NCBI GenBank assembly: GCA_903642235.1
Contig: CAHJWL010000001.1
Span: 372,001 to 436,000, forward strand
Source of the DNA: Acidobacteriaceae bacterium
Lineage (GTDB): Bacteria; Acidobacteriota; Terriglobia; Terriglobales; Acidobacteriaceae
DNA length: 64,000 nt
Reading direction: 5' to 3'
In this document: piece by piece, positions 1 through 64,000 of the stretch
Position numbering within the stretch: position 1 is the first letter of the stretch
Layout of the letters: each line of letters starts with the position of its first letter
Position numbers and translations under genes: made by a program
The notes under the pieces: model-generated
What the model was told of the DNA's origin: nothing
The model's database searches: none
The model's input: only the letters and a program-made list of their open reading frames with translations

Positions 1-275
1 CTACATCGATGATGTGCCATCTTTGAAAGAGCTGACGACTCACGCCTCTTCCTAGGTAGAAGTCTGGGCAGAGAGGGACACATCCTCGGGTCCGAGCGCC
101 GCGAGGTCTCCGACGCCAGTCCAGGTTTCGTATCAAGCAGCAGCCTGGTTGCAGAACTGGATACACACGCGTGGCGCAGGTCGGAAAGTACAGCCGCCAA
201 CAAGAGCAGAGAAGAATATGCCCTGGCTCTTAGCTTGACCGCTACTGCCAACCTGACTTCACGTTAGAAGCTGGG
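1..275. other. Left window edge, no assignable gene
   Basis: No recognisable protein is encoded here. On the plus strand a reading frame enters from outside the window and stops at 53-55 (TAG), giving the tail YIDDVPSLKELTTHASS. This could be the C-terminus of a gene that starts upstream of the window, but 17 residues are too few to identify it. The rest of the stretch has only short frames and no clear hairpin followed by a T-run. Confidence 0.3.
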
Positions 276-767
276 CTAGGCAGAGGGGCGAAGGTACTCC
301 CCGCTTGCGCCGCCGCTCTTTCGCAGCAGCAGAATTTCCCGAATACGGATGCTTTTATCGAGCGCCTTGGTCATGTCGTAGACCGTGAGCGCGGCAATCG
401 AGGCAGCGGTCATGGCTTCCATCTCTACGCCCGTGCCGGCGACCGTCGCGGTTGTGGCCGTGATCGCAACGCCGCCGGCGACGATCTCGGCCGTGACATC
501 GATGAAGCTAAGCGGAAGCGGATGGCACATGGGAATAAGCTCCGCTGTGCGTTTGGCAGCCTGGATACCGGCAAAGCGCGCCACCTCAAGCGGATTGCCT
601 TTAGGGTTCCTCGGCAGCGCATCAAGCACGGCAGAGGAGAGCTCGACGAAGGCGGTAGCCACTGCCTCGCGACGGGTCTCCGCCTTGGCGCTGACGTCTA
701 CCATTCGTGCGCGGCCTGCGCTGTCGTAATGGCTGAGGGTCTCCGGTAGCTCGCTTTTTTTGCTCAT
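276..767 (-). CDS. moaC: Cyclic pyranopterin monophosphate synthase MoaC
   Basis: MoaC converts 3',8-cyclo-7,8-dihydro-GTP to cyclic pyranopterin monophosphate, the second step of molybdenum cofactor synthesis, in the cytoplasm. The 163-residue length is normal for the family. The conserved MCHPLPL motif is at residues 80-86, the EMEAMTAA helix at 115-122 and the DMTKALDKS active-site segment at 131-139. The start ATG at 767 gives the usual short N-terminus before the SHYD segment. It lies 120 bp downstream of moeA on the same strand, so the two molybdenum cofactor genes are probably co-transcribed. No defect is visible. Confidence 0.97.
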   Translation of the reverse strand: MSKKSELPETLSHYDSAGRARMVDVSAKAETRREAVATAFVELSSAVLDALPRNPKGNPLEVARFAGIQAAKRTAELIPMCHPLPLSFIDVTAEIVAGGVAITATTATVAGTGVEMEAMTAASIAALTVYDMTKALDKSIRIREILLLRKSGGASGEYLRPSA

Positions 768-887
768 GCATTGAGGCTAGAGCAAGCCCCAGCCCGCGTA
801 TAGCAGCCCGCGCGCCTCTGGCCGCTTCTAACCGCGCGGATCTCTGGCAAACTCTGCCCGGCAGAGGACGCCGAGAGCAGGCGCGAT

Positions 888-2117
888 CTAACGTAAGAGA
901 ATGGAGATCGCCTCATCGGCGGCGAAATCCTCCGCATGATCTGCCGGCAGCAGAGCGTAGCAGTTGGCACGGGCGTTCGCCTGAAGATCGCCCGAGCCCT
1001 TCCACGGAACGAGTCGCACCGAGGGCGCATCGGGTGCTGGCAGCAGCCGCGCAGGCAACAGCCGCGTAAGCCCAGGGCGAGCCGGCACCGCCTCTGCGAG
1101 TCTGGCCTGAGTGAAGAGCGGGGCGCGATCCGCCTGGCCGCCGATCGCACGGAGCAGCGGCGCCACAAAGCAAAGAAAGGTCACCTGGGTCGAGATGGGA
1201 TTTCCGGGGAGGCCAAAGAAGAACGCCGGCTCGCGGCCTTCCCCGGCAGAAAGCGTGCCGAAGACGACGGGCTTGCCCGGCTGCATGCGGACACCGGTAA
1301 ACAGGAACGCTGCACCGGCGTGCGCGAGCGCCTGCTCGACCAGATCGTACTTGCCCATGGAGACGCCGCCCGAGAGCACAATCAGGTCGCACCGCCGCGC
1401 CTCCGACAGGGCGCGTGTGAGCGCCTCCAGATGATCGCGAACGATCGGCAGTTGCACCGCCTCGCCACCGGCATCAGCCACAAGAGCTGCCAGAGCATAG
1501 CTGTTCGAGTTTCGAATCTGCTGCGTGTCGGGCATCTCCTCCACTTCAACAAGCTCGTCACCGGTTGCAAGAATGGCGACGCGCGGCCTGCGAAAGACAG
1601 ACGCCCTCGCCGCCCCCAGCGATGCGGCAAGGGCGATCTCGGCAGCGCCCAGCCGCGTTCCCCGGCTCAGGGCAACCGCGCCCACTCGCAGTTCAGAGCC
1701 TCGCGGCACGATGTTCTGTCCGGCAGCGGGTGTGCGCTCGTCCGTAAAGCCGAGCCGGTCGTCTCCCCGCAGAACCGCGTGCTCCACCATCAACACGGCA
1801 TCAGCGCCGCGTGGCACAGGCGCGCCGGTCATGATCTCGATCGCCTGCTCGGGAAGGAGATCGGCGCCGGTCCATCGCTCGCCGGCGCGTAGCAGGCCGA
1901 CGATCGCGCGTTCGCCCGGCGATCCTGCCTTGACTGCGAAGCCGTCGCGCGTGGATCGATTAAAGGGTGGCTGGTCCCGGTCGGCGAGGACCGGCTGTGC
2001 GAGCGTACGCCCATGCGCCGCAAGCAGCGGCACCGTCTCTTCGAGGGGTCGTGTCGCGCTTTCGGCCTGCAGCAGGATCAGCTCCAGCGCAGCGTTGAAC
2101 TCAAGCACCTGCTCCAT
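888..2117 (-). CDS. moeA: Molybdopterin molybdenumtransferase MoeA
   Basis: MoeA inserts molybdate into adenylylated molybdopterin, the last step of cofactor synthesis. The 409-residue protein has the N-terminal PPFNRSTRDGFAV segment (residues 50-63) typical of MoeA, the TGDELV motif opening the molybdopterin-binding domain, and GGVSMGKYDLV further on. The frame is open 15 codons further upstream, but ATG 2117 is chosen: it has GGGAG 6 bases before it, and the longer form would run into the terminator hairpin at 2147-2172. moaC follows downstream on the same strand. Confidence 0.96.
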   Translation of the reverse strand: MEQVLEFNAALELILLQAESATRPLEETVPLLAAHGRTLAQPVLADRDQPPFNRSTRDGFAVKAGSPGERAIVGLLRAGERWTGADLLPEQAIEIMTGAPVPRGADAVLMVEHAVLRGDDRLGFTDERTPAAGQNIVPRGSELRVGAVALSRGTRLGAAEIALAASLGAARASVFRRPRVAILATGDELVEVEEMPDTQQIRNSNSYALAALVADAGGEAVQLPIVRDHLEALTRALSEARRCDLIVLSGGVSMGKYDLVEQALAHAGAAFLFTGVRMQPGKPVVFGTLSAGEGREPAFFFGLPGNPISTQVTFLCFVAPLLRAIGGQADRAPLFTQARLAEAVPARPGLTRLLPARLLPAPDAPSVRLVPWKGSGDLQANARANCYALLPADHAEDFAADEAISILLR

Positions 2118-2146
2118 AGCACTCCCGACTGACACACCGGCATGAA

Positions 2147-2172
2147 GAAGCCCCGGACGCATCCGGGGCTTC
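2147..2172 (-). terminator. Hairpin terminator between TPR gene and moeA
   Basis: A perfect 11-bp inverted repeat (GAAGCCCCGGA / TCCGGGGCTTC) with a 4-base loop lies 20 bases beyond the TPR gene stop. On the minus strand it is followed by a weak pyrimidine run (TTC), not a strong T-tract. It probably ends TPR-gene transcription and gives moeA a separate promoter. Confidence 0.7.
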
Positions 2173-2192
2173 CTTCGTGACCACCAGAGCCA

Positions 2193-3383
2193 CTACTTCT
2201 TTCCGTTGCCAGCTTTGTACGTTGACTTCACCTGCGCTCCAATGCCAGTCAGGATCGACTTGACCTCTTCCGCGCGCGGTCCGGTCGGCGCCAGATCCAG
2301 ATACTTCTGGTAGGCCTCCACACAGCCCGGAGGCGCCGTGATCTTTTGCGTCTTCGAGTCGACCGATGCCTTGCCGATCAGAGCCTGGCCCTTGATGTAG
2401 TACGCATCTGCGCGGTTCGGATCCGCAGCGATTGCCTTGTCCGCCGCGACCGCCGCATCATCCGTCTTGCCCGCGTTGTAGAGCGTTGCCGCTTCATTGA
2501 ACAGGTACATGCCCGCATGGTCCGGCTGTGCCTTGGCCGCGGCGTCGTAGGCGTCGGCCGCGTCTTTCGTGTTGCCGCTCTTGGCCAATACCTGCCCAAG
2601 CTGGTTCTCCGCCGCACCCTGCGTCTCCGGACTCGGCTTCTTGGCGGTGTTCGCAAGATCGATCGCCTTCTTGTAGGAGGTCGCCGCGTCCGTGTACTTG
2701 CTGGTGATCGTAGGATCGTTGCTTGGCTTGCCCGCGGCCTTGGCCGTCTTGGCGGCTGCATCAGCGGAGCCCGCCTGCGCATCGCCCAGAGCGACCCACA
2801 AAATTGCCTCATCCGGCTTCTGCGTCGTGGCCTGCTGCATGGAGGTGATTGCAGCGTCGTAGTTGCCGGCCTTTGTATCCGCGCGTGCCTGCACCAGAGC
2901 GGTGTTCAGGTTGGCGATCTTTGAGTTTGCAGCAACTGCCTCGGCGTTCTTCTTCTTGTACTCCTCGAGGTTCTTCTTCTCCTCGGGCGTCATCTTGTCG
3001 ATGTAGGCCTGCCGCGTCATATCAAAGTTGGCGACCGCGTCCACATCCGCCTTGATATCCAGGCTCTCGATGAAATCGAGGCTCTTCTCATCCTGAAAGA
3101 CGATGGCGAGATAGTTGCCGGGCGCAATCCCCGTCCCTTTGAAGTCGCCATTCGCGTCGAGCGGAAAGCTGTACGGGTACTTCCGCGTCTTTGCGTCCCC
3201 GGCCTTGTCGGTCGTCAGCCTCACATCGCCTTTAGTGACGGCCTGCCCGATCGCGTTCTGAACGTGGCCGTGAACGCTGCCGGTGGCCTGTGCCCGCGCC
3301 AGGCCAGGAAACGCTACTGAGCCGATCACCAGAAGGCAAAGTGCAAGTGCACCGCCCAGCTTGTTTGCATACCGTTTCATCAT
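2193..3383 (-). CDS. Secreted TPR protein with carboxypeptidase-regulatory-like domain
   Basis: The 396-residue protein starts with a signal peptide (hydrophobic residues 10-26, cleavage after ARA near 32), so it is exported. Residues 34-120 look like a carboxypeptidase regulatory (Ig-like) domain, with GSVHGHVQNAIGQ and GIAPGNYLAIV. From about 160 onward there are TPR-like helical repeats such as NYDAAITSMQQATTQKPDEA and GKTDDAAVAADKAIAADPNR. Residues 120-155 are a charged coiled-coil segment. It is likely a periplasmic or outer-membrane scaffold; the exact partner is unknown. It forms its own transcription unit between queC and the terminator before moeA. Confidence 0.85.
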   Translation of the reverse strand: MMKRYANKLGGALALCLLVIGSVAFPGLARAQATGSVHGHVQNAIGQAVTKGDVRLTTDKAGDAKTRKYPYSFPLDANGDFKGTGIAPGNYLAIVFQDEKSLDFIESLDIKADVDAVANFDMTRQAYIDKMTPEEKKNLEEYKKKNAEAVAANSKIANLNTALVQARADTKAGNYDAAITSMQQATTQKPDEAILWVALGDAQAGSADAAAKTAKAAGKPSNDPTITSKYTDAATSYKKAIDLANTAKKPSPETQGAAENQLGQVLAKSGNTKDAADAYDAAAKAQPDHAGMYLFNEAATLYNAGKTDDAAVAADKAIAADPNRADAYYIKGQALIGKASVDSKTQKITAPPGCVEAYQKYLDLAPTGPRAEEVKSILTGIGAQVKSTYKAGNGKK

Positions 3384-3457
3384 CTATCTCCGCTCGTACC
3401 GTAATTGCTCCCGATCACAGTCTGCATTCTAGCCGCAGAGCCACCTTCGGGGATGAT

Positions 3458-4165
3458 CTATGCCTGCCTGCCGTGTTCCGCGTACGGAATCGGGTCGGTC
3501 ATGCCGGCCTCCCGAAAGGCGCGAAGCCGAAGAACGCAGCTCTCGCAGACCCCGCACGCGACCTGCTCCCCCGAATAGCATGACCAACTTACATGGAACG
3601 GAGCGCCGACTTCAACTCCAAGCGCAAGGATCTCCCGCTTGCGCAGCCGGATCAGTGGCGTCTCCACCCGGATCGTGCCGTCGCTGGTGCCCTGTGCGAT
3701 CAGCTGGTTGAATGCCTCATAGTAGGCCGGCCGGCAATCCGGATACCCCGAGCTGTCCTGCTCTACCGCTCCAATCAACACCGTTTCGGCGCCCAACACC
3801 TCCGCCCAGCTCACCGCGGCCGAGAGGAAATGCGCGTTGCGGAAGGGAACATAGGTCACCGGAACCTGAGCTCCAATCGCCGACTCCTCGGCCGGAGCCT
3901 CCGGCACGGCGATCGAGCTGTCCGTCAGCGCCGATCCGCCGATACGCCGAAACAGATCGATCGTTAGATGAAGCAGCTCCCGTACGCCAACCGCCTCGGC
4001 AATGGCGCGCGCGGCCTCGAGTTCACGCGTTTCGGTTCGCTGGCCGTAGCTGAAGTGCACGGCATACAGATCGTGGTCGCGCGCAGCCAGGGCAGCGCAG
4101 ACGCAGGAGTCCATGCCACCCGAAAGGCACAGTACGGCGCGTGGTCGAGCGGGCGAGGACATCAT
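3458..4165 (-). CDS. queC: 7-cyano-7-deazaguanine synthase QueC
   Basis: QueC makes preQ0 from 7-carboxy-7-deazaguanine, ammonia and ATP in the queuosine pathway. The PP-loop SGGMDS is at residues 15-20. The C-terminal zinc site is complete, with Cys196, Cys204, Cys207 and Cys210. Length (235) is normal. Its ATG overlaps the TGA of the DUF3108 gene as ATGA, so it is translationally coupled as the last gene of the waaA operon. No queD, queE or queF is in the window, so other pathway genes must lie elsewhere. Confidence 0.97.
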   Translation of the reverse strand: MMSSPARPRAVLCLSGGMDSCVCAALAARDHDLYAVHFSYGQRTETRELEAARAIAEAVGVRELLHLTIDLFRRIGGSALTDSSIAVPEAPAEESAIGAQVPVTYVPFRNAHFLSAAVSWAEVLGAETVLIGAVEQDSSGYPDCRPAYYEAFNQLIAQGTSDGTIRVETPLIRLRKREILALGVEVGAPFHVSWSCYSGEQVACGVCESCVLRLRAFREAGMTDPIPYAEHGRQA

Positions 4166-4986
4166 TGCGATCTGGCCTCAAAGCTCTGCAGATGGAAGAT
4201 GATCGTGCCCCAGAAGAGCTTGGCCTGGATCTGCACCGGCATATGCCGCGCATCATCCGTGTACCAGATGTGGATGGTGCCGCGATTCCGCACCACGCCC
4301 TCCTCCGCTGTCGGCTGCACACGGATCGTCTGAAAGGTTCCGGCCGGCGTCTTGATCTCTTCCTTGCCTTCGACCTTCATGGTCACGGTCACGGTTCGCA
4401 TGGCATCGGCAAGCGGGAACCCGAACTTCTGCCCGACCACCAGCGGCTGACTGGCCGCGTAGAAGATGCCGGAGAGTGAGTCTGTAACACACGCCGGCAC
4501 ATTTGCCGTCAGCTGCTTCTGCGTGCCCTTCACCAGGTTGCGCTCGGTCTGGTTCTGCCTGCCATGGTCGTAATCAAAGGTGAGATCGCTTGAGACCTTG
4601 CGGCGTCCTTCCTGAATCTGCTTCGAAAAGCCGCCGGAGCAGCCGGTCTTCAGATCAAACCCGGACTGGAACTTGTCGAGCACCGGAAACAGCATCGTTG
4701 TTGCTCCGATGGTGTCGGCCGTCGCCGTAATGCGCTCCGTCGTGCCCTGCTGATCCAGCTGAAACACAGCCGTTCCCGCGGTGAACACGCGCCAGTCCAC
4801 CGCGTAGGTCAGCGTCAGGTGCTGTGGAAACGCAAAGTTGGCCGGTGGCGGCTGCAGCGTAGGAATCACCACCGCCGGCGGTGCGGAGCGCGAACCAAGC
4901 AGCTGCGCTGAAAGCGCCGGCGCGGACAGGAGCGGCAGCAGCAGGACGACGGTGTCGAAAGGGAATCGCAGTAGAGTTGATCTCAC
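4162..4986 (-). CDS. DUF3108 domain exported protein
   Basis: This 274-residue protein resembles DUF3108 proteins, predicted periplasmic proteins often found beside LPS genes. A GTG start at 4986 is preferred because it begins directly before a signal peptide (RSTLLRFPFDTVVLLLPLL, cleavage after ALSA) and lies 19 bp after the previous stop; an upstream extension of the frame would lie inside the ICMT gene. The domain spans roughly residues 50-270 and ends with the beta-rich segment GTIHIWYTDDARHMPVQI. The function is unknown; the gene order suggests a link to the cell envelope. The start codon is uncertain because no strong ribosome site is seen. Confidence 0.8.
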   Translation of the reverse strand: MRSTLLRFPFDTVVLLLPLLSAPALSAQLLGSRSAPPAVVIPTLQPPPANFAFPQHLTLTYAVDWRVFTAGTAVFQLDQQGTTERITATADTIGATTMLFPVLDKFQSGFDLKTGCSGGFSKQIQEGRRKVSSDLTFDYDHGRQNQTERNLVKGTQKQLTANVPACVTDSLSGIFYAASQPLVVGQKFGFPLADAMRTVTVTMKVEGKEEIKTPAGTFQTIRVQPTAEEGVVRNRGTIHIWYTDDARHMPVQIQAKLFWGTIIFHLQSFEARSQ

Positions 4987-5005
4987 GGGCTCTTTTGAGG
5001 GTACG

Positions 5006-5590
5006 TTATCGGGGCCGCGAGAGCAGCAGCAGCCGCAGCAGAAGTGCGAGGTAGATCGCAGCCGCACCGATGCTGGCATTGTACTCACGGTGGTGCAGGT
5101 AGCGCTCGCGCGAGAAGCGGCCCGCGGCCGAGAAGCTCGGTGCGGGCGTGATACGCGGAAACAAGCGCGGAACCTGGCGCGCGTAGGCCTCAAAGGTGCC
5201 GAACTGCCCGCGCAGGTACTGCTCCTCCGAGCGAATCGTCGGCAGATAGATGGCAAAGAAAAGAGCCGCAAGCACGGCAATCAACAGCCAGCTCTGCGAC
5301 GCGGCGGCAAAGCCAAAGGCGATCAGCATGGAACCGAGATACAGCGGATTGCGCGTGTAGGCGTATGGCCCCGTTGTAGTCAGCTCCTGGTTCTTCTTCA
5401 CATAGCCGGCCGCATAGCCGCGCAGCCAGAGTCCCGGCAGAACCAGCACGAGGCTCACCAGCAGACTCTCCCAGCCCGGCCGTGCCAGAAACAGAAACAC
5501 AGCAGCGAAGACGAAGCCCAGCGGAACACGGATCCGGCGCGCAACCCGCTGCCATCCTGAGCGTTCGGATCTGTCTGTGGAAGCCCTCAT
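5006..5590 (-). CDS. Isoprenylcysteine carboxyl methyltransferase family protein
   Basis: The 194-residue integral membrane protein carries the ICMT/PEMT signature GPYAYTRNPLYLGS near residues 79-92 and the following RSEEQYLRGQFG segment with conserved Glu residues. These proteins methylate small lipid or protein substrates using SAM; the bacterial substrate here is unknown. Four or five hydrophobic stretches are visible. The ATG overlaps the stop of the heptosyltransferase gene (ATGA), so it is part of the LPS core operon. A role in envelope lipid modification is inferred only from position. Confidence 0.88.
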   Translation of the reverse strand: MRASTDRSERSGWQRVARRIRVPLGFVFAAVFLFLARPGWESLLVSLVLVLPGLWLRGYAAGYVKKNQELTTTGPYAYTRNPLYLGSMLIAFGFAAASQSWLLIAVLAALFFAIYLPTIRSEEQYLRGQFGTFEAYARQVPRLFPRITPAPSFSAAGRFSRERYLHHREYNASIGAAAIYLALLLRLLLLSRPR

Positions 5591-6624
5591 GCAGTCGGCC
5601 CCTGTTCGCCCGTGCGCAGAAGCTCGAGCGCCGCGGCAAAAACACTCTCTGTCGTAATCTGCAGAAGCCCTCCCTCCGTCGTCCGATGACGGCTATGGTC
5701 TGTGACGCTGGATGCGTGACGAAGGACGCAGGCCCGCGTCGCATATGGCCCCGTCCGCACCGGGTCTGTCGGCCCGAACAGCGCCAGCACGGGCCTTTGG
5801 AGCGCGGCTGCCAGATGCAGCGGGCCGGTGTCCCCGGCGATCACGAGCGCGGCGCGGCGCGTCGCGGCGATCAGCTGCGGCAGATTGGTCGCAAGAGCAA
5901 CGGCCGCGCCCTGTGACGCAGAGAGGACCGCGTCCGCCAGTGCATCCTGCGTGCTGCTCTGATTCACCATCACCCGGTACCCCGCCCCTGTCAGCTGCTG
6001 TGCCAAAGCGCCGAAGCGCTCCGCCGGCCACTGCTTCGCGCCCCAGCCCGCCTGCGGAACCACAAGGACGAACGGCTTCTCGTGGCCGGGCTGCCGCTGC
6101 CACCAACTCTCTCCGGCCGGATCGCATGGCAGGCTCACCGCTGCCAACGGCCCAGGCGCGAGGCCGACTGCGGCGGAGAGAAGCTGCACGGCCTGTTCCA
6201 CCACGTGCGCAGCCGTAACCGGAATGCGTCTGCCGTAGAGCCAGCGTGCCGGTGCCTCCCGCGGCGCGGCCGCCCCGGCAAACGCGTGCGCCCCGGCCAG
6301 TCGTCCGATCACAGCGGACCGTACCGACCCCTGCAGATCAACGCACACGTCGTACCGCGCCGCACGAAGCTCTGCCCGCAGACCCGCGACTGAAGTTACC
6401 GTTGCACGCGAGAGCGGCCGCCGCGCCCACAGCCGCGTCTCGGCAGGATGGATCGTATCCACCACAGGCATGTTGCCGCCGCTGTCTCGCAGCAGGGCCT
6501 CCCAGCGCGGTTCAATCGCCCATCCAATCGTCGCCTCAGGCAGCGCTGTGCGAAGAGCGGTGACCGCCGGCAGCGCGTGCAGCACATCGCCCATGGCGCC
6601 GGTGCGAAGAAGAAGAAGGCGCAT
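5587..6624 (-). CDS. waaC: Lipopolysaccharide heptosyltransferase I (GT9)
   Basis: A glycosyltransferase family 9 protein of 345 residues. The N-terminus MRLLLLRTGAMGDVLHALPA is the standard ADP-heptose:LPS heptosyltransferase start, and the C-terminal half has the nucleotide-sugar region IAGDTGPLHLAAALQRPVLALFGPTDPVRTGPY. It is expected to add the first heptose to Kdo on the inner leaflet. It follows lpxK by 5 bp and overlaps the ICMT gene by 4 bp. Assignment to heptosyltransferase I and not II rests on the GAMGDVLHALPA pattern and its position beside the Kdo transferase. Confidence 0.88.
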   Translation of the reverse strand: MRLLLLRTGAMGDVLHALPAVTALRTALPEATIGWAIEPRWEALLRDSGGNMPVVDTIHPAETRLWARRPLSRATVTSVAGLRAELRAARYDVCVDLQGSVRSAVIGRLAGAHAFAGAAAPREAPARWLYGRRIPVTAAHVVEQAVQLLSAAVGLAPGPLAAVSLPCDPAGESWWQRQPGHEKPFVLVVPQAGWGAKQWPAERFGALAQQLTGAGYRVMVNQSSTQDALADAVLSASQGAAVALATNLPQLIAATRRAALVIAGDTGPLHLAAALQRPVLALFGPTDPVRTGPYATRACVLRHASSVTDHSRHRTTEGGLLQITTESVFAAALELLRTGEQGPTA

Positions 6625-6629
6625 AGAGA

Positions 6630-7715
6630 CTAGCGGCTCCCGGAGTGACTGCGTTGCCCGTCGCCTGGGGGCTCGTGCGGCCAGTCCTGCCGCCGGTCTT
6701 TGCGCCGGTCCAGCCGGCTCACTCTGCTGATCAGTTGTTCAAGAACGGTGCGCTCGTCGAGGAACGTGACCTCCAGCTCCGGAACCAAGAGCGGACCCAG
6801 CCACTCCAGTCGGCCGCGCATGCCGGCCGTCAGCTTGACGGCGTCCTTCTCCGTCGTTACAAAGCCATCTGCCGTGTGTGCGCGCGCCTCCTCGAGCAGC
6901 CGGTCGATATCGCGATCGGTATACCCATGGTGGTCCGCGAAGGACAGCGTCGAGGCTGGCCTCACACCCTCCTGCGCCAGCATGCTGGCGAAGCTCTCCG
7001 GCCGGGCGATGCCGCAGAAGGCAAGCGGACGTTTCGGCGGAATCCTTGCCGGCGGGGAGAAGCGCAGCGTGCGCCGAATCTGCCACACCGCCGGCGGTCC
7101 GCTCTCGCGTGTAAGCACCGCGACGAAGTCCTCAAGCGACTCGGCCTCGTCCTCGCGCAGCACGATGATGTCCGCGTTACGCAGCGCGGTCACCGGCTCG
7201 CGCAGGTCACCCGCCGGAAGCAGGGCATCATTCACATCCTTGCGCGTGAGCACCACGATGTCGAGATCGCGCGCCAGTTGCCGGTGCTGGAAGCCGTCGT
7301 CCAGCAGGTGCACGATCCTTGCGTCCCCCGGGCTGTCCTGCGCCATCAGACCGGCCTCGTAGCGGTCCGCCCCCACATAGACGGGCACACCGGAGCGCTG
7401 CGCCAGCAGCATCGGTTCGTCGCCAAACCGAGCCGCGTCGCCCTTCGGGTCCACGCGCTCCACCCGGGTCGAGGTCCGCTTGTACCCGCGCGTCAGAATG
7501 CGCACAGCGTACTCGCGTTGATGCAGCATCCTTGCCAGCGCAAGGACCACCGGCGTCTTTCCTGCACCGCCCGCGGAGATGCTGCCGATGCTGATCACTG
7601 CACTTTCGAGCGAGCGCCGGCGGGAGCGCTGCCTCTCCGCGATCCACTGCTTCACATGAAGCCCGGCTGCGTACACCGGCACCAGCGGCAGCAGCAACGG
7701 CCGGCGCGGCCTCAT
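6630..7715 (-). CDS. lpxK: Tetraacyldisaccharide 4'-kinase LpxK
   Basis: LpxK phosphorylates the 4' position of lipid A disaccharide at the inner membrane. A P-loop SAGGAGKTP is near residues 47-55, followed by RILTRGYKR, both hallmarks of LpxK. HLLDDGFQHRQL near residues 135-146 holds the conserved Asp/His pair. The length of 361 is slightly long because of a C-terminal tail of about 30 Arg-rich residues. The start overlaps the waaA stop as ATGA. Its presence shows the organism makes lipid A. Confidence 0.96.
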   Translation of the reverse strand: MRPRRPLLLPLVPVYAAGLHVKQWIAERQRSRRRSLESAVISIGSISAGGAGKTPVVLALARMLHQREYAVRILTRGYKRTSTRVERVDPKGDAARFGDEPMLLAQRSGVPVYVGADRYEAGLMAQDSPGDARIVHLLDDGFQHRQLARDLDIVVLTRKDVNDALLPAGDLREPVTALRNADIIVLREDEAESLEDFVAVLTRESGPPAVWQIRRTLRFSPPARIPPKRPLAFCGIARPESFASMLAQEGVRPASTLSFADHHGYTDRDIDRLLEEARAHTADGFVTTEKDAVKLTAGMRGRLEWLGPLLVPELEVTFLDERTVLEQLISRVSRLDRRKDRRQDWPHEPPGDGQRSHSGSR

Positions 7716-9034
7716 GCGCTCCTCCCCGCGTGTTGAAGGTGTTCTGGGGTGTGCTCGAGCGGTCGCGTCAGAGTCGCCAGCGCGTCCAACGTCCGCTCCG
7801 TCGCGCCGGCCTGCGCGAGAGCGACCGCTCGCCCGCGTTCGCCGAGCGCACGCATCTCCGGCCCGCCGCGTAGCGCCTCGATCAGAACACCGGCCAGGTG
7901 CTCCCCCGGCTTTAGCACCCGGAGAGCTGCGCTCGCCTGCATCACGGCAATGATCTCGCGAAAGTTTTCAAAGGATGGTCCCAGGATCACCGGAACGCCG
8001 AAACGCGCGGGTTCGAGCGGATTATGGCCGCCCGCCGGGATCAGGCTGCCGCCCAGAAACGCCGCCGTTGCCAGACCGTAGATCCCGGCGAGATCGCCGA
8101 TCGTATCGAGCAGAAACACCTGACCGCCGCTAAGGTTTTCTCCGGATCCAGGAGCCGAGGCACGGTACACCTTGAAGCCACGCGACGCGGCAAGAGCATC
8201 CACGGCATTGAAGCGCGGCGTGTGCCGCGGCGCGAGCAGAAGAATTGCGGTCGGCAGGGCGCTCAGAACCTCCGGCCACGCCGTCAGCAGCTGTGCCTCC
8301 TCATCCTCAAGCGTGCTGCCGGCGACCAGCAGCGGCGACCCCGGCATCAGAGCTCCTTTCAGGCCCTCAAAGACCCGTCCCCGCGCCGCCGCCTTCCCGT
8401 CGTATTTTAAATTTCCGGTGACAAGGATCTTGGCAGCTGGCAGCCCAATCGCGCGCAGCCTCGCCGCGGTCTCCTCGCCCTGCGCCAGAAACAGCGTTAC
8501 CGGCCGCAGTATCGGCTGCCACAGCCGGCGCAGCCGCATGGTCCGCGGAAACGATCGATCCGAGATCCGCGCGTTCACCACAACGATCGCCGCCCCGCTG
8601 CGCCCGCTCTCCCGGATCAGGTTCGGCCACAGCTCACTCTCCATCAGCAGCACCAGTCGGGGCTTCAGCACGCGCAGATAGCGGCGGACCAGCACGGCAA
8701 AGTCGAGCGGAAGGTAGAAGACCGGCAGCGTGGGAAAGCGTTGCCGCGCGAGCTTCTGTCCGGCCTCGGTCGTCGTCGAAAGGGCAAGCGCGTAGGCCGG
8801 GAACACGCGCGCGAGACCGGCAATCAGCTCCGCCGCCGCCAGCACCTCGCCCACGCTGACCGCATGCAGCCAGATCACCGGCCGGCCGGCGACCGTCTCC
8901 GCAAGACGCGCCGGCACACGCCCCAGCCGCTCGGAAAGTCCGCCGCGGTAGCGCCCGCTCGTCGCCATGCGCAGGAGCCAGACCGGCGCGCCCACGATCA
9001 GAACCACAAGCAGCAGCAGGCTGTACAGCGGCAA
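7712..9034 (-). CDS. waaA: 3-deoxy-D-manno-octulosonic acid (Kdo) transferase
   Basis: WaaA (KdtA) attaches Kdo to lipid A precursor. The 440-residue protein begins with a membrane anchor (LPLYSLLLLVVLIVGAP), then GGLSERLGRVP, WLHAVSVGEVLAA and LMESELWPNL, all family landmarks. A TTG start at 9034 is chosen: AGGAG lies 6 bases upstream and the anchor begins immediately; the open frame extends 49 codons upstream but that part looks non-coding. The C-terminal half has GGSLIPAGGHNPLEPA, the nucleotide-sugar region. It is the first gene of the operon and is divergent from the gene at 9171. Confidence 0.95.
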   Translation of the reverse strand: MPLYSLLLLVVLIVGAPVWLLRMATSGRYRGGLSERLGRVPARLAETVAGRPVIWLHAVSVGEVLAAAELIAGLARVFPAYALALSTTTEAGQKLARQRFPTLPVFYLPLDFAVLVRRYLRVLKPRLVLLMESELWPNLIRESGRSGAAIVVVNARISDRSFPRTMRLRRLWQPILRPVTLFLAQGEETAARLRAIGLPAAKILVTGNLKYDGKAAARGRVFEGLKGALMPGSPLLVAGSTLEDEEAQLLTAWPEVLSALPTAILLLAPRHTPRFNAVDALAASRGFKVYRASAPGSGENLSGGQVFLLDTIGDLAGIYGLATAAFLGGSLIPAGGHNPLEPARFGVPVILGPSFENFREIIAVMQASAALRVLKPGEHLAGVLIEALRGGPEMRALGERGRAVALAQAGATERTLDALATLTRPLEHTPEHLQHAGRSA

Positions 9035-9170
9035 AGCGGTCTCCTTCCGGGCGCAGGCTGCGGTTATGCCCTCTTTACCGCGACCATCCTCGCCGATCAT
9101 AATCAATGCGGCCCGACCGGTCCTTAACCTCTGGCAGCCTTTCGCCGGTTCAGCCGTCTCTCCTATCAGC

Positions 9171-9905
9171 ATGCGATCCACACCTCCGTCCCGCCGTCGT
9201 CTCTCCGGTCTCGCTGCCGTTGCCGTCCTTGTAGCGGCTCACTCCGCACACGCCGCGGACAAGAAAGCCCCGCCGGCCCGGGCCGCCGGCCAGTACATCG
9301 CCTTCGACGCACACGAAAAAGAGCACGTCACCGTCGCCGCCGATCCCTGCGACGACCCCAAAAACTGTGACTTCTTCCGCCTGCCCTACATCCAGCACGG
9401 CTTTCTGCCGGTACGCGTCGTCGTCACAAACGATGGCGATCGCGCGCTTTCGCTCGACGACGTACGCATCCAGTTCATCTCTGAAAACAAGGACGTCATC
9501 CCCGCCGCCACACTCGAAGACATCAACCGCCGCCTCTTCTCAAAGCGCAGCGCCCAGGGCACAAAAATTCCCGGCCTGCCCTATCCCGTCACCATCCACC
9601 ACACCCCGGTCGACAAGAAAGTCACGCAGGATGACACCGACTTCGGCTTTCCAAGCACCGTGGTGAACGCGCACGCATCGCTCTCCGGCTACCTCTTCTA
9701 CGACATCCGCGATCTCGATGACCCTGCCATGCGCGGCGCAGAGATCTACGTCAAGGAGATCAAGCCGCTCGCCGGCGGCCAGCAGCTCTTCGCCTTCAGC
9801 ATCCCCCTCGATAAGTGGCTCGCCGCACAGCCAAAGAAAGAAAAGAAGCCGGCGCTCACGCCAGCCGACGACAAATCACCATCCGCCAGCGACGACAGGA
9901 AGTAG
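9171..9905 (+). CDS. Exported hypothetical protein
   Basis: I do not recognise a named family. The 244-residue product starts at ATG 9171 with a signal peptide (RRRLSGLAAVAVLVAAHSAHA, cleavage near 28). The mature part opens with AHEKEHVTVAADPCDDPKNC, which contains two Cys that may form a disulfide, and looks mainly beta-stranded (VRVVVTNDGDRALSLDDVRIQF resembles an Ig-like fold). The last 25 residues are Lys/Pro/Asp-rich and probably disordered. The upstream part of the frame overlaps waaA on the other strand and is unlikely to be translated. It is divergent from waaA across 136 bp. Confidence 0.75.
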   Translation: MRSTPPSRRRLSGLAAVAVLVAAHSAHAADKKAPPARAAGQYIAFDAHEKEHVTVAADPCDDPKNCDFFRLPYIQHGFLPVRVVVTNDGDRALSLDDVRIQFISENKDVIPAATLEDINRRLFSKRSAQGTKIPGLPYPVTIHHTPVDKKVTQDDTDFGFPSTVVNAHASLSGYLFYDIRDLDDPAMRGAEIYVKEIKPLAGGQQLFAFSIPLDKWLAAQPKKEKKPALTPADDKSPSASDDRK

Positions 9906-9989
9906 CCAGCCCGGACGATCAGCTCCTTCCTCCGGCCCGCGCGCAGCCGAGCCAGAGGTCGTATCCTAGAGGTAGGAGCGACCCCGATC

Positions 9990-10484
9990 ATGCACACAGA
10001 GCCACTCCGTATCCGCCTCGCCACGCCGCAGGACGTTCCCACTATTCTCGGCTTCATTCATGAGCTCGCCATCTATGAGCAGGAGCCCGATGCCGTGCGC
10101 GCCACCGCGGCTGATCTCTACCGCGACGGCTTCGGCCCCGTTCCGCGCTTTCACGTCTTCCTCGCGGAGTGGCTGGGCAAGCCCGCCGGCTTCGCGCTGT
10201 ACTTCTACAACTACTCCACTTGGCAGGGCCACCACGGTATCCATCTCGAAGACCTCTTCGTTCATCCCGAGTTCCGCAAGCGCGGCATCGGCAAGGCCCT
10301 GCTCGCCAAAGTAGCCGGCATCGCCGTCGTCGAAGGCTGCCCGCGCCTGGAGTGGAACGTACTCGACTGGAACAAGCCCGCCATCGACTTCTACCACGAG
10401 ATGGGCGCGCAGCTGTCAAGCGACTGGCGCATCATGCGCGTCACCGGCGACGCCCTCTGCGCTCTCTCCGAGCGGTGCGACTGA
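9990..10484 (+). CDS. GNAT family N-acetyltransferase
   Basis: A 164-residue GNAT protein. The acetyl-CoA site is visible as LFVHPEFRKRGIGKALL (residues 87-103), and the C-terminal WNVLDWNKPAIDFYHEMGA is the usual motif B. The pattern resembles the diamine/spermidine acetyltransferase (SAT1-like) branch, for example IHELAIYEQEPDAV near the start and YNYSTWQGHHGIHLEDLF. The substrate cannot be fixed from sequence. It ends one base before the trmFO start, so the two are probably co-translated. Confidence 0.92.
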   Translation: MHTEPLRIRLATPQDVPTILGFIHELAIYEQEPDAVRATAADLYRDGFGPVPRFHVFLAEWLGKPAGFALYFYNYSTWQGHHGIHLEDLFVHPEFRKRGIGKALLAKVAGIAVVEGCPRLEWNVLDWNKPAIDFYHEMGAQLSSDWRIMRVTGDALCALSERCD

Positions 10485-10485
10485 G

Positions 10486-11889
10486 GTGAGCCAGAGCTCT
10501 CGCCCCAAAAAGATCAGAGTCATCGGCGGCGGCCTTGCCGGACCCGAAGCCGCCCTCCAGGCCGCCTCCCTCGGCTGCCAGGTCACCCTCTACGAGATGC
10601 GTCCGCACCGCTCGACCGAGGCCCATCAAACCTCCGACTTCGCCGAGCTCGTCTGCTCCAACTCGCTCAAGAGCGAAAGCGAGTTCTCCGCTCCCTGGCT
10701 GCTCAAGCAGGAGATGCGCCAAGCCGGCAGCTTCCTTTTGCTCGATGCCGACGCAACCGCTGTTCCCGCGGGCCATGCCCTCGCTGTTGACCGGCAGCAG
10801 TTCTCGATGAGAGTAGCAGCCCGCATCGCCGCCGAGCCCCGCATCACCGTTCTGCGCGAAGAGGTCACCCTTCTCGACGAGGCCGACGACGACACCATCA
10901 CCATCCTCGCCAGCGGCCCGCTCACCAGCGCTCCGCTCGCCGCCGAGCTCCAGCGCCTCACCGGCTCCCATCACCTCGCCTTCTATGACTCCATCTCGCC
11001 CATCGTCGACGCCACCACCATCGACATGGAGAAGGTCTACTTCGCCGCGCGCTGGGACAAAGGCACAGCCGACTACATCAACTGCCCCTTCACCAAAGAG
11101 GAGTACGACTGCTTTCTCGACGCCCTTACTTCCGCCGAAAAGATCGAAGCGAAAGCCTGGGAAGAACTACCAGCCGATAGGCGGCCGGAGCATCTGGCCG
11201 CTGCTCCTGCACCTGCCGCATCGCAGCTCCAGTACTTCGAAGGCTGCCTCCCGATCGAAGAGACCGCCCGCCGCGGCCGCGATACCCTCCGCTTCGGCCC
11301 CATGAAGCCCGCCGGTCTCACCAATCCGAAGACCGGCCGCTGGCCCTACGCCGCCGTGCAACTGCGCCAGGAAAACCTGCGCGCCGACTCCTACAACCTC
11401 GTCGGCTTTCAGAACCACCTCAAGTTCGGCGAGCAGGCCCGCGTCCTTCGCCTCATCCCCGGCCTCGAGCACGCCACCTTCCTGCGCTTCGGCCAGATTC
11501 ATCGCAACACCTACATCCACGCGCCCTCGCTGCTCACCGAGACCCTGCAACTCAAACAACATCCGCGCATCCTCATCGCGGGCCAGCTCTCCGGTGTCGA
11601 GGGCTATACCGAGTCCATCGCCAGCGGCCTGCTCGCAGGCCGGTATGCCGCCGCCCTCGCCCACGGCCGGCAGCCCACGCCCGCGCCGCGCGCGAGCGCC
11701 AACGGCTCTCTCTCGCACTACATCACCCACGCCGAAACGAAGCGCTTCCAGCCCGCCAACATCACCTTCGACCTCCTGCCTCCGCTCGAAGAGGACTTGC
11801 GCAAGCGCATCCGTGACAAAAAGGAGCGCCACCGCCTGCAGTGCGAGCGAGCCCTTGCCGCCTGGTCCGCCTGGCTCGCGCAGGGCTGA
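10486..11889 (+). CDS. trmFO: Folate-dependent tRNA U54 methyltransferase TrmFO
   Basis: TrmFO makes 5-methyluridine at position 54 of tRNA using methylenetetrahydrofolate and FAD. The FAD-binding GGGLAGPEAA is at residues 14-23, followed by TLYEMRP, SDFAELVCSNS and AVDRQQF, typical of TrmFO. The 467-residue length is normal. The start is GTG 10486, directly after the GNAT stop. The C-terminal HYITHAETKRFQPANITFDLLPPL is also conserved in this family. Use of TrmFO in place of TrmA is common outside the gamma-proteobacteria. Confidence 0.97.
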   Translation: MSQSSRPKKIRVIGGGLAGPEAALQAASLGCQVTLYEMRPHRSTEAHQTSDFAELVCSNSLKSESEFSAPWLLKQEMRQAGSFLLLDADATAVPAGHALAVDRQQFSMRVAARIAAEPRITVLREEVTLLDEADDDTITILASGPLTSAPLAAELQRLTGSHHLAFYDSISPIVDATTIDMEKVYFAARWDKGTADYINCPFTKEEYDCFLDALTSAEKIEAKAWEELPADRRPEHLAAAPAPAASQLQYFEGCLPIEETARRGRDTLRFGPMKPAGLTNPKTGRWPYAAVQLRQENLRADSYNLVGFQNHLKFGEQARVLRLIPGLEHATFLRFGQIHRNTYIHAPSLLTETLQLKQHPRILIAGQLSGVEGYTESIASGLLAGRYAAALAHGRQPTPAPRASANGSLSHYITHAETKRFQPANITFDLLPPLEEDLRKRIRDKKERHRLQCERALAAWSAWLAQG

Positions 11890-11955
11890 GAGCCGCCACG
11901 AGCAGAAGCAAACACCCCGCTCTTTCTGGAACCGCTTCGGGTCGGTCTGCATCTC

Positions 11956-12771
11956 ATGGCCGGGAGCGACACGGCTCCGATCCAGAGGCAAGCCTGCGTG
12001 CGATCAGTATTGACAAACTTCTTCGGCTTCCTCGGGCAGGTGACTCTGTTCGGCATCGCGGCCATTCGTGATGTCTTCCGCCCTCCCTTCGAGTTCGAGT
12101 ACTTGATGAATCAGATGTACGAGGTCGGCGTCGGCTCTCTCTCGCTGATGCTTACCTCCGGCTTTGCCCTGGGCGTCGTCATGACGCTCCATACGCGCAG
12201 CACTCTGGTCCAGTTTGGCGCGGAGGCGCAGATTCCGGCCTTCCAGGCCATGGCCTTCTTCAATGAGATCGGCCCGCTCGTCGCCGGTCTTCTGCTCTCC
12301 GGCCGCGTCGGCGCGGGCATCGGGGCAGAGCTCGCCAACATGCGCGCTACCGAACAGATCGACGCTATCGAAACCCTTTCGGTCGACTCCTTCAAGTTCC
12401 TCGTCGTGACCCGCGTCATCGCCTGCACCGTCATGCTTCCACTGCTTACAATCTTCATGGACGCAGCCGGTATGTTCGGTGGCTTCGCCTCCGAACACAT
12501 CACCTCCAATCTCAGCTGGCAGCTCTACATCACCCGTGCCTTCAGCAATCTTGCAGTTGCCAACTTCATCCCGCCCACCCTCAAAACAGCCGTCTTCGGC
12601 TATCTCATCGGCACCATCTCCTGCTTCTTCGGCTACAACACGAACCGTGGCTCAGATGGCGTTCGCAGCGCCTCCACCAACAGCGTCGTGGTCTCCTCGC
12701 TGGTCGTCATCCTTGCCGATGTCCTGCTCGTCAAGCTCATCTTCTTCGTCTTCCCAGATCGGGCCATATGA
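11956..12771 (+). CDS. mlaE: ABC transporter permease, MlaE family
   Basis: MlaE-type permease of an MCE lipid transport system in the inner membrane. Family features are GFALGVVMTLHTRSTLVQFGAE, FFNEIGPLVAGLLLSGRVGAGIGAELANMRATEQIDA (the conserved coupling region, residues 96-135) and FGYNTNRGSDGVRSAS near the C-terminus. At least five membrane segments are visible. ATG 11956 gives 271 residues; a GTG at 11998 in the same frame would start just before LTNFFGFLGQVTLFG and is a credible alternative. The stop overlaps mlaF as ATGA. Confidence 0.94.
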   Translation: MAGSDTAPIQRQACVRSVLTNFFGFLGQVTLFGIAAIRDVFRPPFEFEYLMNQMYEVGVGSLSLMLTSGFALGVVMTLHTRSTLVQFGAEAQIPAFQAMAFFNEIGPLVAGLLLSGRVGAGIGAELANMRATEQIDAIETLSVDSFKFLVVTRVIACTVMLPLLTIFMDAAGMFGGFASEHITSNLSWQLYITRAFSNLAVANFIPPTLKTAVFGYLIGTISCFFGYNTNRGSDGVRSASTNSVVVSSLVVILADVLLVKLIFFVFPDRAI

Positions 12772-13544
12772 CGGACGAACAGAGACCGGCGTCCCCGGAT
12801 AACAACACGCCCGCGCTTGCCTTTGACGGTGTCTCCAAAAGCTTCGGTGATCGCAAGATCCTCGATAACATCTCATTCTCCATCGGAACCGGTGAGGTTC
12901 TCTGCATCCTCGGCCGCAGCGGAACCGGAAAGAGCGTCACGCTGAAGCTGATGATCGGCCTGCTCAAAGCTGATGCAGGCAAAGTGCTTGCCATGGGCGA
13001 CGATGTCGCGACCCTCGACGGGGTCGGCCTGTCGAAGATGCGGAGAAAGATGGGCTTTCTCTTCCAGAGCGCCGCTCTGTTTGACTCGCTGTCCGTCTGG
13101 GATAATCTCGCTCTTCCACTGCATCGCCTGAACCAGACACGATCGCCCGGAGAGATCAAAGACGCCGTCGAAGAGGCGCTCGAGCAGGTCGGTCTTGAGA
13201 AGGATGGCGGCAAGATGCCGGGGGCGCTCTCGGGTGGTATGCAGAAGCGCGCCGGCCTTGCCCGCGCTCTGGTCCTTCATCCGCAAGTCCTGCTCATCGA
13301 TGAACCATCCAGCGGGCTCGACAGAATTACTGCGTCCGAGATCGATGATCTTCTGCTCAAACTCAAGACGGAACAGCACACGACCATGGCAGTCGTAACA
13401 CACGACATCCACGGCGCTCGCCGTCTCGCGGATAAGTTCGTCGTCCTCGATCAATCCAGGCTGCTCGCCTTCGGCACGCCCGGGGAGCTGGATGCGCGGG
13501 GGGATCAGCACCTGAATCAATTCATCTCGGAGACCGGTCAATGA
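12768..13544 (+). CDS. mlaF: ABC transporter ATP-binding protein, MlaF family
   Basis: ATPase of the MCE lipid transporter. Walker A GRSGTGKS is near residues 45-52, the signature ALSGGMQKRAGLARAL near 152-167, and Walker B VLLIDEP near 171-177. The LSGGMQKR form of the signature is characteristic of MlaF. At 258 residues it is a standard single ATPase domain. It is coupled at both ends through 4-base ATGA overlaps to mlaE and mlaD, consistent with a fixed complex stoichiometry. Confidence 0.96.
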   Translation: MTDEQRPASPDNNTPALAFDGVSKSFGDRKILDNISFSIGTGEVLCILGRSGTGKSVTLKLMIGLLKADAGKVLAMGDDVATLDGVGLSKMRRKMGFLFQSAALFDSLSVWDNLALPLHRLNQTRSPGEIKDAVEEALEQVGLEKDGGKMPGALSGGMQKRAGLARALVLHPQVLLIDEPSSGLDRITASEIDDLLLKLKTEQHTTMAVVTHDIHGARRLADKFVVLDQSRLLAFGTPGELDARGDQHLNQFISETGQ

Positions 13545-14929
13545 ACGTTCGAAACGTAGGCGTCGGCATCCTCGTCACCGTCGCGATCGCCCTCTTTGGC
13601 GCGGGCCTGTTCCTGATCGGCAACCAGCACAAGGCATTTCGCCGCCACTTGGACCTCTACACGGAACTGGCCAACGTAGATGGCATCGCAAAAGGGTCCA
13701 AGATTCGCGTGGACGGCATGGACGCAGGGCAGGTCCAGGACGTGCTCATTCCTTCTTCGCCGGCTCACAAGTTCCGTTTGAAGTTGAACGTGGATGATCG
13801 TCTGCACGGGCTTGTTCGCTCGGACTCCATCGTCTCGGTCGAGACCGAAGGCCTGGTCGGCGACAAGTTCCTTTTGATCCGGAACGGCAGTGAACGCTCG
13901 CCGGAGGCAGCCCCGGAGTCCACCTTGCCCAGCAAGGAGCCTTTTGAGATCGGCAAGATGCTCGAACAGGCGAACGGTCTGCTGACGCAGGTCGGCGGAA
14001 CCATTCAGCACGTCAATGGAACCATCACCGATGTCCAGGGCCGTCTCGATGGCGCCCTCAATGCCGTCACCACGACCGTTAACAATACGAACGGCGTCGT
14101 CACCGACATCCGGCACGGCAAGGGAACAGCCGGGCTTCTCCTCGAAGACCCGAAGACGGCAGCGGACGTGCAGCAGATTGTTGACAACACGCGTGACGCC
14201 ACCGGCAGCCTGAACGCCACGGTCAAGCAGGTGAATGGCATCGTCGGCGACGTGCAGCAGCGCCAGCTCGTCGCCAAGGTCGATGACACCCTGAACAGCA
14301 CGAAGAGTGCAACGGCACAGCTTGACCAGGCCTCGCAGCAGGTCAACAAGACCCTCGGAAGCGCCTTTGCGCCGGACCAGTACGGTCAGGATGCCGGAAC
14401 CAATCTGCAGCAATCGCTCACCAGCGTAAAAGAAGCAACCGGCAACCTCGCCGACGACACCGAAGCCCTCAAGCATGAGTTCTTCTTCAAAGGCTTCTTT
14501 AAGAAGCGGGGCTACGACAACCTCGATCATCTCCCGGTCGAGCCCTATCGGAGCGGCAAGGTGCTCGGAAAGCTTGCGCAGGATCGGCAATGGATCGGCG
14601 CCTCCGCCCTGTTTGAGCTACACCCTGACGGCACCGAGACCCTCTCCGCCGCCGGCCGCCAGCAGCTCGACGAGGCCGCCAGCCGTATCAACGGCCTCTA
14701 CGATAGTCCGCTGATCGTTGAAGGCTACGGAGACAGCACAGGGTCCCCTGGCGCAACGCTGGTGCGCTCCCGGCAGAGAGCCGTCGTCGTGCGAGGCTAC
14801 CTGCAGACCCGCTTTCAGCTTGCCTCGAAAGACACCGGCATCATCGGTCTCAGCGCCACACCACCCGGCGCTGCAGGCCGGTCGAACTGGGACGGCATCT
14901 GCCTCGTTCACCTCAGCAGCCCGAAGTGA
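13541..14929 (+). CDS. mlaD: MCE-domain lipid-binding protein with OmpA-like C-terminus
   Basis: The 462-residue protein has a single N-terminal membrane helix (residues 7-27), then an MCE domain (about 38-115, including VDGIAKGSKIRVDGMDAGQV and IVSVETEGLVGDKFLLI), then a long helical region (130-330) with repeated QVNG/VNGT units, and finally a segment from about 365 that resembles OmpA/MotB peptidoglycan-binding domains (LIVEGYGDSTGS, SRQRAVVVRGYLQTRF). The canonical NxxLSxxRA motif is only partly kept (Asn is Thr, Leu is Arg). MlaE and MlaF are encoded just upstream. No mlaB or mlaC is adjacent. Confidence 0.88.
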   Translation: MNVRNVGVGILVTVAIALFGAGLFLIGNQHKAFRRHLDLYTELANVDGIAKGSKIRVDGMDAGQVQDVLIPSSPAHKFRLKLNVDDRLHGLVRSDSIVSVETEGLVGDKFLLIRNGSERSPEAAPESTLPSKEPFEIGKMLEQANGLLTQVGGTIQHVNGTITDVQGRLDGALNAVTTTVNNTNGVVTDIRHGKGTAGLLLEDPKTAADVQQIVDNTRDATGSLNATVKQVNGIVGDVQQRQLVAKVDDTLNSTKSATAQLDQASQQVNKTLGSAFAPDQYGQDAGTNLQQSLTSVKEATGNLADDTEALKHEFFFKGFFKKRGYDNLDHLPVEPYRSGKVLGKLAQDRQWIGASALFELHPDGTETLSAAGRQQLDEAASRINGLYDSPLIVEGYGDSTGSPGATLVRSRQRAVVVRGYLQTRFQLASKDTGIIGLSATPPGAAGRSNWDGICLVHLSSPK

Positions 14930-15270
14930 AGCTGTGCTCCTCGCCGGCCCTGCAACGGCCGGCCTCACACCGGAGATGTCCTCCCGACCCTGAGCCTGCC
15001 GAAGGACAGGCTCCCCATACCTCGCTCGGCCTGGCAATCGACTCAAAAGCGTTGCCCTCAAACCTAGAACCGAGGAGTGCGCCCGGTATCCATCAGAAGA
15101 ACCTCAACAACTCGTGGCGCAACCAGCCTGCGCACTCACGTAAAGTGAAACAAGACTCGGACGAAGGGACCTCAGAGTTGCAGATAGTCCGGCCACGCAA
15201 CCGGTACGCTCCTAACCTATCCTGCCTTCTTTGAAGACTTTAGAAGCAAAGTACGGGGGGGGAGGGTAAC
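14930..15270. other. Intergenic region between convergent mlaD and der
   Basis: This 341-bp stretch holds no convincing gene. Two hairpins lie near the mlaD stop: GCCGGCC/GGCCGGC at 14943-14963 (7-bp stem, 7-base loop) and GAGCCTG/CAGGCTC at 14992-15013 (7-bp stem, 8-base loop). The second resembles the widespread short palindromic repeat in many bacteria that contains CCTGAGCCTG. Neither is followed by a strong T-run, so termination here may be weak or factor-dependent. An 8-base G run lies at about 15256-15263, next to the der stop. Confidence 0.6.
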
Positions 15271-17205
15271 CTACTCCGTCTTCTTCTTCTTGTTGCGCGC
15301 CTTCACCTTGAACCAGATCGGACTGCCGATGAACCCGAAGGCATCCCGAATCTGATTGGCAAGGAAGCGCTCGAACGAGAAGTGCAGCTTCACGTCCTTG
15401 TCGGTAAAGAGCACAAAGGTCGGCGGCGCCACCGCTGCCTGCGTCATGTAGTAAATCCGCACCCGCTTGGACATCGGCACGGACGCCTTCTGGAAGTCCA
15501 CACGATCGAGGAATCGATTCATCTGGCCGGTCGAGACGCGCTTGCGCCGCTCGCGCGCAACCAGCTCCACCTTCTTGAAGACCTGGCTGACGTTGATGCC
15601 TTCAGACGCCGAGATGAAAAGCAGCGGCGCATAGTCCAGATACTTCAGCGCGTCGTGTACCTGCTGCTCGTACACCTTCGCGTCCACGACCGGCTTGCCA
15701 TCGTACAGCCGCAACCCGTCCGGCCCGGCCTTGGTCATCAGGTCCCACTTGTTGACCACCACGATGACGCTTCGCCCGCTCTCATGCGCGTAGCCGCCGA
15801 TGTTCGCGTCGAGCGCCGTCACGCCCTCGGTCGCGTCGATCAGCAGCAGACTCACGTCGGCGGCCTCGAGGTGCTTGCGCGCCATGATGACCGAAAGCTT
15901 CTCCGCCATCAGCTTGGTCTTGCCCTTGCGCCGGATACCCGCCGTGTCCACAAACCGGAAGCTATGCCCCCCACGCTCCACCACCTCATCCACAGCATCC
16001 CGCGTGGTACCTGCGATCGGCGAGACGATGGCGCGATTCGATCCGGTGAGCGCATTCAGCAGCGTGCTCTTGCCAACGTTCGGCCTGCCGATGATGGCAA
16101 TCTTAGTCTCGGTCTGGACGAAGTCGCCATGGGTCCGCAATGTGCGCGGCCGCGGCGCATCCCCGTCCTCCTCACTGAGATCTCGTGGATCGACAGGAGC
16201 CTCGATCGGGCCGTCCTCGTCCTCCTCTTCCTCGTCGTCGATGGTCAGCATGCGCTCCGGCTCGAGCTCGAGCGCCGCAGGCAGAATGTCAAAGACCTCG
16301 TCGAGCAGATCGCCAATGCCCGAGCCGTGCTCGGCGGAGATAGGAAGAACGTTCTTGAAGCCAAGCCGGCGGAAGTTCTCGGCTGACGGCAGCAGTTCGG
16401 CCGTGTCCATCTTGTTCACGGCGAGGAAGCAGGGCTTGCCGCCGCGCAGCAGCAGCCGCGCGAGCTCAAGATCCGGCGAGGCGAGCTCCGTTCGGCCGTC
16501 GACGACCATCACGATAGCGTCTGCCTCGTCCAGCGCCACCTGCGCCTGGCGGAAGATCTCGCTGGGAATGAGAGCCTCGTCATCCGGCACCACGCCACCG
16601 GTGTCGACCAGCCGCACATCGCGTCCGCTCCACTCGACCTCGCCGTAGATGCGATCGCGCGTGATGCCGGGCTCGTCGCCGACGATAGATCGACGCGTGC
16701 CCGTGAGGCGATTGAAGAGCGTCGACTTGCCAACATTGGGCCGGCCGCAGATCGCGACCAGCGGCAGAGAGTTGTTGTACTCGAGATCTGGATCGACACC
16801 GAGACCACCGCCCACGCCGACCTGATTGCGCTTCTTCACAGCGGAGCCGGCAAGTGATGTGGTGAGATCCTCGCTGATGCGCTCAGCCTCGCGCCATTGC
16901 TGCTCATCGAGATCGACTGCGGCACGAGGGCGATTGGCGGAGATGCGGCCTGTCGTTCGCTTCGGCGGTGCTCCCTCAGGCGCGATGGTCTGCTTGCGCT
17001 CGAACTCAGGCGAGCGACGCGGCGTCTTTGCGGCCTTTTCTGCGGCCGCCTGTTTCGTGGCGATCTTCTTGCGGTTCTTCGGCGAGGCCCCGGTCACGGC
17101 GGTGCCGGTCTTCTTCTTCGATGGATTCTTGCCCAGCTTCGGCCGCGTGCTCGCCTGCCGGTGCTTCTTGCCCATCCGCTTCTTCTCTTCACGCCTCGGT
17201 GCCAT
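15271..17205 (-). CDS. der: Ribosome-associated GTPase Der (EngA)
   Basis: Der has two tandem GTPase domains and acts in 50S ribosome assembly. The first P-loop GRPNVGKS is near residues 154-161, the second near 373-380, followed by the KH-like C-terminal domain ending in KARNKKKK. The 644 residues exceed the usual 430-490: there is an extra 145-residue N-terminus rich in Lys/Arg, and the linker between the GTPase domains (about 316-366) is strongly acidic (DDEEEEDEDG). GAGGAA 5 bases before ATG 17205 supports this long start. It is divergent from dinG. Confidence 0.95.
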   Translation of the reverse strand: MAPRREEKKRMGKKHRQASTRPKLGKNPSKKKTGTAVTGASPKNRKKIATKQAAAEKAAKTPRRSPEFERKQTIAPEGAPPKRTTGRISANRPRAAVDLDEQQWREAERISEDLTTSLAGSAVKKRNQVGVGGGLGVDPDLEYNNSLPLVAICGRPNVGKSTLFNRLTGTRRSIVGDEPGITRDRIYGEVEWSGRDVRLVDTGGVVPDDEALIPSEIFRQAQVALDEADAIVMVVDGRTELASPDLELARLLLRGGKPCFLAVNKMDTAELLPSAENFRRLGFKNVLPISAEHGSGIGDLLDEVFDILPAALELEPERMLTIDDEEEEDEDGPIEAPVDPRDLSEEDGDAPRPRTLRTHGDFVQTETKIAIIGRPNVGKSTLLNALTGSNRAIVSPIAGTTRDAVDEVVERGGHSFRFVDTAGIRRKGKTKLMAEKLSVIMARKHLEAADVSLLLIDATEGVTALDANIGGYAHESGRSVIVVVNKWDLMTKAGPDGLRLYDGKPVVDAKVYEQQVHDALKYLDYAPLLFISASEGINVSQVFKKVELVARERRKRVSTGQMNRFLDRVDFQKASVPMSKRVRIYYMTQAAVAPPTFVLFTDKDVKLHFSFERFLANQIRDAFGFIGSPIWFKVKARNKKKKTE

Positions 17206-17333
17206 GGATTCCTCGAAAGCCTCAATCCTTAGAGTAGTCGCATTCGCGCAAAGACCGCGGCAAACGGGCTTCTTCGCCGTAGGCCAAGGGAGAAGGCAAA
17301 GCGAAGCGACGGCATATCATCAGAGAAGCCGCT

Positions 17334-19448
17334 GTGTCCTCCCCCTTCGAAATCGTGTCCAACTTCTCTGAGCCGGAAGAGAACAGCTTGGCGGAGGTAC
17401 CGCGCAAGCTGCCTACCTTGCACGCCTTCTTCTCGCCCGGGGGTCTGTTGTCGAAGTCGTCGCTTGCGTTTGAGCATCGGCCAGGGCAGTACGAGATGGC
17501 AAAGGCGGTCGAGGCGGCGCTCAAGGACAAGCGGCGGCTGATCGTGGAGGCCGGGACGGGAACGGGAAAGACCCTGGCGTACTTGCTGCCAGCATTGCGG
17601 CTGGCGCGCGAGACAGGGCAGCGCGTGATCGTCTCGACCGGTACGAAGAACCTGCAGGAGCAGCTTTACTTCAAGGATTTGCCGTTTCTTGAGTCTGTGC
17701 TGACGGAGAGCGGACCGCTGAAGGTCTGTTACATGAAGGGCCGCGCAAACTACGTCTGCCGACACAAGCTATATGCGCTGCGGGACTCGCCGCTGTTGAC
17801 TGGTCTCGAGGAGATTGCACAGTTTCACGCGATCTCGAACTGGGAGCGCACGACAGAGACGGGTGATCGGGCGGAGATCGATGCTCTGCCGGAACACTCG
17901 CCGTTGTGGGGCAAGCTGGACGCACGGACGGAGGCATGCCTCGGCACGACCTGCCCGGACTGGGAGCGATGCTTCATCACCAGCATGCGGCGGAAGGCGC
18001 TCGAGAGCGAACTGGTCATCGTCAATCACCATCTCTTCTTTGCCGATCTTTCGATCAAGCAGCAGGCGGGCGGTGCGCCGGATGCGGGCATTCTGCCGGA
18101 GGCGTGCGCGGTCATCTTTGACGAGGCGCATGAGCTCGAAGATGTAGCCAGCAACTACTTCGGCATCGGGCTTTCGACGGCGCGCTTTGAGGAGCTGACG
18201 CGCGACACAGAGACGCTGCTGCGGGCAAAGAACGCGACCAGCTCCGGTATCGAGAGTGCGTTAGGCATCGTGCGGGATCGCGCGCGGCTCTTCTTTGCGG
18301 CGCTGCCGGTCGAGGGTGGCTACGGCGCTGGAGGCGCTGGACGCATGCCCTTCACCGAGCGTGCGGAGTTCCTGGAGAGCTCGGGCGATGTGTACCTCTC
18401 CGTGCTGAATGCGCTGCAAAGGCTGGAGGGAGAGCTCGACCAGCTCAAGAATGTGGAGGAGGCACCGGGACTACGCAAGCGCGCTACGGACGTTCGCAAT
18501 CACCTCAAGTTCCTGCTCGAGTCCGAGGACAAGAACACTGTCTTCTGGATTGAGCGAAGGGCGGCGGGTGGTGTGCGCGCCGCCGGACGAGGGGGTGCGA
18601 GGGGCGGTGCGACGGCGCAGACGGCCTTCCACACACACCTGCAGGCAACACCGATTGATGTCTCGGAGCTGCTGCAGACGACGCTGTTTGATGCCTATCC
18701 GGCCGTGGTGCTGACGAGTGCGACGCTGACTGTGGCGGGGCCGGACGGAACGCCGGGGTTTGGACATATCTCGAAGCGGCTCGGTCTTGAATTTGCGCGG
18801 GAGCTTGTGGTGCCGAGCCATTTTGACTACGGCCGCCAGGCGCTGCTCTACCTGCCGCAGAACATGCCGGATCCGCGCGATCAAGCTTTCACGGACAAGG
18901 CTGTGGAGCGGATCCGGCGGGTGCTCGAGATCACGAAAGGCCGAGCCTTTTGCCTGTTTACGAGCTACGGGCATATGCGCGCCGTGCATGAACGGCTGCT
19001 GAGTGAGGTACCCTTCCCGCTGCTGCTGCACGGAACTGCGCCGAGGCATGTGCTCCTGCAGCAGTTCCGTGAGACCGAGAACGCCGTTCTGTTTGGGACC
19101 TCAAGCTTTTGGCAGGGCGTGGATGTGCAGGGCGAGCAGCTCTCGTGCGTCGTGATTGATAAGCTGCCGTTTGCGGTGCCGTCGGACCCTGTGGTGGAAG
19201 CGCGTATGCGGGCGATTGAGGCGGTGGGTGGTCGGCCCTTCTTCGACCTGCAAGTGCCACAGGCAGTTATCACGCTGAAGCAGGGATTCGGCCGCCTCAT
19301 CCGCTCGCTGACGGATCGTGGTGTTCTGATGCTGCTGGATCCCAGGGTGCACCGGTCGGGGTATGGCAAGATTTTTCTGGACTCGCTGCCGCCCTACCGA
19401 CGGACGGACGAGATTGCCGATGTCGAAGCTTTCTTTCGGCTGGACTAA
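17334..19448 (+). CDS. dinG: DinG/YoaA-type ATP-dependent DNA helicase
   Basis: A 704-residue XPD-like superfamily 2 helicase. Walker A AGTGTGKT lies at residues 73-80 and the DEAH box at 263-266. Four Cys that can hold an iron-sulfur cluster are present: Cys142, Cys202, Cys207 and Cys213. The C-terminal helicase domain has FGTSSFWQGVDVQGEQLSCVVIDKLPF and QGFGRLIRS. The family unwinds 5'-3' and handles stalled forks or R-loops. GTG 17334 is the start used. It is transcribed away from der across 128 bp. Confidence 0.92.
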   Translation: MSSPFEIVSNFSEPEENSLAEVPRKLPTLHAFFSPGGLLSKSSLAFEHRPGQYEMAKAVEAALKDKRRLIVEAGTGTGKTLAYLLPALRLARETGQRVIVSTGTKNLQEQLYFKDLPFLESVLTESGPLKVCYMKGRANYVCRHKLYALRDSPLLTGLEEIAQFHAISNWERTTETGDRAEIDALPEHSPLWGKLDARTEACLGTTCPDWERCFITSMRRKALESELVIVNHHLFFADLSIKQQAGGAPDAGILPEACAVIFDEAHELEDVASNYFGIGLSTARFEELTRDTETLLRAKNATSSGIESALGIVRDRARLFFAALPVEGGYGAGGAGRMPFTERAEFLESSGDVYLSVLNALQRLEGELDQLKNVEEAPGLRKRATDVRNHLKFLLESEDKNTVFWIERRAAGGVRAAGRGGARGGATAQTAFHTHLQATPIDVSELLQTTLFDAYPAVVLTSATLTVAGPDGTPGFGHISKRLGLEFARELVVPSHFDYGRQALLYLPQNMPDPRDQAFTDKAVERIRRVLEITKGRAFCLFTSYGHMRAVHERLLSEVPFPLLLHGTAPRHVLLQQFRETENAVLFGTSSFWQGVDVQGEQLSCVVIDKLPFAVPSDPVVEARMRAIEAVGGRPFFDLQVPQAVITLKQGFGRLIRSLTDRGVLMLLDPRVHRSGYGKIFLDSLPPYRRTDEIADVEAFFRLD

Positions 19449-19514
19449 GTCCCGTTTAAAGAGGGCGAGCGAGTCGGTTTGCACAACGTGGACGAGGGTC
19501 TATGCTTGGGAAGC

Positions 19515-19775
19515 ATGGGCAGAAATCTTTTCATTCTGGCAGCGACGCTGGGTCTGCTGGCCTTGGTGAGCTGCGGCCTTTCGTTCACGAATATTGCCCA
19601 GGAGCCAGGGTCGCCTGGTGACTCATCGCTGTGGCGGACGACAGGAATAGGTCTGCTTGTGGTCGCGCTGTTGATCGCTTTGGGAGCTGTCTTCTCGTCG
19701 CTGTTTGAGCAGGCGGAGAGGCGGGCAGAGGCGGCTCGAATGAAGGACCGGGAGCGGCGGACACGGCGAGACTAG
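19515..19775 (+). CDS. Small membrane protein, two hydrophobic segments
   Basis: An 86-residue hypothetical protein if translated from ATG 19515. The first hydrophobic stretch (NLFILAATLGLLALVSCGLSF) ends with a LVSC sequence that could act as a lipoprotein box, and a second stretch (GIGLLVVALLIALGAVFSSLF) is followed by a charged Arg/Glu tail. An in-frame ATG at 19479 would add 12 less hydrophobic residues. GGGAAGC directly before 19515 is a weak ribosome site. I do not recognise the family. It lies 66 bp after dinG on the same strand. Confidence 0.6.
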   Translation: MGRNLFILAATLGLLALVSCGLSFTNIAQEPGSPGDSSLWRTTGIGLLVVALLIALGAVFSSLFEQAERRAEAARMKDRERRTRRD

Positions 19776-19783
19776 TCTCTTGG

Positions 19784-20203
19784 CTAAAGAGTGTCGCCTC
19801 CGCGACGCTTCAAACCCGCGGCCGCGAGCTTCTCCGCGGTCACACCTGTGAGGGGGATGCCGGTGCCGGCGAGAGCCGTCGGATCCGGAACCTGATCCTT
19901 CGAGAGAATGTCGCCATCAAGCATCGCGGTATTCGCCTCGTCGGCGGAGGCGTATATCTGCTCGTAGAGTTCAGAGGCGTTATGCGCGTTGCCGACACGA
20001 ACCCGAACCTGTTTGCCCTGCTCGAACATGCTGAGCGTTACATTCTTGAGTTCGGTTTCGATGGGGGGCTGACCAAGGCGCTCCTCAGGTTCCGATTCCA
20101 GTGCCGAGACATCGCGAGGCGCAGATTGGTGGGCTGAGAGTTGCTGGGTCTCGTCTACGTGCCTTGCTCCGGAATGAAGGGCGTCGTCAGCCTGCTTTGT
20201 CAT
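19784..20203 (-). CDS. Hypothetical protein, acidic
   Basis: A 139-residue protein of unknown family beginning at ATG 20203 (MTKQADDALH). The N-terminal half is low in hydrophobicity and rich in Glu, Ser and Pro, probably disordered. Residues 50-100 (ELKNVTLSMFEQGKQVRVRVGNAHNASELYEQIYAS) look like a small folded domain. The frame stays open upstream, but those 63 codons overlap the small gene at 20241-20435 and have atypical composition. It follows that gene by 37 bp, so the two may form an operon. Confidence 0.5.
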   Translation of the reverse strand: MTKQADDALHSGARHVDETQQLSAHQSAPRDVSALESEPEERLGQPPIETELKNVTLSMFEQGKQVRVRVGNAHNASELYEQIYASADEANTAMLDGDILSKDQVPDPTALAGTGIPLTGVTAEKLAAAGLKRRGGDTL

Positions 20204-20240
20204 GTGTGTCGTTAGAGGCTTGCGGCTGTAGAAGGGTGGC

Positions 20241-20435
20241 TCAGCCCTCAATGGTGCGGTGGACGGCCTTCTCGCGGGCGACGCAAAAGCGCCGTGGCGG
20301 ATCAGGAAGGAGAGAGTCGCGGATGGCGGCTCGATACCCGCCGGCGTAGATGGAGTACAGCACCGCGAGAGAGCAGCCGATCCCAAAGGCAAAACCGAGG
20401 AAGAAGCCGATCAGGGCGGTGGCGGTAAAAGTCAT
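20241..20435 (-). CDS. Small single-span membrane protein
   Basis: A 64-residue protein with one hydrophobic helix at residues 6-29 (ALIGFFLGFAFGIGCSLAVLYSIYAG), containing small-xxx-small spacing, followed by a basic tail (YRAAIRD...PPRRFCVAREK). It starts at ATG 20435. No family is recognised. The helix composition and the position immediately upstream of another minus-strand gene argue that it is real and not a chance frame. Confidence 0.55.
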   Translation of the reverse strand: MTFTATALIGFFLGFAFGIGCSLAVLYSIYAGGYRAAIRDSLLPDPPRRFCVAREKAVHRTIEG

Positions 20436-20578
20436 GTGTGAATCGTACGCGGCGTTCTGGATGGTGCTGTGCAGTCTCCGTCACGGGGCGAGCCCGGCGC
20501 TCTCGACAGGAGCTTGTACAGGAGGCTGTGCCCTTTTAGAGTGGATCCGCGCCTCAAGGAGCGGAGAGGGACAGTCCA

Positions 20579-20980
20579 ATGGAAAGTGCTTCTGCGCTTA
20601 TCGACAAAAGGATCAAGGACCTTGCGGACTGGCGGGGCGCTCTGCTGGCCAGGGTGCGCGCGCTCTTACATGAGGCAGATCCGGGAATCGTTGAAGAGTG
20701 GAAGTGGAGAGGAACTCCGGTGTGGTCCCATGAGGGGATCATTTGCACGGGTGAGACCTACAAGGAGGTTGTGAAGTTGACGTTCGCAAGGGGAGCCGTG
20801 CTTGAGGATCCTTCCAACCTGTTCAACTCCAGCCTCGATGGAAACGTCAGGCGTGCAGTCGATTTTCGTGAGGGTGACGAGATCGACGCGGCGGTCTTCA
20901 AGGAGCTCATCCGAGCTGCAGTGGCTTTGAACCTGGAACGTAAGAAAAAGACGAAGCCGGCAAAGGCCAGGGATCTTTGA
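20579..20980 (+). CDS. DUF1801 domain-containing protein
   Basis: A 133-residue protein of the DUF1801 (frataxin-like fold, YdhG-like) family. Typical features are the N-terminal SALIDKRIKDLADWRGALLARVRALLHEADPGIVEEWKWRGTPVWSHEGIICTGETYK block and FREGDEIDAAVFKELIRAAVALN at the end. The biochemical role of the family is not established. ATG 20579 starts right at the first helix. Flanking genes are on the opposite strand, so it is a single-gene unit. Confidence 0.88.
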   Translation: MESASALIDKRIKDLADWRGALLARVRALLHEADPGIVEEWKWRGTPVWSHEGIICTGETYKEVVKLTFARGAVLEDPSNLFNSSLDGNVRRAVDFREGDEIDAAVFKELIRAAVALNLERKKKTKPAKARDL

Positions 20981-21115
20981 AAGGAAGCTGAGCCTTGTCA
21001 CGCTGTGTGTAGAGGCCAGCTCACCTCGGCAGATGCTGAGAGCGCTCCGCGCGGCCCTAAGTTCACGCATTTTCCGTACTGCACAGCGATGTGTATGGAT
21101 CTTTTCCTACCCGCC

Positions 21116-21277
21116 TTAGTGGCTTGCGGAGGGTCCGGGTGAGGTTACGGCGGGCTGCGGGTGAAAGAGTTTCAGAGCGTTCTTGATGGTGTAACTGAGA
21201 CCCCAGGCAGTGGGGAGGGTAACGATGATCCAGGTCAGGACGACGAGCAGGTTTTGAGACTTCGGGGCTTCGGGCAC
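21116..21277 (-). CDS. Probable small subunit of the OFA-type MFS transporter
   Basis: A 53-residue protein starting at GTG 21277 with AAGGAG 6 bases before it, a near-perfect ribosome site. It has one membrane helix (NLLVVLTWIIVTLPTAWGLSY) followed by TIKNALKLF and a Pro/Ser tail. Very similar short proteins, with a LxWxxVxxPxxWGxxxT pattern, are annotated elsewhere as the small subunit encoded next to oxalate/formate-antiporter-like MFS proteins. It lies 98 bp downstream of such a transporter on the same strand. The transporter match and the helix are seen; the partnership is inferred. Confidence 0.75.
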   Translation of the reverse strand: MPEAPKSQNLLVVLTWIIVTLPTAWGLSYTIKNALKLFHPQPAVTSPGPSASH

Positions 21278-21375
21278 GGATTACTCCTTGGGAGTGCTTT
21301 ACGAATTTGGGGTGCGTTGGTCGCTGCATCTGCGTCGCGTAGTCCAGGACCAGCGCGGTTGAAGGCGGTTGCAGC

Positions 21376-22836
21376 TCAACGGGTAGCACCCTGCTTCGAG
21401 AGGTTGTGGTTGTCTCTGATCCAGAATTTCTCTGAAACAGGGCGGACGAGGAGATTGGCGAGGAAGCCTGCACAGAGCAGGCCGGTCATAATGTGGAGGA
21501 TGAGGGGGTAGGCCTGTTCGCGCGGAAGTTTGTTTGAGACATAGTGGTCGAGGATGCCATTGACGATGAGAGGGCCGATGATGCCGGCGGTAGACCAGGC
21601 GGTAAGTAGACGGCCATGGATGGCGGAGACGTTGAAGCCGCCAAAGAGGTCTTTGAGGTAGGCGGGGATCGTGGCGAAGCCGCCGCCGTACATGGAGATG
21701 ATGATCGCGGCGCCAGTGACGAAGAGCGGGATGGAGTTGAGGTGGGCGCTCGAGGAGAAGGGAAGAAAGAAGAAGAGCAGAGGGCCGAGGGTGAAGAAGG
21801 CGAAGTAGATGGCTTTGCGGCCGAGAAAGTCGGAGGTGGAGGCCCAGAAGAAGCGGCCGGCCATGTTGAGGATGGAGAGCAGGCCGACGAAGCCGACGGC
21901 GGCGGCGGGACCGGCCTGGCCGTGGAAGAAGTCCTGGATCATGGGTGACGCTTCTTCGAGAATACCGATGCCGGCGGTGACGTTGGTGAAGAGGATGATC
22001 CAGAGAAGCCAGAACTGCGGGGTTCGCCAAGCCTCTGTGACGGCGACGTTGTGAGACGAGATGAGGCCGGCATCCTTGCCGGTGCTAGACGTAGGTGCGG
22101 TGTAGCCCTCGGGCTTCCAGGCGGGGTTGGGAACGCGGATGGTGAAGACACCGAACAGCATAAAAGCAAAGTAAAGCAGGCCCATGACGACCATGGTGTG
22201 GGCGATGGCAGCTGAGCCGTCACCTCCAGAGGCACGGAAGTGAGTCATGAGCTGGGTGGCAAGCGGGCCGCCGGGCGAGGGAGTTTGATCGGCGGCCGTT
22301 CGGAAGTGGGCCATGAGATGAGTGGCAAGCGGGCCGCCGATCATGGCGCCGCCGCCGAAGCCCATGATGGCGAGGCCGGTAGCGAGGCCGGGACGGTCCG
22401 GGAACCACTTGATGAGGGTCGAAACGGGCGAGATGTAGCCGAGGCCCAGGCCGATACCGCCGATGGCACCGTAGCCGAGATAGACGAGCCAGAGCTGGTG
22501 TGATCGCACCCCAACGGAGGCGACAAGGAAGCCCAGGCCGAAGCAGCAGGCGGCGTAGAACATGGCGCGGCGAGGGCCGGCGCGCTCCAGCCAGGCGCCG
22601 AAGAGGGCGGCGGAGAGGCCGAGGACGGCGATGGCGATGGAGAAGATGTAGCCGATGTCTTTGTTGAGGTTGGCAGCCGAGACCGAGCCGGTGAAGGCTT
22701 GGATGAGAGGATTCTTAAAGACCGAGAAGGCGTAGACCTGGCCGATAGAGAGATGAATGGCAAGAGCGGCGGGGGGAATGAGCCAGCGGTTGTAGGACGT
22801 GGGGGCTACGGATCGATCGCGATCTAAGAAGTTCAT
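21376..22836 (-). CDS. OFA family MFS transporter (oxalate/formate antiporter-like)
   Basis: A 486-residue major facilitator with about 12 membrane segments. Start ATG 22836 (MNFLDRDRSVAP) is chosen over a frame open about 95 codons further upstream, because that region has low-complexity, non-hydrophobic sequence. OFA landmarks are RWLIPPAALAIHLSIGQVYAFSVF near the N-terminus, GGIGLGLGYISPVSTLIKWFPDRPGLATG and GGGFATIPAYLKDLFG. Substrates in the family are small carboxylates; the divergent acs next door fits acetate or formate use. A 22-codon tandem duplication sits in a hydrophilic loop (22235-22339). Confidence 0.9.
   Translation of the reverse strand: MNFLDRDRSVAPTSYNRWLIPPAALAIHLSIGQVYAFSVFKNPLIQAFTGSVSAANLNKDIGYIFSIAIAVLGLSAALFGAWLERAGPRRAMFYAACCFGLGFLVASVGVRSHQLWLVYLGYGAIGGIGLGLGYISPVSTLIKWFPDRPGLATGLAIMGFGGGAMIGGPLATHLMAHFRTAADQTPSPGGPLATQLMTHFRASGGDGSAAIAHTMVVMGLLYFAFMLFGVFTIRVPNPAWKPEGYTAPTSSTGKDAGLISSHNVAVTEAWRTPQFWLLWIILFTNVTAGIGILEEASPMIQDFFHGQAGPAAAVGFVGLLSILNMAGRFFWASTSDFLGRKAIYFAFFTLGPLLFFFLPFSSSAHLNSIPLFVTGAAIIISMYGGGFATIPAYLKDLFGGFNVSAIHGRLLTAWSTAGIIGPLIVNGILDHYVSNKLPREQAYPLILHIMTGLLCAGFLANLLVRPVSEKFWIRDNHNLSKQGATR
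22235..22339. repeat. In-frame 66-bp tandem duplication inside the MFS gene
   Basis: Two 39-base copies starting at 22235 and 22301, 66 bp apart, differ at only four positions. In protein they give GGPLATHLMAHFR and GGPLATQLMTHFR separated by 9 residues. The unit is 22 codons, so the frame is kept. The extra copy enlarges a loop between membrane segments. Confidence 0.9.
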
Positions 22837-22983
22837 AGGGTTTGGGATGCTCCAAGTGTTCCAGGGAGTGCAGTTGCGTAAGGGGAGGAGTGTAGTGATG
22901 GCGATGGAGGTTCGTCTACGTGACTGGTGGGGGTGACGAGGTGGGTCGCTCCCATGGCGGGGCGGATGTTCGCGGGGTGGTAC

Positions 22984-23012
22984 GCAGATCCCCGCGGGGA
23001 CTGCACAAACAA
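22984..23012. repeat. Dispersed palindromic repeat, copy 1
   Basis: A copy of the GCAGATCCC-N-CGGGA-N-ACAA element found also near 52196, 52244, 52309 and 58238. Its core is the palindrome ATCCCCGCGGGGA. It lies between the divergent OFA transporter and acs. Confidence 0.7.
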
Positions 23013-23115
23013 GGCGGTGCGGGCGGGTCATCGTGGTGAGAGGGCAGGGTGGTTGCCGGGGGATTGTGGGGTAGCGTAGGTTCTGAGTGATTGCTTTTGC
23101 GATCTCTGGAGACGT

Positions 23116-25095
23116 GTGCACGTGCGATCGACCGCTGATGAACAGAACCTATCGTCGAGCTTGAACGAGAGCCGGTTGTTTCCGCCGCCGGCTGTGTTTG
23201 CAGCTGGTGCCTCTATCAAAGATCGCGCGACGTACGATGCGATGTACCGGCGAAGTGTGGAGGAGCCCGAGGCGTTCTGGGCGGAGGCGGCAGGTGAGCT
23301 CGAGTGGTTCGCTCCGTGGCGGGCGGTACGAGAGGGTGAGGCGCAGGATACCAAGTGGTTTGTGGGTGGGAAGACGAATCTCTGCCATAACTGCGTGGAC
23401 CGGCATGCGCTGGGGGCGAGGAAGGACAAAGTCGCGCTGCTGTGGGAGGGTGAGCCGGGTGAGGTGCGGCGGATCACGTACCGAGAGCTGCACGGTGAGG
23501 TGCAGAGACTGGCCAATGCGCTGAAGGCTCTGGGAGTGAAGCGGGGCGATCGGGTGGCGATCTATATGGGAATGACGCCGGAGCTGGCGATGGCGCTGCT
23601 GGCATGTGCGCGCATCGGGGCAGTGCACTCGGTGATCTTTGGCGGATTTGCGGCACATGCCCTGGTCGATCGGATTAACGATTCAGAATGCATCGCTGTT
23701 CTCACGCAGGATACGAGCTACAGGCGCGGCGGCGAGGTTAAGCTGAAGGCGATTGTCGATGAGGCGCTTGCGACGTGTCCGACTATCGAAAAGGTTCTGG
23801 TTCTGAAACGCAGCGGAACGGCTGTGGAGATGAAAGCGGGCCGTGACGTGTGGTGGCATGACGCAGTTGCAGCGGCGGCGCCGGAGTGTGCGGCGGAGTG
23901 GATGGATGCGGAGGATCCGCTGTATCTGCTCTACACGTCGGGGACGACCGGGAAACCGAAAGGTCTGGTGCATACAACGGGCGGATACAGTGTCGGCGCT
24001 TATCTCACGACGAAGTACAACTTCGATCTGCGGGACAACGACGTGTACTGGTGCACGGCGGACATTGGCTGGGTGACGGGACACAGCTATGTGGTCTACG
24101 GGCCGCTGGCATGCGGGGCGACGGTGGTGCTGTATGAGGGGGCACCGAACTGGCCGGAGGCGGACCGCATGTGGAAGATCGTGGACGATCATTCGGTCAC
24201 GGTGTTCTACACGTCGCCGACGGCGATTCGGGCCTGCATTAAGTGGGGCGATGCCTATGTGCGGCGGCACTCGCTTGCCAGTCTGCGGCTGCTGGGCACG
24301 GTTGGCGAACCGATCAATCCGGAGGCGTGGATGTGGTACCACCGGGAGATCGGCCACGAGCAATGCCCGATCGTTGATACGTGGTGGCAGACGGAGACAG
24401 GTGCGCATATGATCGCGCCGGTGCCGGGGGCGATTGCGACAAAGCCTGGATCAGCGACGCTGCCCTTCTTTGGCGTTGTGCCGGATGTCGTCACAAGAAC
24501 AGGAGAGTCGGTGCCGCTGGGCCATGGCGGGTTGCTGGTGATTCGGCAGAGCTGGCCTTCGATTGCGCGCACGATCTGGGGGGATCATGAGCGCTACGTG
24601 AAGAGCTACTGGAGCGAGGTGCCAGGGAGCTACTTCTCCGGTGACAGCGCGCGGCGCGATACGGAGGGGTACTTCTGGTTAATGGGCCGGGTCGATGATG
24701 TCATCAATGTGAGCGGGCACAGGCTGGGAACGATGGAGGTGGAGTCGGCTCTGGTGGCGCATCCGAAGGTGGCGGAGGCGGCAGTGGTAGGGCGGCCGGA
24801 CGAGATGAAGGGGCAGGCAATTGCGGCGTTTGTCACGCTGGAAGGTGGATCGCAGCCGAGCGAGGAGTTGAAGCAGGAGCTGCGGCAATGGGTCGCAAAG
24901 GAGATCGGTGCGCTGGCGAGACCTGACGATCTCCGGTTTACGGAGAGCCTGCCGAAGACGCGATCCGGCAAGATCATGCGGCGGCTGCTGCGGGAGATTG
25001 CAGCGGGAAAAGAAGTGACGGGCGATACATCCACGCTGGAAGATCTGGGAGTGCTGGCAAAGCTGCGGGGGGACGAGGAGGAACTCAGCGCCTAG
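23116..25095 (+). CDS. acs: Acetyl-coenzyme A synthetase
   Basis: Acs activates acetate to acetyl-CoA through acetyl-AMP. The adenylate motif [11 protein letters not shown] is near residue 280, followed by [29 protein letters not shown] and the C-terminal [13 protein letters not shown] containing the catalytic Lys normally controlled by acetylation. The length of 659 is normal. GTG 23116 has GGAG 4 bases upstream. It is divergent from the OFA carboxylate transporter across 279 bp, a layout that suits coordinated acetate uptake and activation. Confidence 0.97.
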
Positions 25096-25265
25096 ATCTC
25101 TGTTTTTCGACTCCGTGGCTTCAGTGCAGACACTTCCAGGCGAAGTGGAGGAGCTCGCCAAGGGAGGCTCGCTCCGAGCATCCGCTCGATGCAGCGGCTG
25201 GTCCTGCGTCGCTCATCTCCGAGCATCCTGAGCCGAGCGAGCCAGCATGTTGGAGCTTCCGTGCG

Positions 25266-27686
25266 CTATCGCAGAGTGACGCTCGGACGCGTGGGCAGGG
25301 TCACATGGAAGGTCGTTTCCTGTCCGGGCTGGCTGGTGGCCCAGATGCGACCGCCATGTTGGCTCACGATGGAGCGGCAGATGGCGAGTCCGAGGCCGGT
25401 GCCGCCCATGGCGCGCGAGTCCGAGGCATCGACCTGCTGGAAGCGCTCGAAGATAGAGTCGAGTTTGTCGGCGGGAATGCCGCGACCGTGATCGGTGACT
25501 TCAAGGACCACCTCGTTCTCGTCGATAGCACGCGCGGAGAGAAGAACGTCCGAGCCGGCGGGTGAGAACTTGATTGCATTCGAGATCAGATTGGTGAGGG
25601 TCTGGAGAATGCGGTCGGAGTCTGCCCAGACGCGGGTGTTTGACGCGGTGCAGTTAATCTGAATGCTGGCCTTTGCAGCAGCAGCCTGCTGAAGATCGGA
25701 GGCGCGCTGCAGCAGATCGTCAACGGAACACATGGTGAGCTGGAGCTCGCTCTTGCCGGAGGAGATGCGTTCGAGATCAAGAATGTCATTGACCAGTCGG
25801 ACGAGACGATCCGTGTTATCAAGAGCGATCTCAAGCATCTGCTGCATCTTTTCAGGCCGCGCGAGAAGAGCCCCGCCGGTGACAAGGCCCAGGGCAGCGC
25901 GCAACGAAGTAAGCGGGGTGCGGAGCTCGTGCGAGACGGTCGAGATGAACTCATCCTTCATGCGATCCAGAGCGCGACGCTCTGTGGTGTCGGTGAACGC
26001 AACGACCACACCGATCGCCTTCCCAGTGGCCTTTCCCGCGATGGTGACGCCGGTCTGTGTGTCGCCATGCGAATCAATCTGAGGTCGCGCGACATATTCC
26101 ACGGGGAAGCTGGTGCCGTCCTTGCGCCAGAAGACCTCGTCGGAGACACGGACCGTATCGAGTGAGGTAAGCGAACGCCGGATGGGGCTGTCTTCAAGCC
26201 GGTAAGCCGTGCCGTCGGACTGGCTGTGATGCACGGCCGAGTGCATATCGCGGCCGAGAAGTTCGCCGAACCGGTAGCCGAGCATCTGCGATGCAGCGGA
26301 GTTGATCACGGTCACGCGCCCTTCAAGATCGATACCAAAGATTCCGTCGCCCACGGACTCGAGAATGGAGTCTGACTGTCGCGTCAGTGTGCGGATACGT
26401 CCTTCCATGCGGGTCTGATCGGTGATGTCGACCGCGAAGCCGAGGACATACGGCTCATGCCCCGGCACGGAGATCAGCTTGTTGCGATAAGCAACGACGC
26501 GGATCTCACCATTGACGTGCTTAAGGTGGAGAAGACCCTGTGCCTCGCCGGTCGCCACAATGGTCTTCAGGTAACTATTCAGATTGCGATGGCGCTCTGC
26601 TGGGATGAACTCAAGCAGCGAGTGGCCTACCAGTTGAGCCGTGGTGCGGCCGATCGAACTGGCGCCATGACCGTTGATGGAGAGCAGGTTGCCTTCAAGG
26701 TTGTGGGTGCAGACCATACCGAGAGAGCCCTCGATAAGCTGGCGATACCGGGCCTCGGATTCGCGCAGCGTTGACTCGGCGGCGCGCTGCACGGTGACGT
26801 CGATGCCGGTGGCGATGATGAAGCCGACCTGGCCCTGCTGATCGACCAGGGCTGTGGCCGACCATGCGATGCGGTGCATGGAGCCGTCACGGCTGGCCCA
26901 GCGGTTTTCAAATGCCGCGGGGAAGCCGCCGGCACGGATCTTCGCAAAGGTGTCAATGGCTTCGGGTACATCCTCTTCGGGAATGAGGCGATCCCAGGCG
27001 TAGCGGCCGACAAGGATGTTGAAGTCGTAGCCACTGGCAATCTCGCAGGCCCGGTTGAAGCGAACGATGCGACCAGCGGTGTCGAAGACAACAACCAGCG
27101 CGCCCACTGTATCGAGCACAGCGGAGACAAAGTTGCGCTCGACGGTGAGGGCGGACTCAACGCGCTGCCGGGCACGGGCGGCGCGATCGATCTGGCGGAC
27201 GCGCGCGTTCAGTTCAAGCCGGCCGATTGCCAGTCGCGCGAGCGTAACGAGGCTTTCACCTTCCGCCTGCGAGAGCCGTCGCGGTTCAAGGTCGAGAACA
27301 AAGAGGGAGCCGATTGATACGCCACCCGGCGTCGTGAGTGGGGCACCGGCGTAGAAGGGGAGAGTCCGTCCGTCGATGTGGATGCCATTCGGTGCAAAAT
27401 CAGGATCCTGGCGGGCATCGGACAGTTCATATACGCCATCGCCCAGAATTGTGGTCTCACAGGGAGTGCTGCCGACGGAAACTTCAGATGCCTTGATGCC
27501 GTGCCTGGCCTTGAGCCAGATGCGGTCGAAGTCAAGCAGAGAGATGGCGGCAAAAGGAGCATCGCAGAAGCGTGCGGCCATGCGAACGATGTCATCAAGG
27601 ATCGAGTCCGGCGCGGCGTTGAGGACCTCGTATTGGGTGAGTGCTTCAAGCCGCAGAGCTTCGTCTTTGACCAGGAGAGCGTTCAT
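25266..27686 (-). CDS. GAF/PAS sensor histidine kinase
   Basis: An 806-residue soluble kinase with no membrane helix. A GAF domain covers residues 20-160, followed by three PAS domains (about 185-300, 310-425, 435-570), a HisKA domain with the phospho-acceptor His586 in ISTVSHELRTPLTSL, and a HATPase domain (690-800) with DHGRGIPADKLDSIFERF and GGTGLGLAI. GAF plus several PAS domains suggests sensing of small ligands or redox state in the cytoplasm. No response regulator is adjacent, so it is an orphan kinase. Confidence 0.93.
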   Translation of the reverse strand: MNALLVKDEALRLEALTQYEVLNAAPDSILDDIVRMAARFCDAPFAAISLLDFDRIWLKARHGIKASEVSVGSTPCETTILGDGVYELSDARQDPDFAPNGIHIDGRTLPFYAGAPLTTPGGVSIGSLFVLDLEPRRLSQAEGESLVTLARLAIGRLELNARVRQIDRAARARQRVESALTVERNFVSAVLDTVGALVVVFDTAGRIVRFNRACEIASGYDFNILVGRYAWDRLIPEEDVPEAIDTFAKIRAGGFPAAFENRWASRDGSMHRIAWSATALVDQQGQVGFIIATGIDVTVQRAAESTLRESEARYRQLIEGSLGMVCTHNLEGNLLSINGHGASSIGRTTAQLVGHSLLEFIPAERHRNLNSYLKTIVATGEAQGLLHLKHVNGEIRVVAYRNKLISVPGHEPYVLGFAVDITDQTRMEGRIRTLTRQSDSILESVGDGIFGIDLEGRVTVINSAASQMLGYRFGELLGRDMHSAVHHSQSDGTAYRLEDSPIRRSLTSLDTVRVSDEVFWRKDGTSFPVEYVARPQIDSHGDTQTGVTIAGKATGKAIGVVVAFTDTTERRALDRMKDEFISTVSHELRTPLTSLRAALGLVTGGALLARPEKMQQMLEIALDNTDRLVRLVNDILDLERISSGKSELQLTMCSVDDLLQRASDLQQAAAAKASIQINCTASNTRVWADSDRILQTLTNLISNAIKFSPAGSDVLLSARAIDENEVVLEVTDHGRGIPADKLDSIFERFQQVDASDSRAMGGTGLGLAICRSIVSQHGGRIWATSQPGQETTFHVTLPTRPSVTLR

Positions 27687-27757
27687 AGTCCCACTTCAAA
27701 CGATAGGGAAAACGGCACTGCGATGCACTGCTACTTTCGAGGGAGTTCTTGCAGAGA

Positions 27758-28438
27758 TCAAGGTTTCGGAAGCGAGCAGCAAGCCCCCGCATCCGGCGCA
27801 GCATTGGCGCTTGCATCCATGGCAACCTTCCAGTTGCCGTCCGGCTGCTTGCGCCATACAGTGATGAAGCGGCCTGTGGTGAGTACAGGTTCGCCATTTT
27901 TATCTTTGGATCTGCCCTCGTAGTTGCCCCAGGTGAAGCCCATGTCGTTTGAGGGTCCCATCTGGGCGCCTTCCGCGACCCAGGAAAGTTGGTAGTCCTT
28001 CGGACTCCAGTTTGCCTGAGCGGCGATGTTGCCCCGACCCTGGATGGCAGGACGGCCATTGTTGAGGGTAACGGCATCCTCGGTAAACCAGGTTGCAAAG
28101 ACCTTTCCCCCACCAGACGCGACCGCCTGCGAGAAGCGGCCTTCCAACTCAAGCAGGGTCAACGCACCCGGAGAGAGGGTTGGCGTGCGGACGAGGCTCT
28201 GGATGCTGTAGGGAGTGGCAGGAGCGCCGGGTTGCAGCGGTAGGATACTCGGCCCCGCGTTCGGCTGAACGCCGCCTTGCGGCCGATTAACCGGTGCGGC
28301 CGGCTGCAGTGGCTGGACCTGTTGCACGGCCTGGGCCTGAACGCACGCTGAAGGTGCGAGCAGAAGCCCGGTTATGAGAAAGCAGCGGACTAGGGAGCGA
28401 AAGCACACGGGCATGGGGAGATTTTGTAGAAGCGGCAT
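27758..28438 (-). CDS. Exported DUF4440 / NTF2-like protein
   Basis: A 226-residue protein with a signal peptide (hydrophobic segment FLITGLLLAPSACVQAQA), a Pro/Gln-rich spacer at 35-75, and a C-terminal NTF2-like domain of the DUF4440/SnoaL type: LLELEGRFSQAVASGGGKVFATWFTEDAVTL and FITVWRKQPDGNWKVAMDAS. Such domains bind small hydrophobic ligands or act as simple enzymes; the substrate is unknown. ATG 28438 is used; ATG 28414 in frame would still keep the signal peptide. Confidence 0.82.
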   Translation of the reverse strand: MPLLQNLPMPVCFRSLVRCFLITGLLLAPSACVQAQAVQQVQPLQPAAPVNRPQGGVQPNAGPSILPLQPGAPATPYSIQSLVRTPTLSPGALTLLELEGRFSQAVASGGGKVFATWFTEDAVTLNNGRPAIQGRGNIAAQANWSPKDYQLSWVAEGAQMGPSNDMGFTWGNYEGRSKDKNGEPVLTTGRFITVWRKQPDGNWKVAMDASANAAPDAGACCSLPKP

Positions 28439-28648
28439 CCGGTACTGCTTGCTCCGACCCTATGTGTGGCCGTGAGGAGTCTCATCATAGATGCCTTTGC
28501 GTACAGAAGGGAGACTTGTGCCAGGGTGGAACCAAGGGGTACAGGTAGGGAGACTCGTGCGCCGCGGGATGCCTGCTGATGCCGGAAGAGCTGCAAGACA
28601 AGCTAAGTGTTGCCGCATTGGCGTTTAGGGTCAGGCAGCTCAAGAGAA

Positions 28649-30064
28649 ATGAAGGTTCCTGCTATGCTTCGCGCCATGATGAGACGATCAAGGATGAGTC
28701 TGCTGTTGACAGCATCCGGCGTGTTGCTGCTTCTCGGTGCGGGGATGCAGGCTGCGATGGGGCTTGTGCTGCAGGCGCAGGCAATCCGGTGCACAGGCCT
28801 GGCTGTCCTGGCGGTGTGGTGCTGGCGCCGGCGGGGTCTCACGGTGTGGATCTTCTGGGCGATGGTTGCAGGAGTCGAACTGGGCCTGGATGCACCGCGC
28901 TTTGCCGTGGAGCTGCGCGTGTTGAGCGACATCTTTCTCCGTTTGATCAAGACGATTGTGTCGCCGCTGATTTTAGCCACACTCATCACGGGCATCGCGG
29001 GGCACGGAGACCTGAAGGGCGTCGGACGCATGGGAGTCAAGGCGCTGGTGTATTTCGAGGTGGCGACGACGCTGGCGCTGGTCATCGGGCTGGTCGCGAT
29101 CAACCTGACGAAGGCGGGGCTGGGCTTGTCGATGCCGGTGATGGCGACCGCTGGGATTGCTGTCGCGCCGGTCTCCCCAGGAACGAAATGGGATGAGTTT
29201 CTGCTGCACGTCTTTCCGGAGAACCTGGCGAAGTCAGTGGCGGAAGGACAGATTCTGCAGGTGGCGGTGTTTGCGGTGATCTTCGGCGTTGCGCTTGCCT
29301 CGCTGAGTGAAGCCAAACGCGCCCCTGTGCTGCGGTTGACGGAGAGCCTGAGCGAGGTGATGTTCCGGTTTACAAATGTGGTGATGTACTTTGCGCCGGT
29401 GGGCGTAGGTGCGGCCATGGCGTACACGGTGGGGCACATGGGGCTGGGCGTGCTGGTAAACCTCGGCAAGCTGCTGCTGACGCTCTATGGAGCCCTGGCT
29501 GCGTTTGCGTTGCTGGTCATGCTGCCGGCGGCGCTGTTGTTTCGGGTGCCGGTGCGACGATTTCTAGAGGCAGTGGCGGAGCCGGCGACCATTGCGTTTG
29601 CGACCTCGACGAGCGAGGCGGCGCTGCCGCGGGCGATGGAAGCCATGGAGGCGCTGGGCGTGCCGCGACGGGTGGTGAGCTTCGTCCTTCCTGCGGGATA
29701 CAGCTTCAATCTGGACGGGTCTACGCTCTACCTGGCTGTCGCGAGCATCTTTGTGGCGCAGGCAGCGGGCATACACATGAGCTGGGGTGAGCAGCTGCTC
29801 ATGATGGGAACGCTCGTGCTGACGAGCAAAGGAGTCGCAGGGGTGCCGCGGGCGACGCTGGTGGTGCTGCTGGCGACCGCGGCGACGTTCAAGCTGCCGA
29901 CAGAGCCGATCTTTGTGATCCTGGGCATTGATGCCCTGATGGACATGGCTCGAACGACGGTCAATGTAGTAGGGAACTGCTTAGCGAGTGCGATCGTGGC
30001 GCGATGGGAAGGGGTGTTTGGAGAAGAGGCGGTGGATGGCGTCGTGCTGGAGGGAGTGACTTAG
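28649..30064 (+). CDS. Dicarboxylate/amino acid:cation symporter (DAACS)
   Basis: A DAACS (glutamate/dicarboxylate, SLC1-like) sodium or proton symporter. Key motifs are LFLRLIKTIVSPLILATLITGIAG-type TM4 sequence near residues 100-125, AFATSTSEAALPRAMEAMEALG (the conserved hairpin with STSS-like serines), FVLPAGYSFNLDGSTLYLAVASIF and a final IDALMDMARTTVNVVGN helix. These are the cation and substrate sites. Start choice is uncertain: ATG 28649 gives 471 residues; ATG 28676 is also possible. The N-terminus carries two extra hydrophobic spans before the canonical TM1. Confidence 0.92.
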   Translation: MKVPAMLRAMMRRSRMSLLLTASGVLLLLGAGMQAAMGLVLQAQAIRCTGLAVLAVWCWRRRGLTVWIFWAMVAGVELGLDAPRFAVELRVLSDIFLRLIKTIVSPLILATLITGIAGHGDLKGVGRMGVKALVYFEVATTLALVIGLVAINLTKAGLGLSMPVMATAGIAVAPVSPGTKWDEFLLHVFPENLAKSVAEGQILQVAVFAVIFGVALASLSEAKRAPVLRLTESLSEVMFRFTNVVMYFAPVGVGAAMAYTVGHMGLGVLVNLGKLLLTLYGALAAFALLVMLPAALLFRVPVRRFLEAVAEPATIAFATSTSEAALPRAMEAMEALGVPRRVVSFVLPAGYSFNLDGSTLYLAVASIFVAQAAGIHMSWGEQLLMMGTLVLTSKGVAGVPRATLVVLLATAATFKLPTEPIFVILGIDALMDMARTTVNVVGNCLASAIVARWEGVFGEEAVDGVVLEGVT

Positions 30065-30335
30065 GCCGTGCCTCAATCCTCTCCTGGGCGGCGCCGGCCA
30101 ACGTAAAGTGAACGATGGCGGGTGCAATCTGCACGTGGAGGTACAGAATTTGGTTCGCGCGCGGGTCTTCGCGAGCAGGTGAGCTGTAGCGAACGGAGAA
30201 GGCGGTCAAACGAAGCAGAAAGCGAGCATGGACACTAAAGTGCGGCTCATGAACAAGCTTGGGAGGCGCTGATCGAGCGCGTTGATACAATCAGCGGTTG
30301 AGACGCCAGTGATCGTATGCGCCGGCAGGTAGAGC

Positions 30336-32219
30336 ATGGAAGAGTATCTGAATCGGATCAAATCGCCGGCGGATGTGAAGCGGCTCGGAATGGTCGAGCT
30401 GGAACGACTGGCGGAGGAGATTCGTGCGCGGCTGATTCGCAGCGTGGCCAAGACGGGCGGACACATCGGGCCGAACCTGGGTGTGGTGGAGCTGACGATC
30501 GCGATGCACTACGTGTTTGACACGCCGCGCGACCACTTCATCTTCGATGTGAGCCACCAGGCGTACGTGCATAAGCTGCTGACCGGGCGGGAGAGCCAGT
30601 TCCATACAATCCGGCAGGCGGGCGGTCTGAACGGCTTCATGCTGCGGACCGAGAGCGCGCATGACAGCTTCGGCGCGGGGCATGCCGGAACGGCGCTGAG
30701 CGCGGCTCTGGGCATGGCCGCAGCGCGTGACATGAGCGGCGGGACGGAGCATGTCGTAGCGCTGGCGGGGGATGCGGCGTTCACAAACGGCATCAGCTTC
30801 GAGGCGTTGAACAACATCGCGGCAACGACAAAGCGGATGATCGTCGTACTGAACGATAACGAGTGGTCGATCGATAAGAATGTAGGGGCGATCGCGGAGT
30901 ACTTCCACAAGATCGCGATGAACTCCACCTTCAATAGTCTGCATGACACTGCGGTAAGTCTGGTCGAGAAGGTAGGCGGCAAGGCGGCGCGTCATGTGGC
31001 ACGCAAGGCGGAGGAGGCGGCCAAGGGAATCGTAGGCCGCGGCATGATCTTCGAAGAGTTCGGCCTCAGCTACTTCGGGCCAGTGGATGGACACAATCTG
31101 CCGCTGTTGATTGAAACCTTCAAGTTCCTGAAGGACCAGAACCGGCCCGTGGTGCTGCACGCAATCACACAGAAGGGCCGGGGGTTCGAACCGGCATTAG
31201 CGGGGCAGAAGAAGTTCCATGGGCTGGGACCGTACGATCCGCAGACAGGCGAAACAAAGGCGGCGGGGCAGAAGACGTACTCGGAGGTCTTTGCCGAGAG
31301 CCTGGTGAAGCTGGCGGACGGCAATGACAAAGTAGTGGCGATTACAGCAGCTATGCCGAACGGGACAGCGCTTGATCTGTTCCGGCCAAAGCATCCGACG
31401 CGATACTTCGATGTCGGCATCGCGGAAGAGCACGCGGTCTTGTTTGCGGCCGGCATGGCGACGAAGGGGTACAAGCCCTTTGTTGCCATCTATTCGACGT
31501 TTTTGCAGCGAGCATTTGACCAAATTGTGCATGATGTGGCGCTGCAGAAGCTGCCGGTGGTGTTCTGCATGGATCGCGGCGGGCTGAGTGGGGATGACGG
31601 GCCGACGCACCATGGCTTGTTCGATATCAGTTATCTCCGCGGCGTGCCCAATCTGGTGCACATGGTGCCGAAAGATGAGGATGAGCTGTCGGACATGCTG
31701 TACACGGCAATGCTGCACGACGGTCCGGCGGCGATACGGTACCCGCGGGGAGTGGGGCCGGGAGCAGCGATTAAGGCGCAGCCGGTCGCTCTTGAGATTG
31801 GAAGGGCTGAGGTCCTTCGCGAAGGACGCGGCGACGAGGTTTGTATTTTGGGACTGGGAGCCATGCTGCCGGAGGCGCTGCGGCTGGCGGATCTGCTGGC
31901 GGACGAAGGTATTCGGGCGGCAGTGGTGAATGCACGGTTTGCGAAGCCGATCGATGCAGCCTGTGTGGCGCGGTTCGGCCGGAGTTGCCGCGTCTTTGTA
32001 ACCATGGAGGATCATGTGCTCGCGGGTGGCTTCGGGAGCGCGGTGCTTGAGGCCGTGAGCGATGCGGGTTTGGAGACGCCGGTGGTGCGGGTGGGCTGGC
32101 CGGATGCGTTTATTGAGCACGGCAAGGTAGAGGCCCTGCGGGAACGGTACGGTCTAACGGCAGAGGCCGCGCTCGAGCGGGTGCGACCACTGATCGGAGC
32201 GATGGTGGCAGGGCGTTAG
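30336..32219 (+). CDS. dxs: 1-deoxy-D-xylulose-5-phosphate synthase (Dxs), variant
   Basis: Dxs condenses pyruvate and glyceraldehyde 3-phosphate in the MEP isoprenoid pathway with thiamine diphosphate. The 627-residue protein shows VSHQAYVHKLLTGR, the cofactor motif beginning GDAAFTNGISFEALNN, VGIAEEHAV with the catalytic Glu, FDQIVHDVALQKLPVVF and GLSGDDGPTHHGLFDISYL. The first Gly-Asp-Gly of the cofactor motif is Gly-Asp-Ala here, a form I associate with a divergent Dxs clade (also seen in chlamydiae). The protein is otherwise full length with all three domains. Confidence 0.93.
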   Translation: MEEYLNRIKSPADVKRLGMVELERLAEEIRARLIRSVAKTGGHIGPNLGVVELTIAMHYVFDTPRDHFIFDVSHQAYVHKLLTGRESQFHTIRQAGGLNGFMLRTESAHDSFGAGHAGTALSAALGMAAARDMSGGTEHVVALAGDAAFTNGISFEALNNIAATTKRMIVVLNDNEWSIDKNVGAIAEYFHKIAMNSTFNSLHDTAVSLVEKVGGKAARHVARKAEEAAKGIVGRGMIFEEFGLSYFGPVDGHNLPLLIETFKFLKDQNRPVVLHAITQKGRGFEPALAGQKKFHGLGPYDPQTGETKAAGQKTYSEVFAESLVKLADGNDKVVAITAAMPNGTALDLFRPKHPTRYFDVGIAEEHAVLFAAGMATKGYKPFVAIYSTFLQRAFDQIVHDVALQKLPVVFCMDRGGLSGDDGPTHHGLFDISYLRGVPNLVHMVPKDEDELSDMLYTAMLHDGPAAIRYPRGVGPGAAIKAQPVALEIGRAEVLREGRGDEVCILGLGAMLPEALRLADLLADEGIRAAVVNARFAKPIDAACVARFGRSCRVFVTMEDHVLAGGFGSAVLEAVSDAGLETPVVRVGWPDAFIEHGKVEALRERYGLTAEAALERVRPLIGAMVAGR

Positions 32220-32353
32220 GGGTAAGGAGTGGTTCGGAGCCGGTCACGTCGTGACCCAGTCTCGCTAAACCTGGTTTACTTCGGACGCTCACGGGTCCAT
32301 GCAGCCTGCCTGAAAACTCTCACGAGATTGCCCCGTATGCTACCCTCGCCCCC

Positions 32354-34078
32354 ATGCGTCGCTTCCTCCGTCTCGTCCTCGCCTTGGCGAGCCTTGCGCC
32401 CCTGTCCGCACAGGCTCAGCAGAGCTACACCATCACCTTTCCCGCCGCGCACTCATCGACGCCGCTCGACGGACGTCTCCTCCTGCTCTTCTCGAAGAAC
32501 TCCGAGGTCGAGCCGCGCTTTGAGATCAATGACACGCCCAAGACGCAGATTGTCTTCGGCACCACAGTCGACGGCTGGAAGCCGGGCGCACCCATTCTCT
32601 TTCCGAACGCAGCCACCGGCTATCCCGTTGACCGGATCAGCGATATCCCGCCTGGCGACTACACCGTGCAGGCCGTGCTGAACCGGTACCAGACCTATCA
32701 CCGCGCGGACGGGAAGACAGTCAAGCTGCCGCCTGACATGGGCGAAGGCCAGCACTGGGCAGAGAAGCCCGGGAACTTCTATAGCAAACCGATCCTGGTA
32801 CACGTAGGCACAGGGGGACCGGTTGCACTCTCGATGACAGAGACGATTCCGCCCATCACGCCAACGCCCGACAGCAAATACATCCGCCGCATCCGCATTC
32901 AGTCTGCGCTGCTGAGTAAGTTCTGGGGTACTCCCATCTATCTCAGCGCGATGGTCCTGGTGCCGGACGGCTTCGACAGTCATCCCAACGCGCATTATCC
33001 GCTCGTCATCTTCCACGATCACTACACAAACGAGTTCAACGACTTTCGCGAGACACCTCCGGACGCGACGCTGAAGCCGGACTTCTCCGAGCGATTTCAT
33101 CTCGCAGGCTACAACCGCATCCAGCAGGAAGAGGCCTATAAGAACTTCCAGGACTGGACCGCACCGAACAAGCCTCGCTTCCTCATCGTCAAGCTGCAGC
33201 ACGCCAATCCGTTCTATGACGACAGCTATGCCGTCAACTCTGCCAACCTTGGACCCTACGGCGATGCCATTGAAACCGAGCTTGTCCCCGCCATCGAAAA
33301 GCAGTTCCGCGGTCTTGGCGCGGGCTGGGCACGCTTCATGTACGGTGGCAGCACCGGCGGCTGGGAGTCGCTGGCCGTGCAGATCCTTTATCCCACGCAC
33401 TACAACGGAGCCTTTGCCGCCTGCCCGGACCCGGTCGACTTTCATGCCTACATGACGACGGACCTGTACGCCCGCGAAAACATGTTCTGGATCCCCGGTG
33501 CGAACAAAAAGGTCGAGCAGCCGGCCATGCGAAACTACCTTGGCCAGACCCTTATTTCCATGCGCGACAACGTGCAGTTTGAGGCCGCGCTCGGCGATCA
33601 CGGCCGATCCGGCGACCAGTTTGACATATGGCAGGCCGTCTACTCGCCTGTTGGGCCGGACGGCTATCCCGCCAGCATCTTCGATAAGACCACCGGCACC
33701 ATTGATCACACGGTGCTGGAGTACTGGCAGAAGAACTACGACCTGGACGCTATTCTGCAGCGCGACTGGAACAGCGTGGGTCCCGACATCGCGGGCAAGA
33801 TCCACCTCTACGTGGGCTACGACGACACCTACATGCTCAACAATGCGGTCTATTTGATGGAGGACTTCCTCAAGACCACCGGCACACCCGGCCACGGTGT
33901 CCCCTATGGCGGCGAAGTGACCTACGGCCCGAAGGCGGAGCACTGCTGGAACGGTGATCCGACCCAGCCAAATTGGTACACCCGCCTGCACTACAACCAG
34001 ATGTACGTCACCAAAATCTTGGACCGCATCGCGAACACCGCGCCGGCTGGCGCCGACCTGACAAGCTGGAAGTACTGA
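32354..34078 (+). CDS. Secreted alpha/beta-hydrolase (putative esterase)
   Basis: A 574-residue exported protein with signal peptide (FLRLVLALASLAPLSAQAQ, cleavage near 21). After a beta-rich N-terminal region (25-190), residues 200-400 look like an alpha/beta-hydrolase: PLVIFHDHYTNEF contains the likely oxyanion strand, and YGGSTGGWESL is a GxSxG nucleophile elbow with Ser near residue 332. It resembles the uncharacterised esterase D/feruloyl-like family found in Acidobacteria and Bacteroidetes. Substrate unknown. It begins 134 bp downstream of dxs on the same strand. Confidence 0.8.
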   Translation: MRRFLRLVLALASLAPLSAQAQQSYTITFPAAHSSTPLDGRLLLLFSKNSEVEPRFEINDTPKTQIVFGTTVDGWKPGAPILFPNAATGYPVDRISDIPPGDYTVQAVLNRYQTYHRADGKTVKLPPDMGEGQHWAEKPGNFYSKPILVHVGTGGPVALSMTETIPPITPTPDSKYIRRIRIQSALLSKFWGTPIYLSAMVLVPDGFDSHPNAHYPLVIFHDHYTNEFNDFRETPPDATLKPDFSERFHLAGYNRIQQEEAYKNFQDWTAPNKPRFLIVKLQHANPFYDDSYAVNSANLGPYGDAIETELVPAIEKQFRGLGAGWARFMYGGSTGGWESLAVQILYPTHYNGAFAACPDPVDFHAYMTTDLYARENMFWIPGANKKVEQPAMRNYLGQTLISMRDNVQFEAALGDHGRSGDQFDIWQAVYSPVGPDGYPASIFDKTTGTIDHTVLEYWQKNYDLDAILQRDWNSVGPDIAGKIHLYVGYDDTYMLNNAVYLMEDFLKTTGTPGHGVPYGGEVTYGPKAEHCWNGDPTQPNWYTRLHYNQMYVTKILDRIANTAPAGADLTSWKY

Positions 34079-34121
34079 TCAACCAGAACACGAGTCGTCC
34101 AGCGGACCGCATTGCGCCGAA

Positions 34122-34198
34122 GGGAACTCGGTCATATCGATGCAGGGGTGAGAGCGTCGCGGTACAGCGGTAGACCGCAGAAGACAGCACGAGTTCCC
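34122..34198. terminator. Branched inverted repeat between convergent genes
   Basis: GGGAACTCG (34122-34130) pairs with CGAGTTCCC (34190-34198), enclosing 59 bases that contain a second stem GCGGT/ACCGC (about 34159-34178). It sits between the esterase end (plus) and the zinc-ribbon stop (minus). It may terminate transcription in both directions, although no long T-run follows. Confidence 0.5.
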
Positions 34199-34199
34199 C

Positions 34200-34334
34200 T
34201 CATTTGGGGTGCTTGTCGTTCGTCGGCTTCTTCATCTGCACCCGCCGGCAGAGCGGACATCGAAACTTACGCTTCCCGTGGTAGATGTGGCCCTTCAATT
34301 CGACCATAGCGACGCGGCATCGTTTACAGGTCAT
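34200..34334 (-). CDS. Small zinc-ribbon protein, 44 residues
   Basis: A 44-residue protein starting at ATG 34334 with AGGAG 4 bases before it. It has two CxxC pairs, Cys3-Cys6 (CKRC) and Cys26-Cys29 (CPLC), spaced 19 residues apart, fitting a single-zinc ribbon; the tail is Lys-rich (QMKKPTNDKHPK). Net positive charge suggests nucleic-acid or ribosome binding. The family is not recognised. It lies 115 bp after the NIPSNAP gene on the same strand. Confidence 0.72.
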   Translation of the reverse strand: MTCKRCRVAMVELKGHIYHGKRKFRCPLCRRVQMKKPTNDKHPK

Positions 34335-34449
34335 GCTGCTCCTGTCTTATCCACGCAGCTCGGAGAGTTGCTTTGTGACCCTGAAGATCGCCGGGTGCGC
34401 ACTTAACGGGCGAAAAGGGGCGTACCGGTCGGAGCTCTGTGATCCGGTT

Positions 34450-35241
34450 CTAGATCTGCGAGCAGGGCAGAGGAGAGAGGATGAGATTGGTAATGTTGGA
34501 GACGATTTCTTCATAGCTGTAGCGGGGGTCGTGGGAGAGCCTGGCCCAGGCGGGATCGGTGCGGAAGCGGTTCCAGCAGGCGTCCAGGTCGGCCTGATCG
34601 TTGAAGACGAGCAGGTAGGTGAGGTTAGGCAGGTGGGCGCCGATGAGGGTGTCACCGTAGAAGACCTGGCCGAAGCCGGATTTAGCAAAGATATCGAATT
34701 CGCCGTGGTTGAACATTTCAACCTTGCGGATGTGAGCGGCAGGGCTCGGACTTTCGTAGGTGCGGAGCTGGAAGAGGCGTTTGCCGGTGGTTCCTTGTTT
34801 CGGCGGGATGAGTTTGGGCCAGCCCTCGAAGGCGAGCAGGAGAGAACTTTCGACGCGGAGAAAGGGGGGTGCGGTGGCGGGTGCGGCCCAGAAGGGATGG
34901 GCGGCGGCGAGGAACTCCTGATCGTTCGCGAGCCGCAAGTCGGCGGTGATGACGGTCTCGGCAGAAGGGCCGGGAATGAGGAGGTAAAAGCTGGGAGTCT
35001 CAGGGCCGACATCGAGCCGGAAGGCACCGACGGGAGCGAGGCCTAGACGGTTCAGCGCGGGGATGAGGGCTTTGGTGAAGAAGGCTTCAGCGAGGGCGGG
35101 CTGAGGACCATTGGAGAGATGGTAGCGGCGTAGTTCGTAGAACTCGCGTGTGGCCGGGGTCTGACTTGGGGGCATGACAGCTCCTGTAGCGGCGGTGGCG
35201 GAGAGAGCGAGGCCGGAGGAGAGGAAGTCTCTGCGGTGCAT
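34450..35241 (-). CDS. NIPSNAP family protein with Tat-type signal
   Basis: A 263-residue protein starting MHRRDFLSSGLALSATAATGAV, which carries an RRDFL twin-arginine pattern, so it is probably exported folded. The rest has two NIPSNAP-like ferredoxin-fold domains: FYELRRYHLSNGPQ...FFTKALIPALNRLG and RLFQLRTYESPSPAAHIRKVEMFNHGEFDIFAKSG. The role of the family in bacteria is unknown. ATG 35241 opens directly on the signal. Confidence 0.87.
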   Translation of the reverse strand: MHRRDFLSSGLALSATAATGAVMPPSQTPATREFYELRRYHLSNGPQPALAEAFFTKALIPALNRLGLAPVGAFRLDVGPETPSFYLLIPGPSAETVITADLRLANDQEFLAAAHPFWAAPATAPPFLRVESSLLLAFEGWPKLIPPKQGTTGKRLFQLRTYESPSPAAHIRKVEMFNHGEFDIFAKSGFGQVFYGDTLIGAHLPNLTYLLVFNDQADLDACWNRFRTDPAWARLSHDPRYSYEEIVSNITNLILSPLPCSQI

Positions 35242-35283
35242 ATGAAGCTCCAGGATACGTCCGCGACCAAGATTACAGTGCGG

Positions 35284-35835
35284 CTAGCGAGCGGAGACGG
35301 CGAAGAGGGGCAGGAGCGCGGCGGTGCGCTGCTGGCGGTAGCGAAAGGTGCTGCGGAGCTGGAACTGTACGAACAAAATATTTGCGAGAGAGCCGAGTGG
35401 TCCTAGAGGCAGATCATATGCGAGCTCATCTATAAGACGAGTGCCGGGGAGGAGCTCACCGCTTTGCATGGTGTGAGACTCGGAGCGCAGACGGTGACAG
35501 TGACGCCACTGCTTAAAGGGGCCGCGATGCTGGACATCGCAGAAATGTTCGTTCCAGGCGAACTCGGTGATTTCGGCGTCCCAGGGAAGGCGAATGGGCA
35601 GGAGGGGAACCGCGCGGAAGGAGAGAGTCATGCGGGTGCCAGCGCCGGCAACAATGCCGGGCAGAGTGGGCGTACCGGGGGGTCGTGACGGCGGTGGAGC
35701 GAAGGAGGCTTCTTCGATGCGGGCCTTCTGCCAGGCCGGCATGAGGCGCGGGAGGTTTTCCGGGTTGGCAAAGAAGGCGAAAACGAGGTCGATCGGAAAG
35801 GGCAGCCACTGCTCGGCGTGAAAGGTGTGGGGCAT
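35284..35835 (-). CDS. SRPBCC (polyketide cyclase/START-like) family protein
   Basis: A 183-residue protein beginning at ATG 35835 (MPHTFHAEQWLPFPIDLVFAFFANPENLPRLMPAW), a typical start for SRPBCC ligand-binding proteins. The frame is open about 93 codons further upstream, but that region contains the fasciclin-gene terminator and is judged non-coding. The helix-grip features DELAYDLPLGPLGSLANILFVQFQLRSTFRYRQ are seen at the end. Proteins of this type bind hydrophobic ligands; the ligand is unknown. Confidence 0.82.
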   Translation of the reverse strand: MPHTFHAEQWLPFPIDLVFAFFANPENLPRLMPAWQKARIEEASFAPPPSRPPGTPTLPGIVAGAGTRMTLSFRAVPLLPIRLPWDAEITEFAWNEHFCDVQHRGPFKQWRHCHRLRSESHTMQSGELLPGTRLIDELAYDLPLGPLGSLANILFVQFQLRSTFRYRQQRTAALLPLFAVSAR

Positions 35836-35996
35836 GGGTGTCTGCTGATTCAGATGCGAAGTGGGGATGCGTGCAATCCGTTCGTTGCGAAGGCGAGTGG
35901 ACGGTGTGCGTAGACCCGCAGCCTTTGGCGGAGCGACCAATGTCAGAGCGGGATGGCGAGCAGCCGCTGAGACGGGGACGGGGCCGAATGAGAAGA

Positions 35997-36020
35997 AGGC
36001 GCCCGATGGTCCGGGCGCCT
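35997..36020 (-). terminator. Terminator of the fasciclin gene
   Basis: AGGCGCCCG and CGGGCGCCT form a perfect 9-bp stem with a 6-base loop. On the minus strand it is followed by TTCTTCTCATT. It lies about 110 bp beyond the fasciclin stop at 36130. Confidence 0.72.
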
Positions 36021-36129
36021 CTGTGTGGAAGGGAGGTTGTGGTGCAGGTGCTTGGTGCGGGTTGCGGTGCGGAGTTTCGAGCGAAGATTTGGGGAAGCTG
36101 GAAAGTTGCTCCAAAAACCCTCAGACACT

Positions 36130-36687
36130 TTAGTTAGGCATCAGCACTGTGTCAATGACATGCGCCACACCATTTGACTGATAAACGTCCGCGGTAGTGA
36201 CGGTGGAGGTACCACCCTTCTCATCGGTGAGGACGAGCTTGGTGCCATCCATCTTGGCCATGAGCTTGCCGCCCTGTACGGTGGTCAGGGTTGCCGTGCC
36301 CTTGCCCTTCTTGATGGCTTTCATGATGGCCTTCGAATCCAGCTTGCCGGCGACGACGTGGTAGGTGAGGATTTTCGTCAGATCGGCCTTGCTTTCGGGC
36401 TTTACAAGTGTGTCGACGGTGCCGGCGGGCAGCTTGTTAAAAGCATCATTGTCCGGAGCGAAGACGGTGAAGGGACCGGGACCGGAGAGGGTGTCAACCA
36501 GGCCGGCGGCTTTGACAGCGGAGACGAGAGTGGAGAGGTTGGGTGCGGCCGAGGCGTTCTGAACGACATTCTTGGTCGGGTACATGGGCGCGCCGCCGAC
36601 ATCAGGATCCTTCATCTGAGCCGAGACGTTCAGGGTGGAAAGGGTGAGAGCCGCGGCAGCAAGAGAGGCGAGGAGTGTCTTCTTCAT
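36130..36687 (-). CDS. Fasciclin (FAS1) domain exported protein
   Basis: A 185-residue protein with a signal peptide (LLASLAAAALTLSTLNVSA, cleavage near 23) and one FAS1 domain (about 45-184) with the two conserved blocks FTVFAPDNDAFNKLP and ILTYHVVAGKLDS, and the H-box/VIDTVLMPN end. FAS1 proteins mediate adhesion on the cell surface or in the periplasm. The stop is followed by a good terminator, so it is a single-gene unit. Confidence 0.94.
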   Translation of the reverse strand: MKKTLLASLAAAALTLSTLNVSAQMKDPDVGGAPMYPTKNVVQNASAAPNLSTLVSAVKAAGLVDTLSGPGPFTVFAPDNDAFNKLPAGTVDTLVKPESKADLTKILTYHVVAGKLDSKAIMKAIKKGKGTATLTTVQGGKLMAKMDGTKLVLTDEKGGTSTVTTADVYQSNGVAHVIDTVLMPN

Positions 36688-36981
36688 AGGTGTACTTTGC
36701 CTTTCGGAACGGTTGGTGCAGTGTTGCGGTTAGAAGTTGAGTCCTGACCTTTGCGGCCAGATCGTTCACTTAGCTTCTACGCCGCACAAGGGGGAGTGGA
36801 TTGGAACGACATGGACGTGAGGGCACAGGAGGAAAGCCCCGGCGCTCGATCCGTACAGGACATACGATGCCGCCCTGCAAGGCATAGACGCCCCGGACAT
36901 CAGGTCCGACGAGTCCGCTCAGGGCGATCTTTGTGGGTGCGTTGACATTTGCCGAGGGCCGCCGTCAACTGAAGACTCAGC

Positions 36982-37554
36982 ATGACGGATTCAAAGCAGG
37001 GTGGCGTGGGGCAATCGGTACAGACAGGGATGGAGCGGGAGGATGGACCTGCGGTTCAGGAGAAGCCGAGCGTGCACGACAACGGACTGCTCCTGATCGG
37101 TCTGTTCAAGCTGGTCAAAGCACTGTTTTTCTTCTGCATCGGAATCGGTGCGATCCATCTGTTGCACAAAGACCTGAGTGATGAGGTGATGCGGCTGGCG
37201 GCAGCGCTTCGCTTCGACCCGGAAAGCCGGGTAGTTGGCCTGGTGATGGACAAGGTCGACCTGATCGATGCGGAGAGGCTGCGGGAGATCGGGTTTGCGA
37301 CGTTCGCGTACTCTGCCCTGGCGCTGACGGAGGGCATCGGCCTGCTGCTCGCGAAGGTCTGGGCAGAGTACCTGACGCTGTTCCTGACAATCTCGTTTCT
37401 GCCGTGGGAGCTCTACGAGCTGATCCGCCGGCCGAGTCTGACACGAGCCGGATTGCTGGTGATCAATCTGCTCGTGCTGTGGTACCTGGTGTGGCTGCTG
37501 AAACGCAAGCGGGCGACAACGGAGGCTCGACAGGTGGGAGTTAGCAGCTCATAA
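36982..37554 (+). CDS. DUF2127 family membrane protein
   Basis: A 190-residue membrane protein. The domain starts at GLLLIGLFKLVKALFFFCIGIGAIHLLHKDL, and TEGIGLLLAKVWAEYLTLFLTISFLPWELYELIRRPS is characteristic of DUF2127. Four hydrophobic segments are seen. ATG 36982 adds a hydrophilic N-terminus of about 35 residues; ATG 37030 is an alternative. TTGACA lies at 36942-36947 upstream, inside a GTTGAC/GTCAAC inverted repeat, and could be a -35 box. The function is unknown. Confidence 0.86.
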   Translation: MTDSKQGGVGQSVQTGMEREDGPAVQEKPSVHDNGLLLIGLFKLVKALFFFCIGIGAIHLLHKDLSDEVMRLAAALRFDPESRVVGLVMDKVDLIDAERLREIGFATFAYSALALTEGIGLLLAKVWAEYLTLFLTISFLPWELYELIRRPSLTRAGLLVINLLVLWYLVWLLKRKRATTEARQVGVSSS

Positions 37555-37762
37555 AGACAGTGCTGTGCTGCGCTGTGCAGCAACGAGTCTGGGGTGCTTT
37601 TGGCATCACGCAGCGCGCCATGAATAAGCATTGCGGACATACCTGTCTGATTTGAGCTCACAAAAGAGGTTTGCCACGTTTCTTCGCTTTATCTTCGCTA
37701 GCAAAGAATGGCTCGAGGTGTCCAGACCGAAGAAACGGTGAAGATATAGAGAACCCTGCAGG

Positions 37763-37791
37763 TTAACCACTATATGTTGTGGTTTTATAAG
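37763..37791 (+). promoter_or_regulatory. Candidate sigma70 promoter, distal
   Basis: TTAACC (37763-37768) and TATAAG (37786-37791) are separated by 17 bp. The -10 matches TATAAT at 5 of 6 positions. It overlaps the AACCAC/GTGGTT inverted repeat, so a regulator could act here. Confidence 0.4.
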
Positions 37792-37822
37792 GGTTGCCTG
37801 CGGTATAGCGGATTTTGACGAT

Positions 37823-37852
37823 TTTCTCCGCATTTATTTGCGTTTCTCCGCA
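37823..37852 (+). repeat. TTTCTCCGCA direct repeat with 20-bp period
   Basis: TTTCTCCGCA occurs at 37823-37832 and 37843-37852. A period of 20 bp (two helical turns) places both on one face of the DNA, as expected for a dimeric regulator site. No known factor is matched. Confidence 0.6.
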
Positions 37853-37882
37853 GATTTTCCACTGTGCACAAGGATTTTTCAC

Positions 37883-37911
37883 TTGCTTCCCTCAGGGGAG
37901 CGGGTGACTAT
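37883..37911 (+). promoter_or_regulatory. Candidate mraZ-proximal promoter
   Basis: TTGCTT (37883-37888) and GACTAT (37906-37911) are 17 bp apart. The match is moderate, but its -10 abuts the GTGG repeat array, the arrangement expected if MraZ represses its own operon. Confidence 0.35.
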
Positions 37912-37945
37912 GTGGATCGAAGTGGTCAAAAGTGGAGTGAAAGGG
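37912..37945 (+). promoter_or_regulatory. MraZ operator: four GTGG-type repeats, 10-bp period
   Basis: GTGG at 37912, 37922 and 37932, and AGGG at 37942, follow one another at exactly 10 bp; two copies read AAGTGG and the last AAAGGG. MraZ proteins are known to bind short G-rich direct repeats (TGGG or AAAGTG types) with about 10-bp spacing upstream of their own gene. The array ends 62 bp before the mraZ ATG, fitting autoregulation of the dcw operon. Confidence 0.7.
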
Positions 37946-38007
37946 ACTGAACGAAGGCTCTTTCGAGATGATCTTACCGCGACGACTGCTTCCTGAGGCA
38001 AAGCGCT

Positions 38008-38448
38008 ATGTTTCGCGGAAATCACCCGACGCGCGTGGACGAGAAGGGCCGGCTGAAGCTGCCGGCGGACTTTCGCTCACAGTTGGAGGATGGACCGGAG
38101 GCGAAGCAGGTGTTCTACATCACGAGCAAGGATGGGGAGCGGGCTGAGTTGTGGCCGATCAAGGCGTGGGAGGAGATTGAGGCTGTTCTGGCCAAGGTTC
38201 CGAGCACGAATCCGGCGAAGCGGAAGTTTCTGGACGTGACGAACTACTACGGGCAGATGGCGGAGATGGACAACCAGGGCCGGCTGTTGCTGCCACAGAT
38301 TCTGCGGGACAAGGCAGGATTGACGGCGGAGGTTCTGGTGTATGGGTCGCAGAAGTTTCTTGAAGTACTGAGCCGGCCGACGGTGGAAGCACAGCCGCAG
38401 ACGCTTTCGGCGGAAGACATGGCAGGGCTTTCGGAGTTGGGGATTTAG
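38008..38448 (+). CDS. mraZ: Transcriptional regulator MraZ
   Basis: MraZ is the conserved first gene of dcw clusters and a DNA-binding regulator of them. The 146-residue protein shows the two-fold SpoVT/AbrB-like repeat: MFRGNHPTRVDEKGRLKLPADFR (1-23) and EMDNQGRLLLPQILRDKAGL (about 88-107). It is expected to form a ring and bind the repeat array at 37912-37945. The ATG follows a TGAGG site. rsmH starts 54 bp downstream. Confidence 0.97.
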   Translation: MFRGNHPTRVDEKGRLKLPADFRSQLEDGPEAKQVFYITSKDGERAELWPIKAWEEIEAVLAKVPSTNPAKRKFLDVTNYYGQMAEMDNQGRLLLPQILRDKAGLTAEVLVYGSQKFLEVLSRPTVEAQPQTLSAEDMAGLSELGI

Positions 38449-38502
38449 CAGGCATTTGAACGACGTGACCCCTCAGTGGGGCGTACAGGGAGCGGGGACG
38501 GG

Positions 38503-39396
38503 ATGCAGCAACCGCGACATGTGCCGGTTCTTTTAGAAGAGGTACTTGAATACCTGAATGTGCGGCCGGGCGGCGTGGTGGTTGACGCGACGCTCGGGCT
38601 GGGCGGGCACTCCGCGGCGATTGCGCGGAGGCTGGGCGGACAAGGCAGGCTGATCTGCTTTGATCGCGATCCTGAGGCAATGGCGCTGGGACGGGCGAGG
38701 CTCGAGGCGCTGGCCGAGGAGCTTGGCGCGGAGATGCCGGCGATGGAGTTTGTGCCGATGGCATTTTCGGAGGGGCTGACGCGGTTAAAGCCAAGGAGCC
38801 TGGATGGATTGCTGGCGGACTTTGGCGTGAGCAGCCTGCAGCTGGACGGGGCGCACAGGGGATTTAGTTTTCGGGCCGATGGGCCGCTTGACATGCGGAT
38901 GGATACGCGGAGCGGCGAGACGGCCGAACAGGTGGTAAATGAGGCGGGCGAGGAAGAGCTTGCCAATCTCATTTACGAATTCGGAGAGGAAAGGAGGTCG
39001 CGGAGAATTGCCAGAGCCATTGTGCGGGCGCGACCGATATCAACGACGGCGCAGTTAGCCCAGGTGATCTCGGCCAGCGCCCCATCAATGAAGGGTGACA
39101 AGATCCATCCCGCGACACGGACCTTCCAGGCAATCCGGATTCGCGTGAACGACGAGTTAGGAGAGATTCAATCGCTGCTGAAGAGCGCGGGGTCTCTGAT
39201 GAAGGCTAGCGGGCGGGTCGTGCTGATCAGCTTCCACTCGTTAGAAGATCGACTGGTAAAGGACTCCTTTCGGGAGGCCGGTCGGGAGAAGAGGTTTGAG
39301 ATGCTGACGAAAAAGCCGGTCGTTGCGGCTGAGGAAGAGCAGCTCAGAAATCCGAGAAGCCGCAGCGCGAAGCTGAGGGCAGCGGAAAAGGTTTAG
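38503..39396 (+). CDS. rsmH: 16S rRNA C1402 N4-methyltransferase RsmH
   Basis: RsmH (MraW) methylates N4 of C1402 in 16S rRNA. ATG 38503 (MQQPRHVPVLLEEVLEYLN) gives 297 residues, the usual form, with a purine-rich GGGAGCGGGGACGG before it; a longer frame from 38476 is less likely. The SAM site VDATLGLGGHSAAI, FDRDPEAM, LADFGVSSLQLD and FRADGPLDMRMD are all present. The C-terminal RSAKLRAAEKV is standard. Confidence 0.97.
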   Translation: MQQPRHVPVLLEEVLEYLNVRPGGVVVDATLGLGGHSAAIARRLGGQGRLICFDRDPEAMALGRARLEALAEELGAEMPAMEFVPMAFSEGLTRLKPRSLDGLLADFGVSSLQLDGAHRGFSFRADGPLDMRMDTRSGETAEQVVNEAGEEELANLIYEFGEERRSRRIARAIVRARPISTTAQLAQVISASAPSMKGDKIHPATRTFQAIRIRVNDELGEIQSLLKSAGSLMKASGRVVLISFHSLEDRLVKDSFREAGREKRFEMLTKKPVVAAEEEQLRNPRSRSAKLRAAEKV

Positions 39397-39481
39397 AAGC
39401 AACGTCCCTTGTGGAAATCGGACCTTCCACCTGCACCACATTTAGTGCAGTCTCATTTGTAGAGATAGGGATGATAAAGAT

Positions 39482-39564
39482 CGGGCTGGGGTTGTCCTAC
39501 CGTGCTTTCAGGCGAAAGACAACTTTGAACTACCCATCCCATCCCCCATAGCAACCTCAGCCCG
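39482..39564 (+). ncRNA. Candidate alternative RNA structure in the ftsL leader
   Basis: In the 239-bp gap between rsmH and ftsL, a 13-base segment (39482-39494, CGGGCTGGGGTTG) can pair with 39552-39564 with only one G-U wobble. An inner hairpin, GTTGT (39491-39495) with ACAAC (39519-39523) plus CTTTC/GAAAG (39505-39518), uses some of the same bases, so the two folds exclude each other. A further CCGGT/ACCGG hairpin (39598-39613) lies just before the ftsL ribosome site. Function not known; it could be an attenuator or a repetitive element. Confidence 0.4.
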
Positions 39565-39635
39565 GTTGACTTGAGGATGTGGCGAGATTGGCAGGACCCG
39601 GTCGGCGAACCGGCAGGCAAGGACTGAGGTAGGCG

Positions 39636-40169
39636 ATGGCAACGGCGGCGATGGCAGGGCGAGAGATCGAGATGATGGGTGCGGCAGCGCAGACGATGCG
39701 GCGCACTCCGCGGCGATCACTGACAGAGCACAACGCCATGCTGTTCGACGCGCAGCGCAAGGCTCGCCGTGGGCCGACGCCGGAGGTTTTCTTTGCCAAG
39801 CACCTAGATAACAGCCGCATCGTGAAGGCGGATGATCCGGAGCGCCGGAAGGAGATGCGGCAGTTCTCGGCAGTGATGAGTGTGTTGTTCTGCCTGGTGA
39901 TGGTGTATGTGTGGCAGCACTTTTCGGCTATCGAGATTGGCTACAAGGTCGAGGCGCAGAAGACGGCGGTGGCGCAGACGCGCGAGGAAAACCGGCAGCT
40001 TCGGCTGACCGAAGCGCAGCTGACCGATCCGCAGCGGATCGACGTGCTGGCGAAGCAGCTGGGCTTGAACGTGCCCCAGCCCGGGCAGGTGGTTCGGCCG
40101 GATGGTCTGGGCGCGAGCGATCCGAATGCGCCGGTGATGGCGGAGGCGGGACCGATGGTGCTGCAGTAA
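39636..40169 (+). CDS. ftsL: Cell division protein FtsL-like
   Basis: A 177-residue bitopic protein in the ftsL position between rsmH and ftsI. It has a cytoplasmic N-terminus of about 75 residues, one membrane helix at 76-96 (QFSAVMSVLFCLVMVYVW), and a periplasmic coiled coil at about 100-140 (KVEAQKTAVAQTREENRQLR and LTEAQLTDPQRIDVLAKQLGL), the typical FtsL/DivIC architecture. The long cytoplasmic part is more than in E. coli FtsL. FtsL joins FtsB and FtsQ to activate FtsWI. Confidence 0.87.
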   Translation: MATAAMAGREIEMMGAAAQTMRRTPRRSLTEHNAMLFDAQRKARRGPTPEVFFAKHLDNSRIVKADDPERRKEMRQFSAVMSVLFCLVMVYVWQHFSAIEIGYKVEAQKTAVAQTREENRQLRLTEAQLTDPQRIDVLAKQLGLNVPQPGQVVRPDGLGASDPNAPVMAEAGPMVLQ

Positions 40170-40272
40170 GAAATTGCTCTTCGTTTCGGTTCTACGTTGT
40201 TCAGCAAGTCGTTTCTGAACAGAAAACTTGCTTCCCCTTCTTGACTGCTTCCTTCCTGAAACGAGTTCCTCG

Positions 40273-42603
40273 ATGCAACAAATGACACCACGGCAGGTGA
40301 TGACGGCTCCGATCCGACGGATCCGTTTCACCTATGTGGCGCTGTTTTTCTGTTTGTGGACGGCGTTGATCGGGCTTCGGCTCACATGGCTGCAGGTAGT
40401 GCGGCACGGATACTACGTGCATACGGCGGCAATGCAGCAGCAGCGAACGTTTGAGGTGGCTCCGCAGCGTGGCGTGTTGTACGACCGTAATCTGCGTGAA
40501 CTGGCGATGACGGTGCTGGTGGACAGCGTATACGCAGTGCCGAGCGAACTGGGTGAGAACCGGCCGCAGGCGGCGGAGATGCTGGCCAAACTGGTGCACA
40601 AGGAAGCGTGGGACAGGTTTACGAGTGAGCCGCAGATGCTGGCACGCTTCAACGCATCCAGAAACTTCGCGTGGGTGGCGCGCAAGCTGGATCCGGAGAC
40701 GGCGACGCGGGTGCGGGAGCTGAACCTCAAGGGTGTGTATCTGCGGAAGGAGTTCAAGCGCTTCTACCCCAATGGCGACCTGAGCGCGCAGGTGCTGGGA
40801 TACGTGGGTACAGACGACACGGGTCTTGGTGGGCTTGAGAGCGAGTTTGATGGCGAGCTGCACGGGGAGCCGGGGCACGTGCTGACGGCACTCGACGCCA
40901 AGCGACACGTCTTGGGGTCAGAGGAGCAGCAGCCGCAGCCAGGTGAAAATCTGGTGCTGACGATTGACGCAAACATCCAGTACATGGCGGAGCGCGCACT
41001 GGACGCGCAGATGGAGAAGACAAAGGCGCTGCACGGAACGGTTGTCGTACAGGATCCGCACACCGGGCATGTGCTGGCGCTGGCGATTGCGCCGCGATTC
41101 AACCCGAACGACCAGCGACACATGGATGCGAGCGTGCTGCAGAACCTGGCGGTGAGCGATGTGTATGAGCCGGGGTCGACCTTCAAGCTGGCGACGTACG
41201 CGGCAGCTCTCGATGGAGCGGGCGTCAAGCCGACCGATATGGTGGACTGCCAGAACGGCGCCATGACGATGTATGGACGGACGCTGCACGACGATCGGTC
41301 CGATCACTTTGGCGTCGTCACCGTGCAGTATGCCCTTGAGCATTCCAGTGACGTGGGCGCGGCGAAGATGGCGTTGAAGCTTGGACCGCAGAAGTTTTAT
41401 GACTACCTGAAAGGCTTTGGGTTTGGCGATCGCTCGGGCATCGAACTGCCGAGCGAGACGCGCGGTCTGCTGCGGGCGCCGAAGAAGTGGGGGGCGACGA
41501 GCATTCTATCGATTGCGATCGGGCAGGAGGTGGGCGTCACTCCGGTGCAGCTGGTGAGCATGGTGAGCACCATTGCGAATGGTGGCGTGTACATGCCGCC
41601 GCACGTGCTGCTGGAGAGCGCGGATGCGATGAAGGGCGATCCGCGGTTGAAGCCGATGCCGTTCCGGCCTGCGAACCAGCTGCCGGCTCATCTGCCGGAT
41701 GGAGCACATCGAGTGATCACGGAGATGACGTCGGCGAAGATGCGCAGCATGATGCAAGGCATTGTGGTGACAGGCACGGGCAAGAATGCGGCTCTGAACG
41801 GCTACAGCTCTGGCGGGAAGACAGGAACGGCGCAGAAGGTCGATCCTGTCACGCACACGTACTCGCATACGAAGCTGGTAGCGAGTTTTGCGGGATTTGC
41901 ACCGGTAAGCAATCCGGCTATCTCCGTGGCCGTGGTGATGGATACGCCGCAGGGCACGGATGTTCAGCGCTACGGCGGCTATGCCAGTGCACCGGTGTTC
42001 GCGCAGGTTGCACAGCAAGTGCTCGAGTATCTCGGCGTGCCGCACGATCAGCCGCTCAAGACGCCGAAGGAGATGCAGGAGGCGAAGAAGGACATGCCGG
42101 ACGAGGCGCCGTCCGAGGCTGGACCCGATCTGCAGGCGATGTTCGATGACGTAAATACGCTGCCTGCGGATGATCCTCTGCGATCACCGGCACTGCTGGC
42201 GGGGAGAGCGGAGGCGTCGGAGCGGCCGGTTGTGCAGGCGCCCGCGTCCCGGCACATGGATGGCCTGATGAAGCTTCTACCGGAGCGGGCGCTGGCGGTG
42301 TTTCGGGCCAATGGCGGAACTACCAGTGTGATGCCGGATGCAGCAGAGGGGACGACGGCGAGGTTGGTGCAGAGCCCGGTCAGCAGGCCCGCGGTCAAGG
42401 GCGGCGAGGTGGTCGTGGATGCTTCCAGGCAGATCGCCGTTCCGAGCTTCGAGGGTGTGGACCTTCGGTCGGCGATCGAACGTGCGAGTGGAGCAGGTCT
42501 GCGGATGCGGCCTGTAGGAAGCGGCCTGGCGCGCGAACAGGTGCCGGCCGCGGGCACGATGGTCGCCTCCGGAACCGAGGTGGTGATTCGCTTCCTGCGC
42601 TGA
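40273..42603 (+). CDS. ftsI: Septal peptidoglycan transpeptidase FtsI (class B PBP) with PASTA domain
   Basis: A 776-residue protein from ATG 40273 (a TTG at 40228 would add 15 residues). One N-terminal membrane helix (19-38), a PBP dimerisation domain (60-230), and a transpeptidase domain (250-580) with the active-site STFK at 302-305 and KTG at 516-518. The SxN motif reads SSD at 358-360, with Asp in place of Asn. A Pro/Glu linker (600-710) is followed by one PASTA-like domain at the C-terminus (about 713-776, IAVPSFEGVDLRSAIERASGAGL). It cross-links septal peptidoglycan with FtsW. Confidence 0.93.
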   Translation: MQQMTPRQVMTAPIRRIRFTYVALFFCLWTALIGLRLTWLQVVRHGYYVHTAAMQQQRTFEVAPQRGVLYDRNLRELAMTVLVDSVYAVPSELGENRPQAAEMLAKLVHKEAWDRFTSEPQMLARFNASRNFAWVARKLDPETATRVRELNLKGVYLRKEFKRFYPNGDLSAQVLGYVGTDDTGLGGLESEFDGELHGEPGHVLTALDAKRHVLGSEEQQPQPGENLVLTIDANIQYMAERALDAQMEKTKALHGTVVVQDPHTGHVLALAIAPRFNPNDQRHMDASVLQNLAVSDVYEPGSTFKLATYAAALDGAGVKPTDMVDCQNGAMTMYGRTLHDDRSDHFGVVTVQYALEHSSDVGAAKMALKLGPQKFYDYLKGFGFGDRSGIELPSETRGLLRAPKKWGATSILSIAIGQEVGVTPVQLVSMVSTIANGGVYMPPHVLLESADAMKGDPRLKPMPFRPANQLPAHLPDGAHRVITEMTSAKMRSMMQGIVVTGTGKNAALNGYSSGGKTGTAQKVDPVTHTYSHTKLVASFAGFAPVSNPAISVAVVMDTPQGTDVQRYGGYASAPVFAQVAQQVLEYLGVPHDQPLKTPKEMQEAKKDMPDEAPSEAGPDLQAMFDDVNTLPADDPLRSPALLAGRAEASERPVVQAPASRHMDGLMKLLPERALAVFRANGGTTSVMPDAAEGTTARLVQSPVSRPAVKGGEVVVDASRQIAVPSFEGVDLRSAIERASGAGLRMRPVGSGLAREQVPAAGTMVASGTEVVIRFLR

Positions 42604-42779
42604 GTGTGGAGCAATCGCTGATCGCAACGGCATGTGTGCGCTTTATCGATCAGTGTGCTGACGCGCTTTCCAGAAGATGCTGCCATCTGTGACGTTTCCC
42701 GTGGTCTTTACAAGGGCGCTGTTGGCGCGCAGACCTCTCACCCGCAAGGAAGCCATGATGTGCGACGTAGAATGACGGG

Positions 42780-44300
42780 ATGCGATGGACAGACCTGCTG
42801 CGCGAGATGGCGACGACCCGGATTGGCGGCGAGATCGAGGCCGAGGTCAGCGGAGTTCAGTATGACTCGCGCCGCGTAGAGGATGGCGATCTCTTCATCG
42901 CGATGCGGGGCGAGAGCGCCGATGGCAACCGATATGTCGAGCGGGCGCTGCAGGCGGGTGCGAGTGCGATTGCAATGGATTCAATCGAGACCTATGAACG
43001 CTTGAAAGCGGCGGGTCTTGAGGTCGGGTTGGCCCATGTGGCGAATGGGCGGAGAGCTTTGAGTGAAGCAAGCGCGGCGATCTTCGGGCATCCGGAGCGT
43101 GCCTTAACGCTGAGCGCAGTGACCGGGACGAACGGAAAGACCACGACGGCTTGGCTGCTGGAGCAGATCTTGCGAAGTGCGGGACGAAAGAGTGTGCTGG
43201 TGGGGACGATTGAGACGCATGTGGCGGGTGCGGTGCGAGAGAGCCCGCATACCACGCCGGAGTCGCGCGATCTGCTTCGAACCTTCGCGGATGGCGTCGC
43301 GCTTGGGTGTACGGAGGCGGTCATCGAAGCGAGCAGTCATGCGCTCGAGCAGGAACGAGTGTGGGGGATGCCGGTCGATGTGGCGATCTGGACAAACCTG
43401 ACGCAGGATCATCTGGACTACCACCGGACGATGGAGGCGTACTTTCTCGCAAAGGCGAAGTTATTCATGGGTCTGGGGACGCGGGTGCCGCGTGTGGCGG
43501 TGGTCAATGCGGATGACGCGTACGGAGCGAGAGTAGCGGAGCTGGCACAGACATCCGGCAGTAAAGTGTGGCGGTACGGCATGGGCGTTAAGGGCGGCTT
43601 CGGACCGGAGTTCCGAGCGGAGCGCGTGAACTTACGTGCAGGAGAGACGACATTCGAGTTCAGGACGAGCTTCGGCATGGTGCCCATGCGCTCGCCGCTC
43701 ACGGGAGCAGTGAACGTGTACAACCTGCTTGCTGCTGCCTGTGCGGCGCTGGCCAGAGGCGTGCGTCTTGAGGAGATTGCGTCGGCAACGGAGCGACTGG
43801 CGCAGGTTCCCGGGCGATTTGAAGTCGTACCCTCGCCACGTAAAGCCATCTTCGTGGCGGTGGACTATGCGCATACAGAGCATGCGCTGCGAACTCTGAC
43901 TGCGCTTGCACGGGAGCTGGTGCGTCCTCTGGATGGACGGGTCATCACCGTGTTCGGGTGCGGCGGAGACCGGGATCGAACGAAGCGGCCGAAGATGGGA
44001 CGGGCGGCTGGCGAGGGTAGCGATCTGGTCGTGGTGACGAGTGATAATCCGCGGACGGAAGCACCGCGGAGGATCATCGAAGAGGTGATGGAAGGGGTGC
44101 AGGAGACGCCGGCAGACGTGGTGGTGGAGGAGGATCGCGCAGGCGCGATTGCGATCGCCATCCGAGCGGCGCGGCCGGGTGATGTGGTTCTGATCGCCGG
44201 GAAAGGACACGAAAAGGTACAGATCTTTGTCGATGAGGTGGTGCCCTTCGATGATGTGCTGGTAGCGAACGATGTGCTGCGGGAGCTTGAGGGCGAATGA
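42780..44300 (+). CDS. murE: UDP-MurNAc-tripeptide synthetase MurE
   Basis: MurE adds the third amino acid to UDP-MurNAc-L-Ala-D-Glu. The ATP loop GTNGKTTT is at residues 116-123, and the DNPR motif at 422-425 is the known marker of meso-diaminopimelate specificity, so the wall should be mDAP type. The 506-residue length is normal. Its TGA (44298-44300) overlaps the ATG of the first micro-ORF of the repeat ladder. It lies about 176 bp after ftsI. Confidence 0.96.
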   Translation: MRWTDLLREMATTRIGGEIEAEVSGVQYDSRRVEDGDLFIAMRGESADGNRYVERALQAGASAIAMDSIETYERLKAAGLEVGLAHVANGRRALSEASAAIFGHPERALTLSAVTGTNGKTTTAWLLEQILRSAGRKSVLVGTIETHVAGAVRESPHTTPESRDLLRTFADGVALGCTEAVIEASSHALEQERVWGMPVDVAIWTNLTQDHLDYHRTMEAYFLAKAKLFMGLGTRVPRVAVVNADDAYGARVAELAQTSGSKVWRYGMGVKGGFGPEFRAERVNLRAGETTFEFRTSFGMVPMRSPLTGAVNVYNLLAAACAALARGVRLEEIASATERLAQVPGRFEVVPSPRKAIFVAVDYAHTEHALRTLTALARELVRPLDGRVITVFGCGGDRDRTKRPKMGRAAGEGSDLVVVTSDNPRTEAPRRIIEEVMEGVQETPADVVVEEDRAGAIAIAIRAARPGDVVLIAGKGHEKVQIFVDEVVPFDDVLVANDVLRELEGE

Positions 44301-44353
44301 AGTTGAGAGCAGGATGTGTGGCGGAGCGGTGGTCTAGAAGGGACGACGGATGA
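44297..44353 (+). CDS. Micro-ORF A of the murF ladder (18 residues)
   Basis: Encodes MKLRAGCVAERWSRRDDG. Its ATG overlaps the murE TGA as ATGA, and its TGA overlaps the next ATG at 44350. Most diverged copy. Translation is likely by coupling but unproven. Confidence 0.4.
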   Translation: MKLRAGCVAERWSRRDDG

Positions 44354-44406
44354 AGCTGACACTGGGGCATGTGGCGGAGCACTGGTCTAGAAGGGACGAC
44401 TCATGA
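44350..44406 (+). CDS. Micro-ORF B of the murF ladder (18 residues)
   Basis: Encodes MKLTLGHVAEHWSRRDDS, whose first six residues equal those of MurF. AAGGGA lies 6 bases before the ATG. The stop overlaps the ATG at 44403. Confidence 0.4.
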   Translation: MKLTLGHVAEHWSRRDDS

Positions 44407-44459
44407 AGCTGACACTGGGGCATGTGGCGGAGCACTGGTTGGGAAGAGGCGACTCATGA
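44403..44459 (+). CDS. Micro-ORF C of the murF ladder (18 residues)
   Basis: Encodes MKLTLGHVAEHWLGRGDS. AAGGGA lies upstream of its ATG. The stop overlaps the ATG at 44456. Same coupling pattern as its neighbours. Confidence 0.4.
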   Translation: MKLTLGHVAEHWLGRGDS

Positions 44460-44512
44460 AGCTGACACTGGGGCATGTGGCGGAGCACTGGTTGGGAAGA
44501 GGAGACTCATGA
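44456..44512 (+). CDS. Micro-ORF D of the murF ladder (18 residues)
   Basis: Encodes MKLTLGHVAEHWLGRGDS again. Its final codons contain GAGGAG, the ribosome site for murF, and its TGA overlaps the murF ATG at 44509. Confidence 0.4.
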   Translation: MKLTLGHVAEHWLGRGDS

Positions 44513-45894
44513 AGCTGACACTGGGGCAGATCGCGGATTGGATTCATGCCGAAGGAGACTTCACGACGCGGCTCGAGGCTGTAGGCTACTCGATCGACTC
44601 GCGCACGATCAGCGCGGGGGAGTTGTTCTTTGCCGTTACGGGTGAGCGCGTGGATGGCCATGCGTATGTCGAGGCGGCGCTTGCGAACGGGGCGGTCGGA
44701 GTTGTTGTAAGCCAGCGCTGGCTGGTGCCGGATGAACTGGAACCGTGCCGGGTGTTGCGGGTTCCGGAGAGTGAGGATTGTGTGCTGCAGGCGATGCAGA
44801 CGCTGGCGAGACGGGTGCGGGAGGAGTGGGGCGGGCGCGTGATTGGGATAACCGGATCAGCGGGCAAGACGACAACGAAGGAGATGGTGGCGGCGGTGCT
44901 GGCGGCGAGGTTCAAGGTGCTCAAGAGTGAGGGCAATCTCAATAATCATTTCGGGATGCCGCTGCAGCTTCTGAAGCTCGAGCCGGAGCATCAGGTGGCG
45001 GTGCTTGAGATGGGCATGAATCATGCGGGCGAACTGCGGGTGCTTGCGGAGATCGCACGGCCGGACTGGGCGGTGGTGACGAACGTTGCGGCGGTGCACC
45101 TGGAGTATTTTCCGGACGGAATTGCGGGCATCGCGGCGGCCAAGCGGGAGCTGGTGGAGGCTCTCCCAGCCGGGGGCGTTGCGGTGTTGAATGGAGAGGA
45201 TGCGCGGGTACGGGAGTTTGGTCGCGAGCTCGATGTGAAGACTGTGCTATACGGCGAGACTCCCGATGCGGCAGTTCGCGCGGAGAGCGTGGAAGAGTTG
45301 GGTGTGGATGGACTCACCTTTGCTGCGGTGGTCGCTGCGAGCGATGAACGCGCGGAGGTGCGGCTGCATCTGCTGGGACGGCAGAATGTAGCCAACGCCC
45401 TCGCGGCGATTGCGGTTGGCTCTGAGAGCGGGATCCCGCTCGGGGAGTGCGCGCGCTCGCTCGGTGCAATGCGTGCCGCGGAGAAGCGCGGACAGGTGCT
45501 GGCGTGGCACGGAGCGAAGATCGTGAACGACTCGTACAACTCGAATCCGCGGGCGCTCGATGCGATGGTGGATGCGCTGCTGACGATGACAGCGGCGCGG
45601 CGGATTGTGGTGGCGGGCGAGATGCTGGAGTTGGGAGCCGAGGGTGGAACGCTGCATGAAAGCTGTGGCGTGCGGATGGCAGAGCTGGGCGTGGACGTGG
45701 TGATCGGGGTACGAGGGTTGGCGCAGCGGATTGTGGATGGGGCTGCCGGCGGTGGGGCAGAGGCAATGTTTTTCTCAACGCCGGAGCAGGCAGCAAGCTG
45801 GATGCGGGAGCATGTGCGCGCGGAGGATGCAATCCTAGTCAAGGGATCGCGCGGGGTAGGACTGGAGCGGGCGCTGGCGGCGCTGGGGGAGTAG
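44509..45894 (+). CDS. murF: UDP-MurNAc-tripeptide-D-Ala-D-Ala ligase MurF
   Basis: MurF attaches D-Ala-D-Ala to complete the UDP-MurNAc-pentapeptide. The ATP loop ITGSAGKTTTKEM is near residues 118-130, with LNNHFGMPLQLLKL and GMNHAGELRVLAEIARP following, standard for MurF. ATG 44509 gives 461 residues; the frame is open to 44422 but that part lies inside the tandem repeats. It starts inside micro-ORF D as ATGA, so its translation probably depends on the ladder. Confidence 0.96.
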   Translation: MKLTLGQIADWIHAEGDFTTRLEAVGYSIDSRTISAGELFFAVTGERVDGHAYVEAALANGAVGVVVSQRWLVPDELEPCRVLRVPESEDCVLQAMQTLARRVREEWGGRVIGITGSAGKTTTKEMVAAVLAARFKVLKSEGNLNNHFGMPLQLLKLEPEHQVAVLEMGMNHAGELRVLAEIARPDWAVVTNVAAVHLEYFPDGIAGIAAAKRELVEALPAGGVAVLNGEDARVREFGRELDVKTVLYGETPDAAVRAESVEELGVDGLTFAAVVAASDERAEVRLHLLGRQNVANALAAIAVGSESGIPLGECARSLGAMRAAEKRGQVLAWHGAKIVNDSYNSNPRALDAMVDALLTMTAARRIVVAGEMLELGAEGGTLHESCGVRMAELGVDVVIGVRGLAQRIVDGAAGGGAEAMFFSTPEQAASWMREHVRAEDAILVKGSRGVGLERALAALGE

Positions 45895-46008
45895 TGCCGG
45901 TGGACTCTGCCGTGGTTCGGCTATGAAAATGCGGCCAGATGTGCTGTGGCGTGCCTTGTAGGATAGCTATGATCCCGGTGCGCGATCGATCTTTCGAAGG
46001 CGGATGAC

Positions 46009-47145
46009 TTGCTCTATTGGCTGCTGTACCAGAAGCTCTTTCCATACTTCCGCCTGTTTCGGATCTTTCGGTATCTGACCTTTCGAACTGTCTTTGCGAG
46101 TTTGACGGCGCTGCTCATCGGCTTGCTAATCGGGCCGTACGTGATTGAGCGTCTGCGAGAGTTTCAGATCGGGCAGTACATCCGTGAGGAAGGGCCGCAG
46201 AGCCATCAGAAGAAGAAGGGCACGCCGACCATGGGTGGGGTGCTGATCTGCATCTCGATCCTGGTGCCGACGCTGCTGTGGAGCGATCTGTCCAACCCGT
46301 TCGTGTGGATTGTGACGCTGTCGACGGTAGCGTTTGGCGCGATCGGGTTCGCGGATGATTACATCAAGGTAGTGCACAAGCGGAACCAGGGGCTGACGGC
46401 GCGGGCGAAGATGGCGTTGCAGTTGCTGGTGAGCGCGGCAGTGGCGATGGTGCTGGTGGTGATGCAGTCGCGGGGGAGCTACTCGACACGGCTGGTGGTG
46501 CCGTTCTTCAAACGCTTCCGGCCCGATCTGATTCTGGGCTGGATGCAGCACATGCCGCACCTCTACTGGCTGAGTTTTCTGCCGTTTGTCGCATTTGTAG
46601 CACTGGTGATTACATTTTCGAGCAACGCAGTAAATCTGACGGATGGGCTCGACGGACTGGCGATCGGATGCACGATCATCGCGGCCGGGGCATTAGCGGT
46701 TCTGACGTACGTGAGCGGGCATGCAGTCTTTTCGGACTACCTGGAGCTACAGCGGATGCCAATGGTTGGCGAGTTGACTATCTTCTGCGGGGCGATGGTG
46801 GGGGCGTCGATCGGCTTTCTCTGGTACAACGCGCATCCAGCCGAGGTGTTCATGGGGGATGTTGGATCGCTGGCGCTGGGCGGAGCGATCGCAACAGTGG
46901 CGGTGGTGATCAAGCAGGAGTTGCTGCTGCCGTTTATCGGCGGCGTCTTTATTCTCGAGGCACTAAGCGTGATGCTGCAGGTAGGCAGCTACAAGCTGCG
47001 AGGCGGAAAGCGCATTTTCAAGATGGCCCCGTTGCACCATCACTTTGAGTTGATCGGATGGAGTGAAAGCAAGGTCATTGCGCGGTTCTGGATTATGGCG
47101 CTGGTGTTTGCGCTGTTCGCGCTGACGACGTTGAAGCTGCGATGA
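46009..47145 (+). CDS. mraY: Phospho-MurNAc-pentapeptide transferase MraY
   Basis: MraY transfers phospho-MurNAc-pentapeptide to undecaprenyl phosphate, making lipid I. The 378-residue protein has about ten membrane segments. Catalytic landmarks are [10 protein letters not shown]-like [13 protein letters not shown] (about 65-77), [17 protein letters not shown] (DDD-type motif), [15 protein letters not shown] and [14 protein letters not shown] 46009 is the start, with AAGGCGG before it, and gives the expected [14 protein letters not shown] beginning. It follows murF after 114 bp. Confidence 0.97.
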
Positions 47146-47218
47146 TCTCCGGTCTTTGCTGCAGGAAGCAGGCTACACCTCCCGTCAAGAACCCATACAC
47201 TTGGCACTTGGACACCTT

Positions 47219-48571
47219 ATGGATTTGAAGAACAAACGCGTGCTCGTAGTCGGTGCTGGAAAGAGCGGCATTTCGGCGGCGCACTTCTTGCTGCGGCACG
47301 GCGCCAAGGTGACGGTGAGCGACTCGCGCAGTGCGGCGGCGCTGGCGGGGGAGATTCCTGCTTTGATGGAGGCCGGCATCATGGTCGAGACAGGTGGACA
47401 TGGGCTGCTGACGTTTCGGCGTCAGGATTTCATTGTGATCTCGCCGGGTGTGCCGACGCTGACGCCGGAGGTGGTGCGGGTGCGCGCGCTGGGAATGCCG
47501 GTGGTGGGCGAGTTGGAACTTGCGAGCCGCTTTTTGCAAGGGCAGGTGATTGCGATCACGGGGTCAAACGGAAAGACGACGACGACGACGTTGGTGGGCG
47601 AGATTCTCAAGGCGACTGGAAGGCCGACGCTGGTAGGCGGCAACATTGGAACCCCGGTGATCGACCTGGTCGCAGAGAGCACACCCGAGACGTGCAACGT
47701 GCTCGAGGTGTCGAGCTTTCAACTGGAGACGATCGAAACGTTTCGCCCGCGAATCGCGGTGGTGCTGAACATCACGCCTGATCACCTGGACCGGCACAAG
47801 ACATTCGAGAACTATGCGGCGGCGAAGACGCGCATCACCGAGCGGCAGGACGTAGAGGACTTCCTTGTCCTGAACGCGGAGGACAAAGCGGCTCAGATGG
47901 TCGCGGCGAAGACAAAGGCACAGATCTTCTGGTTCAGCCCGCGGCGGCCGATCAAGCAGGGCGCATTCGTGCAGGGCAAGAATGTTCTGTTTCTCGCAAA
48001 GGAGGGCGCAAAGGCGGAGCCGGTGATGCCGGTCGGCGAGATCACGCTGAAGGGCGCACACAACGTGGAGAATGTGCTGGCCGCGGTTACAGTTGCGCGG
48101 CTGGCGGGAGTTCCGCCGGAGGTGATTCGAGAGGTTGTACACAGCTTCAGAGCGGTCGAACATCGCCTGGAGCTGGTGCGGGAACGGAATGGGGTGGTGT
48201 ACTACAACGACTCGAAGGCCACGAATGTGGATGCGGCGATGAAGGCGGTAGCGTCGTTTCCGGCGGGGATCCACCTCATCCTCGGAGGGAAGGATAAGGA
48301 CTCGGATTACAGCGTGATGGCGCCGCTGCTGCAGGAGCGGGTGAGGGTTGTTTACACGATTGGTTCAGCGGCGGAAAAGATCGGCGGGGCGCTGGCCGGA
48401 GTCGTGAAGATGGTGGAGGCGGAGACGCTCGAGCGCGCGGTTGCAGCGGCGGCGGCGGCGGCGGTGAAGGGCGATGTGGTGCTGCTGGCACCAGCCTGCG
48501 CGAGCTTTGATCAGTTTGAAAGCTATGAACATCGGGGCCGGGTGTTTCGTGAGTTGGTGACGGGGCTGTAG
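47219..48571 (+). CDS. murD: UDP-MurNAc-L-Ala:D-Glu ligase MurD
   Basis: MurD adds D-glutamate to UDP-MurNAc-L-Ala. ATG 47219 (MDLKNKRVLVVGAGKSG) gives 450 residues; the frame is open 21 codons upstream but without a ribosome site. ATP loop ITGSNGKTTTTTLVGEI near residues 112-128, VLNITPDHLDRHKTFENYAAAK and YYNDSKATNVDAAMKA match the family. It follows mraY by 73 bp. Confidence 0.97.
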   Translation: MDLKNKRVLVVGAGKSGISAAHFLLRHGAKVTVSDSRSAAALAGEIPALMEAGIMVETGGHGLLTFRRQDFIVISPGVPTLTPEVVRVRALGMPVVGELELASRFLQGQVIAITGSNGKTTTTTLVGEILKATGRPTLVGGNIGTPVIDLVAESTPETCNVLEVSSFQLETIETFRPRIAVVLNITPDHLDRHKTFENYAAAKTRITERQDVEDFLVLNAEDKAAQMVAAKTKAQIFWFSPRRPIKQGAFVQGKNVLFLAKEGAKAEPVMPVGEITLKGAHNVENVLAAVTVARLAGVPPEVIREVVHSFRAVEHRLELVRERNGVVYYNDSKATNVDAAMKAVASFPAGIHLILGGKDKDSDYSVMAPLLQERVRVVYTIGSAAEKIGGALAGVVKMVEAETLERAVAAAAAAAVKGDVVLLAPACASFDQFESYEHRGRVFRELVTGL

Positions 48572-48644
48572 GTGCACGCGGCAGAGAAGCGGTTGCTCCC
48601 TCCGCTGCGTTTTGGTTGGCATGACAGTTGGAGTCGGGTGAACG

Positions 48645-49739
48645 ATGGCGAAGCGGGTTGGCGTTGACAAGTGGCTGTTCGGAACGGTTCTCTTGCTGGT
48701 GCTGTTCGGGCTGATCACGGTGTTTTCCGCTTCGGCCGTGATAGCGCAGTCGACGCTGGGATCGCCGTACAGCTATGTAGCAAAGCAGGCGCTGTGGGTG
48801 CTGCTAGGAATGATCGCGCTAACGGCGCTGATGAAGATTGACTACCGACGCTACAACAGTCCGAAGGTAGTCTTTTCGGCGGTGGCGGGGACAGTGGTGA
48901 TTCTCCTGGCGGTGTTTGCGATGCATGATTCGCATCACACCCACCGATGGATCCGGTTCGGTGGTTTGTTTACGTTCCAGCCGTCGGAGATTGCAAAGCC
49001 GGTGCTGGTGCTGCTGCTGGCGTACTTCCTGCAGAACAAGCTGCACCAGATGGAGGATTTGAAGAACGTCGTACTGCGGGCAGTGGCGCTGCCGGCGCTG
49101 TTTATCGTGCTGGTGGCGGGTGAGCCGGACCTGGGCACGGCCATTGTGCTGTCGGCGACGACGGCGTTGATGCTGTACCTGGCGGGGGCGCGGCCGCTGC
49201 ATCTCTCCCTTCCGCTGTTTGTCGCGGTGCCGCCGTTGTTTTACATGCTGTTCATGGTGCCGTGGCGACTCGCGCGCATGAAGGTCTTTATGAATCCGGA
49301 AGCTGACCCCCGGGGGGCCGGGTTCCACATCATGCAGTCGCTCATCGCAGTGGGAACGGGTGGATGGCATGGGCTGGGTTTAATGGAGGGGCGGCAGAAG
49401 CTGTTCTACCTGCCGGAGCCGCATACGGACTTTATCTTCGCCAACGTGTGTGAAGAGTTGGGCCTGATTGGCGCGCTGTGTACGGTGGGACTGTTCTGCT
49501 TTCTGGGGTATCGCGGGCTGCGGGCGGCGGTGCTTTCGACGGATCCTTTCGCACGCTTTCTGGCATTCGGCTTCACGGTGACCATTCTGGTGCAGGCGTT
49601 TTTCAACATCAGCGTGGTGGTGGCGCTGCTGCCAACCAAGGGCATTCCGCTGCCGTTCATCTCCTCAGGAGGCACCAGCGTGTTTATCACGTTGGCGAGC
49701 ATGGGTGTGCTGCTGAACATTACGCGTGAGATCGACTGA
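48645..49739 (+). CDS. ftsW: Septal peptidoglycan glycosyltransferase FtsW
   Basis: A SEDS family lipid II polymerase of 364 residues with about ten membrane segments. Motifs include VFSASAVIA near the start, GGLFTFQPSEIAKPVLVLLLAYFL, AGEPDLGTAIVL (catalytic loop) and PLPFISSGGTS near the C-terminus. It works with FtsI at the septum. At 364 residues it is at the compact end of the family. It lies 73 bp after murD and 15 bp before murG. Confidence 0.96.
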   Translation: MAKRVGVDKWLFGTVLLLVLFGLITVFSASAVIAQSTLGSPYSYVAKQALWVLLGMIALTALMKIDYRRYNSPKVVFSAVAGTVVILLAVFAMHDSHHTHRWIRFGGLFTFQPSEIAKPVLVLLLAYFLQNKLHQMEDLKNVVLRAVALPALFIVLVAGEPDLGTAIVLSATTALMLYLAGARPLHLSLPLFVAVPPLFYMLFMVPWRLARMKVFMNPEADPRGAGFHIMQSLIAVGTGGWHGLGLMEGRQKLFYLPEPHTDFIFANVCEELGLIGALCTVGLFCFLGYRGLRAAVLSTDPFARFLAFGFTVTILVQAFFNISVVVALLPTKGIPLPFISSGGTSVFITLASMGVLLNITREID

Positions 49740-49754
49740 GACAGGAACAACGGC

Positions 49755-50840
49755 TTGGCATTACGGATTCTGATCGCGGGAGGCGGGACCGGTGGTCATG
49801 TGATTCCGGCGCTCGCGATCGGTCGTGAGCTGCGGGATCGGTATGGCGCGGAGGTCCGATTTGTGGGGACGGCGCGCGGGCTTGAGACGAGACTGGTGCC
49901 AGCGGGGGGATTTCCTCTCGATCTGGTAGAGGTGGGACAGCTAAAAGGCCTGTCCTTCGCGACGAAGCTGCGGACAATGGGTGCTCTGCCTGGCGCGGTG
50001 CTGCGATGCATGCAGCTGCTGCGTGCCTTTCGACCGCAGGTCGTGGTCGGGGTGGGCGGATATGCGTCAGGGCCGGCGATGGGAGCGGCGCTGCTGCTGC
50101 GTGTGCCCACGATGGCCTATGAGCCGAACGCGATACCGGGACTGGCGAACCGCCTTGTGGGGAGATTGGTCTCCGCGGCTGCCGTGAACTTTACGGAGAC
50201 ACAACGCTTCTTTCGCAAGGCAGTTGTCACCGGGGTGCCGGTGCGTGGCGAGTTCTTTCAGATCCCACCGCGCGATACGGCAGCGCCACCACATCTACTG
50301 GTCTTTGGGGGAAGTCAGGGAGCGCGCGCCTTGAACACGCGCATGACGGAAATCATTGGGTCGCTGCTGGAGCGGGTGCCTGGCCTGACAGTGCTGCATC
50401 AGGCTGGCGCTCGTCACGCTCAGGCTACGGAAGCGGCGTATCGGAAGTCCGGAGCCGATGCTGAACGGTGGCGCGTTGCGGCTTTTCTCGACGAGATGCC
50501 GTCCCACCTTCAAAGGGCGAGTCTGGTGCTGTGCCGCAGCGGAGCCAGTTCCGTCGCGGAACTGGCGGCAGCCGGCAGACCATCGCTGCTTGTGCCGTTT
50601 CCACAGGCTGCCGATGACCATCAGCGAAGAAACGCCGAGGCCTTTGCACGGGAGGGTGCGGCGCAGGTGCTTCTCGAGGCAGAGATGTCGGCGGAGGTGC
50701 TGCTGGAGCGGCTTGCCGGTCTGCTGACCAGTGCCGAGCGGCTGGCGGAGATGGCGCGAAACGCAAAGGCTGGAGGAAGACCGGATGCGGTGCTGAAGAT
50801 CGGCCGGATGATTTTCGACCTCGCGCGGATTGCGCCGTAG
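49755..50840 (+). CDS. murG: Lipid I GlcNAc transferase MurG
   Basis: MurG adds GlcNAc to lipid I, forming lipid II on the inner membrane face. The donor-acceptor glycine loop GGGTGGH is at residues 9-15, PQVVVGVGGYASGPAMGAA follows, and VFGGSQGARALN, RSGASSVAELAAAGRPSLLVPFPQAADDHQRRNAEAF form the UDP-GlcNAc site. TTG 49755 is the start, with AGGAA upstream. The gene ends at a strong hairpin (50868-50897), so the dcw transcript probably stops here before murC. Confidence 0.96.
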   Translation: MALRILIAGGGTGGHVIPALAIGRELRDRYGAEVRFVGTARGLETRLVPAGGFPLDLVEVGQLKGLSFATKLRTMGALPGAVLRCMQLLRAFRPQVVVGVGGYASGPAMGAALLLRVPTMAYEPNAIPGLANRLVGRLVSAAAVNFTETQRFFRKAVVTGVPVRGEFFQIPPRDTAAPPHLLVFGGSQGARALNTRMTEIIGSLLERVPGLTVLHQAGARHAQATEAAYRKSGADAERWRVAAFLDEMPSHLQRASLVLCRSGASSVAELAAAGRPSLLVPFPQAADDHQRRNAEAFAREGAAQVLLEAEMSAEVLLERLAGLLTSAERLAEMARNAKAGGRPDAVLKIGRMIFDLARIAP

Positions 50841-50867
50841 AGCTTCAGCTTTCAGAGAGGAAGGCGG

Positions 50868-50897
50868 AAGGGGCTGAGCGTTTCAACTCAGCCCCTT
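50868..50897. terminator. Bidirectional terminator between murG and the WxxGxW gene
   Basis: AAGGGGCTGAG and CTCAGCCCCTT form a perfect 11-bp stem with an 8-base loop. It sits 28 bp after murG (plus) and 21 bp after the minus-strand gene, so it can serve both. It splits the dcw cluster transcriptionally. Confidence 0.8.
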
Positions 50898-50917
50898 GCC
50901 TCGCGTTGGGTCAGGGT

Positions 50918-52012
50918 CTAGCGATGACCGCCACCGCCATGGGAGCCGCCGCCAAACCCACCACCGGTATGACTGCCGCCTCCGCTGAAGCCGCCACCGC
51001 TGTGGCTTCCTCCACCAAAGCTGCCGCCGCCCGTCTGTGCGCGGCCCTGGCCGGAGAAGCCGCCGGCGCGTGCGGGGACACTCTGACTTCCGCCGCGTTC
51101 CATTCCGCCGTAGGCAGGGCTGCCGCCGGGGATGCCGCGCTGGCCGCCGTTATAGGCCTGACCGCCGCCGTAGCTCTGACCGCCGTTGCTGTAGCCGCGA
51201 CCGCCACCGTAGCTCTGACCGCCGTTGCTGTAGCCGCGACCGTTGGTGTAGCCATGCTGGCCACCGGTGGACGACTCGCCTCCGGGATAGCCTCGCTGCG
51301 CACCGTTATAGCTCTGGGTGGATCCATTGCCGCCGGCAAAGCCTCTCTGGCCGCCGTTGAAGCCACCCGCACCGGAGAGTCCACGCGCGCCGTTGTAGTT
51401 ATTGATGGTGGTCCGGTTTCCGTTGTTGAAGCTGCCACCGTAGCCACGACCGCCGATGTTTGAACCGCGAAAGCCCTCATAGCCACCTCCGCGAGCGTAG
51501 CTGAACCCGCCGGGATGGACCGGAGCACCACCCCATGGGCGGTTGTAGACGTTGTTGAAGCGGCCGCCGAAGCCGCCGAAGTTGTTATAGCCGCGGTTGT
51601 ACCAGAAGCGACCGCCGTTCCAGTAGCCGCCGTAGAAGCCGGTGCCGAAGTAGCCGAAGCCGTAGTTGATGCCGCCGTAGTAGCCGATGCTGTTGCCCCA
51701 GTAGCCGGCGTTCCAGAAGTAATTGCTGCCACCGTAGCCCCAGTAGCCGGGTGTCCAGAGAGCGCCCTGGTAGGGCGGAAGAACCCAGGCGCCATCGACC
51801 CAGTAGTACCCTTCATCGCCGTAGGCCCAATAGCCGGGTGTCCAGATGTACCCGTCACCGGGGATCTCCGGTTGAACATAGACCGGGATCTCAGGGGGCG
51901 CTATGCCGATCGAAACGAAGACGCGCGCATGCGCGGCGGCGGGTGCGACAAGCATGGCTCCTGAGAGGAGCGCTGTGCTGACGACAGAACGTACGGTTCG
52001 CGTGATCTGCAT
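50918..52012 (-). CDS. Exported glycine-rich WxxGxW repeat protein
   Basis: A 364-residue protein with signal peptide (VVSTALLSGAMLVAPAAAHA). Residues 40-110 contain repeated WTPGYW-type units (IWTPGYWAYGDEGYYWVDGAWVLPPYQGALWTPGYWGYG) of the YxWGxW/WxxGxW repeat family. From about 110 on it is Gly/Tyr/Asn/Ser-rich with short repeats, for example GYSNGGQSYGGG twice. Likely a surface or matrix protein. It is transcribed against murG and murC, a single reversed gene inside the dcw cluster. Confidence 0.85.
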   Translation of the reverse strand: MQITRTVRSVVSTALLSGAMLVAPAAAHARVFVSIGIAPPEIPVYVQPEIPGDGYIWTPGYWAYGDEGYYWVDGAWVLPPYQGALWTPGYWGYGGSNYFWNAGYWGNSIGYYGGINYGFGYFGTGFYGGYWNGGRFWYNRGYNNFGGFGGRFNNVYNRPWGGAPVHPGGFSYARGGGYEGFRGSNIGGRGYGGSFNNGNRTTINNYNGARGLSGAGGFNGGQRGFAGGNGSTQSYNGAQRGYPGGESSTGGQHGYTNGRGYSNGGQSYGGGRGYSNGGQSYGGGQAYNGGQRGIPGGSPAYGGMERGGSQSVPARAGGFSGQGRAQTGGGSFGGGSHSGGGFSGGGSHTGGGFGGGSHGGGGHR

Positions 52013-52355
52013 GATTCCGACCCTTGCTGCCCGTCTTCGCTTCGTCCGGTGTTGCGATCCTGCCCGGGTTGCGCGACGTGCGAGCTTCTGTGATGCCGGC
52101 CGATAATCCGGTCCGCCTCACAGTAGATTAGACACAGGTTTCCGCCGGAGGTTGCGGGGTGGTTGGTTGTGGATCGGGAGGTGTTTCGGGGGAGAGCAGA
52201 TTCTGCGTGATCGAGAACAAGAAAAGCAGACCAGAAAGCAGCAGCAGATCCCTGCGGGATCGAGAACAAAGAACTTGGTTGGGACGCGTGAGAGCTGCTG
52301 GTAGAGAAGCAGATCCCTACGGGACGACAACAAAAGGGTAGGAGAAAGGGTTGGG
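52013..52355. other. Divergent intergenic region before murC
   Basis: The 343-bp gap between the reversed glycine-rich gene and murC carries no gene. Three copies of a short dispersed palindromic repeat occupy 52196-52336 (listed separately). A ribosome site GGAGAAAGGG (about 52341-52350) precedes murC. Promoters for both divergent genes must lie here, but no strong -35/-10 pair stands out. Confidence 0.6.
52196..52336. repeat. Three dispersed palindromic repeats in tandem upstream of murC
   Basis: Copies start at 52196, 52244 and 52309. The second and third have the core GCAGATCCC-T-N-CGGGA followed by GAGAACAA or GACAACAA; the first is degenerate (GCAGATTCTGCGTGATC). The spacing is 48 and 65 bp. 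Other copies are at 22984 and 58238. The core is a palindrome, so they can form small hairpins. Confidence 0.7.
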
Positions 52356-53774
52356 ATGAGTTTGGTTGGAAGTAAGCCAGGACACCTGCTGTTTGCGGCA
52401 TCGCAGCGGGTGCACTTCATCGGGATTGGCGGGATCGGGATGAGCGGGATTGCGGAGATCCTGCTGACGATGGGGTACGCGGTGTCGGGGTCGGATCTTC
52501 GGCGAAGCGGGGCCACCGACCGCCTGCTGGGAATGGGGGCGCGCATCTTTGAGGGGCATGCGCCGGCGAATGTGGCGGCGTGCGATGTGGTGGTGACGAC
52601 CTCGGCGGTGAATGCGGCGAACGTGGAGGTGATGGAGGCACGGGTGCGGCATATCCCGGTGATTCCGCGGGCGGAGATGCTGGCGGAGATGATGCGGCTG
52701 CGGTACGGGATCGCCATTGCCGGGATGCATGGAAAGACGACGACGACGAGCATGGTGGCGGCGGTGCTGGCGGGGGGTGGCCTGGATCCAACGGTAGTAG
52801 TGGGAGGCCGGGTGGATGCGTTGGGATCGAATGCGCGGCTGGGGACGAGCCAGTACCTGGTGGTGGAGGCGGATGAGAGCGACCGGAGTTTTCTGAAGCT
52901 GAGCCCGGTGCTGGGAGTGGTGACGAACCTGGACCGGGAGCACATGGACTGCTATCGGGACATGGCGGACGTGGAGGGGGCTTTTGTGGAGTTTATGGAC
53001 CGGATGCCGTTCTATGGGGCGACCACTGTTTGCGTCGACGACCCGCTGCTGGCGGCGGTGCTGCCGCGGGTGAAGCGGCGGGTATTTACCTACGGGGAGA
53101 GTGCCCGGGCGGAGTTTCGGGTGGAGCGGCTGCCGGCGGAGCGAGCGGAGGACGCCTGGTCGCGGTTTGTGGTGACGGCCGAGGGTGAGGGCGAGATGGG
53201 GCCATTTGCGCTGCATGTGCCGGGCCGGCACAACGTGCTGAATGCGACGGCGGCGGTGGCGATCGGGGTGCAGCTGGGGGTCGCGCCGGAGCAGATTGCG
53301 GCCGGGCTTGCGAGCTTTCGCGGGGTCGACCGGCGGTTCCAGACCAAGGGGGTGGTGCGCGGAGTGACGGTGGTGGACGACTACGGGCATCATCCGACGG
53401 AGGTGCTGGCGACCCTCGAGGCGGCGCGGGAGTGCAGGTACGGGCGGGTGCTGGTGCTGTTCCAGCCGCATCGCTACACGCGGACGCGGGACCTGATGGG
53501 GGAGTTCGCCGGGGCGTTTGGGGCGGCGGACCGGGTTGAGGTCGTGGACATCTATGCGGCGAGTGAGGAGCCGATTGCGGGAGTCACGGCGGAGGTGCTG
53601 GTGGAGGCGATCGGGCGCGAGCGCGGGGATGGAGCGGTGCGGTACGCGGGGTCGATGGAGGAGGCGGTGCGGCGGCTGGCGGCCGAGGCGCGGGCGGGGG
53701 ATCTGGTGCTGACGCTGGGGGCGGGAAGTGTGAGCGCGGCAGGAGCGGGGTTGCTGGCGGCGCTGGCGGAGTGA
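52356..53774 (+). CDS. murC: UDP-MurNAc:L-alanine ligase MurC
   Basis: MurC adds L-alanine to UDP-MurNAc. Residues 15-30 ([18 protein letters not shown]) are the nucleotide-binding N-terminus, the ATP loop [14 protein letters not shown] is near 125-138, and [19 protein letters not shown] is the family C-terminal motif. The 472-residue length is normal. ATG 52356 has GGAGAAAGGG upstream. Neither murB nor ddl follows; a repeat-filled 215-bp gap leads to ftsQ. Confidence 0.97.
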
Positions 53775-53797
53775 GGCTGATCCGGACGCTCGGGGTG

Positions 53798-53883
53798 GAG
53801 AAGCGGGTTCTTCGCTGTGCTCAGAATGACAAGCGGGAACAAAGACGAGAAGCGCGTTTCGCGCTGTGCTCATAAAGGACAAG
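53798..53883. repeat. Two tandem palindrome-type repeats between murC and ftsQ
   Basis: Copies at 53798-53844 and 53847-53883, both containing GAGAAGCG and CGCTGTGCTCA followed by GACAAG or GGACAAG. Their period is 49 bp. They resemble a dispersed element of the TTCGCTGTGCTCAGAATGAC type. They end 106 bp before ftsQ. Confidence 0.65.
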
Positions 53884-53989
53884 TTGGGGGGAAGAGCATG
53901 GCGTTTTGCCCGATGTTCCTCCGGAGGTACGTGGGATTGGCGGGGTGCAGAAGGCGGCGGGCGGCGGGTTATAGTCGGGAGGGCGATTC

Positions 53990-55216
53990 GTGCGCGGCCT
54001 TGCTTGGGCTGGAGCGGCTAGAGATGAGAAGGGATTAGGTGGGGGCACGTTGATTCCGTCGACCCAGGAGAGGTTTGCGCAGGGCCGGCGGAAGGGACCG
54101 CAGCCGGTCGCGCCTCGTCATCCGCGCCGGGAACTCGTCGAGGACCTGATTGCTGCGGAGGGTGAGGGAGGGTACAACCGGGGGCGCAAGCGGACCGGGG
54201 TCCGACTGACATTTCGCGGCGGTCTGCCGGAGACGATGGCCGGAAAGGTGATCGCCGGGCTGGTGGGGGCGTTGCTTCTGGGCGCGGTCGCGGTCAGCAC
54301 CGTAGCGACGCATCGCGTCATGCTGCGGGATCAGCGGTTTGTGATCCCGGGGCCACCGGCAGTGGAGACCACGGGAAATGAGCGGCTGAGCCGGGCGGAG
54401 ATCCTGGCGGCGCTGCACGGCGACGTGGGGCAGAACGTGTTCAGCCTCTCGCTGGAGCGACAGAAGGCCATCCTTGAGGCGATTCCTTGGGTAGAGCGGG
54501 CGACCGTGATGCGGTTGCTCCCGGACCACCTGCGGGCGAGCGTGGTGGAGCGGACGCCGATAGCGTTTGTGCGGGAAAAGGGGCAGATCGGGCTGGTGGA
54601 CGCGCATGGGGTGCTGCTCGATCTACGCCAGGCCGGGGGCGAGGGAACGGGTGCGAGCTACTCGTTTCCGGTCGTGACAGGCGTATTGGCAGCGGATCCG
54701 GTGAGCGTACGGGCCGCGCGGATGAAAATCCTTGCCGACTTTATGACGGCGATGGATGCGACGGGCGAGCACGTCTCGGCGAAGCTGAGTGAGGTGGATC
54801 TCTCGAACCCGGAGGATGTGAAGGCGCTGATTCCGGATAACGGGGCGGAAGTGCTGGTGCACTTTGGCGATGCGGACTACCTGGACCGGTACCGGAAGTA
54901 TGAGGCGCATCTGGCGGAGTGGCGATCGCAGTATCCGAAGCTGGCGAGCGTGGATATGCGGTATGACCGGCAGGCGGTGCTCGAGATGCAGCAGGGATCG
55001 CCCGTGCCGCTGAACAGTGTGGAGCCGACGGCTGAGGTGGCCAAGGCCGCGGCGGCGGTGCCACTGAAGAAAGGGCAGAGGAGTGTGTCTCCGGCAGTGC
55101 ACGAAGTCATCAGTTCATCGCCGTCGCCGACTTTGGGCCATACTTCCGCAGGGGAGAGGGAACCGCGCTTTGGAGGGGCGGTGAGGCACTTGGCGGCGAA
55201 GGTCGTGCATCGATGA
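53990..55216 (+). CDS. ftsQ: Cell division protein FtsQ
   Basis: FtsQ is a bitopic divisome protein. The 408-residue product has a cytoplasmic N-terminus of about 85 residues, one membrane helix (GKVIAGLVGALLLGAVAVSTVA, about 85-106), and a POTRA domain (115-195, with LSRAEILAALHGDVGQNVFSLSLERQKAILEAIPWVERATVMRLLPD), then the beta domain. The C-terminal 55 residues look disordered. GTG 53990 is chosen because GGGAGG is 7 bases upstream; TTG 54051 is possible. The stop overlaps ftsA as ATGA. Confidence 0.9.
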   Translation: MRGLAWAGAARDEKGLGGGTLIPSTQERFAQGRRKGPQPVAPRHPRRELVEDLIAAEGEGGYNRGRKRTGVRLTFRGGLPETMAGKVIAGLVGALLLGAVAVSTVATHRVMLRDQRFVIPGPPAVETTGNERLSRAEILAALHGDVGQNVFSLSLERQKAILEAIPWVERATVMRLLPDHLRASVVERTPIAFVREKGQIGLVDAHGVLLDLRQAGGEGTGASYSFPVVTGVLAADPVSVRAARMKILADFMTAMDATGEHVSAKLSEVDLSNPEDVKALIPDNGAEVLVHFGDADYLDRYRKYEAHLAEWRSQYPKLASVDMRYDRQAVLEMQQGSPVPLNSVEPTAEVAKAAAAVPLKKGQRSVSPAVHEVISSSPSPTLGHTSAGEREPRFGGAVRHLAAKVVHR

Positions 55217-56451
55217 CGCAGAAGCCGGAGAACCTGATCACGGTGGTCGACGCGGGCAGCCAAAAGAGCTGTGTGCTGGTGGCGGAGCTGGTGGATGGGG
55301 TGCTGCGGTATCGCGGGCATGGGATTGAGCCGTCGCGCGGGATGCGGAAGGGTCTGATCGCAGAGCTGGGGCCGGCGGCGGAGGCGATCAACCGGGCGGC
55401 GCTGACGGCCGAACGGGTAGCTCGCGCCACGATCGAGACGGCAGTGGTGGGGATTGGCGGGACGCATGTGCGCGGGGTGAACTCGCGCGGCGGCATCAGC
55501 ATGGGCAGCCGGATGCGGGAGATTACGCGCGAAGAGGTGAAGGCGGCGGTGGACCGGGCGCGGAGTGTGGCCCTGCCGCCGGACCGCGAGGTGCTGCACC
55601 TCTTGCCGCAGGAGTTCATCCTCGATGACCAGGCGGGGATCCACGACCCGGTGGGGATGGTGGGGAACAAGCTGGAGGTGAACCTGCATATCTCGACCTG
55701 CTCGGGTGGCGTGGCGCAGAGTGTCATTACGTGCGCGAACCGGGCGGGGCTCGAGGTGCAGGACACGGTCTACGAGGGCATTGCGTCAGCCGAGGCGGTG
55801 CTGAGTGCGGACGAGCGTGAGCTGGGTGTGTGCATTGCGGATGTGGGCGCGAGCACGACGGAGCTGGCGGTGTTCTTTGAGGGGTCGGTCGCGCATACGG
55901 CGGTGCTGCCGATTGGCGGGGACCACTTTACGAATGACCTGGCGGTAGGGCTGCATGTGACGGTAGAGGAGGCCGAGCAGCTGAAGCAGATATACGGGCA
56001 CTGCGTGGTGACGGCCATTCCGCAGCTGAACGAGATCGAGATTGGTGGCGATCTGTCGGTCGGGAACCTGGGTGGAGGAAACCAGGCGCGGATCATCCGA
56101 CAGCGGTTCCTCGCGGAGATCCTGGAACCGCGGGCCCGGGAGCTGTTTACGCTGATGCGGGACAACCTGCGGCAGGGCGGGGTGCTCGAGGCGCTGGGCG
56201 CGGGGTGTGTGTTGACCGGCGGCGGTGCTAAGATGGCGGGGCTGCTCGACAATGCGGAGAGTCTGCTGCGGGTGCCGGCGCGGGTGGGGCACCCGGTGCC
56301 GCTGAGCCGGATGCCGGCGGAGCTGGCGGGGCCGGAGTTCTCGGCGGCGATCGGGATGCTGCTGTACACGCATCGAACGCAGATTCGCCGGGCGAGCGAG
56401 GAGCAGGGGCTGCGGGCGAAGCTGAAGGCGATCTTCGCTGGAAGTTTTTAG
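55213..56451 (+). CDS. ftsA: Cell division protein FtsA
   Basis: FtsA is the actin-like membrane anchor of the Z-ring. The 412-residue protein has the actin-fold ATPase features TVVDAGSQKSCVLVAEL, CIADVGASTTELAVF and LTGGGAKMAGL, plus RRASEEQGLRAKLKAIFAGSF at the C-terminus, an amphipathic membrane-targeting helix ending. It is coupled to ftsQ by a 4-base overlap. ftsZ, usually next, lies 5.1 kb away because of inserted genes. Confidence 0.95.
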   Translation: MTQKPENLITVVDAGSQKSCVLVAELVDGVLRYRGHGIEPSRGMRKGLIAELGPAAEAINRAALTAERVARATIETAVVGIGGTHVRGVNSRGGISMGSRMREITREEVKAAVDRARSVALPPDREVLHLLPQEFILDDQAGIHDPVGMVGNKLEVNLHISTCSGGVAQSVITCANRAGLEVQDTVYEGIASAEAVLSADERELGVCIADVGASTTELAVFFEGSVAHTAVLPIGGDHFTNDLAVGLHVTVEEAEQLKQIYGHCVVTAIPQLNEIEIGGDLSVGNLGGGNQARIIRQRFLAEILEPRARELFTLMRDNLRQGGVLEALGAGCVLTGGGAKMAGLLDNAESLLRVPARVGHPVPLSRMPAELAGPEFSAAIGMLLYTHRTQIRRASEEQGLRAKLKAIFAGSF

Positions 56452-56496
56452 GTTGCTTTCACCTACGTTTACACTTGGTCGAATGCATGAGGAGAC

Positions 56497-56823
56497 GTGA
56501 AGCCTGTTCGGTTTCTTGGCAACTCACTTAAGGTGATTCGAGAATTTGGGGAGGATGCGCGGCGCGATGCCGGATTTCAGCTGGATCGCGTACAACGCGG
56601 CCTTGAGCCCTCGGACAGCAAGTTCATGGCCGGCGTTGGCAGCGGTGTGCGGGAGATTCGATTGTGGGACGAGACTGGAACGTATCGTGTTCTGTATACG
56701 GCCCGCTTGGCCGACGCCGTGTATGTTCTGCATGCGTTCCAGAAGAAGACGCAGGCGACCTCGCAACGAGATATAGATGTGGCCCGCACTCGCTGGTTGG
56801 AGCTTAAGGAGGCAATGCGATGA
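56497..56823 (+). CDS. RelE/ParE-type (Gp49-like) toxin
   Basis: A 108-residue protein similar to phage-derived Gp49-like HigB/RelE toxins: LKVIREFGEDARRDAGFQLDRVQRG at the start, VGSGVREIRLWDETGTYRVLYTARLADAVYVLHAFQKKTQATSQRDIDVARTRWLEL following. Such toxins cut mRNA on the ribosome. GTG 56497 is close to AGGAG. The stop overlaps the antitoxin ATG at 56820 as ATGA. Confidence 0.9.
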   Translation: MKPVRFLGNSLKVIREFGEDARRDAGFQLDRVQRGLEPSDSKFMAGVGSGVREIRLWDETGTYRVLYTARLADAVYVLHAFQKKTQATSQRDIDVARTRWLELKEAMR

Positions 56824-57101
56824 AGGATGTGGCGGAGTTCTCAAGTGTATGGGACGCGGTAGCCGACACGCCGGAGGAGGCAGCGACCCTGCGGACGCGC
56901 GCGGAGCTTATGCATGCTATCGAGGCAATCATTGAGGACGCAAAGTGGACTCAGGCAGAAGCAGCGCGACGGTGTGGCCTCACGCAGCCCAGGATGAGCG
57001 ATCTGCTGCGGGGGAGAGTCTCGCAATTTTCTCTGGATGCTCTGGTGAATGTGGTAACAGCTCTTGGGCGGCGAGTGCGGGTCGAGGTTGAAGCAGCTTA
57101 G
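56820..57101 (+). CDS. XRE-type antitoxin of the Gp49-like module
   Basis: A 93-residue DNA-binding antitoxin with a helix-turn-helix (TQAEAARRCGLTQPRMSDLLRGRVSQFSLDALVNVVTALG, about 42-82) of the DUF/XRE HigA type. It is expected to neutralise the upstream toxin and repress the pair. Toxin-first order is typical for HigBA. Overlap with the toxin is 4 bp. Confidence 0.9.
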   Translation: MKDVAEFSSVWDAVADTPEEAATLRTRAELMHAIEAIIEDAKWTQAEAARRCGLTQPRMSDLLRGRVSQFSLDALVNVVTALGRRVRVEVEAA

Positions 57102-57128
57102 CCTCCTTACCTTTGGTACAGTCCCGTC

Positions 57129-58208
57129 ATGCACAAATTTCTGCTCCGGTTGACCTTCACTCTTGGTGCGCTGTTCGCCTCCGGCACTTTCGCTTCGAAC
57201 TTGAAATCTCAGACACCTACTAAGCCGGCGGCGGGAACCTGGGCGATAGCGGTGCATGGCGGCGCCGGCTCTGGCGAGTGGGAGCACATGCCGGATGCGA
57301 AGGAGGCGGCCTACCATGCGGCGCTTGACCGGGCCTTGAAGGCGGGCGCGGCGGTGCTGGAGAGGGATGGCGCGTCAATGGACGCGGTCGAGGCGGCGCT
57401 CCATGTTATGGAGGACGATCCGCTGTTCAATGCGGGGCGGGGCGCGGTGTTCAACGAGCATGGCGAGAACGAGATGGACGCGTCGATCATGGATGGCAAG
57501 ACGCTTGGGGCGGGCGCGGTGGCGGGGGTGCACTTCACGAAGAATCCGATCTCGCTGGCGCGGTCGGTGATGGAGAAGACGCCGCACGTGATGCTGGTGG
57601 GACAGGGCGCCGATGAGTACTCGAAGCGGGCGGGCTTACCGCAGGAGCCGGTGGCGTACTTCTGGACGGCGCAGCGATGGAAGGAGCTGGGCGAGGTGCT
57701 GGAGAAGAGCGGGCGGCCGATGCCGCCGCTGCCGCCGGGAGTGACGCAGGCGATGACGGCGGTGGACCCGAATGAGGTTTCGCCGCGGCACCAGTACGGG
57801 ACGACGGGCGTGGTGGTGCGGGACCGCAAGGGAAATGTGGCGGCGGGGACGTCCACGGGCGGGATGCAGGGCAAGATGCGCGGCCGGGTAGGCGACAGTC
57901 CCATCATCGGCGCGGGTACCTATGCGAGCAACGCGAGCTGTGCGGTCTCGGGAACGGGTGTCGGTGAGTACTTCATTCGTCTGAATCTCGCCCGCGGCAT
58001 CTGCGATGCGGTGCAGTACAGAGGGATGACGGTGCAAGCGGCGGCGGATGAGATGCTGCATACGACGCTGCCCTCGCTGAAGGGCGGCGAAGGTGGAGTG
58101 ATCGTGTTGAGTCCGAACGAAGCGCCGGTGTGGAGCTTCAACACGGTGGGGATGTTTCGGGCACGGATGGTGGAAGGTGGGACAGAGGAGATTGCGATCC
58201 GGCACTGA
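57129..58208 (+). CDS. Exported isoaspartyl peptidase/L-asparaginase (Ntn hydrolase)
   Basis: A 359-residue plant-type asparaginase family member. A hydrophobic signal-like N-terminus (FLLRLTFTLGALFASGTFA) suggests export. WAIAVHGGAGSG, NAGRGAVFNEHGENEMDAS and the autocleavage site HQYGTTGVVV with the probable nucleophile Thr225 are present, followed by GTSTGGMQGK. The enzyme is processed to alpha and beta chains and cleaves isoaspartyl peptides or asparagine. It starts 27 bp after the antitoxin. Confidence 0.92.
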   Translation: MHKFLLRLTFTLGALFASGTFASNLKSQTPTKPAAGTWAIAVHGGAGSGEWEHMPDAKEAAYHAALDRALKAGAAVLERDGASMDAVEAALHVMEDDPLFNAGRGAVFNEHGENEMDASIMDGKTLGAGAVAGVHFTKNPISLARSVMEKTPHVMLVGQGADEYSKRAGLPQEPVAYFWTAQRWKELGEVLEKSGRPMPPLPPGVTQAMTAVDPNEVSPRHQYGTTGVVVRDRKGNVAAGTSTGGMQGKMRGRVGDSPIIGAGTYASNASCAVSGTGVGEYFIRLNLARGICDAVQYRGMTVQAAADEMLHTTLPSLKGGEGGVIVLSPNEAPVWSFNTVGMFRARMVEGGTEEIAIRH

Positions 58209-58237
58209 AGGGAACTGTACGGGTGCGCTGGAAACGA

Positions 58238-58264
58238 GCAGATCCCTTCGGGATGACAACCAAA
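58238..58264. repeat. Dispersed palindromic repeat after asparaginase gene
   Basis: GCAGATCCCTTCGGGATGAC followed by ACAACCAAA-type sequence; same family as the copies at 22984 and 52196-52336. It lies 30 bp after the asparaginase stop. Confidence 0.7.
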
Positions 58265-58298
58265 GCTTTGAGGACGGTTCAGCTGGCTAACGGCCTGC

Positions 58299-58348
58299 GC
58301 CCCATCAATCGCAACAAAAGGCTGCGACGGATGGGGCAGCATCTTTTT
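58299..58348 (+). terminator. Rho-independent terminator after the asparaginase gene
   Basis: GCCCCATC (58299-58306) pairs with GATGGGGC (58330-58337), extended inside by TCGCA/TGCGA. A T5 run (58344-58348) follows. It sits between the convergent asparaginase and SDR genes; a T-run is present only for the plus direction. Confidence 0.82.
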
Positions 58349-58364
58349 ACACTTCTGAGGGTGC

Positions 58365-59105
58365 CTAAACGGCGTTGATTCCGCCGTCTACGAACAGCTC
58401 GACACCTGCGATGAAGCTTGAGTCACTTGAGCCAAGGAAGACTGCCGTCTTTGCGATGTCACTGCCTTCGCCGATGCGGCCGAGCGGCACGGACGCGGTG
58501 ACCGCCTTGAGGACCTCCGCGTTGTTGGCCAGGTAAGCGGCGTTTCCAGCGGTGTGGATGGGTCCGGGGCTGAGCACGTTGACGCGTGGGCCGGTGCCCT
58601 TTAGTTCGCCCGTAAAGCTTCGCGCAAAGCTGCGCAGAGAGGCCTTGGTCGCACCATAAACGGCCATGCCGGGGAAGCCGGAGCTGCCGATGAAGGAGCC
58701 ATTCAGGATGATGGAGCCGGTCTGATCCATCAACGGAATGGCCTTCTGCACTGTGAAGAAGACGCCTTTCACGTTGATGTCGACGCACTTGTCATAGAAC
58801 TCCTCGGTTACCTGTCCGAAAGGCTTCTGCTCATAGATCCCGGCGTTGGCAAAGACGATGTCGAGTCTGCCCTTCTTCGCTTTGATCTCGGCGAAGAGAC
58901 GATCGAGATCCGCGAGATCGCCGGAGTCCGCCTGAATACCCGCGGCGTTTGCGCCCAGGGTCTCGACGGCCTTCTCGAGTTCAGGTTTTCTGCGACCGGT
59001 TATGAAGACGAAGGCGCCTTCGTTGAGAAACTCTTTTGCGGTGTCAAAGCCCATGCCTTCACTGCCGCCGGTAATCAGCGCGATCTTTCCATCCAGCTTT
59101 CCCAT
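58365..59105 (-). CDS. Short-chain dehydrogenase/reductase
   Basis: A classical SDR of 246 residues. Cofactor motif TGGSEGMG at residues 12-19, NAG at 87-89, catalytic Ser near 142, Tyr150 and Lys154 (YGATK), and SPGPIHTAGNAAYLANN afterwards. GRRK after strand 2 suggests NADP(H) preference. The substrate is unknown. It is on the minus strand, a reversed gene within the ftsA-ftsZ insertion, and divergent from the acyltransferase gene. Confidence 0.93.
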   Translation of the reverse strand: MGKLDGKIALITGGSEGMGFDTAKEFLNEGAFVFITGRRKPELEKAVETLGANAAGIQADSGDLADLDRLFAEIKAKKGRLDIVFANAGIYEQKPFGQVTEEFYDKCVDINVKGVFFTVQKAIPLMDQTGSIILNGSFIGSSGFPGMAVYGATKASLRSFARSFTGELKGTGPRVNVLSPGPIHTAGNAAYLANNAEVLKAVTASVPLGRIGEGSDIAKTAVFLGSSDSSFIAGVELFVDGGINAV

Positions 59106-59259
59106 GCGTCTCTCCTGTGGTTCAACTGACGATTGGACGGGAGGAAGCGGCGGGGCGAACTACACAATCCGCCGAAAGGCTTGCCTAATCCTCCAAAGTG
59201 AATTCAGGTGTCGTCAGGATGCCGGAAGATGGAGCTTGCATGTAGGCTGGACGGACACA

Positions 59260-60390
59260 ATGAATCAGACGTCTCCGGCACTGCCAAGCAAGAGTCATTA
59301 CGAGATCCTGGATGGGCTGCGCGGGGTCGCGGCCATCCTGGTTGTGATGTTCCACACCTTTGAGGCGTATGCGGACGGCAATCCGCAGAAGCAGATCATC
59401 AACCATGGCTACATGGCGGTGGACTTCTTCTTTCTGCTCTCGGGCTTCGTTATCGCGTACGCCTATGACGACCGTTGGGGACGGATGACGCAGTGGGATT
59501 TTTACAAGCGGCGGCTGGTGCGGCTGCAGCCGATGGTGGTGATGGGCAGCGTGATCGGAGCGGCGTTGTTTTATCTTGCAAAGGCACCGATGTTTCCGCT
59601 GGTGGCGACGACGCCGGTTTGGAAGGTGCTGGTGGCCATGGTGGTGGGGGCGACGCTGATTCCGCTCCTGCCCTCAATGGACATTCGTGGGTGGCAGGAG
59701 ATGCACCCGCTGGACGGGCCGGCGTGGAGCTTGTTCTACGAGTATCTTGCGAACATTCTGTACGCGGTATGGCTACGAAGATTCTCAAAGAGAGTGCTGG
59801 GCCTGCTGGTGGTGCTGACGGGAGCGTTTCTGTTTCAACTGCTGGTCTGGGGGCCGCGCGGGGATGTGATCGGGGGATGGGCGGTCGACAAAACGCAGCT
59901 GCACATAGGGTTTGCACGACTGCTGTACCCGTTTCTGGCAGGCATGCTGCTGATGCGGGTGGGCAAACGGATCCATGTTAAGGGCGCGTTCGGGATCTGC
60001 AGCGTGATGCTGGTGGTCTTGTTTGCGCTGCCGCGGTTTGGCGGGCCGACGCACCTCTGGGTGAATGGGCTGTACGAGTTCTTCTGCATTGCCGTCATGT
60101 TTCCGGTGATTGTGGCGATGGGTGCGGGCGACCGGGTGACGGGGAGGATGGAGACGCGGCTGTGCAAGTTCGCCGGCGACATCTCGTATCCGCTCTATAT
60201 CACGCACTACCCGCTGATTTACTGGTACACGGCCTGGGTGACGCGGGACAAGGTGCCGGCGGCGACGGGCGCTGTCTTCGGGGCGTTGCTGCTGCTGACG
60301 GCGATAACCGTTGCCTATGCGGCTCTGAAGCTCTATGACGAGCCGGTGAGGGCCTGGCTGGGGCGGCGGTTTCTGGTAAGACGCGCGTAG
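59260..60390 (+). CDS. Acyltransferase 3 (OafA/YrhL-like) membrane protein
   Basis: A 376-residue membrane acyltransferase. The N-terminal YEILDGLRGVAAILVVMFHTFEAY and YMAVDFFFLLSGFVIAYAYDDRWG are diagnostic of the family. About ten membrane segments follow; the C-terminal ISYPLYITHYPLIYWYTAW is typical. Such enzymes O-acylate sugars, including peptidoglycan or LPS. ATG 59260 is used; the frame is open to 59002 but that part lies under the SDR gene. Confidence 0.93.
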   Translation: MNQTSPALPSKSHYEILDGLRGVAAILVVMFHTFEAYADGNPQKQIINHGYMAVDFFFLLSGFVIAYAYDDRWGRMTQWDFYKRRLVRLQPMVVMGSVIGAALFYLAKAPMFPLVATTPVWKVLVAMVVGATLIPLLPSMDIRGWQEMHPLDGPAWSLFYEYLANILYAVWLRRFSKRVLGLLVVLTGAFLFQLLVWGPRGDVIGGWAVDKTQLHIGFARLLYPFLAGMLLMRVGKRIHVKGAFGICSVMLVVLFALPRFGGPTHLWVNGLYEFFCIAVMFPVIVAMGAGDRVTGRMETRLCKFAGDISYPLYITHYPLIYWYTAWVTRDKVPAATGAVFGALLLLTAITVAYAALKLYDEPVRAWLGRRFLVRRA

Positions 60391-60434
60391 AGCGGACAGG
60401 TGCGGGGAACCGCTCAGGGAGGTTCTTCTTGTCG

Positions 60435-60779
60435 TTAGTCGTGCTGAATGGCGCGGATCAGGATGTAGAGGTTCAGGAAGGCAAATGCGAGAGACGGCAG
60501 CGACTCGGCAAGGCTATCCCTCATGCGGACCCGAACGGCGAATGCGATAAACATCAAGAGTGACAGGCCGCCTGAGCCGATCCAAAGGGCGGGGAGCCAC
60601 TTGAGGCCGACCAAAAGGCTGAGGCCGCCGAGGATCTCAAGGACTCCGGTCAGCACGCGCAGGTGCTGGAGACCGAAGCGCTCGAAGTCTTTCGTAACGG
60701 ACTGGGTGGTCAGGCCAAGAACTCCGTAGATGAGGAAAGCAGCGGCAGACGCGCACGTGAGGACCGTCAGGGCCCTCAT
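60435..60779 (-). CDS. DoxX-like membrane protein, second of pair
   Basis: A 114-residue membrane protein with four hydrophobic segments, starting at ATG 60779 (MRALTVLTCASAAAFLIYGVLGL). LQHLRVLTGVLEILGGLSLLVGLKWLPAL resembles the DoxX fold. Its start overlaps the stop of the preceding DoxX-like gene by 4 bp (ATGA), so the two are coupled. The function is unknown; related proteins act with quinones or thioredoxin-like systems. Confidence 0.78.
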   Translation of the reverse strand: MRALTVLTCASAAAFLIYGVLGLTTQSVTKDFERFGLQHLRVLTGVLEILGGLSLLVGLKWLPALWIGSGGLSLLMFIAFAVRVRMRDSLAESLPSLAFAFLNLYILIRAIQHD

Positions 60780-61126
60780 GCGAGGATCGTCTTCGCGTGC
60801 TCCCAGGCAACGAAGAGAGAGAGGGCGAGCAGGCCAAAGGATGGAACGTACTTCTGCCAGGGATGCTTCGCCCTGATATGAGCAACCTGCGCACAGGCCA
60901 TGAGGAAAGCCATGATGAGAGCGGGGATGAGGACGAGGGCCGGGTACCAGATGCCAACTATAAGAAGCGTAGACAGAGTGATCTTCGTCTCGCCTACCAG
61001 GCTGCGCACGCGATCCGAGAGACCGTACTCGTGGAACTCCCGGACGACATTTGGAAAGTGGAAGATCCAAACGAAGGCGACGGACAGGGCGATGACGACC
61101 TGTGCGGCTATGACGAATCTGTACAT
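60776..61126 (-). CDS. DoxX-like membrane protein, first of pair
   Basis: A 116-residue membrane protein starting at ATG 61126 (MYRFVIAAQVVIALSVAFVWIF) with four predicted helices, including SLVGETKITLSTLLIVGIWYPALVLIPALIMAFLM. It resembles DoxX-like quinone-pool proteins. The frame extends upstream to 61222, but those codons have no ribosome site and are judged non-coding. It may form a heterodimer with its coupled neighbour (inference). Confidence 0.75.
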   Translation of the reverse strand: MYRFVIAAQVVIALSVAFVWIFHFPNVVREFHEYGLSDRVRSLVGETKITLSTLLIVGIWYPALVLIPALIMAFLMACAQVAHIRAKHPWQKYVPSFGLLALSLFVAWEHAKTILA

Positions 61127-61528
61127 GGCGAAAGCCTCAACTCTTGTGAACCACACCGGGCTTGAAGACGGGTGGGCGTGCGCGATTTGCAGAACGGCGC
61201 ACGTACTTTGAGCTGACGCCAACTGCTTCTATCAGATGCCGCTCAGGCGGCAAGCTGCTTTCGATTACGCCCTGAGTCCTCAATCGTGTGTGCTGGTATC
61301 GATTTCGAGAGGCCGATCTCCGTGCCTTTCGTGTTGATGGAAGATTTCTCCGGTGCCGATGGGCTGCAGAGGCTTATGTCGGGAAGGGAACGGAGTCGTT
61401 GAACCAGCGAGGGTACCTTTGGTGGAAAAGGCGAGTGCGGCTCTCCAGAAGTTGATGAGAGGATTAACCCGGCGTGGGGCTTTGTGGAGGTCTCGCGGCA
61501 ACCCTTGATCTTCAGGAGTACTGATCCG
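61127..61528. other. Intergenic region before ftsZ
   Basis: The 402-bp gap separates the reversed DoxX pair from ftsZ. No convincing coding frame or hairpin with T-run was found. The ftsZ ribosome site AGGAG is at 61514-61518. Because the preceding genes are on the minus strand, ftsZ must have its own promoter here, but no strong consensus is visible. Confidence 0.6.
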
Positions 61529-63235
61529 ATGCCGAACTTTTCGCACGATGACGACCTTCGCATTCACTATCACGACGAGATGCCGCGGGGCGCGCGGATC
61601 AAGGTGATCGGGGTAGGAGGCGGCGGGAATAATGCAGTCAATCGCATGATCGCGGCTGAGGTCGAGGGCGTGGAGTTCATCGCGGCGAATACAGATGTAC
61701 AGGCGCTGCAGAGCTCGAATGCGCCGGTGAAGCTGCAGCTGGGCGTGAAGCTGACGAGCGGTCTGGGCGCGGGTGCGAACCCGGATGTCGGCCGGCGGGC
61801 GGCGCTCGAGGACTCAGACAAGATCATCGAGGCGCTTGAGGGCGCGGACATGGTGTTTGTGACGGCGGGTCTGGGCGGCGGCACGGGCACAGGAGCGGCA
61901 CCCGTGATTGCGTCGCTGGCAAGTGAGATGGGGGCGCTGACGGTGGCGGTAGTGACGCGGCCGTTTGCGTTTGAAGGCAAGCGGCGGATGATGCAGGCGG
62001 ATCGCGGGCTGCAGGAGCTGCTGGACGCGGTCGATACAGTGATTGTGATTCCGAACGAGAAGCTGCTCGCGGTTGCGAAGGACGCGGGCTTCTTTGAGTC
62101 GTTCCGGATTGCGGATGATGTGCTGCGGCAGGGCGTGCAGGGGATCTCGGACATTATCACGATCCCGGGCGTGATCAACCGCGACTTCGCCGACGTGAAG
62201 ACGACGATGGCTGGCATGGGCTATGCGGTGATGGGAACGGCGATGCGATCGGGCGGGACGCGGGCGAGCGAGGCGGCGATGGCGGCGATGGCGAGTCCGC
62301 TGCTGGAGTCAGGCGCGATCGACGGAGCGCGCGGGATTCTGATCAACATTACGGGCTCGAGCAATCTGAAGCTGAGCGAGGTGAACGAGGCGTCGAGCAT
62401 TATCCAGAGTGCGGCGCATGAGGACGCGAACATCATCTTCGGCGCGGTACAGGATGACGGGATGGGCGACGAGATCAAGATCACGGTGATCGCGACCGGC
62501 TTTCGGCAGCAGGAGATGCCGGAGCGGCGGGAGCGGATGCTGGCGGAGACGACGATGCCGGGATCGCGCTACGAGCAGGGGGGCCGGTATGAGGCACCGG
62601 CGCGGCAGGCCGAAGTGCGAATACAGCCACGGGTGGGAACGGCGCAGCGAGTTGCAACGGCGAACGCAGCCCCGGTGCAGGCATCGCGGGTTGCCGTACC
62701 GGAGCCGGAGGGGTATGCGTCGCTTGAGCCGGGCAACACGCCGGGAGCACGACAGGAGACGGCACGCGAGAGTGAGCCGCAGGTCCGGACGGAGAGCTGG
62801 CGCAGCGAACGGGCGATGGAGCCAGGGGCGGGTGCCCCGACGAACACCGCAGCAGCGCACGGCAGCGTGGAACGAACGGCGGAGATGCCGGTGCGGACGG
62901 AGATAGCGGCCGAGGAGCCGCGGGGGCGCGAGGCAGGGTCGCAGCTCGTGCCGGTGCGGGCGTCCGTCTTTGACGATGACTTCTTTCGTCCACGACCTCG
63001 TGAGGCGGTTCAGGGCGGCGATGATGCGGGGGAGACAAGGGGCAGCGCGCGCGTGTGGGAGGCGCGTGACACTTTCCCGCAGCGGAACGTCCAACAGGAA
63101 GCTGCTCGTGCGGAGGTCTTCCACGTTCATGCGGCTGAGGAGCCGATTCGGATGCAGGGTACCGCGATCAGCGACAGCAGCAGCGGCGAGCCGGATGAGC
63201 TCGATATACCGGCATTCCTGCGGCGCGGGAACTAG
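61529..63235 (+). CDS. ftsZ: Cell division GTPase FtsZ
   Basis: FtsZ is the tubulin-like Z-ring protein. The GTP motif GGGTGTG is at residues 116-122, the T7-loop segment [11 protein letters not shown] around 217-227, and core folding ends near residue 330. A very long linker of about 225 Arg/Glu/Ala/Pro-rich residues follows, ending in the conserved C-terminal peptide [12 protein letters not shown] at 557-568. ATG 61529 is used; GTG 61484 would add 15 residues. Total length of 568 is well above the usual 380-400. Confidence 0.96.
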
Positions 63236-63334
63236 AGAGGTCGCGGCGAGATCGGTCCCTTGCCGCTTTCGAGGGATTGCCGCTGCGGCTCAATGCAGTT
63301 GAGCTGGATCGATAGAGTTTGGGGTGTGCCACAT

Positions 63335-64000
63335 ATGACGTTCTGGCTTCGATGGTTTCATCTTCTGCCGTCTCTGCGGGTGTTTCTGCTTCTGGGTGCG
63401 GGGCTGTTGCTGGATGGCAGCGCTGGAGCAAAGCCGACGAAGCTGGTGGTTCGGCACAGGAGCGCGGTGCGGTCGACCTCTGTGCGATCGACAGCGGTGC
63501 GGCATGGAGCGAACCGGACGAAGTCGGGAGCTGTCCGGGCCACGACAACGCGAGGACGCGGCGCGCGCGTCATCGCGGTACGGGGCCGTGCTCTACGGGG
63601 ACGAATAGTGCGCGGGCGGCACGGGCGCATGGTGCTGGCGGTGCGGCGAACGCGCTTTACGGAACGGTTTACGGCGAGCTCGTTCGCAGACAATCTGACG
63701 CTGGGGGACGTGACGGCGGGAGAGGATCCAGTGGTGCGGGCGGCGGCGATCGAGGCGCTGGGAAACATGAATGGGACGGCCCTGGCGATTGATCCTTCGA
63801 GCGGGCGGATTCTGGCGATGGTGAACCAGAAGCTGGCGCTTTCAAGCGGGGCCGAGCCGTGTTCGACGATCAAGCTGACGGTGGCGCTGGCGGCGCTTGA
63901 AGAAGGAATCATCAAGCACGACACGCCGGTAAGTCTTGGCGGCAACTACCGCGTGAACCTCGACTATGCGCTGGCGAAGTCGATCAACCCCTACTTTGAG
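63335..64000 (+). CDS. Penicillin-binding transpeptidase domain protein, runs off the right edge
   Basis: ATG 63335 opens a frame with no stop to the end of the window (222 residues seen). A hydrophobic N-terminal segment (FHLLPSLRVFLLLGAGLLLDG) is followed by a strongly Arg-rich stretch (residues 40-111, 21 Arg), then a transpeptidase domain: TALAIDPSSGRILAMVNQ, the likely SxxK nucleophile STIK at 177-180, and SIN at 216-218 as the SxN motif. It lacks a large dimerisation domain before the catalytic domain. It is 99 bp after ftsZ on the same strand. Confidence 0.82.
   Translation, partial: MTFWLRWFHLLPSLRVFLLLGAGLLLDGSAGAKPTKLVVRHRSAVRSTSVRSTAVRHGANRTKSGAVRATTTRGRGARVIAVRGRALRGRIVRGRHGRMVLAVRRTRFTERFTASSFADNLTLGDVTAGEDPVVRAAAIEALGNMNGTALAIDPSSGRILAMVNQKLALSSGAEPCSTIKLTVALAALEEGIIKHDTPVSLGGNYRVNLDYALAKSINPYFE

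Follow-up and report, generated by a model that had tools for sequence, protein, structure and literature searches.

A tandemly amplified murF start between murE and murF in an Acidobacteriaceae genome, a candidate relay that would preserve coupling

Adjacent genes of an operon can be joined by a 4-nt ATGA overlap, and in the Acidobacteriaceae genome considered here such overlaps recur in series between murE and murF, each one ending an 18-codon micro-ORF and opening the next reading frame. This raises the question of how a chain of this kind came to lie at a coupled junction, and whether murF would still be coupled to murE across it. Here we examine the junction within the window, by which we mean the whole 64-kb stretch of DNA analysed, and compare it with the rest of the genome (3.79 Mb in 29 contigs, completeness 99.87%), with relatives, and with described systems of short coupled ORFs.

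Table 1. Features of the murE–murF junction (positions in the window; SD, Shine-Dalgarno)
Feature	Position	Strand	Remark
murE	42780..44300	+	NCBIfam NF001126 and TIGR01085 above cut-off
murE TGA stop	44298-44300	+	overlaps micro-ORF 1 ATG
Micro-ORF 1, MKLRAGCVAERWSRRDDG (stop)	44297..44353	+	most diverged unit
Micro-ORF 2, MKLTLGHVAEHWSRRDDS (stop)	44350..44406	+	
Micro-ORF 3, MKLTLGHVAEHWLGRGDS (stop)	44403..44459	+	
Micro-ORF 4, MKLTLGHVAEHWLGRGDS (stop)	44456..44512	+	stop overlaps murF ATG
murF, MKLTLGQIADWIHAEGDF...	44509..45894	+	TIGR01143 above cut-off
Tandem array, 4.0 copies x 53 bp	44317..44528	+	33-nt spacer + 20 nt = murF start
SD-like AAGGGA before micro-ORF 2 ATG (44350)	44338..44343	+	−5.0 kcal/mol, best nearby segment
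SD-like AAGGGA before micro-ORF 3 ATG (44403)	44391..44396	+	−5.0 kcal/mol
SD-like AAGAGG before micro-ORF 4 ATG (44456)	44444..44449	+	−6.2 kcal/mol
SD GAGGAG before murF ATG	44499..44504	+	−9.1 kcal/mol, strongest of five

A periodic chain of start sites

Read directly from the sequence, ATGA occurs at 44297, 44350, 44403, 44456 and 44509, at a constant spacing of 53 bp, and the stop of each of the four micro-ORFs overlaps the next ATGA. The NTGA stop/start overlap that characterizes gene pairs coupled at −4 nt is thus present at five of five junctions, from the murE stop through the murF start, which lie 208 nt apart. The first-pass annotation had described four 53-bp units with chained ATGA between the two genes, which is exact to the base, and an unbroken coupling chain, which the five junctions bear out. 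It had further held that coupling would be kept at any copy number; this is true, but it is a consequence of the period and not independent evidence, since 53 is 2 mod 3, so that a frame opened at one ATG runs into TGA at the second base of the following ATGA. Such a length would be expected in one of three random duplications. What makes the locus odd is that a start site has been amplified, and not the arithmetic by which coupling is kept.

We compared the chain with chance by counting series of ATG-started micro-ORFs of 8–60 codons that end in an ATGA overlap. With ATG starts only and both strands read, the window contains no chain of four other than the murE–murF array. Among 20 Markov-shuffled versions of the 64 kb, each read on one strand, there were 13 chains of three and none of four, and no ATG chain above two was found on either strand of 749,587 bases from other loci, some of which overlap each other. 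When GTG and TTG were also allowed, chains of four to five appeared elsewhere in the window and of four to seven in the shuffles, so that the notable part is that the chain is all-ATG and periodic. An all-ATG chain of four is beyond chance.

Tandem Repeats Finder reports a single array at the junction (44317–44528, period 53, 4.0 copies, 91% matches), so the tandem copies of one unit that characterize variable-number tandem repeats are present here. (Elsewhere in the window, at 51140–51253, there are overlapping tandem repeats of 18, 21 and 39 bp.) In the phase reported, each copy is made up of 33 nt of spacer and, after it, the 20 nt with which the next start begins. This 20-nt block is invariant across the four copies, the last of which is the murF start itself; the earlier statement that the last three copies repeat the first 20 bases of murF is matched by 20/20 identity in units 2–4. 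The units as a whole differ from one another at up to 18 sites: units 1 and 2 at 12 of 53, units 3 and 4 at a single site that leaves the encoded peptide identical. Micro-ORF 1 sits where most genus relatives start murF, and its first 10 nt, ATGAAGTTGA, are the murF start in 8/55 of them.

Is this pattern of variation one of selection? Variable columns number 10 in the spacer and none in the 20-nt block (p = 0.009, or p = 0.09 if adjacent changes count once), and the joint probability of retaining four open, chained frames without selection was 0.11 in a simulation without indels. The evidence for selection on the units is weak.

Relatives and the source of the repeated unit

In most genus relatives the junction into which the array was inserted is a 4-nt overlap. 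Of the 61 other genus genomes searched, 59 yielded a murF locus, one had only a weak Mur-ligase match, and one had none. Among these 59 murF loci, murE and murF overlap by 4 nt in 44, overlap otherwise in two, and are separated by at least 15 nt in 10; in three, murE was not found next to murF. A family sample of 66 further loci, drawn from the better of the matches listed (365 of 398 genomes matched), has a 4-nt overlap in 46, another overlap in four, a gap of at least 15 nt in 10, a gap below 15 nt in three, and murE not found alongside in three. Among individual loci, L018 and L034 (the latter from Granulicella aggregans) have murF without an adjoining murE, and what lies upstream in L018 resembles, by eye, the terminal part of a short-chain dehydrogenase gene; the murF match in L006 contains one in-frame TGA.

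None of the 125 genus and family loci carries, within 400 nt upstream of murF, a copy of its own murF head beyond chance. That scan yielded one 15/20 match (L194) against a chance expectation of 0.5–2, while the window's own locus, used as control, gave three 20/20 matches; a scan of the same 125 loci for the spacer yielded one 22/33 match, 332 nt upstream in L151. A search with the unit DNA, in which the best two candidates per genome were scored, matched 61 relatives among the 398 family genomes, each at one place, the murF start. Within the genome itself the same kind of search returned eight matches at E up to 10, the three strong ones all in the array and the other five only 14–17 nt long (E 0.98 to 3.4), and all four matches to the unit as a pattern with three mismatches lie inside the array. 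An exact 36-nt stretch of the unit was not found in viral contigs. Since the unit is confined to the array in its own genome, apart from the 14–17 nt matches, and absent upstream of murF in the relatives examined, the simplest reading is that the array arose locally, in this lineage, by amplification at what had been an ATGA overlap.

Other junctions also hold inserted sequence. At 22 distinct junctions elsewhere with gaps of at least 15 nt, an ORF bridges murE and murF in six and none does in 16. Three of the bridging ORFs are long (59, 136 and 153 aa, in L072, L143 and L198, respectively), and the short ones could be due to chance. These ORFs hint at a preference at murE–murF for insertions that preserve coupling, although 16 of the 22 do without. 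The 59-aa ORF, from a Terriglobia genome (L072:1864-2043), has ATGA overlaps at both ends and contains, by eye, two similar stretches of about 26 residues; considered as a possible element of the mycobacterial interspersed kind discussed below, it was rejected, with one full copy in its genome and other matches that are short, at E of 0.02 or weaker. The 136- and 153-aa ORFs each overlap the murE stop by 4 nt; at the murF start the overlap is 1 nt and 4 nt, respectively.

While the 20-nt block is plainly that of murF, the spacer could in principle derive from either neighbour. The units had been taken to be duplicated murF starts on the grounds of the shared 20 nt and a likeness of their peptides to the MurF N-terminus. 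The first ground stands, with identity in units 2–4 and a point of insertion that is a 4-nt overlap in 44/59 genus loci; the second stands weakly for codons 7–18 (p 0.006–0.056), and as gapped DNA the spacer is also weakly similar to the murE tails of relatives (p 0.003–0.057). We compared two models, under which the spacer is murF nt 21–53 or the tail of murE; both were tested many times, and the p values that follow are uncorrected.

Under the murF model, ungapped DNA comparison gave p values for units 1–4 of 0.10, 0.13, 0.03 and 0.02 against the genome's own murF, and of 0.07, 0.06, 0.035 and 0.045 against 158 relatives. Peptide residues 7–18 gave 0.11, 0.08, 0.02 and 0.02 ungapped, and 0.038, 0.056, 0.006 and 0.014 in a gapped, anchored alignment. 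Unit 4 and murF also have AGGAGACT in common in exact register, part of which is the SD. Against this model are local gapped DNA comparisons with relatives (p 0.23–0.74, although own murF with unit 4 gave p 0.025), anchored gapped DNA (p 0.07–0.18) and gapped peptide (p 0.07–0.26) comparisons, and the register itself, the predicted one being best for none of the four units in the genus set and for unit 1 only in the ungapped test. The murE model is favoured by local gapped DNA comparison with relatives (p 0.025–0.04) and by anchored gapped DNA (p 0.003, 0.003, 0.057 and 0.003; on repetition 0.008, 0.004, 0.042 and 0.006), also with the SD part held fixed (p 0.010–0.060), and units 1 and 4, the two compared with 21 control windows, scored above all of them. 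It is opposed by ungapped DNA (p 0.21–0.49) and peptide (p 0.07–0.17) comparisons, and no similarity to the genome's own murE tail was found (p 0.32–0.76).

Judged on these comparisons, neither model wins. Under the first, an SD-like stretch inside murF (codons 15–17) would have been turned into the SD of the following copy, and an SD-like 4-mer does occur at murF nt 40–52 in 42/55 genus murF starts as a raw count; under the second, the SD and stop would derive from murE. Under either model, the repeated piece is the whole coupling module.

Relay, passenger and other readings

We consider it probable, with a good deal of room for doubt, that the tandemly amplified murF start is a passenger which is tolerated, preserves coupling and acts as a relay. 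The ancestral junction would have been the 4-nt overlap usual in the genus, and a piece comprising an SD-like stretch, the ATGA overlap and the opening codons of murF would have been duplicated and then amplified to four 53-bp units. If the length of the first duplication was by accident 2 mod 3, each copy would have become an 18-codon ORF, and later amplification would have kept the chain automatically. Ribosomes ending murE may then reinitiate at 44297 and at every following ATGA, such that murF would stay coupled to murE across the 208 nt through repeated termination and reinitiation; in addition, ribosomes could enter murF directly at the strong SD of the last unit.

The distance itself bears on this reading. 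In E. coli, a distance of 38 nt lowered reinitiation by 80–90% in two gene pairs and eliminated it in another (PMC10666635); because reinitiation there is so strongly distance dependent, a bare spacer of 208 nt should uncouple murF, an outcome that the chain averts on paper. In a synthetic operon cited in PMC6728339, upstream translation could also increase expression of the gene downstream over 50 nt through other mechanisms, so that a chain of micro-ORFs is not the sole way to keep some coupling.

An SD-like motif upstream of the overlap, as found in −4 nt coupled pairs, is present at all five sites, with energies from −5.0 to −9.1 kcal/mol (−6.6 kcal/mol at micro-ORF 1) computed with the general 16S tail in place of the genome's own. 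The murF SD falls within the range of 56 relatives (mean −8.4, range −11.3 to −5.3), and the two inner SDs at −5.0 are weaker than the murF SD of any of them. The weakness of the inner SDs suits direct entry at murF and argues against a relay, as does the predicted pairing of the inner ATGs at 44403 and 44456. As a whole, the array RNA has low stability relative to shuffled sequences: 197/200 of these fold at least as well, as would suit an open stretch. A structured RNA was considered and rejected on the same grounds, Rfam giving two sub-threshold matches with eukaryotic names, and no promoter or terminator was found by consensus at 44000–44800.

The main rival to a relay is an inert passenger, in which slippage duplicated the start site without effect, MurF is made by direct entry at its own SD, and the micro-ORFs before it see little translation. 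With a strong SD at murF only (−9.1 against −5.0 to −6.6, and in line with relatives) and weak evidence for selection, this is a serious rival, and we regard it as possible, if on the unlikely side. Retention of the chain is compatible with drift at the simulated probability given above, and some relatives have uncoupled junctions. Against it, every unit keeps an open frame, an ATGA and an SD-like stretch despite the divergence among units, and any ribosome that finishes murE would in any event run into the first ATGA.

A more active role at this essential cell-wall gene, in which the MurE:MurF ratio would depend on how many units there are in a self-made, slippage-adjustable relay, now of four micro-ORFs, strikes us as doubtful. 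We are no more inclined, and if anything a shade less, to see the array as an evolvable rheostat in which slippage alters the repeat number and so sets MurF output, the tuning idea of the first-pass annotation. The last amplification looks recent, units 3 and 4 being one base apart, and the period keeps coupling at any copy number; on the other side, the array is known from one strain only, and the nearest full-length MurF among the genomes searched is 68–69% identical.

Could the unit instead have arrived from elsewhere? A 2025 review describes mycobacterial MIRUs (mycobacterial interspersed repetitive units) as apparently mobile short repeats with start codons as insertion sites, in which coupling of an inner ORF at −4 nt probably minimizes the effect of insertion (PMC12548453), and tandem MIRUs of 77 and 53 bp, both 2 mod 3, lie between senX3 and regX3 (PMC4213456). 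The architecture is the same, a short ORF at −4 nt from the downstream gene within short repeats between two operon genes. The differences are that MIRUs are interspersed and appear mobile, whereas the murE–murF unit occupies one locus in its own genome, where searches outside the array gave only the 14–17 nt matches and no three-mismatch pattern match, and that this unit carries the downstream gene's own start, its first 20 nt being those of the genome's own murF. Matches in the family likewise fall at murF starts only. Insertion of a mobile coupled micro-ORF element at the murF start is already disfavoured, and we think it very improbable.

An assembly artefact, with the array or its copy number wrong, is about as improbable: the assembly is in 29 contigs and tandem arrays are typical sites of wrong copy numbers, but it is nearly complete, and the differences that distinguish units 1, 2 and 3/4 call for at least three distinct units. 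Least credible is a function of the product, which would be either a 490-aa MurF extended at its N-terminus, with the in-frame ATG 44422 as start, or an active peptide of 18 aa. The open frame 44422–45894 exists and units 3 and 4 specify the same peptide, but the murF start of genus relatives is equivalent to 44509, and units 1 and 2 encode peptides different from that of the other two.

Known systems and significance

The amplified start can be set beside several described arrangements. Overlapping ATGA pairs preceded by an SD are a standard device (PMC6728339), and the array resembles them in having the ATGA overlap at all five junctions with an SD before it; it differs in that the studied pairs are directly overlapping protein genes, whereas here four micro-ORFs lie in series between the two. 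The logic of a short ORF upstream of a target gene is shared with bicistronic designs, in which a short ORF with an internal ribosome binding site by its stop boosts the target gene (PMC13255528). Short ORFs are also used to deliver ribosomes (PMC12548453), and leader genes near structural genes have been proposed to do so in many phyla including Acidobacteria (PMC4833913). Bicistronic designs have one leader ORF, unlike the natural murE–murF array with its four in series. The short ORF mgtQ similarly lies between two operon genes, mgtC and mgtB, and affects translation of the second; it is described as acting through alternative stem-loops and ribosome-destabilizing residues (PMC8092293), unlike the array, whose RNA is not unusually stable.

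With MIRUs and built upstream short ORFs on record, the first-pass claim that no system of this kind had been described is not right, MIRUs being short ORFs coupled at −4 nt (PMC12548453) that occur in tandem at senX3–regX3 (PMC4213456). In the literature searched, no description came up of a chain built by duplicating a gene's own start. The murE–murF array is a home-made version of a known arrangement, and its local origin is what differs.

If the relay is used, the junction would provide a natural test of how many termination-reinitiation events a ribosome can perform in succession and of the cost of each, where the cited studies measure single reinitiation steps between two genes. It also points to a simple local route to a MIRU-like chain, namely the duplication of a coupled start by a length that is 2 mod 3. 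If the array is only a passenger, it remains an example of an essential operon that bears an additional 208 bp at a coupled junction and yet, on paper, has not lost the coupling.
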